This document shows positions 1 through 64,000 of a stretch of 64,000 bases of DNA, piece after piece. How positions within the stretch are numbered: position 1 is the stretch's first letter; each line of letters begins with the position of its first letter. The stretch lies in the NCBI RefSeq assembly GCF_001613545.1, contig NZ_BDCO01000002.1, positions 1,054,001 to 1,118,000 of the forward strand, in the 5' to 3' direction. This stretch comes from Terrimicrobium sacchariphilum. GTDB taxonomy: Bacteria; Verrucomicrobiota; Verrucomicrobiia; Chthoniobacterales; Terrimicrobiaceae. The position numbers and the translations under genes are program-made. The notes beneath the pieces are model-generated. The model searched no databases. It worked only from the letters and a program-made list of their open reading frames with translations, and was not told where the DNA came from.

Positions 1-1586
1 CCCTCTCCGGCACCTCCGGCGGCAGCGGCGCCCTCGTGCTGGATGCCTCCACTCTCGATGTCGGTCTCTTCCTCACCATCGGCCAGAGCGGCAACGGCAC
101 CGCCACCATTTCCAATGGCAGCACGCTTACCGCCGACTCCATCGTCGTCTCCGGCGAGTCCCCCGCGCCCGCCTCCTCCCTCACTGTGACCGACTCCACC
201 ATCATCGCCGGGCAGATCGCCGGCATGAGCAATGGCAGCGCCTCCTTTGCCGACTCCACCATCCGCGTCACGGAGGACAATGCCGCCTACTTCCTCGGGC
301 TCAACGAGGTCTCCCTGCTCGGCGCCAGCAATACCTTTGATACCCGGCAGTATCACATCAGCACGAGTACCGCCCTGCTCGGCACCGCCCGCCTCATCAA
401 GACCGGCGCTGGCAGCCTCGCCCTCCTCGGCGCCAGCAGCTACTCGGGAGGCACCTACCTCCAGCAGGGCGAGATCGTGGTAAACAATGCCTCCTCCCTC
501 GGCACCGGCGCTCTTGAGATGGACACCAGCGAACTCCGCTCCACCGCCACCGCCACGCTCGCCGTCACCGAGCTCACCGTGAATGCCGCCCAGGCCGCCA
601 CGTTCTCCACCGCCGCCTCCACCACGCTCACGCTCGACCTGGCGTCTCTGGACCTCGGCGACGACGCCACCCTCCGCTTCGGCAGCGCAGGCAATACCGG
701 CACGATCCTCTTCGGGGCCGACACGGTGAACGCCACGCCCGGCGGCACCGGGATTCTCAGCCTGGAATACGGCACCCTCACCGCCACCGACGCCGCCCTC
801 GGCGCCATCGCCTCGCGCGTGAGCAAGGTCTTTGTCAAAGACGGCGCCGTGCTCAACTTCAACGACCAGTCCTCCTCCGTCGACATCGGCATCCTCGAGG
901 GCGACGGTATCCTCACCACCGGCAACAGCGTCCAGACGACCGTCACCGTCCGCTCCGGCCGCTTCGGCGGCCAGCTGGCCACCCCCGGCCAGATCGTGAA
1001 GGAAGGCTCCGGCACCCTCACCCTCTCCGGCGCACCGCAGATCTCGGATGGCATCACCGTGAATGCCGGAACCCTCCTCGTGAATGGCGCGGCCAGCAGC
1101 GATGTCTTCGTCACCGATGGCACCCTCGGCGGCACCGGCTCAGCCGATGTCATCACCCTCCAGGGCGGCACGATGAATCCCGGCGAGATCGGCGAGGCCG
1201 GCACCTTCACCGCCGATTCTCTCGTCTGGGTCGATGGCGACATGGTCTTTGACCTGGGCGCCACCCCTGCCGCCTCCGACCAGCTCATCCTCACCGGCGG
1301 CCTCTACGGCCAGGGCACGACCTACAGCTTCCTCTTCAATCTCGCCCCCGGCGCCGTCCTGAATACCACCTACACCCTCATCACGTTCGGCAGCCAGGAC
1401 ATCGCCTTGAACGCCTTCACCATCGCAAATACCGACGGCCTCGACGGCACCTTTGCCTACAACGGCTCCGCCCTCGAGTTCACCCTCACCGCCATCCCCG
1501 AGCCCGGCAGCCTGCTGTTGGCGGGAGCGGGATTGGCTGTCATGGCGATCAGTCGGTTCCGAAAGCGTAAGTCCCCAAGCGCTTAA
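1..1586 (+). CDS. PEP-CTERM autotransporter-type beta-strand repeat protein, 5' end missing
   Basis: The frame is open from base 3, so the gene begins left of the window; the GTG at 36 is probably internal. The visible 520 or so residues are rich in Gly, Ser, Thr and Ala. They contain at least two autotransporter-associated beta-strand (PATR-like) units, with cores KTGAGSLALLGASSYSGGT and KEGSGTLTLSGAPQISDGIT. The last 30 residues are a PEP-CTERM sorting tail: IPEPGSLLLAGAGLAV, a hydrophobic stretch, then RFRKRK. By family knowledge such proteins are exported, cleaved by an exosortase and placed on the surface or in the extracellular matrix. No enzyme motif is visible and the ligand is unknown. 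It is followed by a 309-base gap and a convergent gene. Confidence 0.85.
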   Translation, partial: LSGTSGGSGALVLDASTLDVGLFLTIGQSGNGTATISNGSTLTADSIVVSGESPAPASSLTVTDSTIIAGQIAGMSNGSASFADSTIRVTEDNAAYFLGLNEVSLLGASNTFDTRQYHISTSTALLGTARLIKTGAGSLALLGASSYSGGTYLQQGEIVVNNASSLGTGALEMDTSELRSTATATLAVTELTVNAAQAATFSTAASTTLTLDLASLDLGDDATLRFGSAGNTGTILFGADTVNATPGGTGILSLEYGTLTATDAALGAIASRVSKVFVKDGAVLNFNDQSSSVDIGILEGDGILTTGNSVQTTVTVRSGRFGGQLATPGQIVKEGSGTLTLSGAPQISDGITVNAGTLLVNGAASSDVFVTDGTLGGTGSADVITLQGGTMNPGEIGEAGTFTADSLVWVDGDMVFDLGATPAASDQLILTGGLYGQGTTYSFLFNLAPGAVLNTTYTLITFGSQDIALNAFTIANTDGLDGTFAYNGSALEFTLTAIPEPGSLLLAGAGLAVMAISRFRKRKSPSA

Positions 1587-1895
1587 GAAATAGCGGGAAA
1601 GGTGTCAGGCGTGTAATATCCGTTTTCGCGAAGCGTGCAGGCTGTGATCCGGTGCTTCACGGACAAAGGCACTGCGATCTGGAGATTTCCTGCGCAGCCC
1701 CCCGCCATGGAACATCGCCTCGGATGCCTTCGCCAGTGGAACGCCGCTGCGAAGCGGGTTGGGCATGCGACTGCTTTTGGCCCTGTCGTTTCGCGCCACA
1801 GCATCCCACGGCAAGGGCGATGAGGCCATACCGTCGGATGTGCGCTCGGATGGATGGTGTGCCGAGTCGGTCCTCGAGTCGACGGCGGGTGCTCT
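1587..1895. other. Intergenic stretch without a recognisable gene
   Basis: This 309-base stretch lies between the stop codons of two convergent genes. Several short frames cross it on both strands, but they have arginine/cysteine-rich, low-complexity translations and no family motif. No strong stem followed by a T-run was seen. Confidence 0.6.
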
Positions 1896-2792
1896 TCAAT
1901 GGGTGCCGATCGGTTCCTCGGATTGCGCTGCGCACAGGCCGCGCTTCGTCCGGCGACCGACAAAATCCATGAACATCTTTCCCTCCCGGGTCCAGTCCTC
2001 GGACTGACCTGCGTCGATGGCCTGCGTCACGTTTAGCCCGCTCCGGTAGAGCAGCTTGTAGGCTCGCTTTACGTTGGCGCGGTTCTCGGTGCCGATGCCC
2101 TTGCGCTTCATCCCGATGGCGTTGATGCCGCACACCCTGTTGATGATTGCTCCGACGGTGAAGGGAGGAATGTCTTTGCTCCAGGCGGTGCCGCCACGGA
2201 TCATGCACATCGCGCCGATGCGCAGGAACTGGTGAAAGACCGATGCGCCACCGAGAACGATGTCGTCCGCGGCGTCCACGTAACCGGCGAGGAGGCAGTT
2301 ATTCGCAAAGATGTTGCGGTCTCCGATGGAGACATTGTGGCCGAGATGCACGCCGGCCATCAGCAGGTTGCCATGCCCGACCCGGGTCGATGTTCCTTCC
2401 TTCGATCCGCGATGAATGGTGACGTATTCGCGAAACACGTTGTCGTTTCCGATGACGACTCCGCTGGAGATCGAGTCGTTGTGCGCGAGATCCTGGGGGG
2501 GCGATCCGATCACCGCGCCGTAACCGATCACATTTCGGTCGCCGATGGTGACTTTGTTGGTCAGGACGGAGTGCGCCTGGATGACGCAGTCGCTGCCGAC
2601 GGTCACTCCGTCCTCCACGATGGCGTACGGTCCGATTTCAAGATTCTCTCCCAGTCGCGCAGAGGAGCCGACGATCGCCGTAGGATGGATTTTCAAATTC
2701 GTGTCTGCGGGATCAATGCCCCGTGGCTTCGCTGGCGGTATATAGTCATCACGCCCAACTAAATCCACCCGATATATTTTGGAAATTATCAT
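1896..2792 (-). CDS. LpxA-like acyl-ACP--UDP-N-acetylglucosamine O-acyltransferase (left-handed beta-helix)
   Basis: The 298-residue protein starts KIHPTAIVGSSARLGENLEI at residue 34 and runs through hexapeptide repeats typical of LpxA. The segment LLMAGVHLGHNVSIG (143-157) keeps both histidines of the LpxA active-site loop (H149, H152; H152 aligns with the catalytic His). SVFHQFLRIGAMC and the C-terminal helix AYKLLYRSGLNVTQAI also match the family. LpxA transfers a 3-hydroxyacyl chain to UDP-GlcNAc in lipid A synthesis. An N-terminal extension of about 30 residues and the absence of lpxC/lpxD/fabZ neighbours suggest a paralogue rather than the housekeeping copy. ATG 2792 is preferred; ATG 2828 would add 12 residues. 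The reading frame stays open far upstream into the LysR gene, but that part is antisense shadow. Confidence 0.82.
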   Translation of the reverse strand: MIISKIYRVDLVGRDDYIPPAKPRGIDPADTNLKIHPTAIVGSSARLGENLEIGPYAIVEDGVTVGSDCVIQAHSVLTNKVTIGDRNVIGYGAVIGSPPQDLAHNDSISSGVVIGNDNVFREYVTIHRGSKEGTSTRVGHGNLLMAGVHLGHNVSIGDRNIFANNCLLAGYVDAADDIVLGGASVFHQFLRIGAMCMIRGGTAWSKDIPPFTVGAIINRVCGINAIGMKRKGIGTENRANVKRAYKLLYRSGLNVTQAIDAGQSEDWTREGKMFMDFVGRRTKRGLCAAQSEEPIGTH

Positions 2793-2831
2793 TATCTTTT
2801 CATCATTCTGATTTTCAGATAGATTCATGGG
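2793..2831. promoter_or_regulatory. Divergent promoter region, LpxA-like gene / lysR-type gene
   Basis: Only 39 bases separate the two start codons. The segment from about 2750 is strikingly AT-rich compared with its surroundings. LysR proteins commonly act from such divergent gaps, so control of the acyltransferase and autoregulation are plausible. No T-N11-A site stood out convincingly. Confidence 0.45.
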
Positions 2832-3863
2832 ATGGAACTCCGCCATCTCCGCTACTTTGTGAGCGTCGCCGAGGAGTTGAGCTTTCTCGGGGCGGCCCGG
2901 CGGATGAACGTCTCGCAGCCTCCGCTCAGCCAGGCGATCAAAGAGCTGGAGGAGGAACTGGGCGCCCGCCTGTTTAACCGGACGAGCCGCAAGGTGGAAT
3001 TGACTGACGCCGGGCTGTTTCTGCTTTCCCGGGCGCGGAGCATCCTGGCGCAGATCAGTCGCACCGGAGTGGAGCTTCAGCTGCTCCAGCAGAAGAAAGA
3101 GGTCCTGCGCATCGGTTTTGTTCGGCCCATTTCGATTCTCCCGCCTTCGATGAAGGCGTTTCGATCGAAATTCCCGGACGTTCATTTGACCCTCGTCCCT
3201 TCGTCGAACAGGAACTCCCGCGATTTTCTTACCAATGACGAGGCCGATGCAAATATCGGCGCCTACCTCCCTCCCGACGCCCAGATCGACTCCGTACTGT
3301 GGGCGGAGATGACCCTGCAGGCCATCGTACCCGATTCCCACCCCCTGGCCGGTCGCGCGGAGGTGACGATGAAGGACCTGGCCGATTATCCGCTCCTCCT
3401 GCCCGGATTGTCGAACCCGACGCACATGGGCCGCGAGATTCTGCAATTCTGCCGCCAGTCGCGCTTTTTTGATCCGGCGACGACCGTTCATTGCGACGAC
3501 CTCGATGTTCTCCTGGCGATGGTGGAATCCGAGGCGGGTATCGGCATCGTGCATGGACTTCACTTGAATCGCGCCCCGGGAGAGCACTCGCCCAAGAAAC
3601 CGGGCCCCTGGGTGCCGATCCTCATCAGCGGCAAGACACCTCCGCTCCAGGTCGGCGTCATGTGGCGGAAGGATCGTGTCAGCCCGGCGCTTTCCGGATT
3701 GCTCGAGGAATTGGAATCCCGGCTCGGCGAGGTGGTCAGGGCCTGGGATGCCCAGCCGGGCCTCTCGCCCTTTCGCCGGGCGATCTCCTGGCATCCGATC
3801 CGGGCGAGGCAGAGGAGAACCCGGCATTCCCGGGGCGGGAGCGACGTCCGCGAGACGGGTTAG
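2832..3863 (+). CDS. LysR-family transcriptional regulator
   Basis: The protein has 343 residues. Residues 1-60 (MELRHLRYFVSVAEELSF, then NVSQPPLSQAIKELEEELG and LTDAG) are a textbook LysR winged helix-turn-helix. Residues about 90-300 form the substrate-binding-like effector domain, starting LRIGFVRPISILPP. The family norm is about 300 residues; here a basic tail of some 40 residues follows, rich in Arg, which may be a run-on of the frame. It is transcribed divergently from the LpxA-like gene 39 bases away, the usual arrangement for a LysR protein and its target. The effector cannot be predicted. Confidence 0.9.
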   Translation: MELRHLRYFVSVAEELSFLGAARRMNVSQPPLSQAIKELEEELGARLFNRTSRKVELTDAGLFLLSRARSILAQISRTGVELQLLQQKKEVLRIGFVRPISILPPSMKAFRSKFPDVHLTLVPSSNRNSRDFLTNDEADANIGAYLPPDAQIDSVLWAEMTLQAIVPDSHPLAGRAEVTMKDLADYPLLLPGLSNPTHMGREILQFCRQSRFFDPATTVHCDDLDVLLAMVESEAGIGIVHGLHLNRAPGEHSPKKPGPWVPILISGKTPPLQVGVMWRKDRVSPALSGLLEELESRLGEVVRAWDAQPGLSPFRRAISWHPIRARQRRTRHSRGGSDVRETG

Positions 3864-4027
3864 GCCTGTCGTGTTTCATTGCGGCGTTTCCTCGCGGAAC
3901 GGAGGAGGTAAGACATCACGGAGGGCGGCGGGCCGGATTTGTGGGGCGCTGTATTTTTGCCGTCGTGCGGCCCGATGACTATGGCCGGTCGCTGCTCCGG
4001 TTATGCGCTCCCAAGCGGCGGTCGATC

Positions 4028-4060
4028 CCATGAATGCGGCAGAAATTCCATGAATCCGGC
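4028..4060. repeat. Direct repeat CCATGAATSCGGC, 20-base period
   Basis: CCATGAATGCGGC (4028-4040) recurs as CCATGAATCCGGC (4048-4060), 12 of 13 bases identical. The starts are exactly 20 bases apart, about two helical turns, as expected for an activator dimer binding direct repeats. It lies 38 bases before a candidate -35 box. The regulator is unknown. Confidence 0.45.
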
Positions 4061-4097
4061 GGGCCAATAAATACCAGGAATCACCCGCTCCTGGGGG

Positions 4098-4126
4098 TTG
4101 ACTCTGCTCGCGGGCAGGAATATCTG
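4098..4126 (+). promoter_or_regulatory. Candidate promoter for the 4179 PEP-CTERM gene
   Basis: TTGACT (4098-4103) is followed after 17 bases by TATCTG (4121-4126). The -35 box is good and the -10 box moderate. A second direct repeat, TTAACCAA at 4137-4144 and 4155-4162 (18-base period), lies downstream of the presumed start point. Confidence 0.3.
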
Positions 4127-4136
4127 GCGACTCGAT

Positions 4137-4162
4137 TTAACCAAGAAATCCCAATTAACCAA
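4137..4162. repeat. Direct repeat TTAACCAA, 18-base period
   Basis: TTAACCAA at 4137-4144 and 4155-4162 are identical, separated by GAAATCCCAA. They sit in the AT-rich leader just before the ATG at 4179, a possible operator or translational control element. Confidence 0.35.
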
Positions 4163-4178
4163 AATCGAAATATTAGAT

Positions 4179-4943
4179 ATGAATCGATTCTCTGTTGTCC
4201 TTAGGAAGCATGGCGCAGGCGTCGCACTGAAGGCGGTGCTTTGCCTCGTTGCGGCCGTGACGGCATTGATTGGCTCGGCACCATCGGCGCAGAGTGCGGA
4301 TGCATTGATCAACCTCCAGTTTGGCGGCAGCGACGCCACGGCCTACACCGGCGCAGCGGTGATCGGGAGCGAGGGGGACTTTTGGAACCTGAAGACCGGA
4401 GGCAGCAAGACGAATACAAGCCTGCTAAGCTCCACCGGCGCAAACACGGGTGTCACGGTTTCCTTTACGTCGCAGTATTTTGGCGCGGTGTCTCCGGATC
4501 AACCGGGCAGCTTCGGTTTCTATGGTACCTCATATGCGGACCTGATGCAGGGTTATATATATGCCTTCGATGGTACGCCTCGCAGCATCAGTTTTTCCGG
4601 TCTCGCGGCGAGTTCCTCCTACAGTGTCTACGTCTATACCCAGGGTGACTCCGGTGCGACCGACCGGCAGCTGACCATTACAACGAACGGAACGACGTAC
4701 ACCGCGCTGCCGAGCGTGGCGACGGAGAGTACCTTCGTGGCCAGCCAGAACTATCTTGCCCTTACCGGCATCTCGGATGCGCAGGGCGTGCTCACGCTCA
4801 CGTACAACTTTGCCGCAGGTGAGGCGAATATCAACGCCGTCCAGGTTAATGGCCCGGTCGCCGTGCCGGAACCCTCCACCTGCCTGCTGCTGGGGGTCTC
4901 TGCCATCGCGGGGATCGGCCTCTTGCGCCGCCGCCGGAGCTGA
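4179..4943 (+). CDS. PEP-CTERM secreted protein, unknown function
   Basis: The 254-residue protein has an N-terminal signal peptide (hydrophobic core LKAVLCLVAAVTALIGSAPS, likely cut after SAQSA). A beta-rich domain follows, starting with INLQFGG. The C-terminus is a PEP-CTERM tail: VPEPSTCLLLGVSAIAGIGL, then RRRR. The ATG at 4179 was chosen because the hydrophobic core then sits correctly; the TTG at 4098 would put 27 charged residues ahead of it. The domain start recalls other short Verrucomicrobia/Planctomycete PEP-CTERM proteins, but I recognise no enzyme motif. The gene stands alone between repeats and a clear terminator. Confidence 0.85.
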   Translation: MNRFSVVLRKHGAGVALKAVLCLVAAVTALIGSAPSAQSADALINLQFGGSDATAYTGAAVIGSEGDFWNLKTGGSKTNTSLLSSTGANTGVTVSFTSQYFGAVSPDQPGSFGFYGTSYADLMQGYIYAFDGTPRSISFSGLAASSSYSVYVYTQGDSGATDRQLTITTNGTTYTALPSVATESTFVASQNYLALTGISDAQGVLTLTYNFAAGEANINAVQVNGPVAVPEPSTCLLLGVSAIAGIGLLRRRRS

Positions 4944-4963
4944 TACCGGATACTCTCCTCATC

Positions 4964-5004
4964 AAAGGGCGCTGGCTTGAGAAAGTCAGCGCCCTTTGTG
5001 TTTT
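4964..5004 (+). terminator. Rho-independent-like terminator
   Basis: AAAGGGCGCTG (4964-4974) pairs perfectly with CAGCGCCCTTT (4987-4997), giving an 11-bp stem, followed by the T-rich TTTGTGTTTT. It closes the PEP-CTERM gene ending at 4943. Confidence 0.8.
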
Positions 5005-5118
5005 GTCGTCGCGGTGCGAGCGAGCGGGTGGGTCGGCTCGCCAGAGACGGGCAGGCCGGCTCCGGCACCGGGTCTCGATGACGGGGAAACAGGCGGGAGC
5101 CGAGACACGGAAACCGGC

Positions 5119-6429
5119 ATGATATTCGGGACGAGGCCGACGGAATATTTCGTGGGCGGTGAGCATCTGGGGGCTTTTTTCCTGACCCGCGATGGGTATG
5201 GTGTCGGCGTGAAGCTCGGTGTATCGTTCGACCCGGACCGTCGCGATGGCCTTTTCTGGAGGCTGCAGGTTTTTGGCTGGGGCTTGACGCTGATCATCTC
5301 GGTGGCGATGACCAGCTACCTTTCGCTGGAGGACGGACTCGTCCTCTCGCTCTTCCGGACGGCGTTTGGCGTCGGGGTATCGACGTATCTCCTGCGCCCT
5401 TTGTACCGGGGCCTGCGCGCTTCCGGGCCGGTTATCACGCCCGTGCGGTTGTTCACGATCGTGGCGATCTGTCTGGCGCTGGGAGTGGCCGATACGATCA
5501 CGACGCTGGCGCTGGCCGACGTGCTGGGGGTGAGTCGGGTGATGGATGCGCTGCGCGAGGTCTTTAGCGTGAGCCTCCTCATGCGGGCGGCGTTGTATGC
5601 GTTTTGGAGCATCCTGTACTTTGGCATCCTTTCGCTGCTCGATGCCCGGCAGGAGCAACTGCGCGCTATCCGCACGGAGGCCGCCCTCCGCGCGGGAGAG
5701 CTGCAGTTGCTGCGCTCGCAGGTGAAGCTGCATTTTCTCTTCGATTCCATTTCCTCCGTGCTGGCCGCCTCGGATGACCCTCCGGCCGTGCGACGGCTCA
5801 CGCTGGCGCTTACGGATTATCTGCGCTTTGCGCTGCAGCGGCGCGCGGATTTTGAGCCGCTCGGCGTGGAGCTGGCGGCACTGGAGAGTTACCTGCGGGT
5901 GGAAAAGGCGCGGCTCGAGGAGGCGCTCGAGTATATGGTGGAGGTCGATCCCGGTGCGGGCGACGTGCTGGTGCCGGTATCGCTCATCCCGCCATTGCTG
6001 GAGAATGCCGTCCGTTACGGCCTGCTCGCCCCGATGCGCCCGCTGCGAGTGGAGATCGGCGCGGTGGTCGAGGGCGATACGCTCGTCCTTTCCGTGGTGA
6101 ACTCCGGCTATTGGGTGGAACCTGCGGAGAGCACTTCCCCGGGGTCCAGCCTCGCGAATCTCCGTCGCCGTCTCGAGCTGCTCTATGGTGATCGTGCCTC
6201 CCTCACGCTCACGCCGGGCGAGACGAGCGTGGCCGCGCGCATCTCTCTACCCGTCGTCCCGCCGTCGACGACCGCCGTACCAGCTGGCTCGGTCACTTCA
6301 AGGAGCGGCTCGCGGAGTGGACATCGGGCGGGGACGATGCCGTGCCGCGCATCCCCTCCGACGAATCTCTCGCGCCCATCCTCGCCGCCATTCTCGCCGG
6401 GGTGCCCACCATCCAGCCGGTGGCAGTAG
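5119..6429 (+). CDS. LytS/YehU-type sensor histidine kinase with an aberrant C-terminal run-on
   Basis: From ATG 5119 the protein has 436 residues. About four hydrophobic segments (residues 47-70, 80-95, 108-134, 150-174) form the membrane part. A His_kinase-type box LRSQVKLHFLFDSISSV (198-214) follows, with H205 as the expected phosphoacceptor, then the ATPase part with PPLLENAVRYG (291-301) and SLANLRRRLELLYG. The family consensus has HFLFN; here Asn is replaced by Asp. The normal domain ends near ISLPVV (375-380). The remaining 55 residues are a low-complexity Ser/Pro/Arg tail read out of frame through the GH4 remnant, so the original stop codon has been lost. No LytTR response regulator is adjacent, although one is usual. 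Confidence 0.8.
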   Translation: MIFGTRPTEYFVGGEHLGAFFLTRDGYGVGVKLGVSFDPDRRDGLFWRLQVFGWGLTLIISVAMTSYLSLEDGLVLSLFRTAFGVGVSTYLLRPLYRGLRASGPVITPVRLFTIVAICLALGVADTITTLALADVLGVSRVMDALREVFSVSLLMRAALYAFWSILYFGILSLLDARQEQLRAIRTEAALRAGELQLLRSQVKLHFLFDSISSVLAASDDPPAVRRLTLALTDYLRFALQRRADFEPLGVELAALESYLRVEKARLEEALEYMVEVDPGAGDVLVPVSLIPPLLENAVRYGLLAPMRPLRVEIGAVVEGDTLVLSVVNSGYWVEPAESTSPGSSLANLRRRLELLYGDRASLTLTPGETSVAARISLPVVPPSTTAVPAGSVTSRSGSRSGHRAGTMPCRASPPTNLSRPSSPPFSPGCPPSSRWQ

Positions 6430-6809
6430 CCAATACAGGTCAGGTGACCGGGCTTCCCACCGGGTCGGTCGTGGAAACCCTGGCCAGCTTTTCCCACAAC
6501 ATCCTCGCTCCGCACTCCTCGGGGCCGCTGCCGGAGTCCATCCGCGCGCTGGTGGAGAAGCATTGCCTCATCCAGGATCTCACGGTGGCCGCCGCGCTCA
6601 CCGGCGATCGCGAGAAGGCCCTCCAGGCCATGGTCGCCGACCCGCTGAACAGCCTCCTCGATTTCCGCGACATCTCGCACCTGCTCGATGATCTCCTCGA
6701 GGCAAACCGCGAACTGCTCCCGCAGTTCTTCGACGAGGCATCCTGTCCCGCCTCTCTGCTTGAGGGCAAGGTCGATCGGGACGTCGTTTTATCTGTCCAT
6801 GCTGCCTGA
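6270..6809 (+). pseudogene. 3' remnant of a GH4-family glycosidase gene, fused to the kinase gene
   Basis: In frame 3 the sequence from about 6270 reads RRTSWLGHFKERLAEW, then LAPILAAILAGVPTIQPVAV, NTGQVTGLPTGSVVET and a helical end including LTVAAALTGDREKALQAM and LLDDLLEANRELLPQF. This matches the C-terminal 180 residues of NAD-dependent family-4 alpha-glycosidases/alpha-galacturonidases. The N-terminal Rossmann domain and about 60 percent of the usual 430-480 residues are absent. Upstream, the same frame merges at 6255-6285 with the end of the histidine kinase, which is in frame 1. This looks like a deletion scar joining two genes. Whether any of it is translated is unknown. Confidence 0.7.
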
Positions 6810-6813
6810 CAAC

Positions 6814-6840
6814 AGGTCCGCTCCGTTCTGGAGCGGGCCT
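6814..6840. terminator. Hairpin between convergent gene ends
   Basis: AGGTCCGCTCC (6814-6824) pairs with GGAGCGGGCCT (6830-6840) with a single U-G wobble and a 5-base loop. It sits exactly between the stop of the GH4 remnant and the stop of the minus-strand dehydrogenase. No T-run follows on either strand, so intrinsic termination is uncertain. Confidence 0.45.
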
Positions 6841-7894
6841 AGGTGGATCGGTCGAAGGTCTCGAGCGTGATACGGGCGTGGACGGGTTCGCCTGCGAGAT
6901 AACGTTGGATGTTGGATAGCGCGAACTCTCCGCACCGGGGATGCTCGTCCGACGTGGGTCCGCCGATGTGCGGCGAGAGAATGGCGGAGTTGACGGAAAA
7001 CATCTCCGTCCTGCTCGTCACCGGCTCCTCGTGCACGACATCGAGCGCGACGCGCAGGCGACCGGACGCGGCCTCCTGTTTCAGCGCGGCTTCGTCCACG
7101 GTCAGGCCGCGGCCCACGTTGACAAAGACGGCATCATCCGGCAGGGAGGCCAGCAGATTGCGGGTGACGGAGAGCTGCGTGTGCGGGGTGAGAGCCTCAC
7201 ACTCAAATAGGATCTCGCTCTGCGCAAAAAGCTCTCCTAGCGAGGGCAGCGGCGTCGCGCCGTGGGCGAGAATGCACTCGGGAGGAACGCCATCGGAATA
7301 CACCGCCACGTCGACCCGGAAGGGATGAAGCAGATCCAGCAGGGCGCGGGCAATACGGCCAAATCCATGAATGCCCACCCGTCTGCCGTACAGCGATTTG
7401 GTTCTTAATACGAGGGCCGGATTTGCGCGGAGCGGGCCGTAGTCCCGGATGTAGGAGTGCCAGTCGGAGACATTGCGCAATGCGGCAAGGGCGAGCAGCA
7501 GCGCCTGTTCGGCGACTTGTTCGCACACCGCGCTGCCCCAGTTGCTGACGAGCCCGCCTTGCTCGATGAACCAGCGCGGCACCACATTGCGCACGGACCC
7601 GGCCAGATGGCAGACATAGCGAGGCAGCGGTTGCCCGGCGGCTGGCTCGGGCAGGAGGGGGGTGGACCAGCAGGCGATGATGATGGTCGGTTGAAAGCGG
7701 CGCAATACGCGGGGCCACGGCTCGGTGGTATCCAGCGGATCGTACCACTCCACGGCGACCTCGCCCATCGCGTCGGGATCGAGGCCGGGAAGGAAAAGCT
7801 CCTGCTCGCGACGGCTGATGGCAAAGAGCAGCCGCTCCGTGCGACAGGCGGTCGCCGAGGCGGGGGACGGCTGGCTTTGGTCGAGGGTTTTCAC
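6839..7894 (-). CDS. D-isomer-specific 2-hydroxyacid dehydrogenase
   Basis: The 351-residue protein fits the NAD(P)-dependent D-2-hydroxyacid dehydrogenase fold. The dinucleotide loop is GIHGFGRIA (174-182). The catalytic triad appears as R262 in VNVGRG, E290 in HEEP and H309 in SPHIGG. The family reduces 2-keto acids or oxidises D-2-hydroxyacids; in this sugar-catabolic context a glyoxylate/hydroxypyruvate-type or sugar-acid substrate is plausible. Its ATG overlaps the stop of the upstream symporter gene by 4 bases, so it is the last gene of the operon starting at 11791. The exact substrate cannot be read from the sequence. Confidence 0.88.
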   Translation of the reverse strand: MKTLDQSQPSPASATACRTERLLFAISRREQELFLPGLDPDAMGEVAVEWYDPLDTTEPWPRVLRRFQPTIIIACWSTPLLPEPAAGQPLPRYVCHLAGSVRNVVPRWFIEQGGLVSNWGSAVCEQVAEQALLLALAALRNVSDWHSYIRDYGPLRANPALVLRTKSLYGRRVGIHGFGRIARALLDLLHPFRVDVAVYSDGVPPECILAHGATPLPSLGELFAQSEILFECEALTPHTQLSVTRNLLASLPDDAVFVNVGRGLTVDEAALKQEAASGRLRVALDVVHEEPVTSRTEMFSVNSAILSPHIGGPTSDEHPRCGEFALSNIQRYLAGEPVHARITLETFDRST

Positions 7895-9693
7895 GGAGTT
7901 TCAACCAAGGGTTCGGATTCGACCGCCGCGGCGGACTGCTTTGCGCGGGTGGAGCGGCGGCTTGTGAAAATAAGCAGTCCGCCGACGCCGGCGATAAAGG
8001 CCGCGCAGAATGCCACGGCGATCCGCCCCTCCAATGTATTGGGAACCAGCAGGAGCAGCGCCATGAGCCCTCCCCAGACGACCGCCATGCGGCCGATGCG
8101 GAAGGATTGACGCGAGATTTCCGCCGGAGAACACGTTTCCTTCTCGGACAAGGGCCGCCGCATCGTGGCAAAGAATGCGTCGACCTGCTCGCGTCGTGCG
8201 GGAGAATGACGGCTGCCCGGCAGGAACCCCGAGCCGAGATACCAGAGCGAGCCCAGGGAGAAGCTGATGAGCGCCACCAGCGCGTAGGAATGCGTGCGGA
8301 TGTACTCCAGCCAGGGCGTGAAGCCCAATGTCGCCGCCAGCGACTGTACGCCGTGGATGTTGGGCAGCAGCCCGAGCAGAGTGCTGATCGCGAGGCAGAA
8401 AATCACCGTCGTCCACGCGGCCCAGTCCGGCGAGCGTCGCGTGATCAGGCACCACAGCGTTGGCACGGCGGTGGGGATGCCGAGCATCACGCTGGCATTG
8501 AGCATGAGCTGCAGCACGCCTACGTCTTTCCACGTGCTGTAGAGCAGGGCCAGCGAGATGATGAGCAGGCCGCAGACGATCGTGGCCGCCCGGCCCGCCA
8601 CGACGAGTTCCCGCTCCCCGGCCTGCGGACGCAGGATCGGCAGGTAAAACGAGCGCACGAAGATTCCCGAGTTGCGGTTGAGCCCGTGATCCATCGAGGA
8701 CATGGTGGCCGAGATCATTCCCGTGACCATCAGGCCGAGAAGGCCTGCGGGAAGGAAGCGATGCGCTATGGCCACATAGGCTCCCTCGGCAGGCTGCGAG
8801 AGTCCCGGCATGAGCGCCGCCATGTCCATGCCCAGCGCCCGTGCCGCCATGGGTGGGACGAACCAGATCAGCGACCCGATGGCAAACAAGCCCGCCGCCA
8901 GGAGCGACGCCCGCCTCGCATCGCGGCCATTGCGAGCGGAGAGGTAGCGCGTTGCGCCGAGCAGATTGTTCCCGGCGGAAAGGCGTTCCAGCAAAGTCGC
9001 GACCACCCAGAGAATCCCCATGCCGCTGGCCTGCGAGGCCGTGAAATCGAGATGCGTGGCGGGCAGTTTCTCGATGAGTCCGGAGAAACCGCCGACCGCC
9101 ATCAGCGAATGCGCGAAGACCACCAGCGTGATACCGAGCAGCATCAGGGCCTGGAGAAAGTCCCCCGTCGCCACGGCCCATGAGCCTCCCAGCGTCGTGG
9201 CGATGAGCACGACCAGCCCCGCGCCGATGATGACGAGCTTCAGGTCAAATCCAAAGGCTGGCGCGCAGAAGATGGCGAGTCCGTAAAGTGTAATGGCTGA
9301 TCCGATGACCTGGAGCGGAAGCGTCATCCAGGTGAAGAACTGCTCGTTGATCCGCCCGAGCCGCGCTCGCACCGCCTCCATCACCACCACGACCCGCATC
9401 TGGCGGCACGGCTCGGCCAGCCAAATGGCATTCAGGACAAAGGAGAGCGTATTCCCGAGGTACATGACCAGTACGATCGCGCCGTATTGGTAGGCCAGGC
9501 CGGCTGCCCCCGTGAACGTCCACGCGCTGAAGGACGCCATGAACGCCGAGGCCCCGACCAGCCACCAGGCCATCTCGCCTCCGCCGCGGAAGTATTCGCT
9601 GCTGTTGCGGGCAAAGCGGCGGGAAAGCCACCCCACGCCGAGCAGCAGGACGAAGTACAGCGCGACGACGGCGTAATCGTAGATGGTCAGCAT
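7891..9693 (-). CDS. Sodium:solute symporter (SSS family)
   Basis: The 600-residue protein has about 13-14 hydrophobic segments. Its SSS signature features include LSRRFARNSSEYFRGGGEMA near the N-terminus, AFMASFSAWTFTGAAG (helix 2) and LMVTGMISATMSSMDHGLNR. SSS proteins import sugars, sugar acids or amino acids with Na+ across the inner membrane. It is in one operon with the dehydrogenase at 6839 (4-base overlap) and a carbohydrate-binding-like secreted protein three bases upstream, so a sugar or uronate substrate is likely. The C-terminal 120 residues add a linker and two further membrane helices. Confidence 0.9.
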   Translation of the reverse strand: MLTIYDYAVVALYFVLLLGVGWLSRRFARNSSEYFRGGGEMAWWLVGASAFMASFSAWTFTGAAGLAYQYGAIVLVMYLGNTLSFVLNAIWLAEPCRQMRVVVVMEAVRARLGRINEQFFTWMTLPLQVIGSAITLYGLAIFCAPAFGFDLKLVIIGAGLVVLIATTLGGSWAVATGDFLQALMLLGITLVVFAHSLMAVGGFSGLIEKLPATHLDFTASQASGMGILWVVATLLERLSAGNNLLGATRYLSARNGRDARRASLLAAGLFAIGSLIWFVPPMAARALGMDMAALMPGLSQPAEGAYVAIAHRFLPAGLLGLMVTGMISATMSSMDHGLNRNSGIFVRSFYLPILRPQAGERELVVAGRAATIVCGLLIISLALLYSTWKDVGVLQLMLNASVMLGIPTAVPTLWCLITRRSPDWAAWTTVIFCLAISTLLGLLPNIHGVQSLAATLGFTPWLEYIRTHSYALVALISFSLGSLWYLGSGFLPGSRHSPARREQVDAFFATMRRPLSEKETCSPAEISRQSFRIGRMAVVWGGLMALLLLVPNTLEGRIAVAFCAAFIAGVGGLLIFTSRRSTRAKQSAAAVESEPLVETP

Positions 9694-9696
9694 GGA

Positions 9697-10299
9697 TCAG
9701 CGGATGCGCTCGATGATAAAGTCGTCGATGAAGAACTCACCCGTGCCGCGCCACAGAAACACCGCCGGACGCATGGCCGTCGTGTCCTCGGGGATGACGA
9801 ATTCGGCCTCCACCTTGGTCCACTTGGTGGGAAGCGGCGCGGTGGCGAAATCCTTGGGGGCATCCTGGGGAGAGAGGAAGAGGGATTGGCCCTGCCAGTC
9901 GATGGTCACGATCCCGACCGAGTCGCGACCGTTCATCATGTCCATCCTCAGCAGCATGCCGGACTGGTTGTTCTGCCCCTCGAAGTTCTTCCCCGCCTTG
10001 ACCCATAGGGACACCTTGAACTTTTCACCGGGCTCCACCGGGATCGGCGTGCCTTTGGGCGAGATGGAGATCCGCCCATTATCCTCCGAGGCCAGCCGGG
10101 CGCAGGCCTTGCCGGCGTGCGGAGAATCCTTCACCACCTCAAACGTGCAGTGCCGGTCGAGGCTGTCGTTGGGGATGTACGGAGCGTTCCAGCCCGTGGT
10201 GTCTTCCTCGAAACCCGGATCGCGTACGATATTCTGGGCGAAGAGGGTGGAGGCGGTGAGGGAGAGTGCTCCGGCGAGGAACAGGGGAAGGTGTTTCAT
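9697..10299 (-). CDS. Secreted carbohydrate-binding-like (CBM4/9-type jelly-roll) protein
   Basis: From ATG 10299 the protein has 200 residues: signal peptide MKHLPLFLAGALSLTASTLF followed by AQ, then NIVRDPGFEEDTTGWNAPY, the characteristic opening of CBM_4_9-like beta-sandwich modules. PGEKFKVSLWVKAGKNFEG and GEFFIDDFIIERI at the end complete the pattern. No catalytic domain is attached, so it may be a stand-alone glycan-binding protein in the periplasm or at the surface. It lies 25 bases after the PEP-CTERM gene and 3 bases before the symporter gene. Upstream in-frame codons to 10368 add a basic non-signal stretch and were rejected. Confidence 0.75.
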   Translation of the reverse strand: MKHLPLFLAGALSLTASTLFAQNIVRDPGFEEDTTGWNAPYIPNDSLDRHCTFEVVKDSPHAGKACARLASEDNGRISISPKGTPIPVEPGEKFKVSLWVKAGKNFEGQNNQSGMLLRMDMMNGRDSVGIVTIDWQGQSLFLSPQDAPKDFATAPLPTKWTKVEAEFVIPEDTTAMRPAVFLWRGTGEFFIDDFIIERIR

Positions 10300-10324
10300 A
10301 AGGAGGGGTGATGTTAGGATCGAA

Positions 10325-11791
10325 TTAGGCGGAGGCCGCCTTGCGACGAATAAAGCCGATCGCCGCACACAAACCCAGCGCGGCGAGCGCGACCGTGCCC
10401 GGCTCGGGTACCGCGGTCACGGTGAACTGCAGGAGATTCCCGTCGCCGCCGTAGGAGAATGACCCCGCCCAACCCGCGGACTGCGTGGCCGAGGACAGCG
10501 CAAAGGTGCCCAGCGCGATGCCCTGTGATGTCCCGCCGAAGCTGATCAGGTCGTACGTCGTGCCGATGATGGCGCCGCTCGAGCCGAGAAGGTCAAAGAC
10601 TACGCTGCCATTGCCTCCCAGCGCCGATCCCGTCATCGAGGCCGATGTCAGCGTGATCATGTCCTGCACCACGCCGAGCCGGAACTCGATCGTCGCCTGG
10701 CCCAGGAAGACGAGGCCTTTGGACGACGCGTTGCCGCCCGAGATCGTCATCGTGCCGACAGCATCGGCCGTGCCCGGCTTGAGCGTGCCGCCGCTTTCGA
10801 TGGTCACATTGCGCGCGGTCGATCCGGTGGATAATGCGATCGTGCCGTTGACCCCGAGCAGCGCACCGTTTTTCACGACATAGTCTCCCTGTCCCGTCAC
10901 GCCGGTGAATCCGGAGCCATAGGTGCCGTTGAGGAAGAGCTTGCCTCCCTCGACCGTCGTGGCGCCCTCATAGCCGCCGGTGCCGGAGATCGACAGAATG
11001 CCCGTCCCTGCTTTGGTAAAGGCGAGCACGTGGTCGGCGCGCGTGAGGTTTTCCCCGATCGTTCCGCTAAAGGTCGTATTGGTCGACTGCTCCACCCGCA
11101 GCGTACGCGTCCCTCCGGTGGTGGAAAACTGACCCGGGAACTTGATGTTACCGTTGCCGGAGAGTTCTCCGATCGTTGCGACATTCCCGATGATGCCCGG
11201 GCCGATCTCCAGGTTGCCGCCGGAGGCGAGATGCACCTTGGTATTGACGCCTACCGAGTTCACGCCGGTTCCCGTCTGGCTGGCGATGGTGAGGCTTACC
11301 GTGGAAACGGTCGAGCCATTCACCGTGATCGTGCCATTCCAGGCGGTGCTGCCGGTGAGCAGGACTTTCAGGTTCAGCGATGTTCCGGACGTGCGCTGAT
11401 CGGTCAGGGAAAAGTCTCCGCTGCCTCCCTGCGTGATGGTCAGCCCGCGGGTCGTGCTGGTCGCTCCGGAGCCAGAGGCATACAACGAAGCACCGTTTTC
11501 GATCGTCACGGTGGTCGCGCTGACGTTCCAGAGATGGATCGGCGCGTTCGATGTTACGATGTCCGCCGCGTTGGCGTTTGTCCAATAGGTCGACGGCGAT
11601 CCCGTGGAGGTCGTCGCCCAGACGAGCGAAGTGGTCGATGTGGTCCAGTCGCCGCTCGTGCCGGTCCAGTAGTAGGTACTGGCCGGGAGGCACGAGAGCG
11701 CCGCGAAGGCGGAAAGGCCCAGGAGGCGCGTGGTGGTGAAAAGTGTCCGGTGCTGGTGGGCGGGGCGGAGGCTGGCGGGGGTGGAGTTCAT
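10325..11791 (-). CDS. PEP-CTERM autotransporter-type beta-strand repeat protein
   Basis: From ATG 11791 the protein has 488 residues with a signal peptide (LLGLSAFAALSCLPAS). Next is a YYWTGTSGDWTTSTTSLVW segment, typical of the first repeat of autotransporter-associated beta-strand proteins. PATR-like units include FTKAGTGILSISGTGGYEGA and ITQGGSGDFSL. The C-terminus is a PEP-CTERM tail: VPEPGTVALAALGLCAAIGF, then IRRK. It is the first gene of the operon running to 6839 and is preceded at 11841-11858 by the block A operator. A substrate-inducible surface or matrix protein is the natural reading. Confidence 0.87.
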   Translation of the reverse strand: MNSTPASLRPAHQHRTLFTTTRLLGLSAFAALSCLPASTYYWTGTSGDWTTSTTSLVWATTSTGSPSTYWTNANAADIVTSNAPIHLWNVSATTVTIENGASLYASGSGATSTTRGLTITQGGSGDFSLTDQRTSGTSLNLKVLLTGSTAWNGTITVNGSTVSTVSLTIASQTGTGVNSVGVNTKVHLASGGNLEIGPGIIGNVATIGELSGNGNIKFPGQFSTTGGTRTLRVEQSTNTTFSGTIGENLTRADHVLAFTKAGTGILSISGTGGYEGATTVEGGKLFLNGTYGSGFTGVTGQGDYVVKNGALLGVNGTIALSTGSTARNVTIESGGTLKPGTADAVGTMTISGGNASSKGLVFLGQATIEFRLGVVQDMITLTSASMTGSALGGNGSVVFDLLGSSGAIIGTTYDLISFGGTSQGIALGTFALSSATQSAGWAGSFSYGGDGNLLQFTVTAVPEPGTVALAALGLCAAIGFIRRKAASA

Positions 11792-11840
11792 ATGGGTCGG
11801 ATGGTTGCGTCGGGGGGAAGGTGGGAACAAGGGGTTTGTC

Positions 11841-11858
11841 TATAACACAGTTTAGTAG
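11841..11858. promoter_or_regulatory. Block A operator site 1
   Basis: TATAACACAGTTTAGTAG shares the TATAACACAGTT core with the site at 14059-14077 (read on the minus strand) and most of it with 12922-12939. It lies 50 bases upstream of the PEP-CTERM start at 11791 and just after the stop of the Gfo/Idh gene. The presumed binder is the LacI protein at 12978-14066 (inference). Confidence 0.65.
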
Positions 11859-11865
11859 AGAGCAT

Positions 11866-12867
11866 TCAGGCTTGGGCGTGAGCGGCGAGGGAGGGTGCCG
11901 AGGATTCGTAAAGCCCGTGACGCATGGACTCCATGAGCCAGACGGGCTGGATCGCGTCCTCCAGGCTGGGACGCAAAGGAGCCCCGGCCCGCACGGCATC
12001 GAGGAAGGCTTTCATTTGCGCGGCGAATCCCCATTGCACATGGTCCGGCCCGCCTTCGCCGCGCTCCTCGAGGATGAGGGAATCATTATGCCAGATGCGC
12101 AGCAGCCCCGGTTTATCGGAGCTTCCCCAGATGGGCAGATCCACCGTGGCGGAGGTTTGTGAGCCGTGGATGGAAATCCGCTCCAGCGTCGCTCCGCCCA
12201 CGGGGAGGAAGTTGCACCGGACGAGCGCGCCGCTGGCGCAATCGGCCTCCACCGTTGTCGCGGTCACGCCGGGAGGCAGGGACTGATAGTGAAAGCGCGC
12301 CTTCGCTGCCGGAGATCGCGCGACGAATCCTGAGGCGTCCAGGCCATGGATGGCTGTGATGGAGAAATCGGCCTCGGTTCGCTGCCAGCGGATCATGTCG
12401 TAATTCACCTGCCAAATCGCCTCCGGGTTGATGAGGTCCGACAGAAGCTGCTGGGCGCGGGTCAGCAGCGGCATGAAGCGGCGATTGAAGCCGACCTGCA
12501 CCGGAGTGCCATGCCGGGAGGCAACCTCATTGAGCATCTCGACATCATGAACCGTGAGCCCCGGTGGTTTCTCCAGGAGGATTGGGATCTGGTGGACCGC
12601 CAGGGACCCCATGATGACGACGGCGCGCTCCGGCGGCAGGATCAGGCAAAGGGCATCGGGAGTTTCCTCCTCCAGCATTCGCTCGATGCTGCTGTAGCTG
12701 CGCCGGAATCCAAATGTCCGCCGGAAGTCCTCGGCCTTCGCCGCATCGAGATCACAGCACGCGCTCAGGACGATGCCGGATTCCTCCCGTGCCAGGTGGT
12801 GGAGGGAGGGTCCGTGGGCCACGGTGGCATGGACCCCGCACCCGATCAGGCAAATCGATACGCTCAT
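11866..12867 (-). CDS. Gfo/Idh/MocA-family oxidoreductase
   Basis: From ATG 12867 the protein has 333 residues. The N-terminus SICLIGCGVHATVAHGP is the Rossmann loop, and LLEKPPGLTVHDVEMLNE is the family EKP motif, carrying the conserved lysine of the active site. VQVGFNRRFMPL and the later AIHGLDASGF continue the family pattern. These enzymes oxidise or epimerise sugars, inositols or glycosides with bound NAD(P). The gene has its own operator (12922-12939) and lies between the LacI gene and the PEP-CTERM operon, all on the minus strand. The nine codons before ATG 12867 were rejected. Confidence 0.87.
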   Translation of the reverse strand: MSVSICLIGCGVHATVAHGPSLHHLAREESGIVLSACCDLDAAKAEDFRRTFGFRRSYSSIERMLEEETPDALCLILPPERAVVIMGSLAVHQIPILLEKPPGLTVHDVEMLNEVASRHGTPVQVGFNRRFMPLLTRAQQLLSDLINPEAIWQVNYDMIRWQRTEADFSITAIHGLDASGFVARSPAAKARFHYQSLPPGVTATTVEADCASGALVRCNFLPVGGATLERISIHGSQTSATVDLPIWGSSDKPGLLRIWHNDSLILEERGEGGPDHVQWGFAAQMKAFLDAVRAGAPLRPSLEDAIQPVWLMESMRHGLYESSAPSLAAHAQA

Positions 12868-12921
12868 GGTGAATCGCGACGAAGCTTCGATCACGAGCCC
12901 GCGCGTTGTCCAATGGGCATC

Positions 12922-12939
12922 TATTCACACAGTTTATAA
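12922..12939. promoter_or_regulatory. Block A operator site 2
   Basis: TATTCACACAGTTTATAA lies between the LacI stop (12978) and the Gfo/Idh start (12867). It shares CACAGTTTA with site 1 and has imperfect dyad symmetry (TAT...ATA around an ACA centre). Confidence 0.6.
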
Positions 12940-12977
12940 AAAAGGCCGTTCGCCTTCTGCGCTTGGCGGGTGAGAGA

Positions 12978-14066
12978 TTACACCCTGCGCGATTTTCCGG
13001 TGCGTGCCGCCGTTTTGCGCTTCGCGGCAGGCGCGGGACGCAAGGGAGGGAGCGTGGTTCCTTCGACCCATGTGCCCTCGATAAGGAGCCGTTGCGGCAC
13101 AGGCGGCACGCCGCGCTCGCCCCGCTGGATCATGGCGACGAGGAAGTCCGCGCTGGCCTCCCCGACCAGCCGGGAGTTCTCGCAGACCCCGGCCAGCGGG
13201 CCGTTGGGTTCGAACATCATCGGGCAGGCGATCGCCACGTCGCGGGGGAACCGGAAGCCCGCCTCGATCAGCATGTCCCGGACATCGAGACTGATCACGG
13301 CGGCCTCGGGGCGTACTTCGCGCATCCAGGCGCTGAGATTCTCCGGAGTCGTCCAGCCCGGCTTGAGCGGCGTCAGGAGAGGCTTTTCGCCATGGATCGC
13401 CATTTCCGCCAGGTAGGCCGCGAGGCAGTTGTGATCCACGCGCTCGTCCTGCAGCAGGCTGGAGGCAAAGGCAATACGCTTGTAACCCAGCCCGCGCATG
13501 CGCTGCATGGTTTGCAGCGTGGCCCGGTATTGCGTGGCTGCCACGCAGTGGAGCAGCGGTTGCAGCAGGGTGAAGCCAAATGTCACCGCCGAGAAATGCT
13601 CCCAGGGGAAATCCAGCGTGGCATAGGGTTTCGGCTGCGGTGCGACAAAGATGCCTGTGATGTTGCGGGATCGCAGGATGCCCGCCATGCGCTGCGGCGA
13701 GATGTCCGGCGTCTGGAGATCGAAGACCTCGACCGTGTAGCCATGGCTCTGCGCGCAGGCGACGGCGCCCTCGTAGTTTTGTTGAAAGATGGGAATCTTT
13801 CTCCAGTCGTAATGCGGCAGCGTGTTTCCCAGCCAGGCCAGCGTCCCCTGGAAAACTCGCGGACTTTGCTGCCTGCGATACACCGCCAGCGCGGACAGCA
13901 TGGGGTCGGGCTGATAACCCAGCTTGCGCGCGATTTCCTGGATGCGTTCCCGGGTCGCCACAGGAATGTTGGGATGATTCTGCATCGCCAGGCAGACCGA
14001 GGAACGATGCACTCCCGCCGCCCGGGCGACATCCTGCTGGGTGACTCGTTTGGGTTGTTTATTCAA
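12978..14066 (-). CDS. LacI-family transcriptional regulator (block A)
   Basis: The 362-residue protein has the LacI helix-turn-helix VTQQDVARAAGVHRSSVCLA at 8-27 and the hinge-helix region IQEIARKLGYQPDPMLSALA. A periplasmic-binding-protein-like sensor follows, and then a basic tail (PAAKRKTAARTGKSRR). The start is odd: the first suitable codon is TTG at 14066, inside the operator, with no ribosome site at normal distance. An AAGGAG lies 8 bases before an in-frame ATT 15 bases further upstream, so the true start is uncertain. Three copies of a shared palindrome flank its gene, the PEP-CTERM operon and the Gfo/Idh gene, indicating a local autoregulated repressor. Confidence 0.88.
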   Translation of the reverse strand: MNKQPKRVTQQDVARAAGVHRSSVCLAMQNHPNIPVATRERIQEIARKLGYQPDPMLSALAVYRRQQSPRVFQGTLAWLGNTLPHYDWRKIPIFQQNYEGAVACAQSHGYTVEVFDLQTPDISPQRMAGILRSRNITGIFVAPQPKPYATLDFPWEHFSAVTFGFTLLQPLLHCVAATQYRATLQTMQRMRGLGYKRIAFASSLLQDERVDHNCLAAYLAEMAIHGEKPLLTPLKPGWTTPENLSAWMREVRPEAAVISLDVRDMLIEAGFRFPRDVAIACPMMFEPNGPLAGVCENSRLVGEASADFLVAMIQRGERGVPPVPQRLLIEGTWVEGTTLPPLRPAPAAKRKTAARTGKSRRV

Positions 14067-14077
14067 CTGTGTTATAA
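14059..14077. promoter_or_regulatory. Block A operator site 3, overlapping the lacI-type start codon
   Basis: On the minus strand it reads TTATAACACAGTTGAATAA, an imperfect palindrome (TTAT-AAC-ACA-GTT-ATAA spacing). It covers the TTG start codon of the LacI gene and lies 70 bases before the divergent pseudopilin gene at 14147, so it could control both directions. Confidence 0.68.
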
Positions 14078-14146
14078 AAATCCCTTTTGCTCCTTTTGTC
14101 CAGTGGCAATAGGCTGCACCACGTTACTCGATTCCCCCCTTAGGAT

Positions 14147-14806
14147 ATGCCCGCACATTTTCCCCATCGTGACCCGCGCTCCTGCCGCGCGTTCTCTCTG
14201 CTGGAACTCCTGGCCGGGATCAGCATCACCGCGCTGCTGGCCGCGCTCCTGCTCCCGATGATTGTCCGGATGAAGACGCAGGCCGCCGAGACCCGGTGCC
14301 TTGCCAACCTCCGCACCCTGGCCCAGGGGACTCTGCTCTATCAGGCCGAGAATGGCGGGCTGCTGCCGCCGAACTATGCCTTCTCCGGTGGGACTCCCGA
14401 GCAAATCTGGACCGTCGAGCTGCGGCCCTACCTGAAGATCGATGACAAGGGGCGCACCGGGGCCGGCATGGAGCAGATGGCCAAAATATTGACTTGTCCC
14501 GCGATCTCCCAGCCTGCGGACAAACCGTCGAAGTGGTGGGAATCCAATTACGCCGCCGGACTCTGTTTCGGTTCGGATGGATCTCCCCAGCGGATCGCAG
14601 GTCGCAAGGCCTCGGCCACCGTGATGTTTATGGAAAGCAAAGACAGACTGCGCTCGATGTACGCAACGCCGCTGCCTTGGGAGAGCGTGCCTTACCGCCA
14701 TTCCGATGCGGTGCAAATGGCATTTCTCGACGGGCACACGGAGGCTCGCAAGCAGGCGGACATTCCGAAGTCCTTCGACGATCCGTTCTGGGGGGCAAAG
14801 CCGTGA
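14147..14806 (+). CDS. Type II secretion/type IV-like pseudopilin with H-X9-DG domain
   Basis: The 219-residue protein has a prepilin leader and cleavage site: basic N-terminus, then A15|F16 followed by SLLELLAGISITALLAALLL with Glu at mature position 5 (E20). The C-terminal part has RHSDAVQMAFLDGHTEA, in which His is followed by nine residues and DG, the H-X9-DG motif of Verrucomicrobia/Planctomycete pseudopilins. Such proteins are cut by a prepilin peptidase and anchored in the inner membrane or built into a fibre. It overlaps the heparinase-like gene by 4 bases (GTGA), so the two are made together. Confidence 0.87.
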   Translation: MPAHFPHRDPRSCRAFSLLELLAGISITALLAALLLPMIVRMKTQAAETRCLANLRTLAQGTLLYQAENGGLLPPNYAFSGGTPEQIWTVELRPYLKIDDKGRTGAGMEQMAKILTCPAISQPADKPSKWWESNYAAGLCFGSDGSPQRIAGRKASATVMFMESKDRLRSMYATPLPWESVPYRHSDAVQMAFLDGHTEARKQADIPKSFDDPFWGAKP

Positions 14807-17163
14807 GAGCAGTCGCGCCCATGGTCGTTGGACTGTGTCTCGCCGGTGCCGCCTCCGCCTGGTGTGCGGACGAGAGCGCAAAGCTGATCACCCCGGATGA
14901 GGTGGCCGCCTGCCGCGCTCAGCACGAAAAGGAGTGGCTGGCAAAAACCGCCCCCGGACAGCCTCGCCTGTTTTACGACAAGGACTCCTGGCCGGCAGCG
15001 GCGGCGCGTGTCCGGCAACTCGGCGGCGCCGGGGCGAAGTGGCGTGCATTCGCCGAGGAAACCGCGCAGGCGATCATCAAGCAGCCGCTCCCGGTTTATC
15101 GTCCTCCGGAGGAGTTTGTGGGAAAGGACAACTCGATCCTCCAGGCCCGGGAGGAGCTGTGGCAGCGCGCCGTGGGCAATAACATCGCCTTCCTCGCCTT
15201 CATGGCCCGGCTGGATGATCGTCCGGAGTACCGAGCCTACCTGCGGGAGCTTGTATTGGCCGCTCTCAAGCTGGATTCCTGGGGAGTCGGCATCTGGCGC
15301 GATTGCGACCTGGCGGCGGCGCACATCCTGAGGGGCGTCGCCATGGCCTGGGACTGGCATCGGGACATCTTCTCCGAGCAGGACCAGTCGTTCATCCGCG
15401 AGACCATCGCGCGGCGCACGCCGACGATGCTGGGTGGTCTCTACGGAAAGATCTTCTGGGGCAGGGAATACCGAGCCAATCACAACCACATCAGCGTGGC
15501 CGCGCTCGGGCTCACCGGCCTTGCCTTCCTCAATGACCTGCCGCAGGCGGCCGACTGGCTGGCGGCCTCCATGCTGGACTATGAACGTGTCGCGGCCGAC
15601 ATGAACCCCGACGGCAGCTCCGAGGAGGGTCTTGGCTATGCGAGCTATGGGATGAATTTCATCCTGCAGTTCATCGAGGGGACCCGCACCGTCACGGATT
15701 CTGCGAAGTTCTACGACTCGCCGTTCCTGAAACACGCGGCCAACTACCGCATCGGCTCCTCGACCCCCGGCCTGGAGGGCGTCCTGCTCTGGGGAGACGC
15801 GACGGGCAAGGACTACTACGGCCCGCAGCAGATCCTGTGTCGGCTGGCCTCGCAGTACGGCGATGGTGGTGCGCAGTTTCTCGCGGAGTCGCTGCCCTTC
15901 CTGCCGCGCGGCGCGGGTCCGGAGGGTAATGCCAATGACGTGCTGGCCTTTGCCCTGCTCTGGAACGATCCCTCCGTGCAGGCCCGCGCCCCGCAGCAGC
16001 TCGACTACCGCTACAAGGACTGGGAGGTGCTCACCACCCGCAACAGCTGGAAAAACGACGCCTATCTCTTCACGCTCAAGGCCGGGTTGAACAACCTCCA
16101 TCACAGTCACCTCGATGCCGGGGCGATCGCCTTCAACCTGGGCGGCTCCTGGCTGCTGACTGCTCCCGGGTATGGCGACCACGGAGCGCCGGGATTCTGG
16201 GATCGCGAGGGCAAGCGATGGACCTTCTTTTCCAATGCCACCGAGTCGCATTCGACCCTGTTGATCAACGGAAAGAACCAGCGTTTTGATCGCGAGGCGG
16301 GTGCGTCCGTCCTCAGCATGGTGTCGGCACCACGGAGCATGTTTGCCTCGGTGGACATGACGCGGGCCTACGATGGGGTGAAGAGGGTGGCCCGCCGGGT
16401 CATCCATCAGCGCGACGAGTATCTCCTGGTCCTTGATGACGTGGAGGGCGCGGAGTCCCTGCGGGCGGAATGGCTGGCCCAGGTCCCGCCCCGGGCGATG
16501 GTGCAGGACGACGGGGATGTCGTTGTGACCGCTAACTCCACGGCCAGCATGCGTCTGCGATTGCTGGGAGGTGCGGCGGTCTTTGCAGAAAGAGCGCCGA
16601 CCGTGGAGCATTTCAATCTCCCGGCGGGCAAGATGAAAACCCTGGCTGCCGCGCAGGAGGGACGACAGGTTCGTTTTGCCGCGCTTATCCGGCCCTTTGC
16701 CGCTGGGGCGATTTATGAACCCTGGAAGACGGAACTGGCTGGCGACGCCGCGAAGTCCCTCGTGACCATCAGCGGCAACGGCTGGGTGGACACTGTGGAG
16801 TCCTTCGCTGATCCCGAAATGATCGGTCAGGTGGGCGACAAGGAGGTCGGCGGCGAGGCGAATGTCCTCTCGGTCCGCCGGCAGGCGGGAGTGATTGGAA
16901 CGGTGATTCTCGCCGGGGCGAAAAGGTATGCCGGATCGTCCTGGGGGTTCGTCTCGCAGACTCCCGTGGACCTGATCGAGGAACCCTCCGCCGAGGGCGA
17001 ACGAAAGATCTCGCTCGCCCGCGAAATCAAGGGCGATGTCCGGATCGATGCTTCCCATCAACTCCTGGATGAAAACGGCCAGGTGCTAAGCCCGGGCGAA
17101 GGCGCTACCTTAACCCCCGGTGCGTACACGCTGCGCAAGACTGCCCCGGCGGCGAGTTCCTAG
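14803..17163 (+). CDS. Secreted heparinase II/III-like polysaccharide lyase
   Basis: GTG 14803 gives 786 residues with a signal peptide (VRAVAPMVVGLCLAGAASAW). The first half is an alpha-barrel resembling alginate/heparin lyases, with YRANHNHISVAALGLTG around 220. The beta-sandwich half contains HHSHLDAGAIAFNLGG (433-448), the heparinase II/III-like motif with metal-binding and catalytic histidines. The family eliminates uronic-acid-containing polysaccharides such as heparin, alginate or similar acidic glycans. The GTGA overlap with the pseudopilin stop and the block A operator upstream tie its expression to pseudopilin production. ATG 14821 is an alternative start, but it shortens the signal's n-region. 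Confidence 0.82.
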   Translation: MRAVAPMVVGLCLAGAASAWCADESAKLITPDEVAACRAQHEKEWLAKTAPGQPRLFYDKDSWPAAAARVRQLGGAGAKWRAFAEETAQAIIKQPLPVYRPPEEFVGKDNSILQAREELWQRAVGNNIAFLAFMARLDDRPEYRAYLRELVLAALKLDSWGVGIWRDCDLAAAHILRGVAMAWDWHRDIFSEQDQSFIRETIARRTPTMLGGLYGKIFWGREYRANHNHISVAALGLTGLAFLNDLPQAADWLAASMLDYERVAADMNPDGSSEEGLGYASYGMNFILQFIEGTRTVTDSAKFYDSPFLKHAANYRIGSSTPGLEGVLLWGDATGKDYYGPQQILCRLASQYGDGGAQFLAESLPFLPRGAGPEGNANDVLAFALLWNDPSVQARAPQQLDYRYKDWEVLTTRNSWKNDAYLFTLKAGLNNLHHSHLDAGAIAFNLGGSWLLTAPGYGDHGAPGFWDREGKRWTFFSNATESHSTLLINGKNQRFDREAGASVLSMVSAPRSMFASVDMTRAYDGVKRVARRVIHQRDEYLLVLDDVEGAESLRAEWLAQVPPRAMVQDDGDVVVTANSTASMRLRLLGGAAVFAERAPTVEHFNLPAGKMKTLAAAQEGRQVRFAALIRPFAAGAIYEPWKTELAGDAAKSLVTISGNGWVDTVESFADPEMIGQVGDKEVGGEANVLSVRRQAGVIGTVILAGAKRYAGSSWGFVSQTPVDLIEEPSAEGERKISLAREIKGDVRIDASHQLLDENGQVLSPGEGATLTPGAYTLRKTAPAASS

Positions 17164-17178
17164 CGCGGAAAGGCGCTA
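17161..17178. terminator. Hairpin between convergent genes
   Basis: TAGCGC (17161-17166) pairs with GCGCTA (17173-17178) around GGAAAG. A second small stem, AGATC-GCAA-GATCT (17178-17191), abuts it. They sit between the stops of the heparinase-like and SDR genes. No T-run follows, so function as a terminator is only suggested. Confidence 0.35.
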
Positions 17179-17958
17179 GATCGCAAGATCTCTGGGCACC
17201 TGCTGGACGCTTAACCCGCCATCGATGATGACGCCTGCTCCGGTCAGCGATGGGGCGGCGTCGCTGGCCAGGAAGAGCACCGTCCTCGCGATCTCATCCT
17301 GTCGGGTTGGTTCACCAGCCGGGATGTTGCGCCGCCTGCGCTCCGCCACCTCGGGCGACAATGCGTTCCAGCGCTCTGTCCACACATAGCCGGGCGAGAT
17401 GGAGTTGACGCGGATTCCCTGCGGCGCGAGGTCCAGCGCCATCGATCGCATCAATCCATCGAGGGCGGCCTTGCTCGTGTTGTATCCGCTCCGGTCCCAG
17501 ATGGCGCGTTCGCCCGCCAGGGAGGAAATGGTGATGATCGCGCCGCCGCCCCGCTTTACCATGCCTCGGGCGGAGAGTTGCGAGCACCGGAAGGTGCCGA
17601 ACAGGTTGACCTCGATCACCTCGCGAAAGAACTCCGCGCTTTGCTCGAGAAATCCCGACGTGCCAAGGCCGAGGTGGGCCGCGTTGTTGACCAGGATGTC
17701 GGGAAGGAGGTCGCGTCTTTCGAGTTCACTGAACGCCTCGTCGATCTGCGGTTGCCGCGCAAGGTCAAACGAAATCGCCTCCACCCGTGCGGCGGGGATT
17801 TCCTCCCTCAGCTGCGCCATGGCCGCGTGGGTTTCCTTTTCCGTCGGACCATGGACGATCACCCGCGCGCCGGAGCGGGCAAATGCGCGGGCAATGGAAA
17901 ACCCGAGGTTCGCTGTCGAACCCGTGACCAGTACCGTGCGGGCGGAAAAGTCAAACAT
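17176..17958 (-). CDS. Short-chain dehydrogenase/reductase
   Basis: The 260-residue classical SDR has the cofactor loop VTGSTANLGFSIA (11-23), NNAA (91-94), the catalytic S146 in ITISSLAGE and the Y159-X3-K163 pair in YNTSK. The C-terminus has the usual LFLASDAAPSLTGAGVIIDGG. Such enzymes act on sugars, sugar acids or keto-deoxy intermediates. It is the last gene of the block B catabolic operon, 2 bases after the galactonate-dehydratase-like gene, so oxidation of a sugar or a 2-keto-3-deoxy acid is plausible. Confidence 0.88.
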   Translation of the reverse strand: MFDFSARTVLVTGSTANLGFSIARAFARSGARVIVHGPTEKETHAAMAQLREEIPAARVEAISFDLARQPQIDEAFSELERRDLLPDILVNNAAHLGLGTSGFLEQSAEFFREVIEVNLFGTFRCSQLSARGMVKRGGGAIITISSLAGERAIWDRSGYNTSKAALDGLMRSMALDLAPQGIRVNSISPGYVWTERWNALSPEVAERRRRNIPAGEPTRQDEIARTVLFLASDAAPSLTGAGVIIDGGLSVQQVPRDLAI

Positions 17959-17960
17959 AC

Positions 17961-19133
17961 CTAATGCGTGGCGCCAAAGGTTGCGGTTGCCGCCTCGGGG
18001 CGTATGTCGGTGAGGTGGCCCGTGTAGTGGCGCAGATCATGGACCTGATAGGGATGCCGGGCGATGGCTTCCTCGTTGATTTCCACGCCGAGGCCGGGCG
18101 CGGAGGAGATCGTCATTTCTCCCGCCGAGAAGTGGCAGTGCTCCGCCGCGACGTCCTTGCGCCAGGGCACATCGGTGGCCATCGTTTCCAGATAGAGAAA
18201 GTTTGGCGTGCAGGCCGCGAGTTGCAGGGTGGCGGCATTGGCCACGGGGCCGGAGGGATTATGCGGGCAGAAGGCCATCTGCCAGGTCTCCGCCATGGCC
18301 GCGATCTTGCGCAGCTCCCAGATGCCCCCGGCGTGGGAGACATCGGGCTGGAGGAAATCCGCGCAGCCTTTCTCGAAGACCTCGCGGAAATCCCACTTTG
18401 TATAAAGCCGCTCACCCAGCGAGATGGGCGTGGAGGTGCCGGAGCGCAGTCGCGCGTAGTTCTCGAGATTGCCGGGAATGAGCGGCTCCTCGAGCCAGAA
18501 GATGTCGAAGTCCTCGAGAGCCTTGGCGATGCGGCGGGCGGTCGGCAGGTCAAAGCGTCCATGACCTTCGATCATGAGCTCCGCGCGCTTGTCCACGGCT
18601 CGCGAGACGGCATCGATCACGGTCAGCGCCTTTTTCAGTTCAGCGCTGGAGAGATGGCGAAAGGCTGCGCCAAAGGGGTCCCACTTGAGCGCCTTGTAAC
18701 CCATCTCCACGGCGGCGACGGCTTTCTCGGCAAACTCCCCGGGCTCCCTCGCGCTGGCGAACCACGCATTGGCATAGCACGGCACGCTCTGCCGCACGGC
18801 TCCGCCGAGGAGCTGATACACCGGCACGCCGAGGCTTTTTCCCTTGATGTCCCAGAGCGCCATCTCGATGGCGGAGAGCGCGCTGGTCAGCACCGGGCCG
18901 CCCCGCCAGTAGGCATCGCGGTAGGCGTCCTGCCACCAGCTTTCGATCGCGGTCAGGTCGCGTCCCTGCAATCCGCGCTCCAGCTCCTGCAAGGCCGCCA
19001 CCATGGCGTGCTCGCGGTACTCCAGCGTGGCCTCGCCCCAGCCGTGAATGCCCTCGTCGGTTTCGATTTTTACAAAGACCCAGTTCGTCCGGTAGGCGTC
19101 ACAGACGTGGGTGGAGAGTCGGCGGAGTTTCAT
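17961..19133 (-). CDS. Enolase-superfamily sugar-acid dehydratase, D-galactonate-dehydratase-like
   Basis: The 390-residue protein is a mandelate racemase/muconate lactonizing enzyme. Likely metal ligands are E189 (MIEGHGRFD), E215 (WLEEPL) and E241 (SLGERLY), spaced 26 and 26 residues. H191 and H291 (CPHNPSGP) sit where D-galactonate dehydratase has its two catalytic histidines. The whole pattern is shifted by six residues relative to the E. coli numbering as I recall it. Dehydration of an aldonic acid to a 2-keto-3-deoxy acid is therefore likely. Glu replaces the Asp expected as first metal ligand. It overlaps the UlaG-like gene by 4 bases and shares the operon with a GH42 enzyme. Confidence 0.82.
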   Translation of the reverse strand: MKLRRLSTHVCDAYRTNWVFVKIETDEGIHGWGEATLEYREHAMVAALQELERGLQGRDLTAIESWWQDAYRDAYWRGGPVLTSALSAIEMALWDIKGKSLGVPVYQLLGGAVRQSVPCYANAWFASAREPGEFAEKAVAAVEMGYKALKWDPFGAAFRHLSSAELKKALTVIDAVSRAVDKRAELMIEGHGRFDLPTARRIAKALEDFDIFWLEEPLIPGNLENYARLRSGTSTPISLGERLYTKWDFREVFEKGCADFLQPDVSHAGGIWELRKIAAMAETWQMAFCPHNPSGPVANAATLQLAACTPNFLYLETMATDVPWRKDVAAEHCHFSAGEMTISSAPGLGVEINEEAIARHPYQVHDLRHYTGHLTDIRPEAATATFGATH

Positions 19134-19834
19134 AGCGTAAAGGGTTTGCCCAGCGGCATCTCATGCGAGGCGATGCCGGCTTCGCGGCAACTGGTGATGA
19201 AGGGCGCCGGGTCTTCAGTATTCTCGGCGAATAATCCGTAGTGCATGGGCAGGGCGACGGGAGTCTCCAGCCGTCGCGCCGTCTGGAGGGCCTCCTGCCA
19301 GTTCATGTTGCCGAGGCGGCCATTGATGCAGATCAGGAGCGCGTCGGGGGCGGTGGTCGTGGTCGAGAAAAGGCGGTCGTCGTATTCGGTATCCGCCGTC
19401 AGGTAAAGCCGCCACCCGTCCGCCTCGATGACGAGGCCCACCGCGCTGGGATCGCTGTGGCGGGCAAAGACCGGCGTGATGTCAAATGGCCCGAGCGTCA
19501 CCGGATGCCCGATTTCCAGGAGGAGGGGGGAGTCGATACCCAGCTCCGCGAGGTGCCGGTGTGCGCGCTCGGGCCCGCCGAAGGCGCACCGGGGGTAGTG
19601 CCTCGCGATCATGGCGATCGTCTCGGGATCGAGATGATCGCCATGATCGTGGGTGCAGATCACCACGTCTGGCCGCAGGTCCTCCAGTGCGAGCGGAAAC
19701 CCGACCAGCCGCGTGACTTTTCCAGCGAGGCTGTCGCTCATGTAGGGGTCCACCACGAGGCGAAATCCGTCTGCTTCAAAAACGAATCCGCCCTGTGTCA
19801 GCCACGTGATGCGGGGAGATGACAGGGCTTTCAC
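19130..19834 (-). CDS. UlaG-like metallo-beta-lactamase-fold hydrolase
   Basis: The 234-residue protein has the metal-binding THDHGDHLD (61-69, H62-X-H64-X-D66-H67). Further ligand candidates are H145-like in FARHSDPSAVG, D171-like in LTADTEYDD, and LPMHYG near the end. L-ascorbate-6-phosphate lactonase (UlaG) and related lactonases have this arrangement. In an operon with a galactosidase and an aldonate dehydratase, hydrolysis of a sugar lactone before dehydration is a sensible role, but that is inference. It overlaps the neighbours on both sides by 4 bases. Confidence 0.75.
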   Translation of the reverse strand: MKALSSPRITWLTQGGFVFEADGFRLVVDPYMSDSLAGKVTRLVGFPLALEDLRPDVVICTHDHGDHLDPETIAMIARHYPRCAFGGPERAHRHLAELGIDSPLLLEIGHPVTLGPFDITPVFARHSDPSAVGLVIEADGWRLYLTADTEYDDRLFSTTTTAPDALLICINGRLGNMNWQEALQTARRLETPVALPMHYGLFAENTEDPAPFITSCREAGIASHEMPLGKPFTL

Positions 19835-22002
19835 GCCACTCCGGCTCCCGCCATGGCGTGCGGGGCGGGCTTCCTCGTTTCGGCAGCCTCCAGGCGCAAC
19901 GCGAGCACTTCCTTGCCCGCGAGCTGGAGGTCTTCAGTGAGATCGCGCTCATCCTCGGTCTGCAGGTCGACCAGCCGGCATCCGGCGATTTCGTCGCGAA
20001 GATGCAGGCGGAACCGGCGGCTCTCCTCCGCGTGATTGATGACGAGATACAGGATGCCGCCGGGTCCGCTCAGGCGGGCGACTTCCACATCCTCCGCCTG
20101 TCCGGTGAGGGTGGCGGTGGGTTGCGCTCCGGAGGCGAGCACTTCGCCCTGAAGCAGCCTGGTCATTGCCTGCTGCGGGTTGCGCTGGTATTGACGGAAG
20201 ACCTCCGTGCCGACCAGCAGTGTGGACCCCTTGCCGTGGCGATGCCGCACCGCGGCGATCTTGCCGTCCGCGTACCGGGCCGCAGGCGTCCCGCCCGCGA
20301 GCTCAAATTCACTCCAGAAAAAGCAGACCTTCGCCTGCCCGTCCGGACATTGGATGACCGGCGCGGTCTCCTTGCCCTCGCGATCGCTCGTCCAGCAGCC
20401 GAAGACCTCGTCCAGCCCGAAGCCGGGCGCCCGGTATTGCAACCGTCCATCCTGGTCGCGCAGGCCAAAGGTGCTTTCCGCGATCACCGTGCCGCCATTG
20501 GCGACAAACTGCCGGATGCGCCCGGCCACCTCCGGCGAGAGATTCTCCGCCATCGGGATGAGGAGCAGCTTATACATTGGCAGCTCGTCGAGGTTGTTTT
20601 CCGCGATGCAGTCCGCCGGGATCTGGAGGTCCCAGAGCAGCTTGTACGCGCCGACCCGCGAGTCGTGCGCCTCGACATAGGTGTACGGATAATAATCCCC
20701 GCAGATCGCCTCGGTCTGGATCTGCTGGTCCTCCAGCGTGAGGATCGCGGCCTGCCGCTCGGGGTACACGGTGTTGATCAGCCGGGCATTGGCCTGCAGC
20801 ATTCCGGAAAATTCCCCCATGTACTCGGCGCGGCTGCTCGGGCTGCCGTCCCATTTCATCAGGTGAAACAGCGCGACCTGGGAATCCCCGGCGCGGCTGC
20901 GATAATTCCACAGGATGATCGACTTCGCGTTGTGCGCGATGAGATGCCAGAAGGTCATGAGCCGCTGCGCGCGGGTGATCATGCGCTTGTTGGGGCCGAC
21001 TCCCGTCTCGAGGACGAGCATGCGGCGGTTCACATCCTGCGAGGCGCTGCGCAGGCGGCTGAGCTTGTAGGCGGTGAGATAACCGGGGCCGAGATCGTGG
21101 AGATGCTCGACCGTGTAGCACGACACGCCCATCATCGTCAGCGCCTCGCCCGCCCGGCCAATGTCGAGCCCATACCGCGGCGTGGAGAGCGGTCCCTCGG
21201 TCGCCGCCATGTGGTAGACAAAGTTTGACGTGGTCGGGCGCCCCGATGGATCGATCCGCCGCACCATCTGCGTGATCTCCGACATGGTGTCGTAAAGGCG
21301 GAACTGGTTGAATCTCACCCAGTCAAACCAGATCGGCAGACCGCAGGCATAGGCGGGCGCGGTGATGTCCTCCCAGCAGGTGTGCGTCACCGGATACTCC
21401 GTGCTCCAGACCGCCTTCAGCTTCTCGATCGTCCCATATTTACGCTCCAGCCAGCGGCGGAATTTCACCTGGGTGTGCGGGCAATAGCAAAACATCGACT
21501 GCGGTTCGTTCCAGATCATCCAGGCCGCGAGCGATTCGCGCCCGGCATAGCGGCGCACGGTCTGCTCGAGGAAACGAAACGCGTGGCTGCGGAAAACCGG
21601 ATCATCCGAGCAGATGATGCGCTGTGGCGTGATGGAGTGCGTCGGAGCTTCCGGCGTGTTCATCAGCGTCTGGCAGCGCGCATCCTTGAGCAGATAGGCT
21701 GGGGGATAGAGGCCGCAGAGATTCCAGAAGAGTCCGCCGAAATTCAACACCACGCCGATGCCGTGCTTCTCGGCGAGATCGAAGAGGTGGTCCTGTTTGT
21801 GAAAATCAAACTCGCCCTCCACCGGCTCGATGCGATCCCACGGGGCAAAGATCCGCACGGTGTTGAAGTTGAGGCGCTTCATGGTGGCGAGGTCGCGGTC
21901 CCACTCCTCCATCGGCCAGTCGAGACCTTTGGCGTAAGGGGCGCAGGATGCTCCGAAAAGAAACACCTCGTCGTTAAGTGGGTTCGGATAAGAGGCGGAC
22001 AT
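19831..22002 (-). CDS. GH42-type beta-galactosidase-like glycosidase
   Basis: The 723-residue protein has an N-terminal TIM barrel (YAKGLDWPMEEWDRDLATMK), the acid/base E166 in WMIWNEPQ, the probable nucleophile E332 in MLVLETGVG, and a GATase-like trimerisation domain (LLLIPMAENLSPEVAGRIRQ, FVANGGTVIAEST). The Cys cluster of GH42 is partial (CYCPH at 172-176). No signal peptide is present, so it is probably cytoplasmic and acts on imported oligosaccharides. ATG 22002 was chosen; the longer frame to 22053 would add 17 basic residues. It is first in the operon GH42, UlaG-like, dehydratase, SDR, with operator 22064-22078 upstream. Confidence 0.83.
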   Translation of the reverse strand: MSASYPNPLNDEVFLFGASCAPYAKGLDWPMEEWDRDLATMKRLNFNTVRIFAPWDRIEPVEGEFDFHKQDHLFDLAEKHGIGVVLNFGGLFWNLCGLYPPAYLLKDARCQTLMNTPEAPTHSITPQRIICSDDPVFRSHAFRFLEQTVRRYAGRESLAAWMIWNEPQSMFCYCPHTQVKFRRWLERKYGTIEKLKAVWSTEYPVTHTCWEDITAPAYACGLPIWFDWVRFNQFRLYDTMSEITQMVRRIDPSGRPTTSNFVYHMAATEGPLSTPRYGLDIGRAGEALTMMGVSCYTVEHLHDLGPGYLTAYKLSRLRSASQDVNRRMLVLETGVGPNKRMITRAQRLMTFWHLIAHNAKSIILWNYRSRAGDSQVALFHLMKWDGSPSSRAEYMGEFSGMLQANARLINTVYPERQAAILTLEDQQIQTEAICGDYYPYTYVEAHDSRVGAYKLLWDLQIPADCIAENNLDELPMYKLLLIPMAENLSPEVAGRIRQFVANGGTVIAESTFGLRDQDGRLQYRAPGFGLDEVFGCWTSDREGKETAPVIQCPDGQAKVCFFWSEFELAGGTPAARYADGKIAAVRHRHGKGSTLLVGTEVFRQYQRNPQQAMTRLLQGEVLASGAQPTATLTGQAEDVEVARLSGPGGILYLVINHAEESRRFRLHLRDEIAGCRLVDLQTEDERDLTEDLQLAGKEVLALRLEAAETRKPAPHAMAGAGVA

Positions 22003-22063
22003 GGTTCTGAAGAGACGCCTCACAATCTCTCGCCGGGACCGTCGCGCATTCAATCGGCGCGCT

Positions 22064-22078
22064 ATCGAACAGTTCGAC
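22064..22078. promoter_or_regulatory. Block B operator site 1
   Basis: ATCGAACAGTTCGAC contains the perfect 13-base palindrome TCGAACAGTTCGA. It lies between the LacI stop (22093) and the GH42 start (22002). The same arms TCGAAC-N-GTTCGA recur at 23192-23206 and 27777-27791. Confidence 0.85.
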
Positions 22079-22092
22079 TCCCGAGGAGAAAA

Positions 22093-23193
22093 TCAGTCAT
22101 TCTTCGCTCGCGACTTTCGCCTCGTCGGAGTGGGTCCCGGTGCAATATCCCGCACCGTCGGCCCCGGAATCCACTCGCTTTCCAGGAGCAGTCCGGTCTG
22201 GAACGGCGGCAGCCCCGACTCGCGGCGATGAATCTGCCCGACCAGCGAATCCACCGCTTTCATGCCCTCGCGCTCGGGACCCTGGTACATCCCGGCGACG
22301 CGCCCCCGCAGGGCATCCGGCAGGTCGAGCAGGGCCATCCCCATTTCCTCCGGCACCTTCACGTCGATCTCGCCGATCCAGTCGAGAATGAAGTCATTGA
22401 GGCAGATGCAGGCATCGGGCCTGTGCTTTTTCACCCAGTCAAAAAAGCGTTTCTTGCCCTGGGGGCGGGGAGCCTCGGCGGGGTCTTCCAGATAAAGCGG
22501 AGGAGGGCCGGAGCGGGAATAGTCTATTCCCGCCAGATAGCCGGAGGTGAATCTCTGCTCCAGCAGTGTGTCGAGCCACTTGTCCAGAACGAATCCTATG
22601 CGCGTGTAGCCTGCCGCGCTTAGTCGCCGACACGCCTCCAGCGAGGTGGCATAGTGATCGTTGGCGACAAAGTTCAGTCCGGTGGACTTTGGGTGATTCC
22701 CGATCACCACCGAGGGCAGGATCGACCACACCGGGCGGCACCGTTCGATATCCGTTTCATCGCGCGAGCCGTAAATGATGACGCCCAGCGCGCCCCGTGC
22801 GACGAGGATGCGACCGAGTCGTTCCGGGGTGACGTCGGGCTCGTGAAGCCAGAAGTGATCGACGCTGTAGCCGAGCAGTTCAGCCCGTTCGCGGGCGCCC
22901 TTGAGCCGGTCGCTGACCACCGGCACCTTGAGATCGATGCGCTTGACCTTGGAAACATTGATCAAGGCCAGCATGGCGACATGGTTCTGTTTCCGCGACC
23001 GGCGCAGCTCGGCCATGAGCCGTGCGACGAGGGCATTGGTCTGGTACCCCATGCCCTCGGCCACCCGCTGGATATGCTCGCGGGCCTCGGGCGCGACCCG
23101 GGGATCGTTGCGCAGCGCGAGCGAGACCGTGGACTTTGCCACGCCGGCCGCTGCCGCGATCTCAGCCATGGAGGGGGAGGTTCTCTGCTTCAT
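22093..23193 (-). CDS. LacI-family transcriptional regulator (block B)
   Basis: From ATG 23193 the protein has 366 residues. MAEIAAAAGVAKSTVSLALR (9-28) is the LacI helix-turn-helix, followed by AREHIQRVAEGMGYQTNALV and the sensor domain. The in-frame ATG at 23214 is possible but would put the operator inside the coding sequence. With ATG 23193 the operator just covers the start codon. The C-terminal region includes VPEEMGMALLDLPDALRGRV, the usual subdomain. The three identical-arm palindromes around this gene mark it as the likely local repressor. It is transcribed toward the GH42 operon and divergently from the pseudopilin operon. Confidence 0.9.
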   Translation of the reverse strand: MKQRTSPSMAEIAAAAGVAKSTVSLALRNDPRVAPEAREHIQRVAEGMGYQTNALVARLMAELRRSRKQNHVAMLALINVSKVKRIDLKVPVVSDRLKGARERAELLGYSVDHFWLHEPDVTPERLGRILVARGALGVIIYGSRDETDIERCRPVWSILPSVVIGNHPKSTGLNFVANDHYATSLEACRRLSAAGYTRIGFVLDKWLDTLLEQRFTSGYLAGIDYSRSGPPPLYLEDPAEAPRPQGKKRFFDWVKKHRPDACICLNDFILDWIGEIDVKVPEEMGMALLDLPDALRGRVAGMYQGPEREGMKAVDSLVGQIHRRESGLPPFQTGLLLESEWIPGPTVRDIAPGPTPTRRKSRAKND

Positions 23194-23206
23194 CGAACGG
23201 TTCGAT
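23192..23206. promoter_or_regulatory. Block B operator site 2, at the lacI-type start codon
   Basis: ATCGAACGGTTCGAT is a full 15-base palindrome with one central base. It overlaps the ATG of the LacI gene and lies 107 bases before the divergent pseudopilin gene, suited to autoregulation and divergent control. Confidence 0.87.
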
Positions 23207-23312
23207 CCGAACATGCTTGAAGGCCGGTGAAATGTAAATGAACTTTGGACGCGAACTGCAGCACCGCGACTGATAGTGTTAGCGAAAAGCTGCGCGAGCT
23301 TCCCAAAGGATC

Positions 23313-24050
23313 ATGCCCCCCATCCGCCATTGTCACTTAGTATTTGCCCGAGCCTTCACGCTTGTCGAGATGCTGGTCTCGATCGCCATCGTGAGCGTGC
23401 TGATGGTCCTGGTCTTCGGCGTGCAGTCCAGCGTGCAGGCGAGGGTGAAGCAGGCAAAGTGCGCCGCCAATCTCTCCACCCAGGCCAAGGCGGTGATGTT
23501 CTTTGCCGCCGATAATAATGGCCGCTTTCCCTATGGCTGGAATGTCTGGTACCCGACCGTGTGGCAAAAGGACATCTCACCCTATCTCGGGATTCCCACC
23601 ACTAACACGCGATCCACTCCGGGCATCGTCTTTCAGTGTCCGATGATTACGCAGGGCGATATTAATATCGCGGGTGCAGGCGCGGTCAGCCATGGCATGA
23701 ATGAGTTTATCATTCCCCAGGTGGCGCTGCAGAGCGATACGCCGGTCAAGACCGTGCAGAGCCTCGCCACTCCGTCCCGGGTGCCGCTCCTCGGCGATAT
23801 CTGGCTCCAGAATTCCGACCGGATGATCGCCATCAGCAAGGTGCCTGCGGGCAACACGGGCAACGTCGCCTTCCGGCATAACATCTCTCCCGCCGCCCGG
23901 CCTGCCAAGGTTCCGCGGCCCTCCGGCTTGACGAGTTTTGGCGGAGGAAAAGTCAATATGGTATTCTGCGACGGCCACGGCGAGGCGCTTTCTCCCGAGG
24001 AGGTTGCCAATGCCGGGGACAATGTCCTGGTGTGGAATCCCTGGAAATAG
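23313..24050 (+). CDS. Pseudopilin (prepilin-type N-terminus) with a widely spaced H...DG motif
   Basis: The 245-residue protein has the prepilin site A14|F15 followed by TLVEMLVSIAIVSVLMVLVF, with Glu at mature position 5 (E19). A beta-rich domain follows. Near the C-terminus FRH is followed by 30 residues before DGHGEAL, whereas the usual H-X9-DG pseudopilin has nine, so an insertion rich in Pro and Gly separates the halves. The gene starts the block B secreted-enzyme operon, 22 bases before the lipoprotein gene. It is probably an inner-membrane or fibre-forming pilin-like protein. Its partner secretion machinery is not in the window. Confidence 0.86.
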   Translation: MPPIRHCHLVFARAFTLVEMLVSIAIVSVLMVLVFGVQSSVQARVKQAKCAANLSTQAKAVMFFAADNNGRFPYGWNVWYPTVWQKDISPYLGIPTTNTRSTPGIVFQCPMITQGDINIAGAGAVSHGMNEFIIPQVALQSDTPVKTVQSLATPSRVPLLGDIWLQNSDRMIAISKVPAGNTGNVAFRHNISPAARPAKVPRPSGLTSFGGGKVNMVFCDGHGEALSPEEVANAGDNVLVWNPWK

Positions 24051-24072
24051 CTGTCTGCACACCCGGTTTTCT

Positions 24073-26952
24073 ATGATACGCAAGGTCACTCTCCTCCTCA
24101 TCGCTGCGCTCGCCGCCCTGGCCGGCTGTTCCGCCCGGGCCGGTGCCCTCCCTCTGCCGTCCAGATCCCCGGAGTCGCCGGTGATTTTCTGGGCGCACTA
24201 CATGCCGATGGTTCCGCACGGGCACATGCACGCGCATCCGTACTCCGGCGGGAACCATGATGCGTGGCCCTTTGATGCGCAGCACGCGCTGCTTCAGGAA
24301 GACTACGAGGAGGATATTCGCCAGGCTCTCGACAGCGGCGTGAATGGCTTTCAGATGCTCATCTTCGTTCCCGAGGACATCTTTGAAGCGGCGAGGAAGG
24401 TCCGCAAGGAAACCGGGCGGATGTTTTATATCTCACCGCAATGGGCCTACGCGAATCCGAAGACGTTTGAAGAAACCGAAAAGCGTATCGTCGAGTTTTA
24501 CGAGAAGCATCTCGATGACCCGCATGTCTATACGAAGGATGGCTATCAAATTCACTTCGTCTGGGAGTCGGCCAGGACCTCCGACGTTGCGGCGTTGCAG
24601 AAGAAGCTCCAGGATAAGGGACTCAAGATCGTGCTCGCGCCGACCATTCGCAGCCTGACGAGTCCCGATCTCGACCCCGCTCGCATCGCTGCCCTGGGCC
24701 TGCGGGCCGCGGAGGGCTGGATGCATGGCGCCCCGGAGGGGGAGGAGCCTCGTGCCCTCACCGAGAGCCTCGCCGGGCCGACCGCGGGGGGCTTCCTATA
24801 TGTTCCCTCCATCGCCGCGGGCTACGATAGCTCGAATCGCCCGGGGCAATTCATCCATGTGCCGTTTCACGGAGTCCGCACCCTGGTCGATTCATTGCGC
24901 ACCTGGGTTTCCCTCGGCTATCGCCAGCTTATGCTTGTGACGTGGAATGATCCCCAGGAGTCGCTTGAGATTCCCTCCAGTCGCAACATCTGGGGACATA
25001 ATGAAATCCTGAGCTTCTTCCACGGCGTGGCCGATGATGGGAAAAGCCCGTTCGCCGACTCGAAGGTCGTGGTGTCCTACCCGGTCGAGTGCATGGCGGG
25101 TGACCAGTTTTTCTTTCAGGTGGTCGGTCTGCCGGCACGCGGGAAGACTCTCGAGTGGCGCGCGCAGGTTGCGCTGCACCCAGTGGGAGCCTCCGACGCG
25201 CAGGGCGCGATCGTCTTGCGCTCGATGAGCGAGGGCGCTGCCGATCGGGAGAGCCTGCTCGAGATGCGCTGGGATACATCGGGCGTGGTCGGCGTCGTTC
25301 CGGCGATCCAGCCGATCGTCTCTGTGGACTATCGCGAGTCCGGTGGAGAATGGCAGCCTCTCTATCAGAATGTCGCGCTGCCGCCCACGCGCCTGCGGTT
25401 CAATCTCATCCAGTACCCCGTGCCCTACGCCATCGATCTGGCCCGCATCGCCATGGAGCCAAAGCTCGCTCTCTCCGTGCAACCGGGCGGCCTGCTGGAT
25501 ACGGTCGCACTCACCATCGACGGCGACGCGAGCACGATTCGCAAGGTGAACCTTACTGACGGCACCCGGAGCCTTGGCGCGTTTCGCGAACCCGAGGCTG
25601 CGGGAAACTTTCCGCTGCGCGATATCTTCGTGCGCATCGAGGCATCGGAGGATCGCCCTCTCACTCTGGCGGTGGAGGGCGGCGTCATTCGCGATTTCTA
25701 CGGAGTCGCCGGTCGCCCGAATGACGCGCTGAAGACCGTGAACGCGCCGTCCGCGACATTCTCCATCCGTCCCGTGAACAGCGAGGCCCGCTCGCGTGTC
25801 GCCCGGCTCGACCTCTCGCCGGATGCCCGGCTCACGCTGAATTACGTCAAGGGCGATCCCTCGCAGGCCGTGACGGCAAATCTCGATGAGCTCCGGCGCG
25901 GAGCCTCGCGCACTGTTTCGATCGGCGGCAAGCCCGCCACCCTGAGCATGATCCTCACCGCCGACATGACGGATGCCAATATTGACTATCCCGTCAAGAC
26001 CGGTCCATGGCAGCGCACCATCCCGCTTCACCTGGAGGAGGACGGTCCGATGCTCCTCCAGGCCATGGCACTGCTGAGGAACGACCGCGTCGCCATCTCC
26101 CCGCCCGTGTGGGTGGAGCGCCCCGGCGCCGATCCGCTCGTGGCCGCCCAGTGGTTGGCGACGGAGGGGACCTTTGAGGATTTCGTGAATCCCTCCTCGG
26201 AGACCACGCTTAATCCGCTTTCCCTCGACCACGTGATCGCGGGCTTCGTTCCCCGGAGCGAGATTCCGTGGTTCCACCTCGACCTGGAGGAGGGCGCTGG
26301 GACGCGTCTCAATGATCGCGGCATCAGCCAACAGGCCGGCCGCGCCAGCATCGAGACGGGAGGATTGAAGCGCGACGAACTCTTCAAGCCCGGAATCGTG
26401 GGCGACTGGGAGTGGCTGGAGAGCGGACATCGCGGCCGCGCTCTGCGGTTGGGTGGGGATTCCGTGATCCGCTTCCGCTCCAAGTCCTCGCCCGTGGGGG
26501 CGCAGACCACGAGCCTGTGGGTGGAGGTGCAAGCCTCCGGGCGCGGGGAGAAGTCCCGCTGGTCCACGCTCAAGGCCGGTCCGTTTCGCCTGGAGATACT
26601 TTCCGGCAGGGAGTCGCTCCTGGCCTTTGATCGCGGCGGCGTCAAGCTGGAGCGGCGCGTGGAGACCGCGTTCCTGCCGGGGTGGAATCACCTCGTCTTT
26701 GTCTATGACCTCTCAAGCGTGCGGGCGTATCTCAACGGCGCCGATCTCGGCGAGGTGGCCGCGGGAAAGCCCGCCTATCAAAGGACGCACATCATGCCAT
26801 CCATCGGTTTTTCCGGGACATCCCCCGACGGCCCCGCCTTTACCGGCGTGCTCGACGACGTGCAGGTCATCGGCGCCGGACTCGGCCCCGACGGCGTTGC
26901 CGCCCTGGCAGTATCACCTGATCCTAATATTTCCAACCCGAAAGCCCCATGA
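24073..26952 (+). CDS. Lipoprotein, GH71/GH99-like glycoside hydrolase with C-terminal LamG-like domain
   Basis: From ATG 24073 the protein has 959 residues with a lipobox L16-A17-G18-C19. Residues 35-330 begin VIFWAHYMPMVPHGHMHAHP and continue with DYEEDIRQALDSGVNGFQML and RSLRTWVSLGYRQLMLVTWN-type strands. This pattern resembles GH71 (endo-alpha-1,3-glucanase) and related TIM barrels. A long beta-rich middle follows. The last 150 residues, including LPGWNHLVFVYDLSSVRAYL and GVLDDVQV, are a concanavalin/LamG fold. The lipid anchor suggests the outer membrane or periplasm. It overlaps the next gene by 4 bases. The assignment to GH71 is by pattern memory, so treat the specificity as open. Confidence 0.72.
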   Translation: MIRKVTLLLIAALAALAGCSARAGALPLPSRSPESPVIFWAHYMPMVPHGHMHAHPYSGGNHDAWPFDAQHALLQEDYEEDIRQALDSGVNGFQMLIFVPEDIFEAARKVRKETGRMFYISPQWAYANPKTFEETEKRIVEFYEKHLDDPHVYTKDGYQIHFVWESARTSDVAALQKKLQDKGLKIVLAPTIRSLTSPDLDPARIAALGLRAAEGWMHGAPEGEEPRALTESLAGPTAGGFLYVPSIAAGYDSSNRPGQFIHVPFHGVRTLVDSLRTWVSLGYRQLMLVTWNDPQESLEIPSSRNIWGHNEILSFFHGVADDGKSPFADSKVVVSYPVECMAGDQFFFQVVGLPARGKTLEWRAQVALHPVGASDAQGAIVLRSMSEGAADRESLLEMRWDTSGVVGVVPAIQPIVSVDYRESGGEWQPLYQNVALPPTRLRFNLIQYPVPYAIDLARIAMEPKLALSVQPGGLLDTVALTIDGDASTIRKVNLTDGTRSLGAFREPEAAGNFPLRDIFVRIEASEDRPLTLAVEGGVIRDFYGVAGRPNDALKTVNAPSATFSIRPVNSEARSRVARLDLSPDARLTLNYVKGDPSQAVTANLDELRRGASRTVSIGGKPATLSMILTADMTDANIDYPVKTGPWQRTIPLHLEEDGPMLLQAMALLRNDRVAISPPVWVERPGADPLVAAQWLATEGTFEDFVNPSSETTLNPLSLDHVIAGFVPRSEIPWFHLDLEEGAGTRLNDRGISQQAGRASIETGGLKRDELFKPGIVGDWEWLESGHRGRALRLGGDSVIRFRSKSSPVGAQTTSLWVEVQASGRGEKSRWSTLKAGPFRLEILSGRESLLAFDRGGVKLERRVETAFLPGWNHLVFVYDLSSVRAYLNGADLGEVAAGKPAYQRTHIMPSIGFSGTSPDGPAFTGVLDDVQVIGAGLGPDGVAALAVSPDPNISNPKAP

Positions 26953-27731
26953 AAAATCCGGTCGCCACATTCCTCGCCGCAGCGTTGATCGCGCTGCCTT
27001 TGACCCTTCACGCCGACTCTGTCGAGTATGACTTCGACGCCTTGAGCGACGGCTTCCTCCCGAAGCGCGATCAATGGCAGGTCGGCATCAATGTCTGCTA
27101 TCCCCAGGTCGGCCCGGGCGAGGGGGCAAAGACCGCGCAGGTCGCCTTCATCAAGGGCGGCGCGGGTGGCGTGATGCGTCCGATCGGGAGGGAACCGTTT
27201 CAACCTGTGCCCCGGTCGGGCTGGATCGAGCTGGATGTCCAGTGGACCGGCCCGGCGGAAAAGGAGCGTTCGGTGGTGGAGGGTTTGACCGTGGAGAGCG
27301 AGTTTGCTGACAAGCCCGATCTCTCGATCCTCGCTCCCCGCGTGGGCATCTTCTCCGCCTTCAGCGAAGCCCGCAAGGAGCAGGTTAACCAGGTCCTCCT
27401 CGTCGTCTATCGCGGCGGGAAGGAGGTCTTTGCCCGCGCTCCTCTGCCCGACACCATCCAGGTCGGCGACTGGCTGCGCGTACGGCTCGAGATCGACTTC
27501 TCGGCCAATGGCGGGAACGGCTCGGGCAAGGTTCTCATCAAAAACCTCGCCAAACCCGACGAGGATTTCGTCGAGACCGGCATCAAGGCCGTGGACCTCA
27601 ACATTACGGAACTCCGGGGCAAGGCCGCAGACCCCGCGAACTGGAACGCCTGGTTCCTCCGCATGGTGAACTCCGAGGGCAATGGCAACACCAGCATGCC
27701 CGTCTCCCGCCTGTCCGCCGGTACGAACTAA
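26949..27731 (+). CDS. Secreted protein of unknown function (beta-sandwich-like)
   Basis: The 260-residue protein has a signal peptide (MKNPVATFLAAALIALPLTL, cut near HADS). It continues SVEYDFDALSDGFLPKRDQW, an opening like other short secreted jelly-roll proteins found beside Verrucomicrobia glycosidases. VGDWLRVRLEIDFSANGGNG fits a concanavalin-like sheet. No catalytic motif is recognised. The ATG overlaps the GH71-like stop by 4 bases, so it is co-translated with it; a glycan-binding accessory role is inference. Confidence 0.72.
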   Translation: MKNPVATFLAAALIALPLTLHADSVEYDFDALSDGFLPKRDQWQVGINVCYPQVGPGEGAKTAQVAFIKGGAGGVMRPIGREPFQPVPRSGWIELDVQWTGPAEKERSVVEGLTVESEFADKPDLSILAPRVGIFSAFSEARKEQVNQVLLVVYRGGKEVFARAPLPDTIQVGDWLRVRLEIDFSANGGNGSGKVLIKNLAKPDEDFVETGIKAVDLNITELRGKAADPANWNAWFLRMVNSEGNGNTSMPVSRLSAGTN

Positions 27732-27776
27732 CCATTACGATCCGCCTCCGGCCACCCGCCCGTTTTTTCGATGGCT

Positions 27777-27791
27777 ATCGAACTGTTCGAT
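27777..27791. promoter_or_regulatory. Block B operator site 3
   Basis: ATCGAACTGTTCGAT is again a full palindrome with one central base. It lies 68 bases upstream of the PEP-CTERM start at 27859, so the PEP-CTERM/GH71/SGNH part of the block has its own regulated promoter. Confidence 0.87.
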
Positions 27792-27858
27792 GGTCACCGC
27801 CTTGTAACCGGATGCGTTTCGTCAAGAATTCCCCTTAGCAACCAGCCTTCACCCACCC

Positions 27859-28677
27859 ATGAAACACCTCACGATGTCCCCCAAAACTGTTTCCATGCGC
27901 CATATCCTCCCTGCCGTCGCGCTGCTCCTCACCCTCTCGTGTTCGCACGCCCAGGTGATCTACCAGGAGTTGTTTAATAACACCGCGGGCAGCAATCAGT
28001 CCGAGAGCACCATCGGCTGGACCTCGTACTGGGGCAGCACCGGTACGATCATCACGGCGGAGATCGACAAGACCTTCATCGCTCCGCTGGGCGGGAATCC
28101 TTCTACTCCGAATGGTTACCTGGCGTTGAATAACTCCTCGCTGCTTCCCAACTATGCCAACAGTTTTGCCATCGTGGGAAACTTCGCCACTGGCTTGAAT
28201 GTTTCCGGCAGCACGATCACCTGGACGATGGGCAACAACAGCACGGCGATGACCGCTCGCCTGCTCATTCAGATCGGCGGAGATGGCACGGCGGGCAGCG
28301 GCGCCTGGTACGCTTCCAACCAGGCCTTTTCCAATTCCATCGTTTACAGTTCGCAGGCGGCATTTGCCAGCGCGACGACATCGAGCGTGACCCAGACTCT
28401 CGCGTTTTCCACCGCCGCCGCCGACTGGCGCTCCTTCACCCTCACTCCCGGCGCGGCCATGTCCCTCGGCAGCGTCCTCGGGTCAAACCTCTCCTCCAGC
28501 CAGATCACCGGCATCGGCCTCCTCGTGGCGACGCCCAACAGCTCCGTCATCGGCCGCTTTGATACTCTCACGGTTACCGTTCCCGAGCCGTCCACCATCG
28601 CGATGTTTGCCGGTGGGCTGGCCTTTGTGCTATTTGGCTATCGGGCGCGCCGCAAGGCTGCCGCTCCGGCACGCTGA
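27859..28677 (+). CDS. PEP-CTERM secreted protein
   Basis: The 272-residue protein has a signal peptide (HILPAVALLLTLSCSHAQ). It continues VIYQELFNNTAGSNQSESTI, a common start in Verrucomicrobia PEP-CTERM proteins with concanavalin-like folds. The PEP-CTERM tail is VPEPSTIAMFAGGLAFVLFG followed by RARRK. No catalytic motif was seen. The gene has the block B operator just upstream and is followed after 22 bases by another secreted protein and a GH71-like lipoprotein. It is therefore probably a matrix or surface glycan-interaction protein made only when the substrate is present. Confidence 0.86.
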   Translation: MKHLTMSPKTVSMRHILPAVALLLTLSCSHAQVIYQELFNNTAGSNQSESTIGWTSYWGSTGTIITAEIDKTFIAPLGGNPSTPNGYLALNNSSLLPNYANSFAIVGNFATGLNVSGSTITWTMGNNSTAMTARLLIQIGGDGTAGSGAWYASNQAFSNSIVYSSQAAFASATTSSVTQTLAFSTAAADWRSFTLTPGAAMSLGSVLGSNLSSSQITGIGLLVATPNSSVIGRFDTLTVTVPEPSTIAMFAGGLAFVLFGYRARRKAAAPAR

Positions 28678-28699
28678 GCTGATACGCTCCCGCTCCCTC

Positions 28700-29377
28700 A
28701 TGATGCGAAATACGATGCTGGCCGCTCTGGCGGCCCTGGTTGCAGCCTGCCCGCTGAGAGCGGGTACGGGCTCCGTGGTATTCAAGGAGGATTTCTCCGA
28801 TGGGACTTATGGAGAGAATCCTGCCTGGACCGAGGCCAACCCCAATCTCCCCTGGACCGTTGGCCAGGACGGCGGGCGGTTCTTTGTCGAGCCATCGGGC
28901 AAGATTCCCTGGGACTCGCTGCGCATCGCGATTCCGCCGCTGTCGGATGGGAGTTTTGAGCTGCAGTTTGACGTGAGGTTTCGGAGCGAGGAGGTTCTGG
29001 GTGCCAATCGCTTCTTTGTCATTCTCGGCAACTCCGAGGACAACTTCCGTGGCTATCAGCTCGATGTCGCCCAGGGAACGACGAACAACTGCACACTATC
29101 ACGCATCGGACCGGACGGCGCTCAGCCCTTTGCCTTCATCTCGGAAAAAGTCGTCTTTCCGGAAAATACCTTTGTGCGGGTAAAGTGGACCCGCCGCGCC
29201 GATGGCTCGATGAGTGTCGTGATCGACGGGCAGGAGTGTTTTTCGGCGACCGATGCCGCCTACTCGCGCTTCGACCGCCTGACGATCGGCTCCATTTCGC
29301 CTGCCCAGCGGAGTGCCTCGGGCGCCGCATTTACCCAGGCCTTTGCGGATATCGTGTTGACTGCTCCGGTGGAATGA
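28700..29377 (+). CDS. Secreted concanavalin/LamG-like protein
   Basis: From ATG 28700 (adjacent ATGs) the protein has 225 residues with a signal peptide (MLAALAALVAACPLRAGTG). The mature part, SVVFKEDFSDGTYGENPAWT with later SFELQFDVRFRSEE and VRVKWTRRADGSMSVVIDGQ, is characteristic of the concanavalin-like lectin/glucanase fold. The ACPL in the signal is not a convincing lipobox. It lacks a recognised catalytic motif. The stop overlaps the following lipoprotein gene by 4 bases. Confidence 0.75.
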   Translation: MMRNTMLAALAALVAACPLRAGTGSVVFKEDFSDGTYGENPAWTEANPNLPWTVGQDGGRFFVEPSGKIPWDSLRIAIPPLSDGSFELQFDVRFRSEEVLGANRFFVILGNSEDNFRGYQLDVAQGTTNNCTLSRIGPDGAQPFAFISEKVVFPENTFVRVKWTRRADGSMSVVIDGQECFSATDAAYSRFDRLTIGSISPAQRSASGAAFTQAFADIVLTAPVE

Positions 29378-31566
29378 ATCCGCTGCGCAATCCCATGCTG
29401 GGAGCGACCCTCTCGGTATGTATGGCCTCTGCTGGCTGCGGACCGCAGGGAGGGTCGTCCGGTCCGGCGGGATTCTCCACGGAGCAGCTTCCCGTCGAGC
29501 GCTTCGATGTCTATCCCGCCGGATCGCTGCCGCCCTATCCGTGGCAGCCCGTGGGAAAATTCTCCGACCTCGCCCGCATGGAGCTCCGGCCGGAGGGAGA
29601 GTCTCGGTTTATCGCCAATGCCGTCACGGGCAAGGGCCTCGTCATGGAGGATCGCGACCCGGCGGCCGGGGCGGGCTGCGGCATCTCGTACACCTTTGCC
29701 CCGCCTCCGCCCGGCCCGCTGTATCTCGGGTTTGACTTCAGGAACACAGCGGGGTCGACGCTGGATTGGGAGTGCCGCCTCGACGACTCGGCGGGGAAAG
29801 GCCTCCGCCTGCACATCGCTCCCGGCGGAGAATTGCAGGCCGGGGAGATCGGCGGTGCGTTGACGCGCGTCGCCCCGATCAAGGCCGACACCTGGTATCA
29901 CGTCGCGGTGCGCATTTCCGGAGCAGGTGAGGCGACGGTCGCACTCACCGAAAGCACCAAGCCCGAGGGGGCGGCGGGCTCCGCCTCGATCGCTCTTTCG
30001 GAGAAGGACCTTGCGTTCACCCGCCTGAGCTTCCGGAATATCGGCAGCCAGGAGCAGACAGGCGGGTGGGCGCTGGATAATGTCCTCATGGCTGGTCGGG
30101 TCGACGCGCCTCGCGATGCGTTGCTCCCGTTCAAGCAAGCGCCCCTTTCCGTGCTCCGCGCCTCCCCGCGCAAGGTCTATGCATATTATTATGAGATCTA
30201 TCCCTCCGGGTATTCCGACAGGGACCCCGGCCTCGCTCCGTACACGAAGAAGCTCTTCAACCCCTCGCTGACTCCTGCCGATCGCGTGAAGTCCGGCACG
30301 GAGCTGCTCTACCGTCCGCTGCCCCGCCCGCCGATGGAGCCGGGCCTCTCCGCCGACGAGGTGCTCATCCGCGCGATGGAGGAGGAGGTGCGTCTCGGCA
30401 TCCAGATGGGTCTCGACGGGTTCCTCCTCGATTTCTTTGCCCTGCCCGAGAGCTATCCCGATGTTGCCAATATCAGGGAATACAATCGCCGTTCCTTTGC
30501 GCTGATGGATGCCGCGGCGCGGGTCGATCCCGGGTTCCGGATCATTCCCGCCATCTACGCCGGGCCGAAGCCTCCGCCCGGTCTCCCGCCGGATCAGGAT
30601 ATCGAGTCGGCCTGGACCGCGGCCTATGCGGATTCTCCCATCGTGCGGAAAATCCTCGCCCACCCGCAGCTGCTGCGCACGGAAGACGGTCGCGTCTACC
30701 TGAGCAAATGGGGTACGGAAATGTATCCTGCCGCCTGGTGGCAGCGCGTCGTCGATCGGCTCGCGGCTCGCGGCGTCCCTGTCGCCTTTCTGGGGCAGTT
30801 CAATGGACTGCCTGCGGCCCGCCTCCAAACCTACAGCGCACTCTGCTACGCGATGGCCGACTGGGGGCCGCGCACGCCCAAGGATTACCGTTGGGTGGAA
30901 AAGGCTCGCCCGCTGACGACCAAGGTCGTGTCTCCCGTCGTCTTTCAGGACGTGCGTACTCGCGAGCGCGTCTATTGGGAGGCCTGGGGTAGCGAGGCGT
31001 TTCGCAACATGTGGCAGTCGGCCATTCGCGACGGTGCGGACTGGGTTTTCATCACGACGTGGTCCGACTACTCCGAGCAGGCGCAGGCGCCCTCCACCGC
31101 GATCGGCTTCGCGCTTTACGACCTGAATGCCTACTACATTCAGTGGTTCAAGCTGGGCGCTGCGCCGGTCATCGACCGCGATGTGCTCTACTATTTCCAT
31201 AGGATCCAGCACACCGATACCGCCTCGCTGCGGGGCGAACCGTGGAAACTCATTCCCGAGGGAAACATGACCGCGCGCAATGACATCGAGCTTCTCGCCT
31301 TCCTCAAGGAACCTGGCGAGTTGCGTATCCAGGCGGGTGGCGAGACCCGCTCGGAGATGGCGGGAGCAGGCATTACGTCGCTGAAGGCACCCATTTCAAC
31401 GGGCATGGCCTTCACTCCGGTTTTCTCCCTGCTGCGCAACAACCAGCCCGTGCTGCAAGGCCGCAGCCGGTATGCGATCCTCGATCGGTTGGAGTATCCG
31501 AATCTCCTGTATCATGCGGGAATCCTGACCAACGACGATCATCTCCAGCCTCCCCGGAATCCATGA
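29374..31566 (+). CDS. Lipoprotein, GH71-like TIM-barrel glycosidase with N-terminal jelly-roll
   Basis: From ATG 29374 the protein has 730 residues. The lipobox is S19-A20-G21-C22, an unusual Ser at -3. Residues 30-245 form a concanavalin-like module (GWALDNVLMAG at its end). Residues about 265-610 form the barrel: KVYAYYYEIYPSGYSDRD, then LGIQMGLDGFLLDFFALP, IPAIYAG and GADWVFITTWSDYSEQAQ. This pattern matches GH71-like glucanases, and D/E residues in FLLDFF and the TWSDYSE segment are candidate catalytic groups. It overlaps both neighbours by 4 bases. Two GH71-like lipoproteins in one block suggest a common alpha-glucan or similar target; this specificity is inference. Confidence 0.72.
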   Translation: MNPLRNPMLGATLSVCMASAGCGPQGGSSGPAGFSTEQLPVERFDVYPAGSLPPYPWQPVGKFSDLARMELRPEGESRFIANAVTGKGLVMEDRDPAAGAGCGISYTFAPPPPGPLYLGFDFRNTAGSTLDWECRLDDSAGKGLRLHIAPGGELQAGEIGGALTRVAPIKADTWYHVAVRISGAGEATVALTESTKPEGAAGSASIALSEKDLAFTRLSFRNIGSQEQTGGWALDNVLMAGRVDAPRDALLPFKQAPLSVLRASPRKVYAYYYEIYPSGYSDRDPGLAPYTKKLFNPSLTPADRVKSGTELLYRPLPRPPMEPGLSADEVLIRAMEEEVRLGIQMGLDGFLLDFFALPESYPDVANIREYNRRSFALMDAAARVDPGFRIIPAIYAGPKPPPGLPPDQDIESAWTAAYADSPIVRKILAHPQLLRTEDGRVYLSKWGTEMYPAAWWQRVVDRLAARGVPVAFLGQFNGLPAARLQTYSALCYAMADWGPRTPKDYRWVEKARPLTTKVVSPVVFQDVRTRERVYWEAWGSEAFRNMWQSAIRDGADWVFITTWSDYSEQAQAPSTAIGFALYDLNAYYIQWFKLGAAPVIDRDVLYYFHRIQHTDTASLRGEPWKLIPEGNMTARNDIELLAFLKEPGELRIQAGGETRSEMAGAGITSLKAPISTGMAFTPVFSLLRNNQPVLQGRSRYAILDRLEYPNLLYHAGILTNDDHLQPPRNP

Positions 31567-32693
31567 GCATACTCCACAGGGAGAGGCGGACCTTGCCGAT
31601 TGGGTGTGCGCTCGCCGTCCTTCTCCTCGCTCTCCGTCCTGGCATCGCGGGGGAGGCCGAGGCCGGAGCTGATGTTGCCCGCGTTTTTGCCGCCGCCAGA
31701 GCCGGTGCGCCGCTCCGCTATGTGGCGCTGGGAGGTTCCATCACCCAATCCGGAGAGGGGTGGATCGGCCCATGGCTGACCGAGAAATTCCCCTCCAGCC
31801 GTGTGACGACGGTCAACTCCGGCATGAGCGCCACCGGCAGCGCCCTGGGCGTTTTCCGCATCGAGCGCGACGTGATCGCCCATCAGCCGGATCTCGTCGC
31901 CATCGAGACCTGCGTCAACGATGACAGCCTGCCCGATGATGTCGCCATCCGGTATTTGGAAAGCCTCGTCGTCCGGCTCCGGCAGTTGCCCCATCCTCCT
32001 GCCATCATCTTCCTCGAGGCTGCGGCGAAGCAAGGCAGCAGGATTCAGCGCCATCGCCAGGTGGCCCGCCATTACGGCCTGCTTGAGGTGGACCTCCAGG
32101 CCGCCATCGACGCGGAACTGAAGCGCACCGGCCAGGATTGGACCGCCTTTTTCTCCGACGCCGTCCACCCCAACGAAGCGGGCAACCGGTTTTACGCCCG
32201 TACGATCGAGCAGACCCTCGCGCCCCTGCTGGACAAAAAGCCAGTGGATGGCCGTTCGGTATTGCCTCATCCCATCAGCGAAAAACCGCTCATTCTCGAT
32301 GGGCGCATGGTTCCGCTCTTTGGCATCACCGGCGTGCCGGGCTGGAGAAAGAACGCCTCGCCGCCTTTCTGGATGGACGCATTTTTCAATGGCACTCTCT
32401 CGGCCTCCGAGCCGGGCGCGGCGCTGGAGATTCCCTTTCGCGGCACCTGGGCGGGAGTATTCTATCCGATGGACAAGGGCTACGGCACATTCGACGCCAG
32501 CATCGATGGCGGCGCCCCCCTGCGCGTCGCGCCGAATACCCGAGGCGGGTACTCGCTCGACATCGTGGGTCGCGATCTGCCTGCGGGCGAGCACGTCCTG
32601 CGCATCACGCTCCCTGCGCCGGATTCCACGCCGGGGGTGAATGGTGAGGTGCGTCTCGGCTACCTGCTGGTGGCCGGGGAGGGGACCCAATAA
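31563..32693 (+). CDS. Secreted SGNH-hydrolase-type esterase with C-terminal beta domain
   Basis: The 376-residue protein has an N-terminal hydrophobic segment (IGCALAVLLLALRPGIAG). Block I is LGGSITQSGEGW with nucleophile S59. The Asn block is ETCVNDDSLPDD and the Asp/His block SDAVHPNEAGN. These are the four hallmarks of SGNH carbohydrate esterases. Residues 250-376 form an additional beta module (FRGTWAGVFYPMDKGYGTFD) found in CE2/CE3-like acetyl-xylan or rhamnogalacturonan acetyl esterases. Deacetylation of the same glycan attacked by the lipoprotein glycosidases is plausible. The gene overlaps the previous one by 4 bases. Confidence 0.83.
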   Translation: MSILHRERRTLPIGCALAVLLLALRPGIAGEAEAGADVARVFAAARAGAPLRYVALGGSITQSGEGWIGPWLTEKFPSSRVTTVNSGMSATGSALGVFRIERDVIAHQPDLVAIETCVNDDSLPDDVAIRYLESLVVRLRQLPHPPAIIFLEAAAKQGSRIQRHRQVARHYGLLEVDLQAAIDAELKRTGQDWTAFFSDAVHPNEAGNRFYARTIEQTLAPLLDKKPVDGRSVLPHPISEKPLILDGRMVPLFGITGVPGWRKNASPPFWMDAFFNGTLSASEPGAALEIPFRGTWAGVFYPMDKGYGTFDASIDGGAPLRVAPNTRGGYSLDIVGRDLPAGEHVLRITLPAPDSTPGVNGEVRLGYLLVAGEGTQ

Positions 32694-32701
32694 GAGCGTT
32701 T

Positions 32702-34051
32702 ATGAATCACCTCAGGATATTTGCCGCCCTTCTCTTTCTGGCCCCCTCCGGGGGATTGCACGCCCAGGCCACGCCCGCGCCGGAACCCGTCCGGCCGGCA
32801 GTGGAGTGCGTGCCACGTGGCGGCCTGCCCAATGTCTTCGCGAAACTCAAGGCAGGCGAGTCGGTGAAGATCGCCTATCTCGGCGGCAGCATCACGGAGC
32901 AAAAAGGCTGGCGCGTGCTCAGCCTGAAGTGGCTGCGCGAAAAATACCCCTCCGCACGCATCGAGGAGATCAATGCCGCGATCGGCGGCACCGGGTCCGA
33001 CCTCGGCGTCTATCGTCTGGAGAAGGACGTGTTGCGCTTTCAGCCCGATCTCCTTTTCGTGGAGTTCGCGGTGAATGACGGCGGGACGCCGTCGGGGAAA
33101 ATCCGCAAGGCCATGGAGGGCATCGTTCGTCAGACGTGGGCGGCCGCTCCTCGCTGCGACATCTGCTTCGTCTACACCCTCGTCACGGTGAGCTTCCCCG
33201 CCGTGCAGGAGGGGCGTCTGACCCGCGCCGCCAGCGTCATGGAGGAAGTGGCCGACCATTATCAAATCCCCAGCGTCCATCTCGGCATCCAGGCCGCCGC
33301 CCTGGCCAGGGATGGAAAGCTCGTCCCGGCCTCGCCCGACGCCCGCGTCGAGCAGGTTGCGGGGGATGCGCTCAACGAAGCCACCCCCGTGCCCAGGGAC
33401 GCCCAGGGGCGCATCATCTTTTCCAAGGATGGCGTGCATCCCTACACCGATACCGGCCATGTGCTCTACACCCAGGCATTGATTCGCGCCCTCACGCAGA
33501 TGGAACCACAGGGCAACCCTGCGCCGCACCCCCTCGTCGCACCGCTGGATGCGGACAATTGGGAACACGCCCGCCTCGTCGCGATCAATGATGCCGCCAC
33601 GATCCGGCGGGCCGCATCCGACGCCAGTGTATCGCCTGATCCCATGGCTGCGCGTTTTTCCAGCCGCCTTCCGGGAATCGCGAAACTGCGCCCCGGCGAT
33701 TCGCTCGATTTCCGCTTTCACGGCAGCGATGCCTTCCTCTACGGCGTCCGGGGGCCGGACTCCGGCGTGATCGAGATCACCCTCGATGGCGTTTCGCGCA
33801 AGGTGGTCAATTTCGATCGCTATTGCGGCTACCACCGGCTCGTCACGATCCCCATCGGGGAAAATCTGCCCGACCGCCCGCACGACGTCTCTGTGAAGGT
33901 GCTCGATGATCCTGTCGCCAAGGGCGAAATCCTGGCAGGCAAGGGGCTGGAAGACTGGAAAGCCCACCCCGCCGCCTTCACCGGGTCCGACTGGTATGTC
34001 GGCGCGGTTCTCGTCCTGGGCAGGACCCTGCCGGGCCAGTCCACCGAGTAG
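32702..34051 (+). CDS. Secreted SGNH-hydrolase-type esterase
   Basis: The 449-residue protein has a signal peptide (MNHLRIFAALLFLAPSGGLH, then AQ). Block I is LGGSITEQKGW (S63), block III FVEFAVNDGG and the C-terminal dyad SKDGVHPYTDTGH. The last 160 residues are beta-rich (LRPGDSLDFRFHGSDAFLYG) and may bind carbohydrate. It follows the first esterase by 8 bases and ends the block B operon. The two esterases are related but differ in length and in the middle part, so they are not a recent duplication. Acyl-group removal from a polysaccharide is the likely role. Confidence 0.83.
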   Translation: MNHLRIFAALLFLAPSGGLHAQATPAPEPVRPAVECVPRGGLPNVFAKLKAGESVKIAYLGGSITEQKGWRVLSLKWLREKYPSARIEEINAAIGGTGSDLGVYRLEKDVLRFQPDLLFVEFAVNDGGTPSGKIRKAMEGIVRQTWAAAPRCDICFVYTLVTVSFPAVQEGRLTRAASVMEEVADHYQIPSVHLGIQAAALARDGKLVPASPDARVEQVAGDALNEATPVPRDAQGRIIFSKDGVHPYTDTGHVLYTQALIRALTQMEPQGNPAPHPLVAPLDADNWEHARLVAINDAATIRRAASDASVSPDPMAARFSSRLPGIAKLRPGDSLDFRFHGSDAFLYGVRGPDSGVIEITLDGVSRKVVNFDRYCGYHRLVTIPIGENLPDRPHDVSVKVLDDPVAKGEILAGKGLEDWKAHPAAFTGSDWYVGAVLVLGRTLPGQSTE

Positions 34052-34264
34052 TCTTGGACGATTCCCGGCCCGGATCGGGCGCGCACGGGCCTCTGTTTTC
34101 CATGCGGCTTTGCCCTTTCTCGCGCCCCTTTTCTTCCGAGTGTGACGACTTCGGAGTTCCGCTGCATTTCGCTGCCAATGGGCGGTTTATGCAACATTCC
34201 TCCACCGGGGAACCTCCGGCTTTCACCTCCCGATTTCATGGCGGATGGCTTTTTCTGCTTTATG

Positions 34265-34276
34265 TGCTTATAAGCA
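34265..34276. promoter_or_regulatory. Block C operator site 1
   Basis: TGCTTATAAGCA is a perfect 12-base palindrome. It matches TGCTAATAAGCA at 47152 and 47303 and TGCTTACAAGCA at 60801. It lies 82 bases before the Gfo/Idh start, close to the candidate promoter at 34282. Confidence 0.82.
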
Positions 34277-34283
34277 AAATCTT

Positions 34284-34300
34284 GATACGAAATCCGTATC
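34284..34300. repeat. Palindrome GATACGAAATCCGTATC
   Basis: The 6-base arms GATACG and CGTATC flank AAATC. It overlaps the spacer of the candidate promoter TTGATA-16-TATCGT and does not resemble the block C operator, so another regulator may bind here. Confidence 0.4.
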
Positions 34301-34345
34301 TGTTATCGTGATTTTACCAATGGAGAATGATCCGGCGGTGAAAAC

Positions 34346-34357
34346 TGCTTATACTCA
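34346..34357. promoter_or_regulatory. Degenerate block C operator beside the start codon
   Basis: TGCTTATACTCA differs from TGCTTATAAGCA at two positions in the right arm and ends directly at the ATG of the Gfo/Idh gene. Its distance from site 1 is 81 bases. A weak auxiliary site is possible but chance cannot be excluded. Confidence 0.3.
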
Positions 34358-35428
34358 ATGAAAACACCCCTTCGTCGTATCTCCATGGCCATTGTCGGAC
34401 TCTCATTTGGACGGCATATCGTGGAGTTGTTGCACTCGACGCCGGCCAGTGAGTTCATTGAGCTGAGCGCGGTATGCGACATCCGCAAGGACCTCGCGGA
34501 GACCGTGGGCCGGGAGCGAGGAGTGCGTGCCACCGATTCCCTCGAAGAACTGCTGGCCGACCCGAAAATCCAGGCGATCGGGCTTTTCACCGGCCCTTAT
34601 CGCCGGGCTGAGCTCATCCGGACGGTTTTGCACGCCGGGAAGGATGTTCTCACCACCAAGCCGTTCGAGCTGGATTCCGCCGAGGCCGAGCAGATCCTGC
34701 GCGAGGCGCAGCAGTTGGGTCGGACGATTCATCTGAATTCACCCAGCCCGGAGCCGACGGCGGATATCCGCCAGGTTCTTCAGTGGAGGGATCAGTACGA
34801 CCTCGGGGCGCTGGTTTCTGCCCGCGGCGATGTCTGGGCCTCCTATTTCGAGAAATCCGACGGCTCCTGGATGGACAACCCGGACAAGTGTCCCGGCGGA
34901 GCGATGATGCGCCTGGGCATCTACCTGATCAACGACATCCTCCAGCTCGCCGGTGTGCCCAACGCCGTGAGCTTTGCCTCATCCCGCATTCGCACCGGAC
35001 GACCGACTCCCGACAATGCCCTGCTCACGCTTTCCTTTCCCAGCGGCTGCCTGGGTTCGATCCACACGTCGTTTTGCGTCCGCGATGGTGACCAGTATGG
35101 AAATGGACTCAGCCTGCATTTTGAGCGCGGGAGCATTTACCGGAATGTCGGCAGCGAGCGCGCTGTCGCCCGCCCGGAGCGCGCACAGCTTTCCCTGGTG
35201 CGCCTGGATGGGGACTCCCGCGTCGTCGAGGTGGCCTCTTTTGATGAGTGCTCGGGCGTTTATCAGTGGGAGGAGTTTTACCGGGCGCTTACTCTCCGTG
35301 AGTCGATATCCGAGGAATATATCAACCGCATCGTGGCAGGCGTGAGAGTCCTCGAGAGCCTCCGGCACCTGACCGTGCGCCGGGATCGCTCGCCTGCGAC
35401 CTCCCCGGTGGAGGCGGTGGCGGTCTAG
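34358..35428 (+). CDS. Gfo/Idh/MocA-family oxidoreductase
   Basis: The 356-residue protein starts RRISMAIVGLSFGRHIVELL, a Rossmann loop with GLSFGR instead of the usual G-X-G-X-X-G. TTKPFELDSAEAEQILREAQ is the family KP motif, with Thr-Thr preceding it where Glu is common. CPGGAMMRLGIYLINDILQL corresponds to the GG...G.Y..D segment of the substrate site. Oxidation or epimerisation of a sugar derivative is expected. The stop overlaps that of the convergent CBM9-like gene by four bases (CTAG). It is controlled by the block C operator at 34265. Confidence 0.85.
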   Translation: MKTPLRRISMAIVGLSFGRHIVELLHSTPASEFIELSAVCDIRKDLAETVGRERGVRATDSLEELLADPKIQAIGLFTGPYRRAELIRTVLHAGKDVLTTKPFELDSAEAEQILREAQQLGRTIHLNSPSPEPTADIRQVLQWRDQYDLGALVSARGDVWASYFEKSDGSWMDNPDKCPGGAMMRLGIYLINDILQLAGVPNAVSFASSRIRTGRPTPDNALLTLSFPSGCLGSIHTSFCVRDGDQYGNGLSLHFERGSIYRNVGSERAVARPERAQLSLVRLDGDSRVVEVASFDECSGVYQWEEFYRALTLRESISEEYINRIVAGVRVLESLRHLTVRRDRSPATSPVEAVAV

Positions 35429-36177
35429 GGGTTTCCCGGACCAGCCAGCACCAGCCGCCCCATGCCGGCGGGAGAGCGATGGGCCCTGCCGAAGACCACG
35501 GGCGCCCAGTTTGTGATCCGTGGCTTGCCGGACGCCGCGGAGTAGTCGAGCCGGAGGAAATTGGCCCGCAGTTCCTCGCCGGTCTCGAAGGTCGTGCGCC
35601 CGAGTCGTTTCAGGAGCGGACTGGCTGGCAGCGCGACCGTGACCTCCCAGCCCGGGGCGATCGCCCGGGCCTCGACCCGCATGCCGGGAAGAGTCCATTC
35701 CGGAAAAAACCACGATTCCCTGCGTATGACGTCCTCATGAATGGTGAAGTCCTCATTGGCCACCGGCTCTGCCGAGTACACGTGCAGTGCGTCAAACGAT
35801 CGCCCCTGCGAGTCAAATTGCAGCTCGGCAAATACGCGGCCATCGCCGACCGGGTCCAGAAAGATCTCCACGCAGTCGGCGACATGGAGCGGGCGCTCCG
35901 CCGTCGGCGTGGCATCGAGATTCACAGGCGTGCCCTCCCGGCAGGTGAAGCGGACAAAGAGGTGATCGCGGGTCCAGAGCAGGCGCACCGTCGTCTGTTC
36001 CTCCCCCTCCGGCGCTGCGTTCAGCGGAGGCGACAGGGCCGGTATCCTGGCTGCTGTTTCCCACGCGGATTCCGCCGGCCAGGCCGCGCTGGCTTGTGTC
36101 ATGGGAATAGTCAGTTCCGGTCGATCCGCCGCGCGCATCGTGGCGACCCAGCACATCGCAAAAAGGAGGAGCCTCAT
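35425..36177 (-). CDS. Secreted CBM9/DOMON-like carbohydrate-binding protein
   Basis: The 250-residue protein has a short signal peptide (MRLLLFAMCWVATMRA). The domain runs from WETAARIPALSPPLNAAPEG through VRLLWTRDHLFVRFTCREGT, DCVEIFLDPVGDGRVFAELQ and WEVTVALPASPLLKRLG. This order is typical of family-9 carbohydrate-binding/DOMON-like modules. There is no catalytic module. It is the last gene of the six-gene operon starting at 47145 and overlaps the GH42 gene by 4 bases. Confidence 0.78.
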   Translation of the reverse strand: MRLLLFAMCWVATMRAADRPELTIPMTQASAAWPAESAWETAARIPALSPPLNAAPEGEEQTTVRLLWTRDHLFVRFTCREGTPVNLDATPTAERPLHVADCVEIFLDPVGDGRVFAELQFDSQGRSFDALHVYSAEPVANEDFTIHEDVIRRESWFFPEWTLPGMRVEARAIAPGWEVTVALPASPLLKRLGRTTFETGEELRANFLRLDYSAASGKPRITNWAPVVFGRAHRSPAGMGRLVLAGPGNP

Positions 36178-37892
36178 GGCAGCAGGGAGCGAAGCAGGTG
36201 GGTGAGGCCCGCCCGGTCAAAGGCGCTGAGCAGGACGATCAGCCGACCGCGCCCGATCGCTTTCTCCAGGTAGGCTGGTCCGCTGAATTGGTGATGAGCG
36301 AGGTGATGGACTCCACTGGCTGCTGTCGGGAGGAACCAGAAGTTGCGCCCGTGGAGTGCGCGATTTTCCAGGCTGCCTGCGACGGAAAAGCCGGGTTGCA
36401 GATGCAGCATTTCGCCCGGCGTTGCCGCGCCTTCCGGCAATCCCTCGAGCGGAGCGATGGGGCGGACGTTGTTCTCGAGGTCGAGACGGCCAAAATCCGC
36501 CGTCGTCACCAGGGTTCCGCCGCGCCTGAGGAAGTCCTCGGCGAGTTCGATCCTGTCCGCCATTTGAAAGTGCGGGGCAAAGACGATCTCGCCCCGGGTG
36601 AGGGCCTCATCGTACGGGCCGACAGCCACATCGGGCCAGAGATCGCGCAGTGCGGCGAACCAGTCCTGCTCCAGAGTCTCCCGATAGCTCCAGGCCGCGC
36701 CGGGCTGCGGTCGCGTTTCCTGCGCCCAGTGCTGGCCAAAGTCAAAGACCAGGATGCGTCTGGTGGACACGGCGGCGGCCGGCGCGTCGAGCCGCGCGAT
36801 CGCATCCCGGATGGCCGTCGCCATGCGGGTCGGTCTGCCGTCGTGGCGCAGCACCGCGCCATGCTCCATCTCGCAACCCGCCGGATGCTGGCGCAGGTGC
36901 CAGTACAGGGCGTACTCCGCACCGGCCTCGGCGCACCGCTTCAGGTGCGTCCCCAGTCGTTTCAGGTCCTCGGGATAGAGGTTCTGGGCGTTTTGCTGGC
37001 CCGCTTTCTGCTCCAGTACCCACAGTGGCTTTTCATCCAGGCCCCGGAGCAGGGCGAGCTCCAGGGCGGAGCCTGCCTCATCCTCGATGTAGTGACTGAT
37101 CCCGATCGCGTCCAGGTGAGGTCGGAAGCTCCAGCGATCAAAGGGCGTGTCCCACGAGAGATTGAAGAAATTGGTGGTTACGGGCTTGGCCGTCCCGGCA
37201 GTCCGGAGCGCATCGGCCTGGGCGCGGTAAAATCCCAGCCAGTTGTCCGACCGGAATCTCCTCCACGCGAGTTTCAAGGCCGGAGCATGTGCGGGAAACG
37301 CGCGGTGCGGAATCGGGATCTGGCTCCAGTCGGAGTACCTCTGCGACCACACGTCCGACTGCCATGCGACGGCAAGTGCATCGAGCGTGCCGTAACGCGC
37401 CTCCAGCCAGCGCTGGAACTGCGAGCGGCACCCGGGGCACCAGCAGGTAAAGCCGTCGCCCGCCAGTTCGTTGTCGATCTGCCAGCCGACTACTGCGGGG
37501 TGCGTGTCGATGAGCGATGCCAGTCGCACTGCGGTGGTGGCGCAGAGATCGCGGTAGCCCTCGTGCGACGGGCAGTAGTTTCGTCGCACGCCCACCGGCA
37601 CCGGGCGGTTGTTTTCATCGACGGCAGTCAGGTCGGGCCATCGGTCAAAGAGATAGGGCGGCGGCGTGGCGCTGGGCGTGCACCAGATGACGGAAAAGTC
37701 CATGCGGTAGGCGGTATCGAGAAAGTCCTCGATCCACTCCGTGCTCCACTCGCCCGGGCGGGGCGACAGCCGGCTCCAGCAGAACTCCCCGCACCGCAGC
37801 ACCGACAGGCCGGTTTCCCTCGCCACGGCGAGATCGGCCTCCCACTTCGGGCGCGAGCCGAGATCCGGATAATAGCTGGCTCCGGTCCTCAC
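36174..37892 (-). CDS. GH42 beta-galactosidase
   Basis: From GTG 37892 (GTGA overlap with the previous gene) the protein has 572 residues. The GH42 features are complete: ASYYPDLGSRPKWEADLAVA at the N-terminus, acid/base E142 in GWQIDNELAG, zinc-site cysteines C150-X-C152-X2-C155 in CWCPGC, nucleophile E294 in LWVLEQKAG, and HLRQHPAGCEMEHGAVL. The C-terminal half is the GATase-like domain (DFLRRGGTLVTTADFG). At 572 residues it is shorter than the usual 650-690 and lacks the last beta domain. No signal peptide was seen, so it is probably cytoplasmic. Cleavage of beta-galactosides is the family activity. Confidence 0.88.
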   Translation of the reverse strand: MRTGASYYPDLGSRPKWEADLAVARETGLSVLRCGEFCWSRLSPRPGEWSTEWIEDFLDTAYRMDFSVIWCTPSATPPPYLFDRWPDLTAVDENNRPVPVGVRRNYCPSHEGYRDLCATTAVRLASLIDTHPAVVGWQIDNELAGDGFTCWCPGCRSQFQRWLEARYGTLDALAVAWQSDVWSQRYSDWSQIPIPHRAFPAHAPALKLAWRRFRSDNWLGFYRAQADALRTAGTAKPVTTNFFNLSWDTPFDRWSFRPHLDAIGISHYIEDEAGSALELALLRGLDEKPLWVLEQKAGQQNAQNLYPEDLKRLGTHLKRCAEAGAEYALYWHLRQHPAGCEMEHGAVLRHDGRPTRMATAIRDAIARLDAPAAAVSTRRILVFDFGQHWAQETRPQPGAAWSYRETLEQDWFAALRDLWPDVAVGPYDEALTRGEIVFAPHFQMADRIELAEDFLRRGGTLVTTADFGRLDLENNVRPIAPLEGLPEGAATPGEMLHLQPGFSVAGSLENRALHGRNFWFLPTAASGVHHLAHHQFSGPAYLEKAIGRGRLIVLLSAFDRAGLTHLLRSLLP

Positions 37893-38965
37893 TGCGGTTT
37901 GACCGTGGCGCCCTGTACCAGGCGGGCGAGCGTGGCGGTCTGATCGGGCGGCAGGGTGGCAAGGATGATGTTGCGCCCGGCGGCGAGGGTCGTGATGTTC
38001 CAAATGGGCTTCTCCATCACCTCGTCAGTGGCTTGCGGGCCGGTCCTTGCGGACTTGAAACCCTCGATCCCCGCAGACTTGAAACCCTCGCGCGTCATTT
38101 TCAGGACGCCCTGGCTGGCGGCGCTCTCCTCCGCAAACTCGATGATCTCAAACGTGTTTCCGTATGCCTTGAGCGAGGGACCGCTCAGCCAGCGCTCGAG
38201 GGATTTTTTCCCGAGGAAGCCCGGCACGAGGTATTTGTACCGCCACATGCGCGCAGGTTCCGTCCCCGTCGTTTCGAGCACGGCCCGGTATTCGTTCGCC
38301 GGGATCTGCGACCACCCGGCGAGGTATGCCGGTTTACCGTTGATTGTGATGGTCTCGGGCAGGTCGACGGGCGCGGGATCAGTCAAGGGATCGAGATCGA
38401 GCAGTGTGGTCTTGGGCCGGGAGACCGTCCCGGCCGGGACGATCCCGTTCAGCATGCCGTGTTGAAATGCCCGCACCGCGGCCAGCACCCCGGCGTCGGA
38501 GGTGCCGCTGATCTTGACGAGCAGAGTGCCATCCGGAGCCGCCTTGGTGCGCCGCGAGTGCAGGAACGGGTTGCGGTCGCTCTCGATCCAGCCGACGTCA
38601 CCTTCAAACTGTCCCCACCCGAGCGATTGCAGGCGGCGTGTTTCCTCATCGATGCCCACCATCTCGCCCAGCACCTTCTTCATCAACGGGTCCTGGGAGG
38701 GCCGGCCGATGACGACCAGGTGATTCTGCGCGGCGAGATTGTAGGCGGCAGGCTCCAGCAGACCCTCGCTGGTTTGCTGTGCCGTGGCCCGGCTGGACCC
38801 GGAGGCCTGCAGCGCCTTCAGCAGGGGAGCTGTCTCCGCGAGCTCCGCCGCGGCGTTCCGGATTTCCTCGGGGGCGTTTTCGCTGGTGCAGACGAGCACG
38901 TCGGCGGCCATCACCGGCCCGGCGACAGCGAGAACGAGGGCGATGAGCACGGATCTATTTTTCAA
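37889..38965 (-). CDS. Secreted protein of unknown function
   Basis: The 358-residue protein has a signal peptide (MKNRSVLIALVLAVAGPVMA, cut before ADVL). The mature part contains LVVIGRPSQDPLMKKVLGEM and GTLLVKISGTSDAGVLAAVR followed by AFQHGMLNGIVPAG, a segment seen in hypothetical exported proteins that open with a nucleoside-like alpha/beta domain. I do not recognise a family with confidence. It overlaps the large glycosidase-like gene by 11 bases and GH42 by 4 bases, so it is translationally coupled to both. Confidence 0.65.
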   Translation of the reverse strand: MKNRSVLIALVLAVAGPVMAADVLVCTSENAPEEIRNAAAELAETAPLLKALQASGSSRATAQQTSEGLLEPAAYNLAAQNHLVVIGRPSQDPLMKKVLGEMVGIDEETRRLQSLGWGQFEGDVGWIESDRNPFLHSRRTKAAPDGTLLVKISGTSDAGVLAAVRAFQHGMLNGIVPAGTVSRPKTTLLDLDPLTDPAPVDLPETITINGKPAYLAGWSQIPANEYRAVLETTGTEPARMWRYKYLVPGFLGKKSLERWLSGPSLKAYGNTFEIIEFAEESAASQGVLKMTREGFKSAGIEGFKSARTGPQATDEVMEKPIWNITTLAAGRNIILATLPPDQTATLARLVQGATVKPQ

Positions 38966-41900
38966 AGCTGAACTCCACTTCGTTGGCCCAGTGCGCGATC
39001 CAGTCGGGATGGAAGCTCATGGGGTTTTTCTTGGATACGCTCCTTCCAGCGGCGAGCTCCATGCCCGGGCCGCCGTTGTCGTTGACCCGGAAGGAAAATC
39101 TCACCGTCTTGCCTTCATCCAGCGCCTTCTTCACGAGCGGAATCTCCGACCACGGGATGGCGGCCTCGATGATGCGCGTATTGCCCTCGTGCTTGATCGC
39201 GAGCTGTCCGTCTTCCACCGCGCCCTCCTGGGGGGCGGCGGGCTGGCGCGGGTAAAAGTGCTTGCGCACCATGCCTGGCACGAGGCTGCGCCAGATTTCC
39301 GTGCCTCCGCCGTATTTCCCGGCCACGGGATTCAATGCATACTCGTAGTCGGTATCCTCATAGGGAATGAAGCGCGGCATCGTTCCCGGAGGGTGTGAGA
39401 TGCTGGATGCCTTTTCTCCGACCGGGATCACGTTGAAGGCGATCTGCACGTTGTCAAACTTTGGCGCGCTGCCAAAGGGGAGCGCCGGACGCTGACGATA
39501 GGAATACCGGCGCACGCCCTCGGGCCAGCGATGCTCCACCCGCGGGGCATCGTCCAGGAAGCGCACGCTCGAGCCATCCGGCAGTCGAGGCTCCGCCCCC
39601 GCCACGACAAAACCGTCGCGTCCGTATTTTCCGATCCAGTTTCCGGCCGTGTTGAGGTCGGTGCCGAGGAGCTTTGCCGCCGGGCTGCCGTTCAGGGTCA
39701 CGCCCTGCGGAGCGGGATCGAGGAAAATGCCGCTCAGCGATGCTCCCAGCCACGAACGGGTGCGGATGATGGCACGCACCTTGCCGGAGACCAGGAAGGA
39801 CACATGGTTGCCCGGGCCGTACTCTGCGACGGTCGTGCGGGCCAGCGATTTTCCGGTCTCGGGGTCCTGGAGGTCCAGGAGCACATTGCGTCTGCCGTTC
39901 TTGTGCCCGTCCCAGTCGACAAAGTAAAAGGTCACCGTGGTCGGTTTTTCCACCGAGAGATCGACGGCGAGCGCCTTCGCGATGCTGCTCCAGGCTGTGT
40001 GGCTGCGCTGGTCTGGCGCGCCGGGCATCTGGAGCGCGGCGGCCTCGCGGATCGGCTGGTTCCACGTTTCGTCCTTTTTCAGAAAGGTCCTTTCGCCATC
40101 GTACTCGTACGAGACCTCGGGGTAGAAGTCCGCGTCCAGGTCGCGCTTTGCAAAGCGCAGTGTCCCGTCCGACGGCGTGGTATCGAGGATTTTCGCGGCG
40201 AAGTAGAAGGCCTTGTCATCATAGCCGAGGAATCCGCTGGCGGTTCCAGAGGACTTGCCGGTGTCGTATTTGACAAAGGGCAGCCACGCAGCCTCCATGA
40301 CCGTCGGTCCATCCTCGTCGGCAGTGACCGGCTGGGGCAGCGCGCCCTTCCAATCCTCCAGGTTGCCATCCACTGCGATGGTGCGCCTGGCGATCTGGTT
40401 GACGTGCAGGCTTTCCCGGTGCGCGGCGCTGCCATCCTTCCCGGCGTCAAACTCGACGCTCAGCGGATACGTGTTGTCGGGCCGGGGCGTCCCTCCCTTT
40501 ACAGGGATCTTGATCTCCCGCGTCTCATGAGCCTGGAGCGAGACCTCCTTGGGCAGATCGAGCGTGAGATCGCCGAGCGAGGCCTTCAGCGTTCCCTGCA
40601 CCGGGCGGTTCAGGATGTTGGTGAGCGTGAGGCGTAGCGTCGACTCGCGATCCACCGGCGTGAGCATGTCGTGAGCGACGATGTCCACCGGTTCATAGCC
40701 ATCGATGCGGGCCTGCGCGACGGCTTTGGTGAGACGCTCAAAGGACCCCGGCTTGCCATTGGTGCGGAGAAAGAATCCCCGGCCATCCAGCGGCACCGTG
40801 ATCTGACCGCCCTTGCCGGAAACCGGATTGCCATAGAAATCCGCCAGCACAAACTCCCCATCCGGGTTTTTTAGCGTGAGCGTGGCACCCTGGAGCGGCG
40901 GGCGGCTCTGGAGTTGCTTTTCCAGCGCCTCGCGCTCGGGAGACTGGGCGGGGAGCGCGGCGAGCTTTGCCTCGATTTCCTTCCGCTCCCTGCTCGTGGA
41001 CAGGCCCTCGACCTGGCGGAACAGCATGAGATCGGGTTCAAAGGACTCGCCCATGTCGCCGACCACCACGATCGTTCCGTCGTCGGGCTGGCCTTTCAAG
41101 CCGTCAAAGACCATCACCCACGGCAGTCCATTCTTGAAGAGGAGTTCGCGGAAGGGGCGCTCGCCCAGGAAGTGATTGGCCGCGCCCACCGCCGCGGCGG
41201 TGGACCACGCGTCAAAGTTATGCAGCTTCTGCCGCGTCTTGTCGGGCAGCTCGACCTCCTTTTTGATCTCCCTCGAGACATTGCCAAAGTACACGCCCAT
41301 CGCGCGGTCGTAACCAAAGGCTCGATTGGCCGCGATCACCGCTGCGACGCGATCATCCGTGTTGGCCACCCAGCTTTCGGTATCCCAGATCTTGACTCGT
41401 CCCCGCGGGCTGTCGCGATCGATCCACTTGCGATAAATGGAGGGCGTCGATGGTCCCTGGTAGTGGATCGCACAGACGTCGAGCCACTTGAGAAAGGTGT
41501 CCGACCCGTCGGCGAAGAGCTTGTCAAAGGTGTTCGTCGAGGAGTCGCACCCGGCGATCAGTACATCCGCACCGTCCTTGCGCGCCTCTTCGACACCCCT
41601 GGCCATCGCCGTGAATATCTCGCGGAACCGTTCGGAGTCCGCTCCCCATCCCGAGATGGAGATGCCCTCCCAGGGTTCATTCCATAGCTCCACGGCGGTG
41701 ACGGGACCCTTGGGCCAGCCGTACTTGCGGCAGGTGTCGGCCACGAATTTCTGGAAGTCCGCATCGTACTGCGGCAGCCAGGCATAATCCTGCTTTGTGT
41801 CGAGCATCACCCCGTCGGCATCGAGATGCGGCCGCGTGCGGCCGAGCGCCTGCGTCTCGTTGCCGCCTCCATTGTTAAAGACGAGCAGCACGGTGATGTT

Positions 41901-42581
41901 GTTTTCCTGGTACTCCTTCAATCGCTGGTCGAGGAGCGCCATCTTCTTCTCGTAGTCCTTTTGCGTGGTCGGGACGTAGCCAAACTCCATGCGGATCGCC
42001 TGGATGCCGAGCCGCTTCAGGATGGGCACTCCCGCGGCGTCGTCGAGCGACAGGGTCGGGTACTGGATGCGCTCGGGGGAGGCGGCAAACGTGCGCGCGC
42101 ACGACGTGGCCAGCCGCCGGCCGATCGGTCCGAGGTCGGCCACGATCGCATAGGCGCCAAACTTCTCCGGGATCTTCGGCGCAAACTCGACGATCTGCGA
42201 ACCATTGGCTGGAATGTCCAGCGCCACCTTGCCAGGCATCGGGTCGCCTTGTCTTACCAACTCCGGCAGCCAGATGTCGCCCGGGATTCCCCGGGTGCCA
42301 AAGGGAATGACCTCCATCTTCGCCTCGGTCTTGATCGGCGCGTCCGTCTTGTTGGTAAAGAGCAGCTTGAGCCTCGGCTGCTCTCCCGGGTAGAGCACGT
42401 TGCCCTCGGGCGTTCCCTCGAGCAGGGTGACCTCATAGGGATACGTGCGCTGGTTGATCTTTACTCCGAAGACCTCCTCGTAGTTCTTCATCTGCTCGCC
42501 TGTCTTCATCTGGGCCAGGGCGGAGCCGGTCAGCGCCAGTGCGGCGGCCAGGGCGGGGAGAGTGTATTGGCTGAGCCTCAT
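38955..42581 (-). CDS. Very large secreted clan-A glycoside hydrolase-like protein with CBM9-like modules
   Basis: The 1208-residue protein has a signal peptide (LPALAAALALTGSALAQ). After a beta-sandwich (50-160) comes a TIM barrel (about 175-480) with acid/base candidate E302 in VELWNEPWEG and nucleophile candidate E402 in KIWDTESW. The 100-residue spacing is what clan GH-A (GH39/GH5/GH30-like) enzymes show. Further beta domains follow, and CBM9/DOMON-like modules begin near VDGNLEDWKGALPQPVTADE (about 735) and in the last 150 residues. The specific GH family and substrate are not clear. It is the third gene of the operon starting at 47145. Confidence 0.78.
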   Translation of the reverse strand: MRLSQYTLPALAAALALTGSALAQMKTGEQMKNYEEVFGVKINQRTYPYEVTLLEGTPEGNVLYPGEQPRLKLLFTNKTDAPIKTEAKMEVIPFGTRGIPGDIWLPELVRQGDPMPGKVALDIPANGSQIVEFAPKIPEKFGAYAIVADLGPIGRRLATSCARTFAASPERIQYPTLSLDDAAGVPILKRLGIQAIRMEFGYVPTTQKDYEKKMALLDQRLKEYQENNITVLLVFNNGGGNETQALGRTRPHLDADGVMLDTKQDYAWLPQYDADFQKFVADTCRKYGWPKGPVTAVELWNEPWEGISISGWGADSERFREIFTAMARGVEEARKDGADVLIAGCDSSTNTFDKLFADGSDTFLKWLDVCAIHYQGPSTPSIYRKWIDRDSPRGRVKIWDTESWVANTDDRVAAVIAANRAFGYDRAMGVYFGNVSREIKKEVELPDKTRQKLHNFDAWSTAAAVGAANHFLGERPFRELLFKNGLPWVMVFDGLKGQPDDGTIVVVGDMGESFEPDLMLFRQVEGLSTSRERKEIEAKLAALPAQSPEREALEKQLQSRPPLQGATLTLKNPDGEFVLADFYGNPVSGKGGQITVPLDGRGFFLRTNGKPGSFERLTKAVAQARIDGYEPVDIVAHDMLTPVDRESTLRLTLTNILNRPVQGTLKASLGDLTLDLPKEVSLQAHETREIKIPVKGGTPRPDNTYPLSVEFDAGKDGSAAHRESLHVNQIARRTIAVDGNLEDWKGALPQPVTADEDGPTVMEAAWLPFVKYDTGKSSGTASGFLGYDDKAFYFAAKILDTTPSDGTLRFAKRDLDADFYPEVSYEYDGERTFLKKDETWNQPIREAAALQMPGAPDQRSHTAWSSIAKALAVDLSVEKPTTVTFYFVDWDGHKNGRRNVLLDLQDPETGKSLARTTVAEYGPGNHVSFLVSGKVRAIIRTRSWLGASLSGIFLDPAPQGVTLNGSPAAKLLGTDLNTAGNWIGKYGRDGFVVAGAEPRLPDGSSVRFLDDAPRVEHRWPEGVRRYSYRQRPALPFGSAPKFDNVQIAFNVIPVGEKASSISHPPGTMPRFIPYEDTDYEYALNPVAGKYGGGTEIWRSLVPGMVRKHFYPRQPAAPQEGAVEDGQLAIKHEGNTRIIEAAIPWSEIPLVKKALDEGKTVRFSFRVNDNGGPGMELAAGRSVSKKNPMSFHPDWIAHWANEVEFSFEK

Positions 42582-43348
42582 TGGTGGGAGATCTTGATGT
42601 TGTCGATGGAGGCGGTGAATGTGCTGCCGTAGTTGCCGCCGACCGCGGTGCCGTCGCCGACGCGGAACCCGTGGAAGATGCCGAACTTTTCGCCCTGCAG
42701 CTCTTCGGTGAAGGGCTCGTCGTTGACGAAGACCTGGGCCTTCTGCTCGGAGAGATTGAGCACGATCTTGACCCGCATGATCTCGCCCGCGGAGAAAGGC
42801 TTCAGCTTGGGGCCGCGCCCGTGAGTGGCGTCGGTGAACCCCTCGGTATTGAGCGCGAGCTCATCGCCCCGTTTCCCGACCGCCGAGACGCGATAGGCGG
42901 CTCCGCCGGGGGCGTTGTAGATTGCAAAGGTCAGCAGGGTCTCCATGTCGAGATCCTCCTTTTGCGCGTTGACGGCATTGAAGGTGAGTTCGTCGATGGT
43001 GAACTCCCACTCCACCGTCACGATGCCCGAGGAGTATTCCTCCTTGGTGGAAAGCTCAAAGCAAGGCATGTACCGCTCGGTATTGGCCTTCTTGAAGACG
43101 AGCGGGTTTTTTCCCAGGTCTCCGGATTTGGCCTCGACGATCAGCGTGTTCGCCGCGTCGGAGTACGTCTTTTGTGGCACCTCGCACGGGGGATCGAACG
43201 GGCCGGCCTCCAGTGCCGTCCCGGGTTTCATTTCATCAAAGGTCAGGTTCCATAGGATGTCCTCCGCCTGGACGGAGGAGAGAAACAGGGATGCTCCGAC
43301 AACCGGAATGAGGAGGTGAACAGCTGAGGCGATCTCGCGTTTTTTCAT
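42578..43348 (-). CDS. Secreted concanavalin/LamG-like protein
   Basis: From ATG 43348 (ATGA overlap with the previous gene) the protein has 256 residues with a signal peptide (SAVHLLIPVVGASLFLSSVQ, then A). The mature part begins EDILWNLTFDEMKPGTALEA. It continues with VTVEWEFTIDELTFNAVNAQ, RVKIVLNLSEQKAQVFVNDE and YGSTFTASIDNIKISH at the end, consistent with a concanavalin-like beta-sandwich that ends with an IDN(I/V) strand. It is probably a glycan-binding partner of the two giant proteins around it. No catalytic residues could be assigned. Confidence 0.75.
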   Translation of the reverse strand: MKKREIASAVHLLIPVVGASLFLSSVQAEDILWNLTFDEMKPGTALEAGPFDPPCEVPQKTYSDAANTLIVEAKSGDLGKNPLVFKKANTERYMPCFELSTKEEYSSGIVTVEWEFTIDELTFNAVNAQKEDLDMETLLTFAIYNAPGGAAYRVSAVGKRGDELALNTEGFTDATHGRGPKLKPFSAGEIMRVKIVLNLSEQKAQVFVNDEPFTEELQGEKFGIFHGFRVGDGTAVGGNYGSTFTASIDNIKISHQ

Positions 43349-46300
43349 GAGTTGGCTGGGGTTGGAATGATTTGGATCATACGCCCGTCGTTGGGTGCGC
43401 AGGGAATCTGGAAATGCAGGGCGTCTCCCTCCCACCGGGAGGGCACGATCTCGGCGCGATCGAGGTCGACCACGCGGAAGGATGTGCCTTGCAGCGAGGG
43501 GGCGAGCAACGACGGCTTGACGGAAATGTCGAGAGTTCGCGCCCTGTCGCCCTGGTCTCCCAGGGCGAGGAAGAGACTGTCGCCATGGCAGAAGGCCGTC
43601 ACGGCCAGGCCGCTGGGGAGCGTCAGCGGATTCCCGCTAAGCTGCAGGCTCAGGTCGGTGAGTTGACGGGCCTGCGGACCGGTGAGCTTGCGAATGGGGA
43701 CAGGCGAGAAAAGGGTCGCTCCTGCTCCGGGGCGCTGCGTGATGAAGGCGAGAGGCAGCCCTTCGCTGTCGGTCACGGTCTGCGTGCCGGACAGCGCCGC
43801 CCACGAGGTCCCGTCCTTCCTTACGCCGAAGAGCTCTGCAACTTCGCCCCCCGAGCCGCTTTCGCCGATGGCAAAAAGCGGGGTTCCCGCTTCGTGCAGC
43901 CGCCGGAGCTCGGTGGTTTCCCAGCCTTCCGAGTCCAGCCCCTCGAGGAGGACCAGCGGCTGGCGGCCCGACCAGTTCTTCAACGCATGTGTATTCGTGA
44001 CAAAGCTGATCGGCAGCCCGCTGGTGACGAGTTTGCCGTAGAGCTCACCGGCCAGTTGATCGACCTGGTCGGAGCCGGCCCCGGCATAAAGGCCAAATCC
44101 GAGCCGCCCGGCCTTGGGTTCCATGCGGCGCTCCTGCCACGGCCAGGAGACTACCAGCCCAAACCCGGCTGGCTTTTCCGGACGGACATGGATCATGAGG
44201 CTCTGCACGCGATTGAACTGCGTCCAATCCTCAATCGTATTTTTCGACCCGTAGCCTCCCTGGAGGGAGAAGCCAAACTCGGAGTACGGATGAAACGTGC
44301 CGTCGGTGGCGACGCGACCGGCCCAGTAGGTCGAGTACCATTGGCGGCGCGAGGGCTCCACCGCGCCACTGGGTGAGAACCATGTGGGGTTCGCCTGGAT
44401 GCTGCTGACCCATCCCCACTGGTTGTAGGCTCCGGATTCCAGGTTGGGATTGGCGCTGACGAGGCCAAAGCGATACCCGATCGATCGGTAGAGATCCTCG
44501 TTGCGAAGCTCCCAGAAAAGGTCGGTGCCGACCGCCTTGTGGGTCTGGCCGAGCTTTTCCCCGAGCGGACCGCCGGCCAGCGGGAAGCTGCCGTGCGTTT
44601 CCACGGTCATGGTGATCCCGGCATCGGCCAGCCGCTTCTGGCTCTCGAGCACGGCGTCGGCGTACCGGTTGAGGTGATACCGCTGGTATTCATCCGCATG
44701 CTCGGTGCAGATCTCGGCTGCCAGGTCCTTGCGGGTGCGCCTGGTCAGGCCCGGCTGCCCCTTGGCGCGGAGATATTCATCGAAGTCGACGATGTCGGCC
44801 CAGGCAAATGTCGCGTTGATGGGCACTCCGTTCCATCGGTCGCTCAGGGTGATGTGGATCGACTTCTTGCCCTTCCACTGTCCCGACTCGAATTTCTCGA
44901 GCAGCTTGTCCGTGGCCCAGTCCCACACATAGCGGCCGGAGGGGAATTCCCTCCAGGGGTCCGTGTAGTGACTCATCCCGACGGGTGAGAGGAAAAATCG
45001 CCGGCTCGACTCGGCATTGTCTTTGCCGATCTCCATCATGTCATGCGCCCAGGCCCAGGCCTTGTCGTCCGGGCCGCCCCATCCCTGGGTGTCCTCCGAG
45101 GTTCCCTTGCCAAACTCGTCCAGCGCGACGAATCCCGGCGAGCAGAGCAGGCCCATATCCACCTCGCCCAGCGCGGAGCGGGGACGCAGGGCGGGAGCCG
45201 CTTCCGGGACGAAATACACCGGCAGGGCGGCGAGAGTGCTCTGCCCCTCGGAGGTATGAAACTCGGCGCTGATCACCATCTGGCCCGCGCTCTCCGCCGT
45301 CGGCGCCTCGACGGTGAAATCCTGCCGCGTGAGAGGATCGAGCGTGATCTCCTTTTCCAGGAGGATTTTTTGTTCGCCGGTGCGCAGATCCGTGGCGGTC
45401 ACCTTGAGCGTCCCGGTCACCGCGGGAGGGAGTTGGGTGGACGGCCAGCCGAGCACTTCCCATTCGCCGAGGGCGGTGTTGGTCGGGATTTCCTTCCCGT
45501 TTGGTCCCGGCCGGAAGGGCGCGGGTTCGAGCTTGGCGTCGCCTTTGCGCCGCGTCATGACGAGGGTGCATTCCGTCGCCGTGCGCGGGGTGAAGGCGTC
45601 CTCGCGGGAACCCTGCGGGTACGGCGCTCTCTCCACGCTTGCCGCCGGCTCGGCGGCATCGCCGGCCTGGAGTTGGTAGTTCGTCGGGTTGGCCCGGTCC
45701 CAGTCGCGATACCCGGTCTGGCCCACCAGGCGCTGCCCGGCCATCGTCACCGCCTGTGGCCAGGTGAGCCGCAGGCGCTGCTCATCCGCGCTGCGCCCGG
45801 CCCAGTAGCCGTAGATGGGAAATTTCCCCCTCACGCTGCCGTAGCTGACTGCTCCGTCGTTCAATCCCTGTGTGGAGGGGTTTTCCGGCCACGCCAGGTC
45901 TGTGGCGGTGCCGAGAGGTGCGATATTGTGCAGCGCATTGGCCACCTGGATCGTGACCTTCGGCGTGTCTCCGCAGGGGTAAACGTACCGGGCCAGCGGA
46001 GTGCCGTTGCCGTTGAGGAAATCGATGCCCCCGGTCGGCCATCCCTTGGACTCCTTGAACTTTCGCACATCCTCCCCGCTCAGCTGGATCGTGACGGCGG
46101 GAGTCCGGTCGACGATCGCCTGGGCGGAGGCAAATGTCTGGTTGCGCGTGCGGTCTGCGATCGTTGCCTCGAGCCGGATGAACTCCGGCGACACCGTCGG
46201 GCTGTCCTCCGGGACCAGCGGTACGGCGACCGATGCCGTGCCCTTTGGTGGTACGGTGACTTCGGACGACACGCTGTTGAGAAGGTCTCGGGTCAGTCTC

Positions 46301-47145
46301 CGCACCTTGGCAAACAGTACCGCCTGCACGGCCTGGTCGGTGGGATTGACGACCTCCACCGTGAGCGACTTTCCTGGCTGGTGATCCGGGATGGATAGCG
46401 TGAGCTGGCTGGCAACGGAATCTGCCGGGGAGGGTGCCACGGGGCAGGCCGCGAGGAGCAGTTCCTTCAGAAACTGCGGATACCCGCTCCACTCGGTCAG
46501 GCGGCTGTCGAAGAGGCTCCCGCCAAACACGAAGACCTTGCCCGCATGGACGCGTCCCTCCACGAGCAGCGGCAGGCCGCCGCCCTGGTCGCTCTCGAGC
46601 AGGACTTTCCAATCCGTGTTCCAGGCGGGCTTGCCCATGGCCTCCCATTCGTAACGATGCTGGCCGGTCTCCATCGTGGAAAGCGGCAGATGCAGGTCAA
46701 ACCTGCTCGCAAGCGCAAACCCCGGAGTCTGCGCCACCGCCTCCAACGGAGACCCGGCAGGGAGCCGGGCCCCCGTTTCCCCCCGCCGATAGTGTTCCTC
46801 CAGAGCCGGCCAGAGATTGACCGGCAGGAGCGAGGCGATTTTTTGCAGGGAATTGGCTTTTCCCGAAATTGAAACCACCAGGCTCCCGCCCTGCTGGAGC
46901 ACGTCTGTCGCGGTTCTCAGTGTTGAGTCGGAGATGGTTGCCGAGGGATCGAGGAAGAGGATGCCGGGAGTCTCTCCCTCCTTGATCAGGCGCGCGCCGA
47001 GCGCGGTGACGGTCTCGGTGAAGATCGCCGGAGGGCGCGCGCCGAGAGTCAATACATCCGTTCCCTCGAGGGAAACGGGCGAGGCGAAAAGGCATCCCGG
47101 CAGCACGATGCAGCCGAGGAATACTCTGAGGGATGGCGGGAACAT
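43345..47145 (-). CDS. Very large secreted protein with TIM-barrel glycosidase-like region
   Basis: The 1266-residue protein has a signal peptide (SLRVFLGCIVLPGCLFASP). The N-terminal 220 residues look like a ThuA/GATase-like alpha/beta domain (LQQGGSLVVSISGKA, GKVFVFGGSLFDSRL). Beta-sandwich modules follow. From about 690 there is an apparent TIM barrel with RRFFLSPVGMSHYTDPWREF, DRWNGVPINATFAW, ITMTVETHGSFPLAG and VGTDLFWELRNEDLYRSIGY. E in VETHG and ELRNED are catalytic candidates by position only. The C-terminus is a second GATase-like and beta domain. I do not recognise the GH family. It is first in the operon, with a block C operator 7 bases upstream of the ATG. Confidence 0.72.
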   Translation of the reverse strand: MFPPSLRVFLGCIVLPGCLFASPVSLEGTDVLTLGARPPAIFTETVTALGARLIKEGETPGILFLDPSATISDSTLRTATDVLQQGGSLVVSISGKANSLQKIASLLPVNLWPALEEHYRRGETGARLPAGSPLEAVAQTPGFALASRFDLHLPLSTMETGQHRYEWEAMGKPAWNTDWKVLLESDQGGGLPLLVEGRVHAGKVFVFGGSLFDSRLTEWSGYPQFLKELLLAACPVAPSPADSVASQLTLSIPDHQPGKSLTVEVVNPTDQAVQAVLFAKVRRLTRDLLNSVSSEVTVPPKGTASVAVPLVPEDSPTVSPEFIRLEATIADRTRNQTFASAQAIVDRTPAVTIQLSGEDVRKFKESKGWPTGGIDFLNGNGTPLARYVYPCGDTPKVTIQVANALHNIAPLGTATDLAWPENPSTQGLNDGAVSYGSVRGKFPIYGYWAGRSADEQRLRLTWPQAVTMAGQRLVGQTGYRDWDRANPTNYQLQAGDAAEPAASVERAPYPQGSREDAFTPRTATECTLVMTRRKGDAKLEPAPFRPGPNGKEIPTNTALGEWEVLGWPSTQLPPAVTGTLKVTATDLRTGEQKILLEKEITLDPLTRQDFTVEAPTAESAGQMVISAEFHTSEGQSTLAALPVYFVPEAAPALRPRSALGEVDMGLLCSPGFVALDEFGKGTSEDTQGWGGPDDKAWAWAHDMMEIGKDNAESSRRFFLSPVGMSHYTDPWREFPSGRYVWDWATDKLLEKFESGQWKGKKSIHITLSDRWNGVPINATFAWADIVDFDEYLRAKGQPGLTRRTRKDLAAEICTEHADEYQRYHLNRYADAVLESQKRLADAGITMTVETHGSFPLAGGPLGEKLGQTHKAVGTDLFWELRNEDLYRSIGYRFGLVSANPNLESGAYNQWGWVSSIQANPTWFSPSGAVEPSRRQWYSTYWAGRVATDGTFHPYSEFGFSLQGGYGSKNTIEDWTQFNRVQSLMIHVRPEKPAGFGLVVSWPWQERRMEPKAGRLGFGLYAGAGSDQVDQLAGELYGKLVTSGLPISFVTNTHALKNWSGRQPLVLLEGLDSEGWETTELRRLHEAGTPLFAIGESGSGGEVAELFGVRKDGTSWAALSGTQTVTDSEGLPLAFITQRPGAGATLFSPVPIRKLTGPQARQLTDLSLQLSGNPLTLPSGLAVTAFCHGDSLFLALGDQGDRARTLDISVKPSLLAPSLQGTSFRVVDLDRAEIVPSRWEGDALHFQIPCAPNDGRMIQIIPTPANS

Positions 47146-47151
47146 CTTTTT

Positions 47152-47163
47152 TGCTAATAAGCA
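47152..47163. promoter_or_regulatory. Block C operator site 2
   Basis: TGCTAATAAGCA, extended to TTGCTAATAAGCAA at 47151-47164, lies directly upstream of the ATG at 47145 (7 bases). A bound repressor here would block both transcription and the ribosome site of the six-gene operon. Confidence 0.8.
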
Positions 47164-47302
47164 ACAAGCTTATGGAACGCAAGTCTCATTCGGGCCTTCT
47201 TGCCCGCCTCCGAGGAAAAATCGAAGGAATATTCTCTAGTTCGTCCGATTTTGCTTGGTGCGCCTCGAGGAAACAAGTGTGGAAATCTTCTTGCCAGAAA
47301 TC

Positions 47303-47314
47303 TGCTAATAAGCA
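47303..47314. promoter_or_regulatory. Block C operator site 3
   Basis: A second TGCTAATAAGCA, identical to the site at 47152 and 151 bases from it, ends 14 bases before the ATG of the divergent PEP-CTERM gene. The paired sites across one divergent gap would allow repression in both directions, or looping. Confidence 0.8.
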
Positions 47315-47328
47315 AGCATTCGCCCGTC

Positions 47329-49767
47329 ATGAAGATTACCCCCTTCTCTTTTCCACGATTGATTGTGCGGTGCGGAGTCCCCCTGGTCTGCCTTTCCTTG
47401 CTTACCGCAGCCCGGGCGCAATGGATCGGGACGACCACCAAGCTGGACTACAACGACACGGCAAACTGGAAGGATGGGATCATCAATGATGTGTTCCAGG
47501 GGCCTTACAACTGGCCAAGCTCGCCGGGCGTCAGTAACTCCAACCAGTTCTCCTTCTCATCGGGAAGCACGACGGTCTCCACCGGCTCCATCAATGCCCA
47601 GGGGCTGGTCGTGGGACAAAGCATCACGGGAACAGGCATCCCGGCGGGGGCCACCATCACCGCGATCAATAGCGCGAACTCCATCACGATCAGTGTGCCG
47701 ACCACCGGCCCCAGCTCTGGCAACTACACCGTGGCTGCGATCAACAACGCCTGGGAGGTCAATCTCGGCGCCACGCGCACGATCACCGGAGGCTTTACCT
47801 ACCAGAATACGGACCCGGCTAACGTGACCTTTACGCCGCTGGCGACGGGATCGACCTGGACGTTTACCTCGGCGGCCCCGGTGATCACCGTGGACATGGG
47901 GCTTCCCGGCGTGAACCGGACTCTCCAGATGGGCGCCGCCTCGCGTCCGCTGAATTGGGTGTTTCAGAATGGAGTGGCGACCTTTGCCATCAATCCCACG
48001 CTGTCCAACGTCGGCCAGAGTTCCAATGTGGATACGATGGTGCTTTATACCAATATCACGGGTGCTTCCGGGATGGAGAAGACCGGCGGTGGCCGACTGG
48101 AGCTCTATCGGACCGCGACCGTTAATGGCGACGTGAATATCAGCGGGGGCGTGATGCGCCTGCGTTCCTTCAGCGACACCGTCTTTGGCAAGATCGATGG
48201 CGCCTCGGCCATCAATATCAAGAACCAGGGAGCGACTCTTGATTTGATCATTTCTCATGCAACTGGAAACGTGCTGGCGGCCTCGACCGACATCAACCTG
48301 CAGGCGGGTGGAGTCGGGATCGCGGGCAATACCAACCAGCAGATCGGCGACGTTCATCTCGTCAATGGTCGCGGCATGGTGGGCAACTACTCCGCCTCGG
48401 ATAAAACGCTGACCCTCTCTTCGCTGAGCCGGGAGAACTACTCAACGCTCAGCCTCGTGGGAAACAACCAGAACGGTCGCGGCGTCGGCACCGGCACCCT
48501 GATCAAGATATCGGGCGACGATTCCAACATCCTCGCCGATCTCTTCGGCGGAGGAGGAGCGGCTGGCAGCACGACGATGAGCATCCTCCCGTGGGCCAGT
48601 GCGGTCTCCGTCAATGCCAACGAATTTTCCACGACCGATAATAGCGCTTGGTCCGGCGTGGAACTGGTCACGTACACGACTGCGGGCGGCTTCCGCGCCC
48701 TGAGTGCTTCGGAGTACTATGCCGCCAATGGCACCAACCTCCTGTCCGGTGCCGGGGTCAATGACAACGTCAAGCTGAGCTACGCCGCCACCGTGGGGTC
48801 AAATCTCACCATCAACGCTCTCGCTCTCGGCGCGACCAACCTCACGCAGACCATCTCGTCCGGCACGACTCTCACCATTGCCAGCGGAGCAATCGTGACG
48901 GGAGGAAACTCCGGCACGATATCCGGTGGCATGCTGAGCGCAGGCAATCGGGCGCTCATCATCTCTGGACGAAGCTCGCTCACGATCTCGTCCTCCATCA
49001 CCAACTCGATCACCGACCCGACCAAGGCCGGCCTGATCCTGGCCAATGTGGGAGCAGGAGTCTATCTCACCGGGACGAATACCTATGGGGGCGCGACCGT
49101 GGTGCAGGGAGTTGCCACCTTCAACAGCGGCTCGGCTCTCCCGAGCGCGACCGAGTTGCGCGTTGATACAAGCGGGCGGGCGATCGTCGGCAACGGCATC
49201 ACGGCCACCGTGCGCACCTTGTCGGGCAATGGCGCCCTGGAGTTTATCTTTGCCAATAATAGCAACAGGCTCAATGTCGGCACGGTCATGGTATCGGCCG
49301 GGAACACGCTCACCGTCGGCGATGGCGGAACGATCTCTCCGGGGGATTCCGCCGGGGACGCACAGGCCGGGAAACTCGTGCTGGGCAATAACGTGAACAA
49401 CCTCACCTTCCAGGCAGGCTCGGTCTTTCTCGTCGACATCGCCAGCGCGTCTCTCTTTGACTCGCTCCAGAATACGAATACGAGCGGAACGAATACTCTG
49501 CGGATCGATGGCGGCACCATCCGGCTCACGTATCTCGATGGGTATACTCCCGAGGAGGGTACCTCATGGCTCTTGACCCAGGGCTTCGGCGCCAGCGCCG
49601 GCAATGTGGCCAACATGAGCGTCACCGATACCGCCGGCTACACCTACTCGCTGTCGCTGCAAAATAACAACCTCCTCCTCACCGTGACCTCCGTGCCGGA
49701 GCCGGGAAGCCTCCTGCTTGTCCTGGCCGGTCTGGGCTGGCTGGTGGCCCGCCGCAGGCGCGCGTAG
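47329..49767 (+). CDS. PEP-CTERM autotransporter-type beta-strand repeat protein
   Basis: From ATG 47329 the protein has 812 residues with a signal peptide (IVRCGVPLVCLSLLTAARAQ). The mature start WIGTTTKLDYNDTANWKDGI is typical of repeat proteins of this group. PATR-like units include GMEKTGGGRLELYRTATVNG and GVYLTGTNTYGGATVVQG. The PEP-CTERM tail is VPEPGSLLLVLAGLGWLVAR followed by RRRA. Expression is controlled by the block C operator right before the start. Export by Sec and cleavage by an exosortase is expected; the ligand is unknown. A 100-base gap separates it from the regulator gene. Confidence 0.88.
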   Translation: MKITPFSFPRLIVRCGVPLVCLSLLTAARAQWIGTTTKLDYNDTANWKDGIINDVFQGPYNWPSSPGVSNSNQFSFSSGSTTVSTGSINAQGLVVGQSITGTGIPAGATITAINSANSITISVPTTGPSSGNYTVAAINNAWEVNLGATRTITGGFTYQNTDPANVTFTPLATGSTWTFTSAAPVITVDMGLPGVNRTLQMGAASRPLNWVFQNGVATFAINPTLSNVGQSSNVDTMVLYTNITGASGMEKTGGGRLELYRTATVNGDVNISGGVMRLRSFSDTVFGKIDGASAINIKNQGATLDLIISHATGNVLAASTDINLQAGGVGIAGNTNQQIGDVHLVNGRGMVGNYSASDKTLTLSSLSRENYSTLSLVGNNQNGRGVGTGTLIKISGDDSNILADLFGGGGAAGSTTMSILPWASAVSVNANEFSTTDNSAWSGVELVTYTTAGGFRALSASEYYAANGTNLLSGAGVNDNVKLSYAATVGSNLTINALALGATNLTQTISSGTTLTIASGAIVTGGNSGTISGGMLSAGNRALIISGRSSLTISSSITNSITDPTKAGLILANVGAGVYLTGTNTYGGATVVQGVATFNSGSALPSATELRVDTSGRAIVGNGITATVRTLSGNGALEFIFANNSNRLNVGTVMVSAGNTLTVGDGGTISPGDSAGDAQAGKLVLGNNVNNLTFQAGSVFLVDIASASLFDSLQNTNTSGTNTLRIDGGTIRLTYLDGYTPEEGTSWLLTQGFGASAGNVANMSVTDTAGYTYSLSLQNNNLLLTVTSVPEPGSLLLVLAGLGWLVARRRRA

Positions 49768-49867
49768 GCTTCGGGCCGGGCTGGTCTTTGCCTCATCGGA
49801 AAATGGCTCCGGAGCGCTCAATGAATCGTAGACGTTAAGAAGCGTTTCGGAGTATTCTGCCGCATTC

Positions 49868-50980
49868 ATGGCTAGACCAGCCCTTCGGAATTCATCGAAC
49901 AGCTTGAGCCTGACTCTGGCAGCGCAGGATCTCAAACAGCCCCTTCACGTGCGCGTCAGGCAGATCTTGCGTGAACGCATTTTGAAGAATTTCCAGCACG
50001 GCGAGAGATTCTATTCCGAGCGTGAGTTGATCCAGAGCCTCGGGGTTTCGCAGCCGACGATCCGGCGCGCGCTCACCGATCTCGCCGGGGAGGGGTATTT
50101 GATTCCCGACCCGCGCCGGGGATTTTTCGTCCAGCACCATGCCGAGACACGCTACGTCGGCCTCATACGCCCGTCGTGGAAGGCCGTTTCCTATTCCGAC
50201 GAGGACGTGGCGTATTCGGTGGTCTGCCGGGAGTTGAATTACCAGTTCATCCCTCATGACATGCACAAGGGCGATTCCGTGGATGCACTCATGGCATCTC
50301 TCACGCGGAAGGCGACCGAGGAGCGCATCCTCCTGGCCGGGCATACCGTGGAGGTCACTCTGGAACTCAGCAAACGGCTGCAGGCCGAGGGGTATCGCCA
50401 TCTCGTCGTAGGTTCGCTCGTTCCCGGCATCTCGGGCAGTTCGCTCTCCATCGATCACGATGTGGAGACCGACCTCATCCTCGATCATTTGCTGAGCCTC
50501 GGCCACGAGCGCATTGTTTTCATGGTCAATGAGCCGCGTATGCTGCTCATCACCAGCCTTCGCGCCGAGACCATCCAGCGAAAGCTGAAGGAGCGCAAAC
50601 TGCCCCATGTGCAGGTCGTTTTTTGCGATACGAAGAACTGGGAGAGCTCGTTCCAGGCGGCTCACAAAAAGGCGCACGAGTTGCTCCGCGGCAAGACTCC
50701 ACCCACGGCGATCGTGCCACTCTCCGGCGTGGGCGCCTGGGCCGTACTGCGCTACGCCGTGCAAAACCGTATCGACGTCCCGGGGAAGCTCTCGCTCGTC
50801 AGCTTCGATCCGATGATCAATTCCGACATCCTGCCGATCGCGATGACGGAGCTGACCTTCTCCCAGGTCGCCCGGGCGCGTACCGCCATCGATTTGCTCT
50901 GGTCCGACACGACGATTCCCGCCCACATCAAGGTGACTCCGTCCCTGAGCGTGCGGGAAACGACCGGGCCGGCGCGTTAG
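49868..50980 (+). CDS. GntR-type regulator with LacI/PBP-like sensor domain (block C)
   Basis: The 370-residue protein has a winged helix-turn-helix of GntR type (PLHVRVRQILRERILKNFQH, SERELIQSLGVSQPTIRRAL, LAGEGYLIPDPRRGFFVQ, about residues 25-90). A LacI-like periplasmic-binding sensor domain fills residues about 95-365 (YVGLIRPSW, GHERIVFMVNEPRMLLITSL, LSLVSFDPMINSD). This resembles the AraR layout. It is the only regulator between the four TGCTWAYAAGCA sites, whose spread of 26 kb marks the block, so it is the likely binder (inference). The stop overlaps that of the convergent Gfo/Idh gene by four bases. Confidence 0.88.
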   Translation: MARPALRNSSNSLSLTLAAQDLKQPLHVRVRQILRERILKNFQHGERFYSERELIQSLGVSQPTIRRALTDLAGEGYLIPDPRRGFFVQHHAETRYVGLIRPSWKAVSYSDEDVAYSVVCRELNYQFIPHDMHKGDSVDALMASLTRKATEERILLAGHTVEVTLELSKRLQAEGYRHLVVGSLVPGISGSSLSIDHDVETDLILDHLLSLGHERIVFMVNEPRMLLITSLRAETIQRKLKERKLPHVQVVFCDTKNWESSFQAAHKKAHELLRGKTPPTAIVPLSGVGAWAVLRYAVQNRIDVPGKLSLVSFDPMINSDILPIAMTELTFSQVARARTAIDLLWSDTTIPAHIKVTPSLSVRETTGPAR

Positions 50981-51945
50981 CGGCAGGTCACCAGCCTCGC
51001 CCCCGCCTTGGCGCGGAGCACCGTGCGCGTGGCCTGACATTCTTCATCCTCGGCGACGGGTTCTGGAGTTTCGCGCAGGATGCGATCGAGCAGCACGGAG
51101 AGTTCCTGTGGCGCTGGAGCGAGATCGGTGAGGGGACCCAGATCGTTCTCACCGATGACCAGGCGTGTACGTGTGCCGGAGTCCGTCGCCTCGACAAACC
51201 CGAGATTGCCCCAGATGCGCAGCTCCTCGTGTCCCCAGTGTCCAAACCCGCGCTGGCTGGCATAGTTGACCGTCGCGGTGGCGAGCGCGCCGCCGGCAAG
51301 GCTCATGGTGACGACGACGGCACTCCGCAGGTCCCCGCGGCCGGTCAGGCCCGTTTGCGTTTCCTCCGCGCGCACATCGAGCGCCGCCAGGCCGGTGCAC
51401 TGTGTGATGTAGCGCACTGCGTGAATGCCCACCTGGAGCAGCAGCCCGCCATCGATCGCCTCGTCGCCCGGCCTCCCCGCGTGATTCGGATAGGACTTTT
51501 GGGCATAGACCTGGACGATGTCGCCGAGCACGCCGGAGCGGACGATTTCGCGGATGCGCCAATACGGCTGTGCATATATCGTGCCGCTCATCTCGCGGAA
51601 AACCCTGCCGCTGGCCCGGCTCGCCGCGAGGATGCGATCGAGATCCCGCTCGTCGAGCGCGCAGGGCTTTTCCGCATAGACATGACGACCGGAGCGGAGG
51701 CAGGCGATGGCCTCCTCCGCCTGCTGGGCGCGGATGGGTGAGCAAAGCGAGACCAGCTCGACCCGGGGATCGTCGAGCAGCGAGGCGAGGGAGGCATGCT
51801 CGATCGCGCCGGGGGCGAGTGTGCGGACAGCCTCGCGGGCCGTCTCGTCCAGCATCGCATGGGCGACGATCTCCGCCTCCGCGGAGTCCTGGAGCTGGTG
51901 ATGGATCTGGTGACCGTTCGAGCCGTAAAGTCCTATTCCGAGCAT
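50977..51945 (-). CDS. Gfo/Idh/MocA-family oxidoreductase
   Basis: The 322-residue protein starts MLGIGLYGSNGHQIHHQLQD, the Rossmann loop with GSNGHQ. HVYAEKPCALDERDLDRILA is the EKP motif and AIDGGLLLQVGIHAVRYITQ the GG...G.H active-site segment. A sugar or glycoside oxidoreductase is expected. It is the last gene of the seven-gene operon running from 60766 and overlaps the heparinase-like gene by 13 bases, so it is likely to process the lyase product after uptake. Confidence 0.86.
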   Translation of the reverse strand: MLGIGLYGSNGHQIHHQLQDSAEAEIVAHAMLDETAREAVRTLAPGAIEHASLASLLDDPRVELVSLCSPIRAQQAEEAIACLRSGRHVYAEKPCALDERDLDRILAASRASGRVFREMSGTIYAQPYWRIREIVRSGVLGDIVQVYAQKSYPNHAGRPGDEAIDGGLLLQVGIHAVRYITQCTGLAALDVRAEETQTGLTGRGDLRSAVVVTMSLAGGALATATVNYASQRGFGHWGHEELRIWGNLGFVEATDSGTRTRLVIGENDLGPLTDLAPAPQELSVLLDRILRETPEPVAEDEECQATRTVLRAKAGARLVTCR

Positions 51946-54833
51946 TGAACGGTGAGATGGCGGCGGGTGCGGCAGTTGTGAACGGTGAGCCGGCCTGCCG
52001 GGGTGGTTTCCAGTTTCATGTCAAAGTCTTCGGACCGGGCGCTCATCCCGCCCGCGATGTCCACCACATCCAGCGAGGGGCTGCTTTCCACCGTGAGCAA
52101 ATAGGCGACCGGGCGATCATGAGAGAAGTCCCCTCGGATCTCCCGGGTCTCGTATGGCGCTCCTTCCTTGGTGGAGCGATCGCGTCCCGGCATTTCCCGG
52201 AGTGCGAGGGAGGAGTGAATACGGAGATAATCGCCCGCGCCTGGCGATGGGCCCCGGCCGAGAACCACCGGCGCATCCGCAGGCACGTGAAACCTCACCA
52301 CCTGCGGGAGTGTGGTGGTCGAGCGATCGACCAGGAGAAAACTCCGTGCGCTCAGTTGCACCGCCAGCCGCCAATGGGTCACCGGCCGCTGCAGGGCAAA
52401 GTAATCCTGCCCCGGCGTTTGCGCCATGCACACCGGCGTGCGGGCCAGGGCATACGGGTAGGCTCCCTCCGCATCGTGCTCCGTGATCCAGCCCCGATTG
52501 AACTGCCAGAGATAGTTCAGCGGGTGAATGTCGCGCAGGCTCCATCGGCTGTGGCCATCGGCTCGCACCTTGCGCGGGCCGTTCTCCTGTGGGTAGCTGA
52601 AGGCGGAGTCGACGATCCAGGCCCGCCCGGCCGTGAAGAGCTGGATGCTCGCCTCGTCGTTGTGATGATGCGCCCACGCCTGGCCGCAGCGCAGCACCAG
52701 CAGCGAGGGGTCGGCCTCCGTCCGGAAAAAATACCCCAGCCCCTGCACGTATTCATTTTGACGTGGGGGAGGCAGGGGATCGACCGGGAGGGAATCGACG
52801 CCGCCCATCTCGCGATAAGCCCAGGCAAGCTGCCCGGCCAGCGTGGCATCATGCGGGACGAGCGCCCGGACGAGGCTGCGGTACACCGGGAGATACAGCT
52901 CTCTTTCGACGCCATGATCGCCCAGGGCCACCGTGTGGGCATTGCCCCCGAAGCTGGCATCGCGGGGGGCCAGTGTTTTCAGGAGCGAGGCTGCGATGCG
53001 ATGAAAGGAGGGGTTGGCAAATCCCTCCTCCACGCCATCATCGCGCCGCCGCATCAAGGTCGGGAGCACGGTCCAGAGCACGTGGTGAAAGTAGGTGTGA
53101 CTTTCCTCCCACACGCCGCTCGCGGGATAGACATGGTACTCGAGCTGCCTCTTCCACATCGTTCCGAACCGCTCGCGCCATGCGCCCGCGTCGGGATGTC
53201 GGTGAAAGACCTGCGCTCCCATGCCGCCGACATTGAAGATGTCTGTGAAGAAATTCTGGTTCGCCATGCCCGCAAAGGATGGCTCCAGCGTGAGCGAGGC
53301 GTCTTCCGTCGTCATCGCCGCCCGCCCCGGATAATAGCTCTCCCGATGGAAGAGCTGGATGAGAAAGGCAAACCAGCCACGCGCACGCCGGTTCTCCGCC
53401 TCCGTGACCTCACCCGATGCGACGAGGCGCTCCCAGTCCTCCATGTACGGCGCGAGCTTCCGGCTCACCACGGCATTGGTATAAGCTGCTCCCGACCCTT
53501 CCCAGAACCCGAAGACCCGCGCCTCCAGGAAGTCGAGGATACCGCGGGCGGGCGTCGATGCCGGTTGGTCGTGTTGCGCCTTTGCGGCCTCCTGGGGCCA
53601 GTCCCAGGTGAGGGCGAGTTGATCCTGCAGGGGAAAGAGTCCCCGCTGGATCGAGATTTGCCGCAGTCGGCTTTGCTGACGCCGATAGCGGGGTCGGTCG
53701 GGCTTGTCCTCGAAGTGCCCGAGCGGGTCGGCCGGGCCTTCCTCGAGCGGACGCAGGGCGCTCTCTGGCGCCAGCATCAGGGCAAAGGAGCGCTTGCCGG
53801 AGTACAGCCATCCCTCGACGTTCATATGGGCATCGCTGCGATGGGCGGAGCGCAGTGGGACGCTCTCCGGCGAGGGCGTGGCGTCTGCCTTCGCATCGGC
53901 AGGCACGAGCCTGCGGCTTTCCGGATCATCCTGCCACCAGCGGCGGGTCCACGCCTCCAGGAAGTTGTGCGAGTTCCCCCGCCAGCCGCCGCCATCGAGG
54001 GTGACGAAGCCGATGGCATCGCCTCCAGTCGCGAGGGCAAACCCATCGACGAAGTCCATGAGCTGCGAGTATTGCGTCCAGCAGGCCAGTCGGGCGATAC
54101 GCCGGTCATAGGAATAGTGCAGATGCTCGCGGGCATGGGCCGCGGTGGAGTCGAGCCGGAGAAAATCCCTGGGCAGATCCTCCGACGTGAAATCCCACAC
54201 GATCTGGTCGCCGCTCCCGGCCTCAAATGCTTCGTCGACCCTCACATGGTCGGCAGCCGCATCGAAGGTGAGGGTCGCTTCGTGGAATCCTGTCAAGCCG
54301 ATGGGCGTGCGATGCCGTATCACCGTGCGAATGGGACCGCTCTCCACGATCTCCACGGCGGCCTCGCCTGCTTCCCCGCGGGTGTCGAGAAATGTGGTGC
54401 CCCGCCAGGGCCCGGCGCCGATGCGCACTCCTGCGATCGGTCCGCGCGCGAATGGCCCGACTGGATCACCGCTCGCCGGACGCGGTACCCGGACCGCATG
54501 CAGCCCGTTTGAAATCTCGATGAACCGTTCGCCGGTTTCCATCGCGACCGCATGCGCGGGCACTGGAGGCGCGGTCGCCTCAGCCTGCAGGGCGAGCTCG
54601 TCCCCCGCGTTGACGGCGACCAGCAGGTAGACCTCGTCCTCCCTTTGCCGCGAGCGCTGCGCGGGCAGGCGGCGGCCGGATTCCGCATCGCGGAAGTGAA
54701 ATACCTCCGGGAAATCTTCAGCCTCGGAGAAGGAAATACGGAGAACCTGTTCCTCATGGGAAAGGCCGGTCGTCTCGCGGATGATGAGACGATTCTGCCT
54801 GTCGCGAGGCAGGTGGAGCGGCGGCGTGCTCAT
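51933..54833 (-). CDS. Heparinase II/III-like polysaccharide lyase
   Basis: From ATG 54833 (ATGA overlap with the previous stop) the protein has 966 residues. A helical region and two beta parts surround the motif RCGQAWAHHHNDEASIQLFT at about 715-735. Its HHHNDE matches the metal-binding and catalytic histidine motif of heparinase II/III-like lyases. GRAWIVDSAFSYPQENGPRK follows as in the family. No signal peptide is visible at the chosen start, in contrast to the block A lyase, so it may act in the cytoplasm on imported oligomers or be exported by another route. The substrate is probably an acidic, uronate-containing glycan. It is translated in one operon with the pilin-like cassette. Confidence 0.75.
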   Translation of the reverse strand: MSTPPLHLPRDRQNRLIIRETTGLSHEEQVLRISFSEAEDFPEVFHFRDAESGRRLPAQRSRQREDEVYLLVAVNAGDELALQAEATAPPVPAHAVAMETGERFIEISNGLHAVRVPRPASGDPVGPFARGPIAGVRIGAGPWRGTTFLDTRGEAGEAAVEIVESGPIRTVIRHRTPIGLTGFHEATLTFDAAADHVRVDEAFEAGSGDQIVWDFTSEDLPRDFLRLDSTAAHAREHLHYSYDRRIARLACWTQYSQLMDFVDGFALATGGDAIGFVTLDGGGWRGNSHNFLEAWTRRWWQDDPESRRLVPADAKADATPSPESVPLRSAHRSDAHMNVEGWLYSGKRSFALMLAPESALRPLEEGPADPLGHFEDKPDRPRYRRQQSRLRQISIQRGLFPLQDQLALTWDWPQEAAKAQHDQPASTPARGILDFLEARVFGFWEGSGAAYTNAVVSRKLAPYMEDWERLVASGEVTEAENRRARGWFAFLIQLFHRESYYPGRAAMTTEDASLTLEPSFAGMANQNFFTDIFNVGGMGAQVFHRHPDAGAWRERFGTMWKRQLEYHVYPASGVWEESHTYFHHVLWTVLPTLMRRRDDGVEEGFANPSFHRIAASLLKTLAPRDASFGGNAHTVALGDHGVERELYLPVYRSLVRALVPHDATLAGQLAWAYREMGGVDSLPVDPLPPPRQNEYVQGLGYFFRTEADPSLLVLRCGQAWAHHHNDEASIQLFTAGRAWIVDSAFSYPQENGPRKVRADGHSRWSLRDIHPLNYLWQFNRGWITEHDAEGAYPYALARTPVCMAQTPGQDYFALQRPVTHWRLAVQLSARSFLLVDRSTTTLPQVVRFHVPADAPVVLGRGPSPGAGDYLRIHSSLALREMPGRDRSTKEGAPYETREIRGDFSHDRPVAYLLTVESSPSLDVVDIAGGMSARSEDFDMKLETTPAGRLTVHNCRTRRHLTVQCSE

Positions 54834-55489
54834 TGCGGGCGTCCCGCCCATGCGTTTTGGACTTCTTCCATGCGTTTCTGAAACCGGGGGGGCAGCTCCA
54901 GCGCCTTCGCGGGAGGCTCCTTGTAGGTGTAGGTCACTTTCACGGTCGGCGATTCAAAGACGACCGGGAGACCCGTGTCCGCGTCGAGCCAGGCGACATT
55001 TTCGCCGAGCCGAAAGACCAGGCACTTTTGCTTGCCCACGACAGCCTCTCCGGCAGATGCGGCTTCCTTGATCCAGCCCAGCTCCTCAAAGTCTCCCTGG
55101 TTCTCCGCCTGGTACAGGTCCATGCCGGGCGCATAGACGGCGACATGATCGGGAGCGGCTTCATTGATTGAAAACCGCATCTGCCCGGCCCGCCATTTCT
55201 CCCATCGCGACCCATCGGTCATTCGCACCTTTTCCCTGCGGATCGCTCCGGTTTGCTCGAGATCCACCGTCTGGGGGCGGGGAAACATCGCGAGAAACTC
55301 CGCCGCAGCCTGGACCTCCTGGGATTCCTTCGAGTGGTCGGCGGCTTTGTAGGTGAAGCGCTTTTCGAGCGCGAACGACCCCGGGAGCCGGGGAATCCTT
55401 GGCGCGGGCGTCGTTGCAGCGTCTTCTCCGTGCAGGCTGAGAATGGCGGCTGCAACGCACAGGGTGACAATGAGCAAAGGTCTTACCAT
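54830..55489 (-). CDS. Secreted protein of unknown function, pilin-cassette associated
   Basis: The 219-residue protein has a signal peptide (PLLIVTLCVAAAILSLHG). It continues with RLPGSFALEKRFTYKAADHS and a beta-rich part with GKQKCLVFRLGENVAWLDAD and GLPVVFESPTVKVTYTYKEP. The pattern resembles LolA/DUF4412-type outer-membrane-lipoprotein-sorting-like or matrix-sensing proteins, but the match is weak. It lies between the cassette protein A gene (7-base overlap) and the lyase gene (4-base overlap). Confidence 0.65.
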   Translation of the reverse strand: MVRPLLIVTLCVAAAILSLHGEDAATTPAPRIPRLPGSFALEKRFTYKAADHSKESQEVQAAAEFLAMFPRPQTVDLEQTGAIRREKVRMTDGSRWEKWRAGQMRFSINEAAPDHVAVYAPGMDLYQAENQGDFEELGWIKEAASAGEAVVGKQKCLVFRLGENVAWLDADTGLPVVFESPTVKVTYTYKEPPAKALELPPRFQKRMEEVQNAWAGRPQ

Positions 55490-58400
55490 TCGAAAACAGG
55501 CTCCAGGTTTTGATCGATCACCTCTCCGGTGAAGCGGTCTATGGCGACATGCAGCCAGTAGCGGCGCTCTCCCTCCACGAGGAAATCATTCAGGTTCGCC
55601 GCATTGGGCTTGAAGCGCCCGGCCTGGGCGATGACATCGATCATCAGGTTCCACGTGCGGGTGGAGGTCGTTCCCGCGAGGGCACGGATCATGGCTTCGC
55701 GCTGGGCCTTGTTCCCGGGATTGGCTGTCGTGACGGAGGTATCCTGCGGAAAGGCCTGCGGCAGTTCGGAGATATTGACAAACGGCCCCTGGCTCTGGAT
55801 GCGCGTGGCGATGGCCTGCGCGAGCTTCTGGATGTCGGCGGCGCTCGATAGCTGGGCGTCGACGTTCTGAGGATTGGAGGCATTGAACGTCCGCACCGCG
55901 CCGGAGAGGAGCGATTTCAGCACCGGCTCGGGTGCGGAGTTGATATTGACTTTGCCTGCCACCACGGCGGGCGGGAACTTGCTGTCCCTGGGTGTTTCCG
56001 GCCCGATGCAAAAGAGGTCGAGCAGGGCAGAGTCGGCGCTGTTCGTGCTGATGAGATTGAGGGTCTTCCAGGGATCGTCGCGGAAGGCAAAGCCGATCTC
56101 CCCGACGCTTTGAAACGGACGATCCAGGACGAGCGGACGCTGGCCGGTCGCCCCGGCGGGAAGCGGATCTGCCCCCGCCCAGCCCGCGGCGTCGCCCACG
56201 CGGCGGATGGCGTCGCGGTCCGTGTAGTAGGAGGGTGCGGAGGTGGCGCTGTTGTTCACCCAGTTGCTCCAGAGAGTCGGACTCTTGGGGAAGCGCGGTC
56301 CCACCGGTGCGGACGTGTCGATCGGATTGACCGCATAGGTCTCCGCCGTGGTCAGGCTTTTCCGCGACGGCATGTTGAGCCGGGCGGTGCGCGGATCAAG
56401 GAGGGCGGTCACCCAGGCATCCTGGTAGTCCTTGAGCGGGACGATGTTTTTGTTGTTGAGAGCGCCTGCGCCGAGCTTGGACCAGCCGGGATCGGTTGGT
56501 TCCATATAGGGATCGCCTCGTCCATCACGGCTCGGGATGAATCCCCGCAGCACCTGATAGGTGCGCCACGTCCCGGCACTTTCCTCATACTGAAGCTCGA
56601 CGACCAGCGGTTTCACCCAGGTGTAGTTGGCGGCGCGGTAGCTGGCATCCGCCGGGAGCGGGGAGGGGGTGGCGGCGTTGCGCAGAGGCTTGCACTCGAT
56701 CACCTTGTCCTCGTGTTCCGGGCTGAATGACCATCCCATGTAGATGCCCGCGCGATCCCATCCCAGGCTGGTCTTGATCCGTCCGTTGGGGTCGTTGAGA
56801 TTCTCCCCGCCACTCGAGTCGCTCGTGAACGACTTGTCGTAGGTGAGTCTCTGAGGCTCGGCAAAACGATTCGTGTAATCGGCGATGTTGAACGCGATCC
56901 ATGCGGGTCCTGCCGTATTCGCACCGTAGACCGACGAGCTGATTGCGCCGGGCCGGAAGACCCTCGCGCTATAGCTGGTCGGCCCTGCTGCGGGCGTGCC
57001 GAAGATCTTGGGAATCCCTTCGCCGCTGGTGATGGCGAGCCGGAGCCGGGCCGGACCCGTGGCCGGGGCGATGGCCGCGTTCTGGTGTGGGTTCCACAGC
57101 GCGGCCGTGATCCAGCGATGGACGTAGGCCTGATAGGTGTTGGGCGAGACGACGCCCCCCGGGGGCGGCCTCAGCGCGGTATCGGCGAGAGCGTTGATGT
57201 AGGGGAGATTTTCCACCCCGTAAAAGGACTCGCCGTTCAGGATGATCTCCGTCGGGTAGCCGTCCGTATCGGCCTGGTCGATGAGGTTCGCCCCGATCTG
57301 CATGATCTGGTACTTCTCCTGTCCATTGACCAGTTTGCCGTCCTTGTCGGAGCGCACCAGCGGGCTTTCCCAGGTCATCGCGTTGAGCCGGTAGTATTCT
57401 CCGCCCGTCGACGACCCGGGCGTAAGCGGATTTCCCGAGGCCAGGCCCAGGCTGCCCTGGAGGATGCCAGCCTGCAATATCTCGAAAAAGTCAGGTTCCC
57501 GGTTCTGGCTGGCGACCTCTTCCAGCGTCAGGATGCGGCCAGGTTGACCGTGATCGTAAACCCACGCACCCGAGGCATTCCGGCGGAGTCCAAAGGTGTT
57601 GTAGATGTCGTCGTCCGTCACCCCGGCTGGGCACGTCCCGTCATGCCGCACCCAGCCGAGCTTGCTCAGGTCAAACCGCGAGGCAACCAGCGGCTCCCCC
57701 GGTTTCGCCTCGGTCCCGTTCAGCCGTGTGAAGGCGGACTTCACCCGGACATTGGGGAAAAAGCGATTGGCTGCCACCGCGTCGTCGGCCCGGTCCTTGT
57801 AGGCATAGATCGAGCTGGCGGAGGTCGAGGTGGAGGAGTCGATACCATCATTGCTTCCGCCCAGGTCCGAGGCATTGTTTCTCGGTCCGAAGCTCGGGGC
57901 GTTTTTCTCCCGTGAGAAGGTGGTGAAGTTCTTCAGCAGCGAGGCATCGGCGCTGATCTTGCTTTTCCAGAAGTCGATAAAGTCCTGCCGGCCGATGAAG
58001 GCCTGGTCCCCCGCCGCGGTCGTCAGGAATCCCTTCTCTGCCGCATGGTTCTTCAGGTAGTTCGTATAATCGGAAATCGACGCCGCATTACGCCACTCGA
58101 CCAGGGAGGCGATGTCGCCCGCGCTGAGCCCGACCTGGGAGAGATCGGCATATCCCTGGTTGCCCTTGCGGGCGGAGGCGTTGGCGGAAGTGCTGGCCGG
58201 GTATCCTGCCGCCGCCACGTCGAGCAGACCGCCGACATCGTAGATCACATAGGCAAATCTCCCGATGACGTAGCTTTCATTGGTCGCGGAGGCATTGCCC
58301 AGTTGGGAGAGCATGGACTGCGCACCCGCGGCATCAGGCAGGAGACCGGAGCGCGTGAGCAGGATCCACGACGGGGTGTTGGTCGTCGTGAAGTTCGTGC

Positions 58401-58872
58401 CAAATTGCGGCAGCGCCCAGCGGGAGAGGCTGATGTACCGCCCGTTGGCCGACGGGGTGATGGTTGAGTTTCCATTCGCCGCCCTTACCGGACCCGCCGA
58501 ACTGTACCCCCCGGATGCCGGCCAGAGGCTTGATCCGGCGGCGCTCCATCTCACCAGATTGGTCATGTCGGGCATCGAGCCCATGCGAAAGGGCCTCATC
58601 GTCCCATTGGTGCTGGGGTTGAGGATCGTGACCCCGTTGATGGCATTGGTCGACGAACCGCTTGCCATCTCTGCGATCAGATCTCCCGTGATGGACTCCA
58701 TGGCCGTGAGCGCCACCGTCTGGGCGCGAGCCTGTCCCGCGCTGGAAAAGGAGATCTTTCTCTGGACCAGCGCCCGGTCAAAGTATGCCAGCACCAGCAC
58801 GGTCAGCAGGACGAGGATGCAAAGCGTGACGACCAGCGCGGCGCCGGTTTTGCTGCGACGCAGGGCTTTCAT
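55483..58872 (-). CDS. Verru_Chthon cassette protein A-like, large GspK-type protein
   Basis: From ATG 58872 (ATGA overlap) the protein has 1129 residues. It starts MKALRRSKTGAALVVTLCIL followed by VLLTVLVLAYFDRALVQRK, a single inner-membrane helix of the kind found in GspK-type minor pseudopilins, lacking Glu at position 5. The rest is a very long periplasmic part. It includes segments like WITAALWNPHQNAAIAP and KVNINSAPEPVLKSLLSGA, the latter typical of GspK saposin-like ends. Its length is about three times that of a normal GspK. In the Verru_Chthon cassette the largest protein (A) has this form. It may cap or carry the fibre tip; the function is unproven. Confidence 0.8.
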   Translation of the reverse strand: MKALRRSKTGAALVVTLCILVLLTVLVLAYFDRALVQRKISFSSAGQARAQTVALTAMESITGDLIAEMASGSSTNAINGVTILNPSTNGTMRPFRMGSMPDMTNLVRWSAAGSSLWPASGGYSSAGPVRAANGNSTITPSANGRYISLSRWALPQFGTNFTTTNTPSWILLTRSGLLPDAAGAQSMLSQLGNASATNESYVIGRFAYVIYDVGGLLDVAAAGYPASTSANASARKGNQGYADLSQVGLSAGDIASLVEWRNAASISDYTNYLKNHAAEKGFLTTAAGDQAFIGRQDFIDFWKSKISADASLLKNFTTFSREKNAPSFGPRNNASDLGGSNDGIDSSTSTSASSIYAYKDRADDAVAANRFFPNVRVKSAFTRLNGTEAKPGEPLVASRFDLSKLGWVRHDGTCPAGVTDDDIYNTFGLRRNASGAWVYDHGQPGRILTLEEVASQNREPDFFEILQAGILQGSLGLASGNPLTPGSSTGGEYYRLNAMTWESPLVRSDKDGKLVNGQEKYQIMQIGANLIDQADTDGYPTEIILNGESFYGVENLPYINALADTALRPPPGGVVSPNTYQAYVHRWITAALWNPHQNAAIAPATGPARLRLAITSGEGIPKIFGTPAAGPTSYSARVFRPGAISSSVYGANTAGPAWIAFNIADYTNRFAEPQRLTYDKSFTSDSSGGENLNDPNGRIKTSLGWDRAGIYMGWSFSPEHEDKVIECKPLRNAATPSPLPADASYRAANYTWVKPLVVELQYEESAGTWRTYQVLRGFIPSRDGRGDPYMEPTDPGWSKLGAGALNNKNIVPLKDYQDAWVTALLDPRTARLNMPSRKSLTTAETYAVNPIDTSAPVGPRFPKSPTLWSNWVNNSATSAPSYYTDRDAIRRVGDAAGWAGADPLPAGATGQRPLVLDRPFQSVGEIGFAFRDDPWKTLNLISTNSADSALLDLFCIGPETPRDSKFPPAVVAGKVNINSAPEPVLKSLLSGAVRTFNASNPQNVDAQLSSAADIQKLAQAIATRIQSQGPFVNISELPQAFPQDTSVTTANPGNKAQREAMIRALAGTTSTRTWNLMIDVIAQAGRFKPNAANLNDFLVEGERRYWLHVAIDRFTGEVIDQNLEPVFEW

Positions 58873-59660
58873 TCTTCCGTGTAAAAAATGCGTTGATAGA
58901 TCCTCACCGACCCCGCGACCGGTACCGGGATGCCGACGCTTCCGGGAAAGCCTGCTTCCGAGAGTCGCTTCGTCCATTCCTCCATCGGCGTCTTTGTGCC
59001 TTGCGGATCAGGCAGGGCGTCCGCCAGCGCCTTGAGCTGTGCCGGAGTCAAAAGCCCGCGGTTTCGCTCATCCAGCGCGGCGACGGAGAGTACCACTCCG
59101 CCCAGCTTGCCTCCATTGAGCTTGCCCGGGGCGGCGCTTGTCCACTGGCCTGTCCGCTTGTCGAGATAGCTGACACTGAAGCGGAAAATGGTCGGACCCA
59201 GGGCCTCGTAGGCAGTCTCCTGCGGCGTGCTCGGCATGGCTCCGTTGGTGGAGAATGCGAGTTTGGACGCGGAGCCTCCGTCCCAGTCATATCCCAGCGT
59301 GCCGCGCTCGAGGACATGGGAGGAGGGGTTGATGCGATAGGAGACCGTGGCCAGCTTGCGGGTGCCTTCATAGGCGGAGACCCTCCCGAGGAGATTCACC
59401 TGGTCGTTGCCATTGATCCGGCTGATCTCCCAGTCGGTATCCGGTCTGCGCACTCGCGAGGACCAGTCAATGCCAAAGCGATCCATGGCCTGCCGGGCAT
59501 CGCCGAGGGCGTCGAGGCGGTTGTTCTCTCGCGTGGTATTGCGCGAGGTGTCTGTGACGAGCTGGGTGAGGAGGAGCACGAGGATCAGGAACACGGCCAG
59601 GGCCACCAGCACCTCGATGAGCGTGAAACCCCGCCCGGGATGGAAATGGGAACCCTTCAT
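58869..59660 (-). CDS. Verru_Chthon cassette protein C-like pseudopilin (GspJ-like)
   Basis: From ATG 59660 the protein has 263 residues. G11|F12 followed by TLIEVLVALAVFLILVLLLT is a prepilin site with Glu at mature position 5 (E16). The downstream part, TTRENNRLDALGDARQAMDR then FGIDWSSRVRRPDTDW, is typical of GspJ-like minor pseudopilins. It overlaps both neighbours by 4 bases (ATGA), so the cassette is translated as a chain. Assembly in the inner membrane with the other cassette proteins is expected. Confidence 0.84.
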   Translation of the reverse strand: MKGSHFHPGRGFTLIEVLVALAVFLILVLLLTQLVTDTSRNTTRENNRLDALGDARQAMDRFGIDWSSRVRRPDTDWEISRINGNDQVNLLGRVSAYEGTRKLATVSYRINPSSHVLERGTLGYDWDGGSASKLAFSTNGAMPSTPQETAYEALGPTIFRFSVSYLDKRTGQWTSAAPGKLNGGKLGGVVLSVAALDERNRGLLTPAQLKALADALPDPQGTKTPMEEWTKRLSEAGFPGSVGIPVPVAGSVRIYQRIFYTEE

Positions 59661-60103
59661 GGCGCGATGGCGGCGGTCATCTCCACGGCATTTGCCGCGC
59701 TGTTTGTCGAGGCGGGCCACGCGGTGCTCAGATGCAGAAAGGCGGGCTGGCCGAAGCCGCTGGCCGGATACATCGTCGCCGCGACGCGATAGCGGGCTCC
59801 CTGCGCCGAGGTGACGATCTGGCCATCCTCCTTGAGGTATAGCTGTTGGGTTTGCCGGGTCGTGGCGTTCAGGGCAGGCAGAGCATAGCGGGCCGACTGC
59901 GCGGTGGAGGGAGAGTGGCGGCGATCCGCGATCATGTCTTCCATCAGGGTGATGGCCCGCGTTTCGTCGATCGTGTCGCGGTTGCTTTTCATCGTCATCG
60001 GCAGCAGGCCGATGATGGCAATGATGGCAAATGTCGAGATGCCCAGGGCGAGGACCACCTCGACCAGGGAGAAAGCCCTCTCAACCTCACAAGACCGCTC
60101 CAT
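59657..60103 (-). CDS. Verru_Chthon cassette protein B-like pseudopilin (GspI/V-like)
   Basis: The 148-residue protein has the prepilin site A10|F11 followed by SLVEVVLALGISTFAIIAII, with Glu at mature position 5 (E15). GLLPMTMKSNRDTIDETRA then ITLMEDMIADRRHSP follows, a recognisable cassette B feature. The short C-terminal domain (148 residues in all) is in keeping with minor pilins. It is 6 bases downstream of the cassette D-like gene. Confidence 0.83.
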   Translation of the reverse strand: MERSCEVERAFSLVEVVLALGISTFAIIAIIGLLPMTMKSNRDTIDETRAITLMEDMIADRRHSPSTAQSARYALPALNATTRQTQQLYLKEDGQIVTSAQGARYRVAATMYPASGFGQPAFLHLSTAWPASTNSAANAVEMTAAIAP

Positions 60104-60109
60104 GGCACC

Positions 60110-60766
60110 CTATTGGCGGAATACCTCGGCATGCCCGTTCAGACGGGCGAGCTGGATGCCCGCGACCTCCTGGTTCGGGCCGCTGCTGAGACCGATCAGC
60201 ACATAACGCAGCGCGCCTGTGCACAAACCCACCTCGCCATTAGGTTTGAACTCCACGGCCTTGAAGGTACTCGCTCCCGATTGCCCGGGCAGCTTCACCT
60301 CAAAGGCGTACTGGGACTGGTTGAGCGCGGTGCTGTTCTGCCTGTCCACGCCCGGCAGGCCGGCGACGCCATCGGCATCGATAGTTATATTTCTCAGCGT
60401 GGTCGGCTTGATCACCACCCGGGTATTGCCTGCCTGCAAATCCGTGGACTGGCCGCTGCGCGAGGACAGCGCGGTGATGACGAGAGAGGGCACTCCGTCG
60501 ACCGTCTTTTCGCAAAGACCGAGCCATACAAAAGTATTTTGCGACATCGCCGTGACACGAGCCTCCTCCAGCGCGCCCCTTATGGAAAAGACATTGCGCG
60601 TCATGTTCTGCCCGCGCATCAGTCCGCTCACAGCCGGCATCGCCACCCCCGCGAGAGTCGAGATGATGGCTATCACGAGGAGCAGTTCCATAATGGTGAC
60701 AGCCCGCTGCCGATGCAGGCGGGCAGATGTCGGGGGGCGAGAGCTGACCATGGCGGGGGAATTCAT
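60110..60766 (-). CDS. Verru_Chthon cassette protein D-like pseudopilin (GspH-like)
   Basis: The 218-residue protein has a 22-residue leader and A22|V23 followed by TIMELLLVIAIISTLAGVAM; Glu is at mature position 5 (E27), and Val replaces the usual Phe at +1. The later part, SIRGALEEARVTAMSQNTFV then WLGLCEK, is the GspH/FimT-type minor pseudopilin core. It is the first gene of the operon to 50977 and has the block C operator 35 bases upstream of its ATG. A Val at +1 is tolerated by prepilin peptidases, but processing is unproven. Confidence 0.84.
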   Translation of the reverse strand: MNSPAMVSSRPPTSARLHRQRAVTIMELLLVIAIISTLAGVAMPAVSGLMRGQNMTRNVFSIRGALEEARVTAMSQNTFVWLGLCEKTVDGVPSLVITALSSRSGQSTDLQAGNTRVVIKPTTLRNITIDADGVAGLPGVDRQNSTALNQSQYAFEVKLPGQSGASTFKAVEFKPNGEVGLCTGALRYVLIGLSSGPNQEVAGIQLARLNGHAEVFRQ

Positions 60767-60800
60767 ACTCGACTAGGGGAAAAGTAACACGCTCCAATCT

Positions 60801-60812
60801 GCTTACAAGCAC
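60801..60812. promoter_or_regulatory. Block C operator site 4
   Basis: TGCTTACAAGCA matches the other block C sites, with C for T in the centre. It lies in the 87-base gap between the divergent pseudopilin operon (60766) and the SSS symporter gene (60854). On the minus strand it overlaps a possible -35 box TTGTAA that has TACTTT 16 bases downstream. Confidence 0.78.
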
Positions 60813-60853
60813 ATTTTCTTGAAACAATTCCCGCCGCTCATTATTACCCGCCG

Positions 60854-62833
60854 ATGCACTTCATCGATTGGTTGCTGATCTCCCTTCCCCTCGCAGCGCT
60901 GCTTTTCGTGGCGGTGTATACCAGGCGTTACATGAGGGGCGTTACCGACTTTCTGTCCGGTGGCCGCATGGCGGGTCGCTATCTGCTGGCCGTGGCCCGT
61001 GGTGAGCAGGGGCTCGGCGCGGTGGTGTTTGTTGCGACCTTTGAGGTGATTTCCAAGTCCGGCTTCGTCCTTGCCTGGTGGGGGTGGCTTAGTATTCCCG
61101 TTACACTTATTGTGTCCATCAGCGGATGGGTGATCTATCGCTTCCGCGAGACGCGCGCACTTACGCTCGCGCAGTTTTTCGAGATCCGCTATAGCAAGAA
61201 CTTCCGCATCTTCACCGGCTTCCTGGGCTTCGCCGCAGGCATGGCAAATTTCGGCATCATTCCCGTCGTGGGGTCCCGCTTCATGACGTATTTCCTCGGG
61301 CTGCCGCCGACCTTTCATTTTCACCAGTGGGAAATCCCCACCTACATCCCGCTCATGGCGCTGCTGCTCGGGATCAGCCTCTTCCTCGCGCTCTCGGGCG
61401 GATTGATCACCCTTATGATTTCCAACTGCCTGGAGGGCATGATCTCCATGGTCCTCTTTCTCGTGATCATCTGCTTCCTGCTCACGATGTTTAGCTGGAG
61501 CGAAATCTCCCAGGTGCTGGAAAACCGCCCGCCGGGCGAGTCGATGCTCAACCCGTTTGATTCCTTCGGGGTTAAGGATTTCAATATCTGGTTTGTCCTA
61601 ATGGGGCTGTTTAGTGCGGTCTATCGGACGATGGCCTGGCAGAACCAGGGTGCCTACACCGGAGCCGCCATCACGGCCCACGAGTCCCGCATGGGTGGCA
61701 TCGTCGGCGGCTGGAAGGGAATGGGCAATGGCGCTGTCATCACCCTGCTCGCCGTTTGCGCCCTGACGTTCCTTTCGCATCCCGACTTTGCGACGCAGGC
61801 GCAGGCCGTGCGCGCCCAGGTGGCCGAGATCGGGCAGCCGCAGCTGCAGTCGCAGATGACCATTCCCATTACCGTCGTGCACATGCTACCCATCGGGATC
61901 AAGGGGCTGCTTTGCATTGTTCTGCTCATGGGCATCTTTGGCGGCGATGGCACGCACCTGCTCTCCTGGGGCAGCCTGTTCATTCAGGACGTGGTGCTGC
62001 CCATCAGGAAAAAAGCGTTTACGCCAAGGCAGCACATCCTGCTGCTGCGCTGTTCCATGATCGGCGTTGCGACCTTTGCCTTCATCTTCGGCTGTTTGTT
62101 CAGGCAGACCGAGTACGTCATGATGTGGTGGGCTGTCACCGAGGCCATCTACGTCGGCGGTGCCGGTGTCGCCATCATCGGTGGTCTTTACTGGAAGAAG
62201 GGCACCACGGCGGGCGCCTGGTCGGGCTTGCTCACCGGCTCGACGCTCGTCACCGGCGGCATCCTGGCGCGACAGATCTGGGGTGCTGACTTTCCGCTCA
62301 ATGGGGCGCAGATTTCCTTCTTTGGCTCGATCGCGGCCTGCCTTGTTTACGGCATCGTTTCGTGGCTGACCTGCCGGGAGGATTTCAACATGGACAAGAT
62401 GCTCCATCGGGGGATCTACGCCGTGGAGTCGGAGCAGCAGTTCAAGACACACTCGGAGAAGCGAGTGACCTGGGGCAAGCTCATCGGTCTCGATAACAAC
62501 TTCACCCGCGGCGACAAGGTGCTCGCCTGTGGCCTCTTTGGCTGGAGCATGCTGTGGTTTGGCGTGTTTATCATCGGGACAGCCTGGAATCTCATCGCGC
62601 CCTGGCCAGTCGCCGTCTGGTCGAGCTTCTGGTATGTGGTCTCGATCGGCATTCCCATCTTCTTCGCCTTTGTCACCGCGATCTGGTTCTCCTGGGGCGG
62701 CATCCGCGACATGCGCCTGTTCTTCAAGCGCCTCAAGGAGGAAAGCATCGACGTCGCGGATAATGGCATGGTGGTGGATCACCACAACCTGGCCGACCGC
62801 GGCATCGACCAGAAGACCCCGGCGGAACGATAG
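60854..62833 (+). CDS. Sodium:solute symporter (SSS family)
   Basis: The 659-residue protein has 13-15 membrane segments. The N-terminus HFIDWLLISLPLAALLFVAV, then DFLSGGRMAGRYLLAVA, and the later WWGWLSIPVTLIVSISGWVI match SSS proteins, as does ALTLAQFFEIRYSKNFRIFT. A long segment (FRQTEYVMMWWAVTEAIYVG) and a C-terminal soluble tail of about 60 residues follow. Import of a sugar or sugar acid with Na+ is expected. It is driven from the block C operator region and precedes an SGNH esterase and a DapA-family gene. The regulator link makes an oligosaccharide product of the block C enzymes the likely cargo. Confidence 0.89.
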   Translation: MHFIDWLLISLPLAALLFVAVYTRRYMRGVTDFLSGGRMAGRYLLAVARGEQGLGAVVFVATFEVISKSGFVLAWWGWLSIPVTLIVSISGWVIYRFRETRALTLAQFFEIRYSKNFRIFTGFLGFAAGMANFGIIPVVGSRFMTYFLGLPPTFHFHQWEIPTYIPLMALLLGISLFLALSGGLITLMISNCLEGMISMVLFLVIICFLLTMFSWSEISQVLENRPPGESMLNPFDSFGVKDFNIWFVLMGLFSAVYRTMAWQNQGAYTGAAITAHESRMGGIVGGWKGMGNGAVITLLAVCALTFLSHPDFATQAQAVRAQVAEIGQPQLQSQMTIPITVVHMLPIGIKGLLCIVLLMGIFGGDGTHLLSWGSLFIQDVVLPIRKKAFTPRQHILLLRCSMIGVATFAFIFGCLFRQTEYVMMWWAVTEAIYVGGAGVAIIGGLYWKKGTTAGAWSGLLTGSTLVTGGILARQIWGADFPLNGAQISFFGSIAACLVYGIVSWLTCREDFNMDKMLHRGIYAVESEQQFKTHSEKRVTWGKLIGLDNNFTRGDKVLACGLFGWSMLWFGVFIIGTAWNLIAPWPVAVWSSFWYVVSIGIPIFFAFVTAIWFSWGGIRDMRLFFKRLKEESIDVADNGMVVDHHNLADRGIDQKTPAER

Positions 62834-62850
62834 CCCGGTGAATGACCGGT

Positions 62851-62873
62851 CCGGGGTCGCTGTCGGACCCCGG
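62851..62873 (+). terminator. Hairpin after the symporter gene
   Basis: CCGGGGTC (62851-62858) pairs perfectly with GACCCCGG (62866-62873) around a 7-base loop, 17 bases after the symporter stop. No T-run follows, so it may attenuate or protect the 3' end rather than terminate. The 215 bases to the next ATG contain no gene. Confidence 0.4.
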
Positions 62874-63088
62874 GGGGTGCGGCGGGTGGTCGCTCGCGGC
62901 TGCGGGCTCAGTGCGGGGAGCTTCCTCTTTCCCGGGTGAATCGCCGGGTCCAAAGGAGTGGGTTTTCGCCCGCGTGCGCGGAGCGGAGCGTTTTTTAAAA
63001 AAACGTGTGAATAGTTTTGCCTGGGCGACGATTGCGGTACGCGGCGCTGGGGCAATCGCGCTACGTCATGCACTCAGGACGTCTTCCC

Positions 63089-63904
63089 ATGGGTGCGTCT
63101 TCCAGCTTCCAGACCATCATGCCACTGCCCATCCCCAGTCCTCTTTCGAAGGCGCTCCTCGTATTGCTCGGAACGATCTCCGGAGCGCTCCCGCTCCTGG
63201 CGGAATCACCTGCTCCGGATAACAATGCGATGACCTCGGGTCCAGCTCCGGCGGGCAAACCCTGGGAACCCGCCTGGGGATTCTGGCCCGACTATCCGGC
63301 GGACTGGCAGCGGACTCATTGGGGATTTGTGGAAAAGACCAAGGCGGGTGGCTGGGACGTGCTTTTCCTCGGCGACTCGATCACGAAAAACTGGATGCAG
63401 CAGGGCCGTCCCGTCTGGGACGCCCATTATGAGCCGCTGCACGCCCTGGATATCGGTATCGGCGGCGACACGACGCGCCAGACGCTCTGGCGCATCGAGC
63501 ACGGCGCGCTCAATGGAGCGCAGCCCAAGGTCATTGTGCTCATGATCGGGGTCAATAATGTCAACGCCCGTGCCGCCACGGCCGAGGAGATCGCCAAGGG
63601 GATCTCGGAAATCCTCGCTCAGATCGAGGCCAGGCTCCCTCAATCCAAAATCCTGCTCCTGAGCGTGCTGCCGGTCGGCAATCCTTCGCTGAATCCGGAA
63701 GTCCAGAAGGTCAATGCCCTGCTCCCGAAGCTGGAAGGCGGCAAGGTGCGTTTTCTCGATCTGACCTCCCTTTTCGCCACACCTGACGGAAAGCTGATCC
63801 TGGAAAATTACAAACCCGATCAACTCCATCTCCTGGAGCCAGGCTACGTGGCCATCGACAAGGCGCTGTATCCCGTGCTGCTGGAGATGCTGAAAAATTC
63901 CTGA
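63089..63904 (+). CDS. Secreted SGNH/GDSL hydrolase
   Basis: From ATG 63089 the protein has 271 residues with a signal peptide (SKALLVLLGTISGALPLLAE). The blocks are GDSITKNW (nucleophile Ser in DVLFLGDSI), GIGGDTTRQTLWRIEHGAL, LMIGVNNVNARAATAEEI and the C-terminal PDQLHLLEPGY. This is the PAF-acetylhydrolase-like branch of SGNH esterases, found as carbohydrate acetyl esterases in glycan loci. ATG 63089 was chosen because AGGA lies at a suitable distance; ATGs at 63068 and 63119 are possible. It is followed after 5 bases by a DapA-family gene. Confidence 0.83.
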   Translation: MGASSSFQTIMPLPIPSPLSKALLVLLGTISGALPLLAESPAPDNNAMTSGPAPAGKPWEPAWGFWPDYPADWQRTHWGFVEKTKAGGWDVLFLGDSITKNWMQQGRPVWDAHYEPLHALDIGIGGDTTRQTLWRIEHGALNGAQPKVIVLMIGVNNVNARAATAEEIAKGISEILAQIEARLPQSKILLLSVLPVGNPSLNPEVQKVNALLPKLEGGKVRFLDLTSLFATPDGKLILENYKPDQLHLLEPGYVAIDKALYPVLLEMLKNS

Positions 63905-63909
63905 ACACC

Positions 63910-64000
63910 ATGGCTCTTCCGCATTTTCAAGGCATCTTCCCCCCCCTCGTCACCCCGCTCTCGTCACCGGACAAACTCGACGTCGCAGGATTGGAGCGAC
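63910..64000 (+). CDS. Dihydrodipicolinate synthase/N-acetylneuraminate lyase family protein, cut by the window end
   Basis: Thirty codons are visible: MALPHFQGIFPPLVTPLSSP, then DKLDVAGLER. GIFPPLVTPL is the first strand of DapA-family (beta/alpha)8 aldolases. Members cleave 2-keto-3-deoxy sugar acids, sialic acid or form dihydrodipicolinate. In this catabolic setting a keto-deoxy sugar acid aldolase or dehydratase is more likely than lysine synthesis (inference). The gene continues beyond the window. Confidence 0.75.
   Translation, partial: MALPHFQGIFPPLVTPLSSPDKLDVAGLER

Follow-up and report, generated by a model that had tools for sequence, protein, structure and literature searches.

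The locus raises the question of whether three short sequences, which share a CACAGTT core and lie around a LacI-family repressor gene, are the operators of that repressor. A sequence-only reading of the window (the whole 64-kb stretch of DNA analysed) had placed this core in an AT-rich, intergenic and imperfectly palindromic frame before a PEP-CTERM/symporter operon, a Gfo/Idh gene, and the lacI gene with its divergent pseudopilin. The core is indeed present at the three named places, and the original coordinates lie within 1 bp of the 18-bp frame used here, TNACAC|NNGTNA, which was set by motif discovery. The three sites and the surrounding genes are as follows.

11840..11857, plus strand: predicted operator 1, CTATAACACAGTTTAGTA, approximately 49 bp upstream of the start of the minus-strand PEP-CTERM coding sequence
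12922..12939, plus strand: predicted operator 2, TATTCACACAGTTTATAA, approximately 55 bp upstream of the minus-strand Gfo/Idh gene, whose ATG is at 12867
14060..14077, minus strand: predicted operator 3, TTATAACACAGTTGAATA, between lacI and the divergent pseudopilin gene
6839..7894, minus strand: D-2-hydroxyacid dehydrogenase (PF02826), presumed part of the PEP-CTERM operon
7891..9693, minus strand: sodium:solute symporter (PF00474), presumed part of the PEP-CTERM operon
9697..10302, minus strand: CBM_4_9 carbohydrate-binding protein (PF02018), presumed part of the PEP-CTERM operon
10325..11791, minus strand: PEP-CTERM protein with PATR repeat (PF07589, PF12951), predicted target gene
11866..12867, minus strand: Gfo/Idh/MocA oxidoreductase (PF01408), predicted target gene
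12978..14066, minus strand: LacI-family repressor gene with a TTG start (PF00356, E 3.2e-10; weak PF13377)
14147..14806, plus strand: pseudopilin-like protein (PF07963), predicted divergent target gene
14803..17163, plus strand: heparinase II/III-like (DUF4962) polysaccharide lyase (PF07940, PF16332), predicted divergent target gene

There are three minus-strand transcription units, each with one site in front, and the lacI site also faces the divergent pair; the placement of one site per promoter region thus stands as first described. The intergenic label needs correcting for site 3 only, which on the minus strand overlaps a putative -10 element and holds the TTG start codon (14066-14064) of the LacI open reading frame. 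This TTG is the first standard start in the open frame, and the sole one upstream of the helix-turn-helix. The lacI product scores above the cutoff for PF00356 and, with 26.3 bits, just below the cutoff of 26.5 for PF13377, whereas a relative in G154, a genome from another family of the same class, passes both. LacI-family regulators are the nearest solved chains to the 12978-14066 product. Among the putative targets, the heparinase-like lyase (nearest solved relative the PL35 chondroitinase 9o3q), the carbohydrate-binding protein, the symporter and the oxidoreductases are carbohydrate-related. The 4.75-Mb genome holds approximately 34 matches to LacI-type regulators, a large number next to the averages published for individual groups, which reach 32 per genome in Streptomycetaceae (PMC4052901).

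The CACAGTT heptamer was dropped as evidence in its own right, as its count is that of chance: the 64-kb window has three, each at a reported place, where 2.97 are expected. A longer core drawn from the alignment of all three sites, TMACACAGTTKA, has three matches in the whole 4,751,807-bp genome, all of them the reported sites, and the reversed control pattern has none. Composition alone predicts approximately 0.5 matches genome-wide and 0.00025 in 2.3 kb, figures that overstate the significance because the pattern was drawn from the sites themselves; the independent evidence is therefore that from relatives. The variant TATAACACAGTT occurs exactly twice, while a genome-wide search for TATAACACAGTTNNATA with three mismatches was uninformative, the control pattern having more matches.

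In two congeneric genomes, G008 and G009, all three sites were found at the same positions. Operator 1 keeps 17/18 bases in G008 and 18/18 in G009, operator 2 keeps 17/18 in both, and operator 3 keeps 16/18 and 18/18, respectively. The exact core is matched by two of the three sites in G008 (site 2 carries one core change, CTCAGTT) and by all three in G009, and nowhere else in either genome. Identity to G008 is higher across the sites (50/54) than across the remaining intergenic DNA (166/214; Fisher p=0.007), although this conservation is modest evidence, as both genomes are close relatives.

Other genera of the same GTDB family yielded only relatives with no more than 35% identity over most of the protein, and the useful LacI relatives come from other families of the class. 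The G154 LacI is approximately 50% identical to the 12978-14066 product, and the site at its lacI start is TAGTAACACATGTGACTA. The pattern RTAACACANKTKA has four matches in the whole G154 genome, all in the cluster of this LacI relative; it was chosen after three of the sites had been seen, and the one before the 2-hydroxyacid dehydrogenase gene came only from the genome-wide search. The G154 sites precede a lacI/heparinase pair, the 2-hydroxyacid dehydrogenase gene, a PATR protein gene and an MFS plus Gfo/Idh operon, a similar gene content. The sequence-only reading had staked its claim on conservation at orthologous loci, and the sites are kept in G008, in G009 and at this distant locus. G248 carries three nearly identical sites, spaced 1.15 kb apart, before lacI, a 2-hydroxyacid dehydrogenase gene and a PEP-CTERM gene, with a heparinase gene adjoining. 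In each of five further relatives (L118, L119, L120, L121 and L122), a relative-specific version of the site occurs two or three times, at lacI and the next genes.

Motif discovery upstream of homologues, which had been proposed as a check, gave a family palindrome. An expectation-maximisation search of upstream DNA from 28 LacI relatives with at least 40% identity returned TACTcaCac|gtGtgAGTA, with a log-likelihood ratio of 91.3 against 28-33 for dinucleotide shuffles, the latter comprising only eight runs with fewer starting seeds (25 vs 60). The lacI site was recovered in the same frame, as TTATAACAC|AGTTGAATA, with an offset shared by L043, L044, L046, L088, L090, L095 and L096. A 17-bp frame aligned on the outer TAT/ATA was replaced by the 18-bp frame, which is backed by both motif discovery and the relatives. 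The palindrome is real, as originally described, though weak in each site. Against an operator reading stand the imperfect symmetry, the right half (AGTTKA), which has diverged from the family consensus, and the CA centre in place of the usual CG, which some relatives (L119, L121) do have. The left half, TNACAC, agrees with the consensus. Since the lacI site fits the family frame, the imperfect palindrome is best read as a diverged family operator with a well-kept left half.

The position of operator 3 bears on how the repressor gene might be transcribed. Two putative promoter elements were placed upstream of the lacI start codon.

14097..14102, minus strand: putative -35 of lacI, TGGACA, 36 nt upstream of the start codon, placed from a distance peak across relatives
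14074..14079, minus strand: putative -10 of lacI, TTTTAT, after a 17-nt spacer and with the next 7 nt leading to the TTG, placed from sequence and geometry

Across 95 LacI genes, the distance from a TTGACA-like hexamer to the start codon peaks at exactly 36 nt, the value in 11 cases; 18 of the 95 have one in the 34-38 nt range, where shuffles average 2.3 (maximum 8), and Shine-Dalgarno-like sequences are rare, at 8 of 95. These counts are indicative, as the start codons were chosen by a simple rule and the relatives include closely related ones. The spacing fits a -35, a 17-nt spacer, a -10 and 7 nt before the start codon, and reads TGGACA-17-TTTTAT-7-TTG in the window. A -35 that lies exactly 36 nt before the start codon in many relatives points to a repressor mRNA that probably lacks a leader. 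A TTG start is unusual for a leaderless mRNA. The conserved stretch upstream of the lacI site, 14080-14102 (GACAAAAGGAGCAAAAGGGATTTT), is similar in G154/L044 (GACAAAAGATGCAATTGGGCTTTT), a resemblance that extends beyond the operator itself.

We propose, with a probability of roughly 0.9 and on the strength of the sequence comparisons above, that the LacI-family repressor encoded at 12978-14066 has its operators at the three sites, and would control itself and a small polysaccharide-lyase/uptake regulon. Without ligand, a LacI dimer would bind the 18-bp imperfect palindrome through its TNACAC half-sites; this ligand is probably a product of the local lyase, either a sugar or an oligosaccharide. 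We infer repression rather than activation, of three units: lacI itself with the divergent pseudopilin-heparinase genes, the Gfo/Idh gene, and the PEP-CTERM/CBM/symporter/2-hydroxyacid dehydrogenase operon. At lacI, the operator would cover the likely -10, the transcription start and the start codon of the probably leaderless mRNA, and because of this position repressor binding would be expected to block RNA polymerase directly. In the literature searched, we found no description of a LacI regulon for Verrucomicrobiota, and the proposal gives a glycan-lyase locus of this phylum a specific regulon that can be put to the test.

Could the sites instead belong to another regulator, either a global one or another of the genome's LacI-type proteins? 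The many paralogues lend this some weight. A global regulator would nevertheless have sites elsewhere, of which the genome holds none, and the site type travels with this particular LacI in G154 and G248. The window also holds a second LacI gene with a different site, confined to its own cluster.

22093..23214, minus strand: LacI #2 of the window, with ATCGAACNGTTCGA sites

Taken together, we consider assignment to another regulator very unlikely. It is also highly improbable that the shared sequences are -10 promoter elements (TATAAC/TATAAA-like) with an incidental CACAGTT part. The flanks are AT-rich and site 3 does overlap a putative -10, but it is CACAGT that is invariant rather than the AT-rich flank, and the core is unique in the genome, as -10 elements are not. 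Moreover, a standard sigma-70 consensus scan of 11700-14250 found no promoter, the lacI -10 included, and relatives carry regulator-specific versions of the site. Chance resemblance between short AT-rich intergenic sequences would account for CACAGTT alone, at some three expected occurrences per window, but not for a longer core that is unique genome-wide and conserved, nor for an independently recovered family motif, and we regard it as negligible. The reading of the sites as binding sites of the 12978-14066 product is thus supported.

The ATCGAACNGTTCGA-type 15-bp palindromes occur in the genome only at 22064-22078, 23192-23206 and 27777-27791: at the LacI #2 start and upstream of two genes, one for a GH42 beta-galactosidase and one for a PEP-CTERM protein (27859). 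They are probably the operators of LacI #2, and probably also what the sequence-only reading had called block B. Both regulators thus have a site at their own start and before neighbouring sugar genes, although LacI #2 differs in its odd, 15-bp palindrome and in its recognition helix.

Most LacI regulons in the literature act locally on carbohydrate genes; the regulator typically controls its own gene too, and the operators are usually even palindromes (Ravcheev et al. 2014, PMC4052901). The proposed regulon resembles these in its local regulator, its even, near-palindromic 18-bp sites, its predicted autoregulation and the carbohydrate genes among its neighbours and putative targets, and a palindromic site common to the regulator gene and the neighbouring putative targets is present. 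In contrast, its lacI site is CA-centred and includes the start codon, whereas most surveyed motifs are CG-centred and >75% of sites fall between 140 and 30 bp upstream of the start codon; the survey covered seven phyla, Verrucomicrobiota not among them (PMC4052901). Even palindromes with a different or degenerate centre make up 78/1303 published LacI motifs (PMC4052901). A central CG is therefore usual rather than defining, and the CA centre does not disqualify these sites as those of a local LacI-family regulon. The predicted lacI geometry, with a promoter within 36 bp and an operator at the start codon, is reminiscent of AcuR of Rhodobacter sphaeroides, which is autorepressed and leaderless, with its promoter and an inverted-repeat operator in the 36 bp before the start codon (PMC3017554). 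AcuR is a TetR-family protein with a mapped leaderless transcript, in contrast to the lacI transcript, which is predicted from promoter geometry.

The regulon would be a new example of a well-known kind of gene switch, and it is the leaderless arrangement across the family that is of most interest. We give an even chance to the broader proposal that many Verrucomicrobiota LacI-type repressor genes have leaderless mRNAs, with the self-operator spanning, at a fixed offset, the -10, the transcription start and the start codon, such that the cognate operator can be read beside the start codon. If true, regulons could be assigned across a poorly studied phylum from the bases beside each repressor's start codon, as an operator located there allows the sites elsewhere in each genome to be found. 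Another LacI subgroup, with the helix motif HYSTVS (L056, L062 and L076), has a different palindrome in common, GCTCAAACTGTTGA, located just upstream of the coding region.
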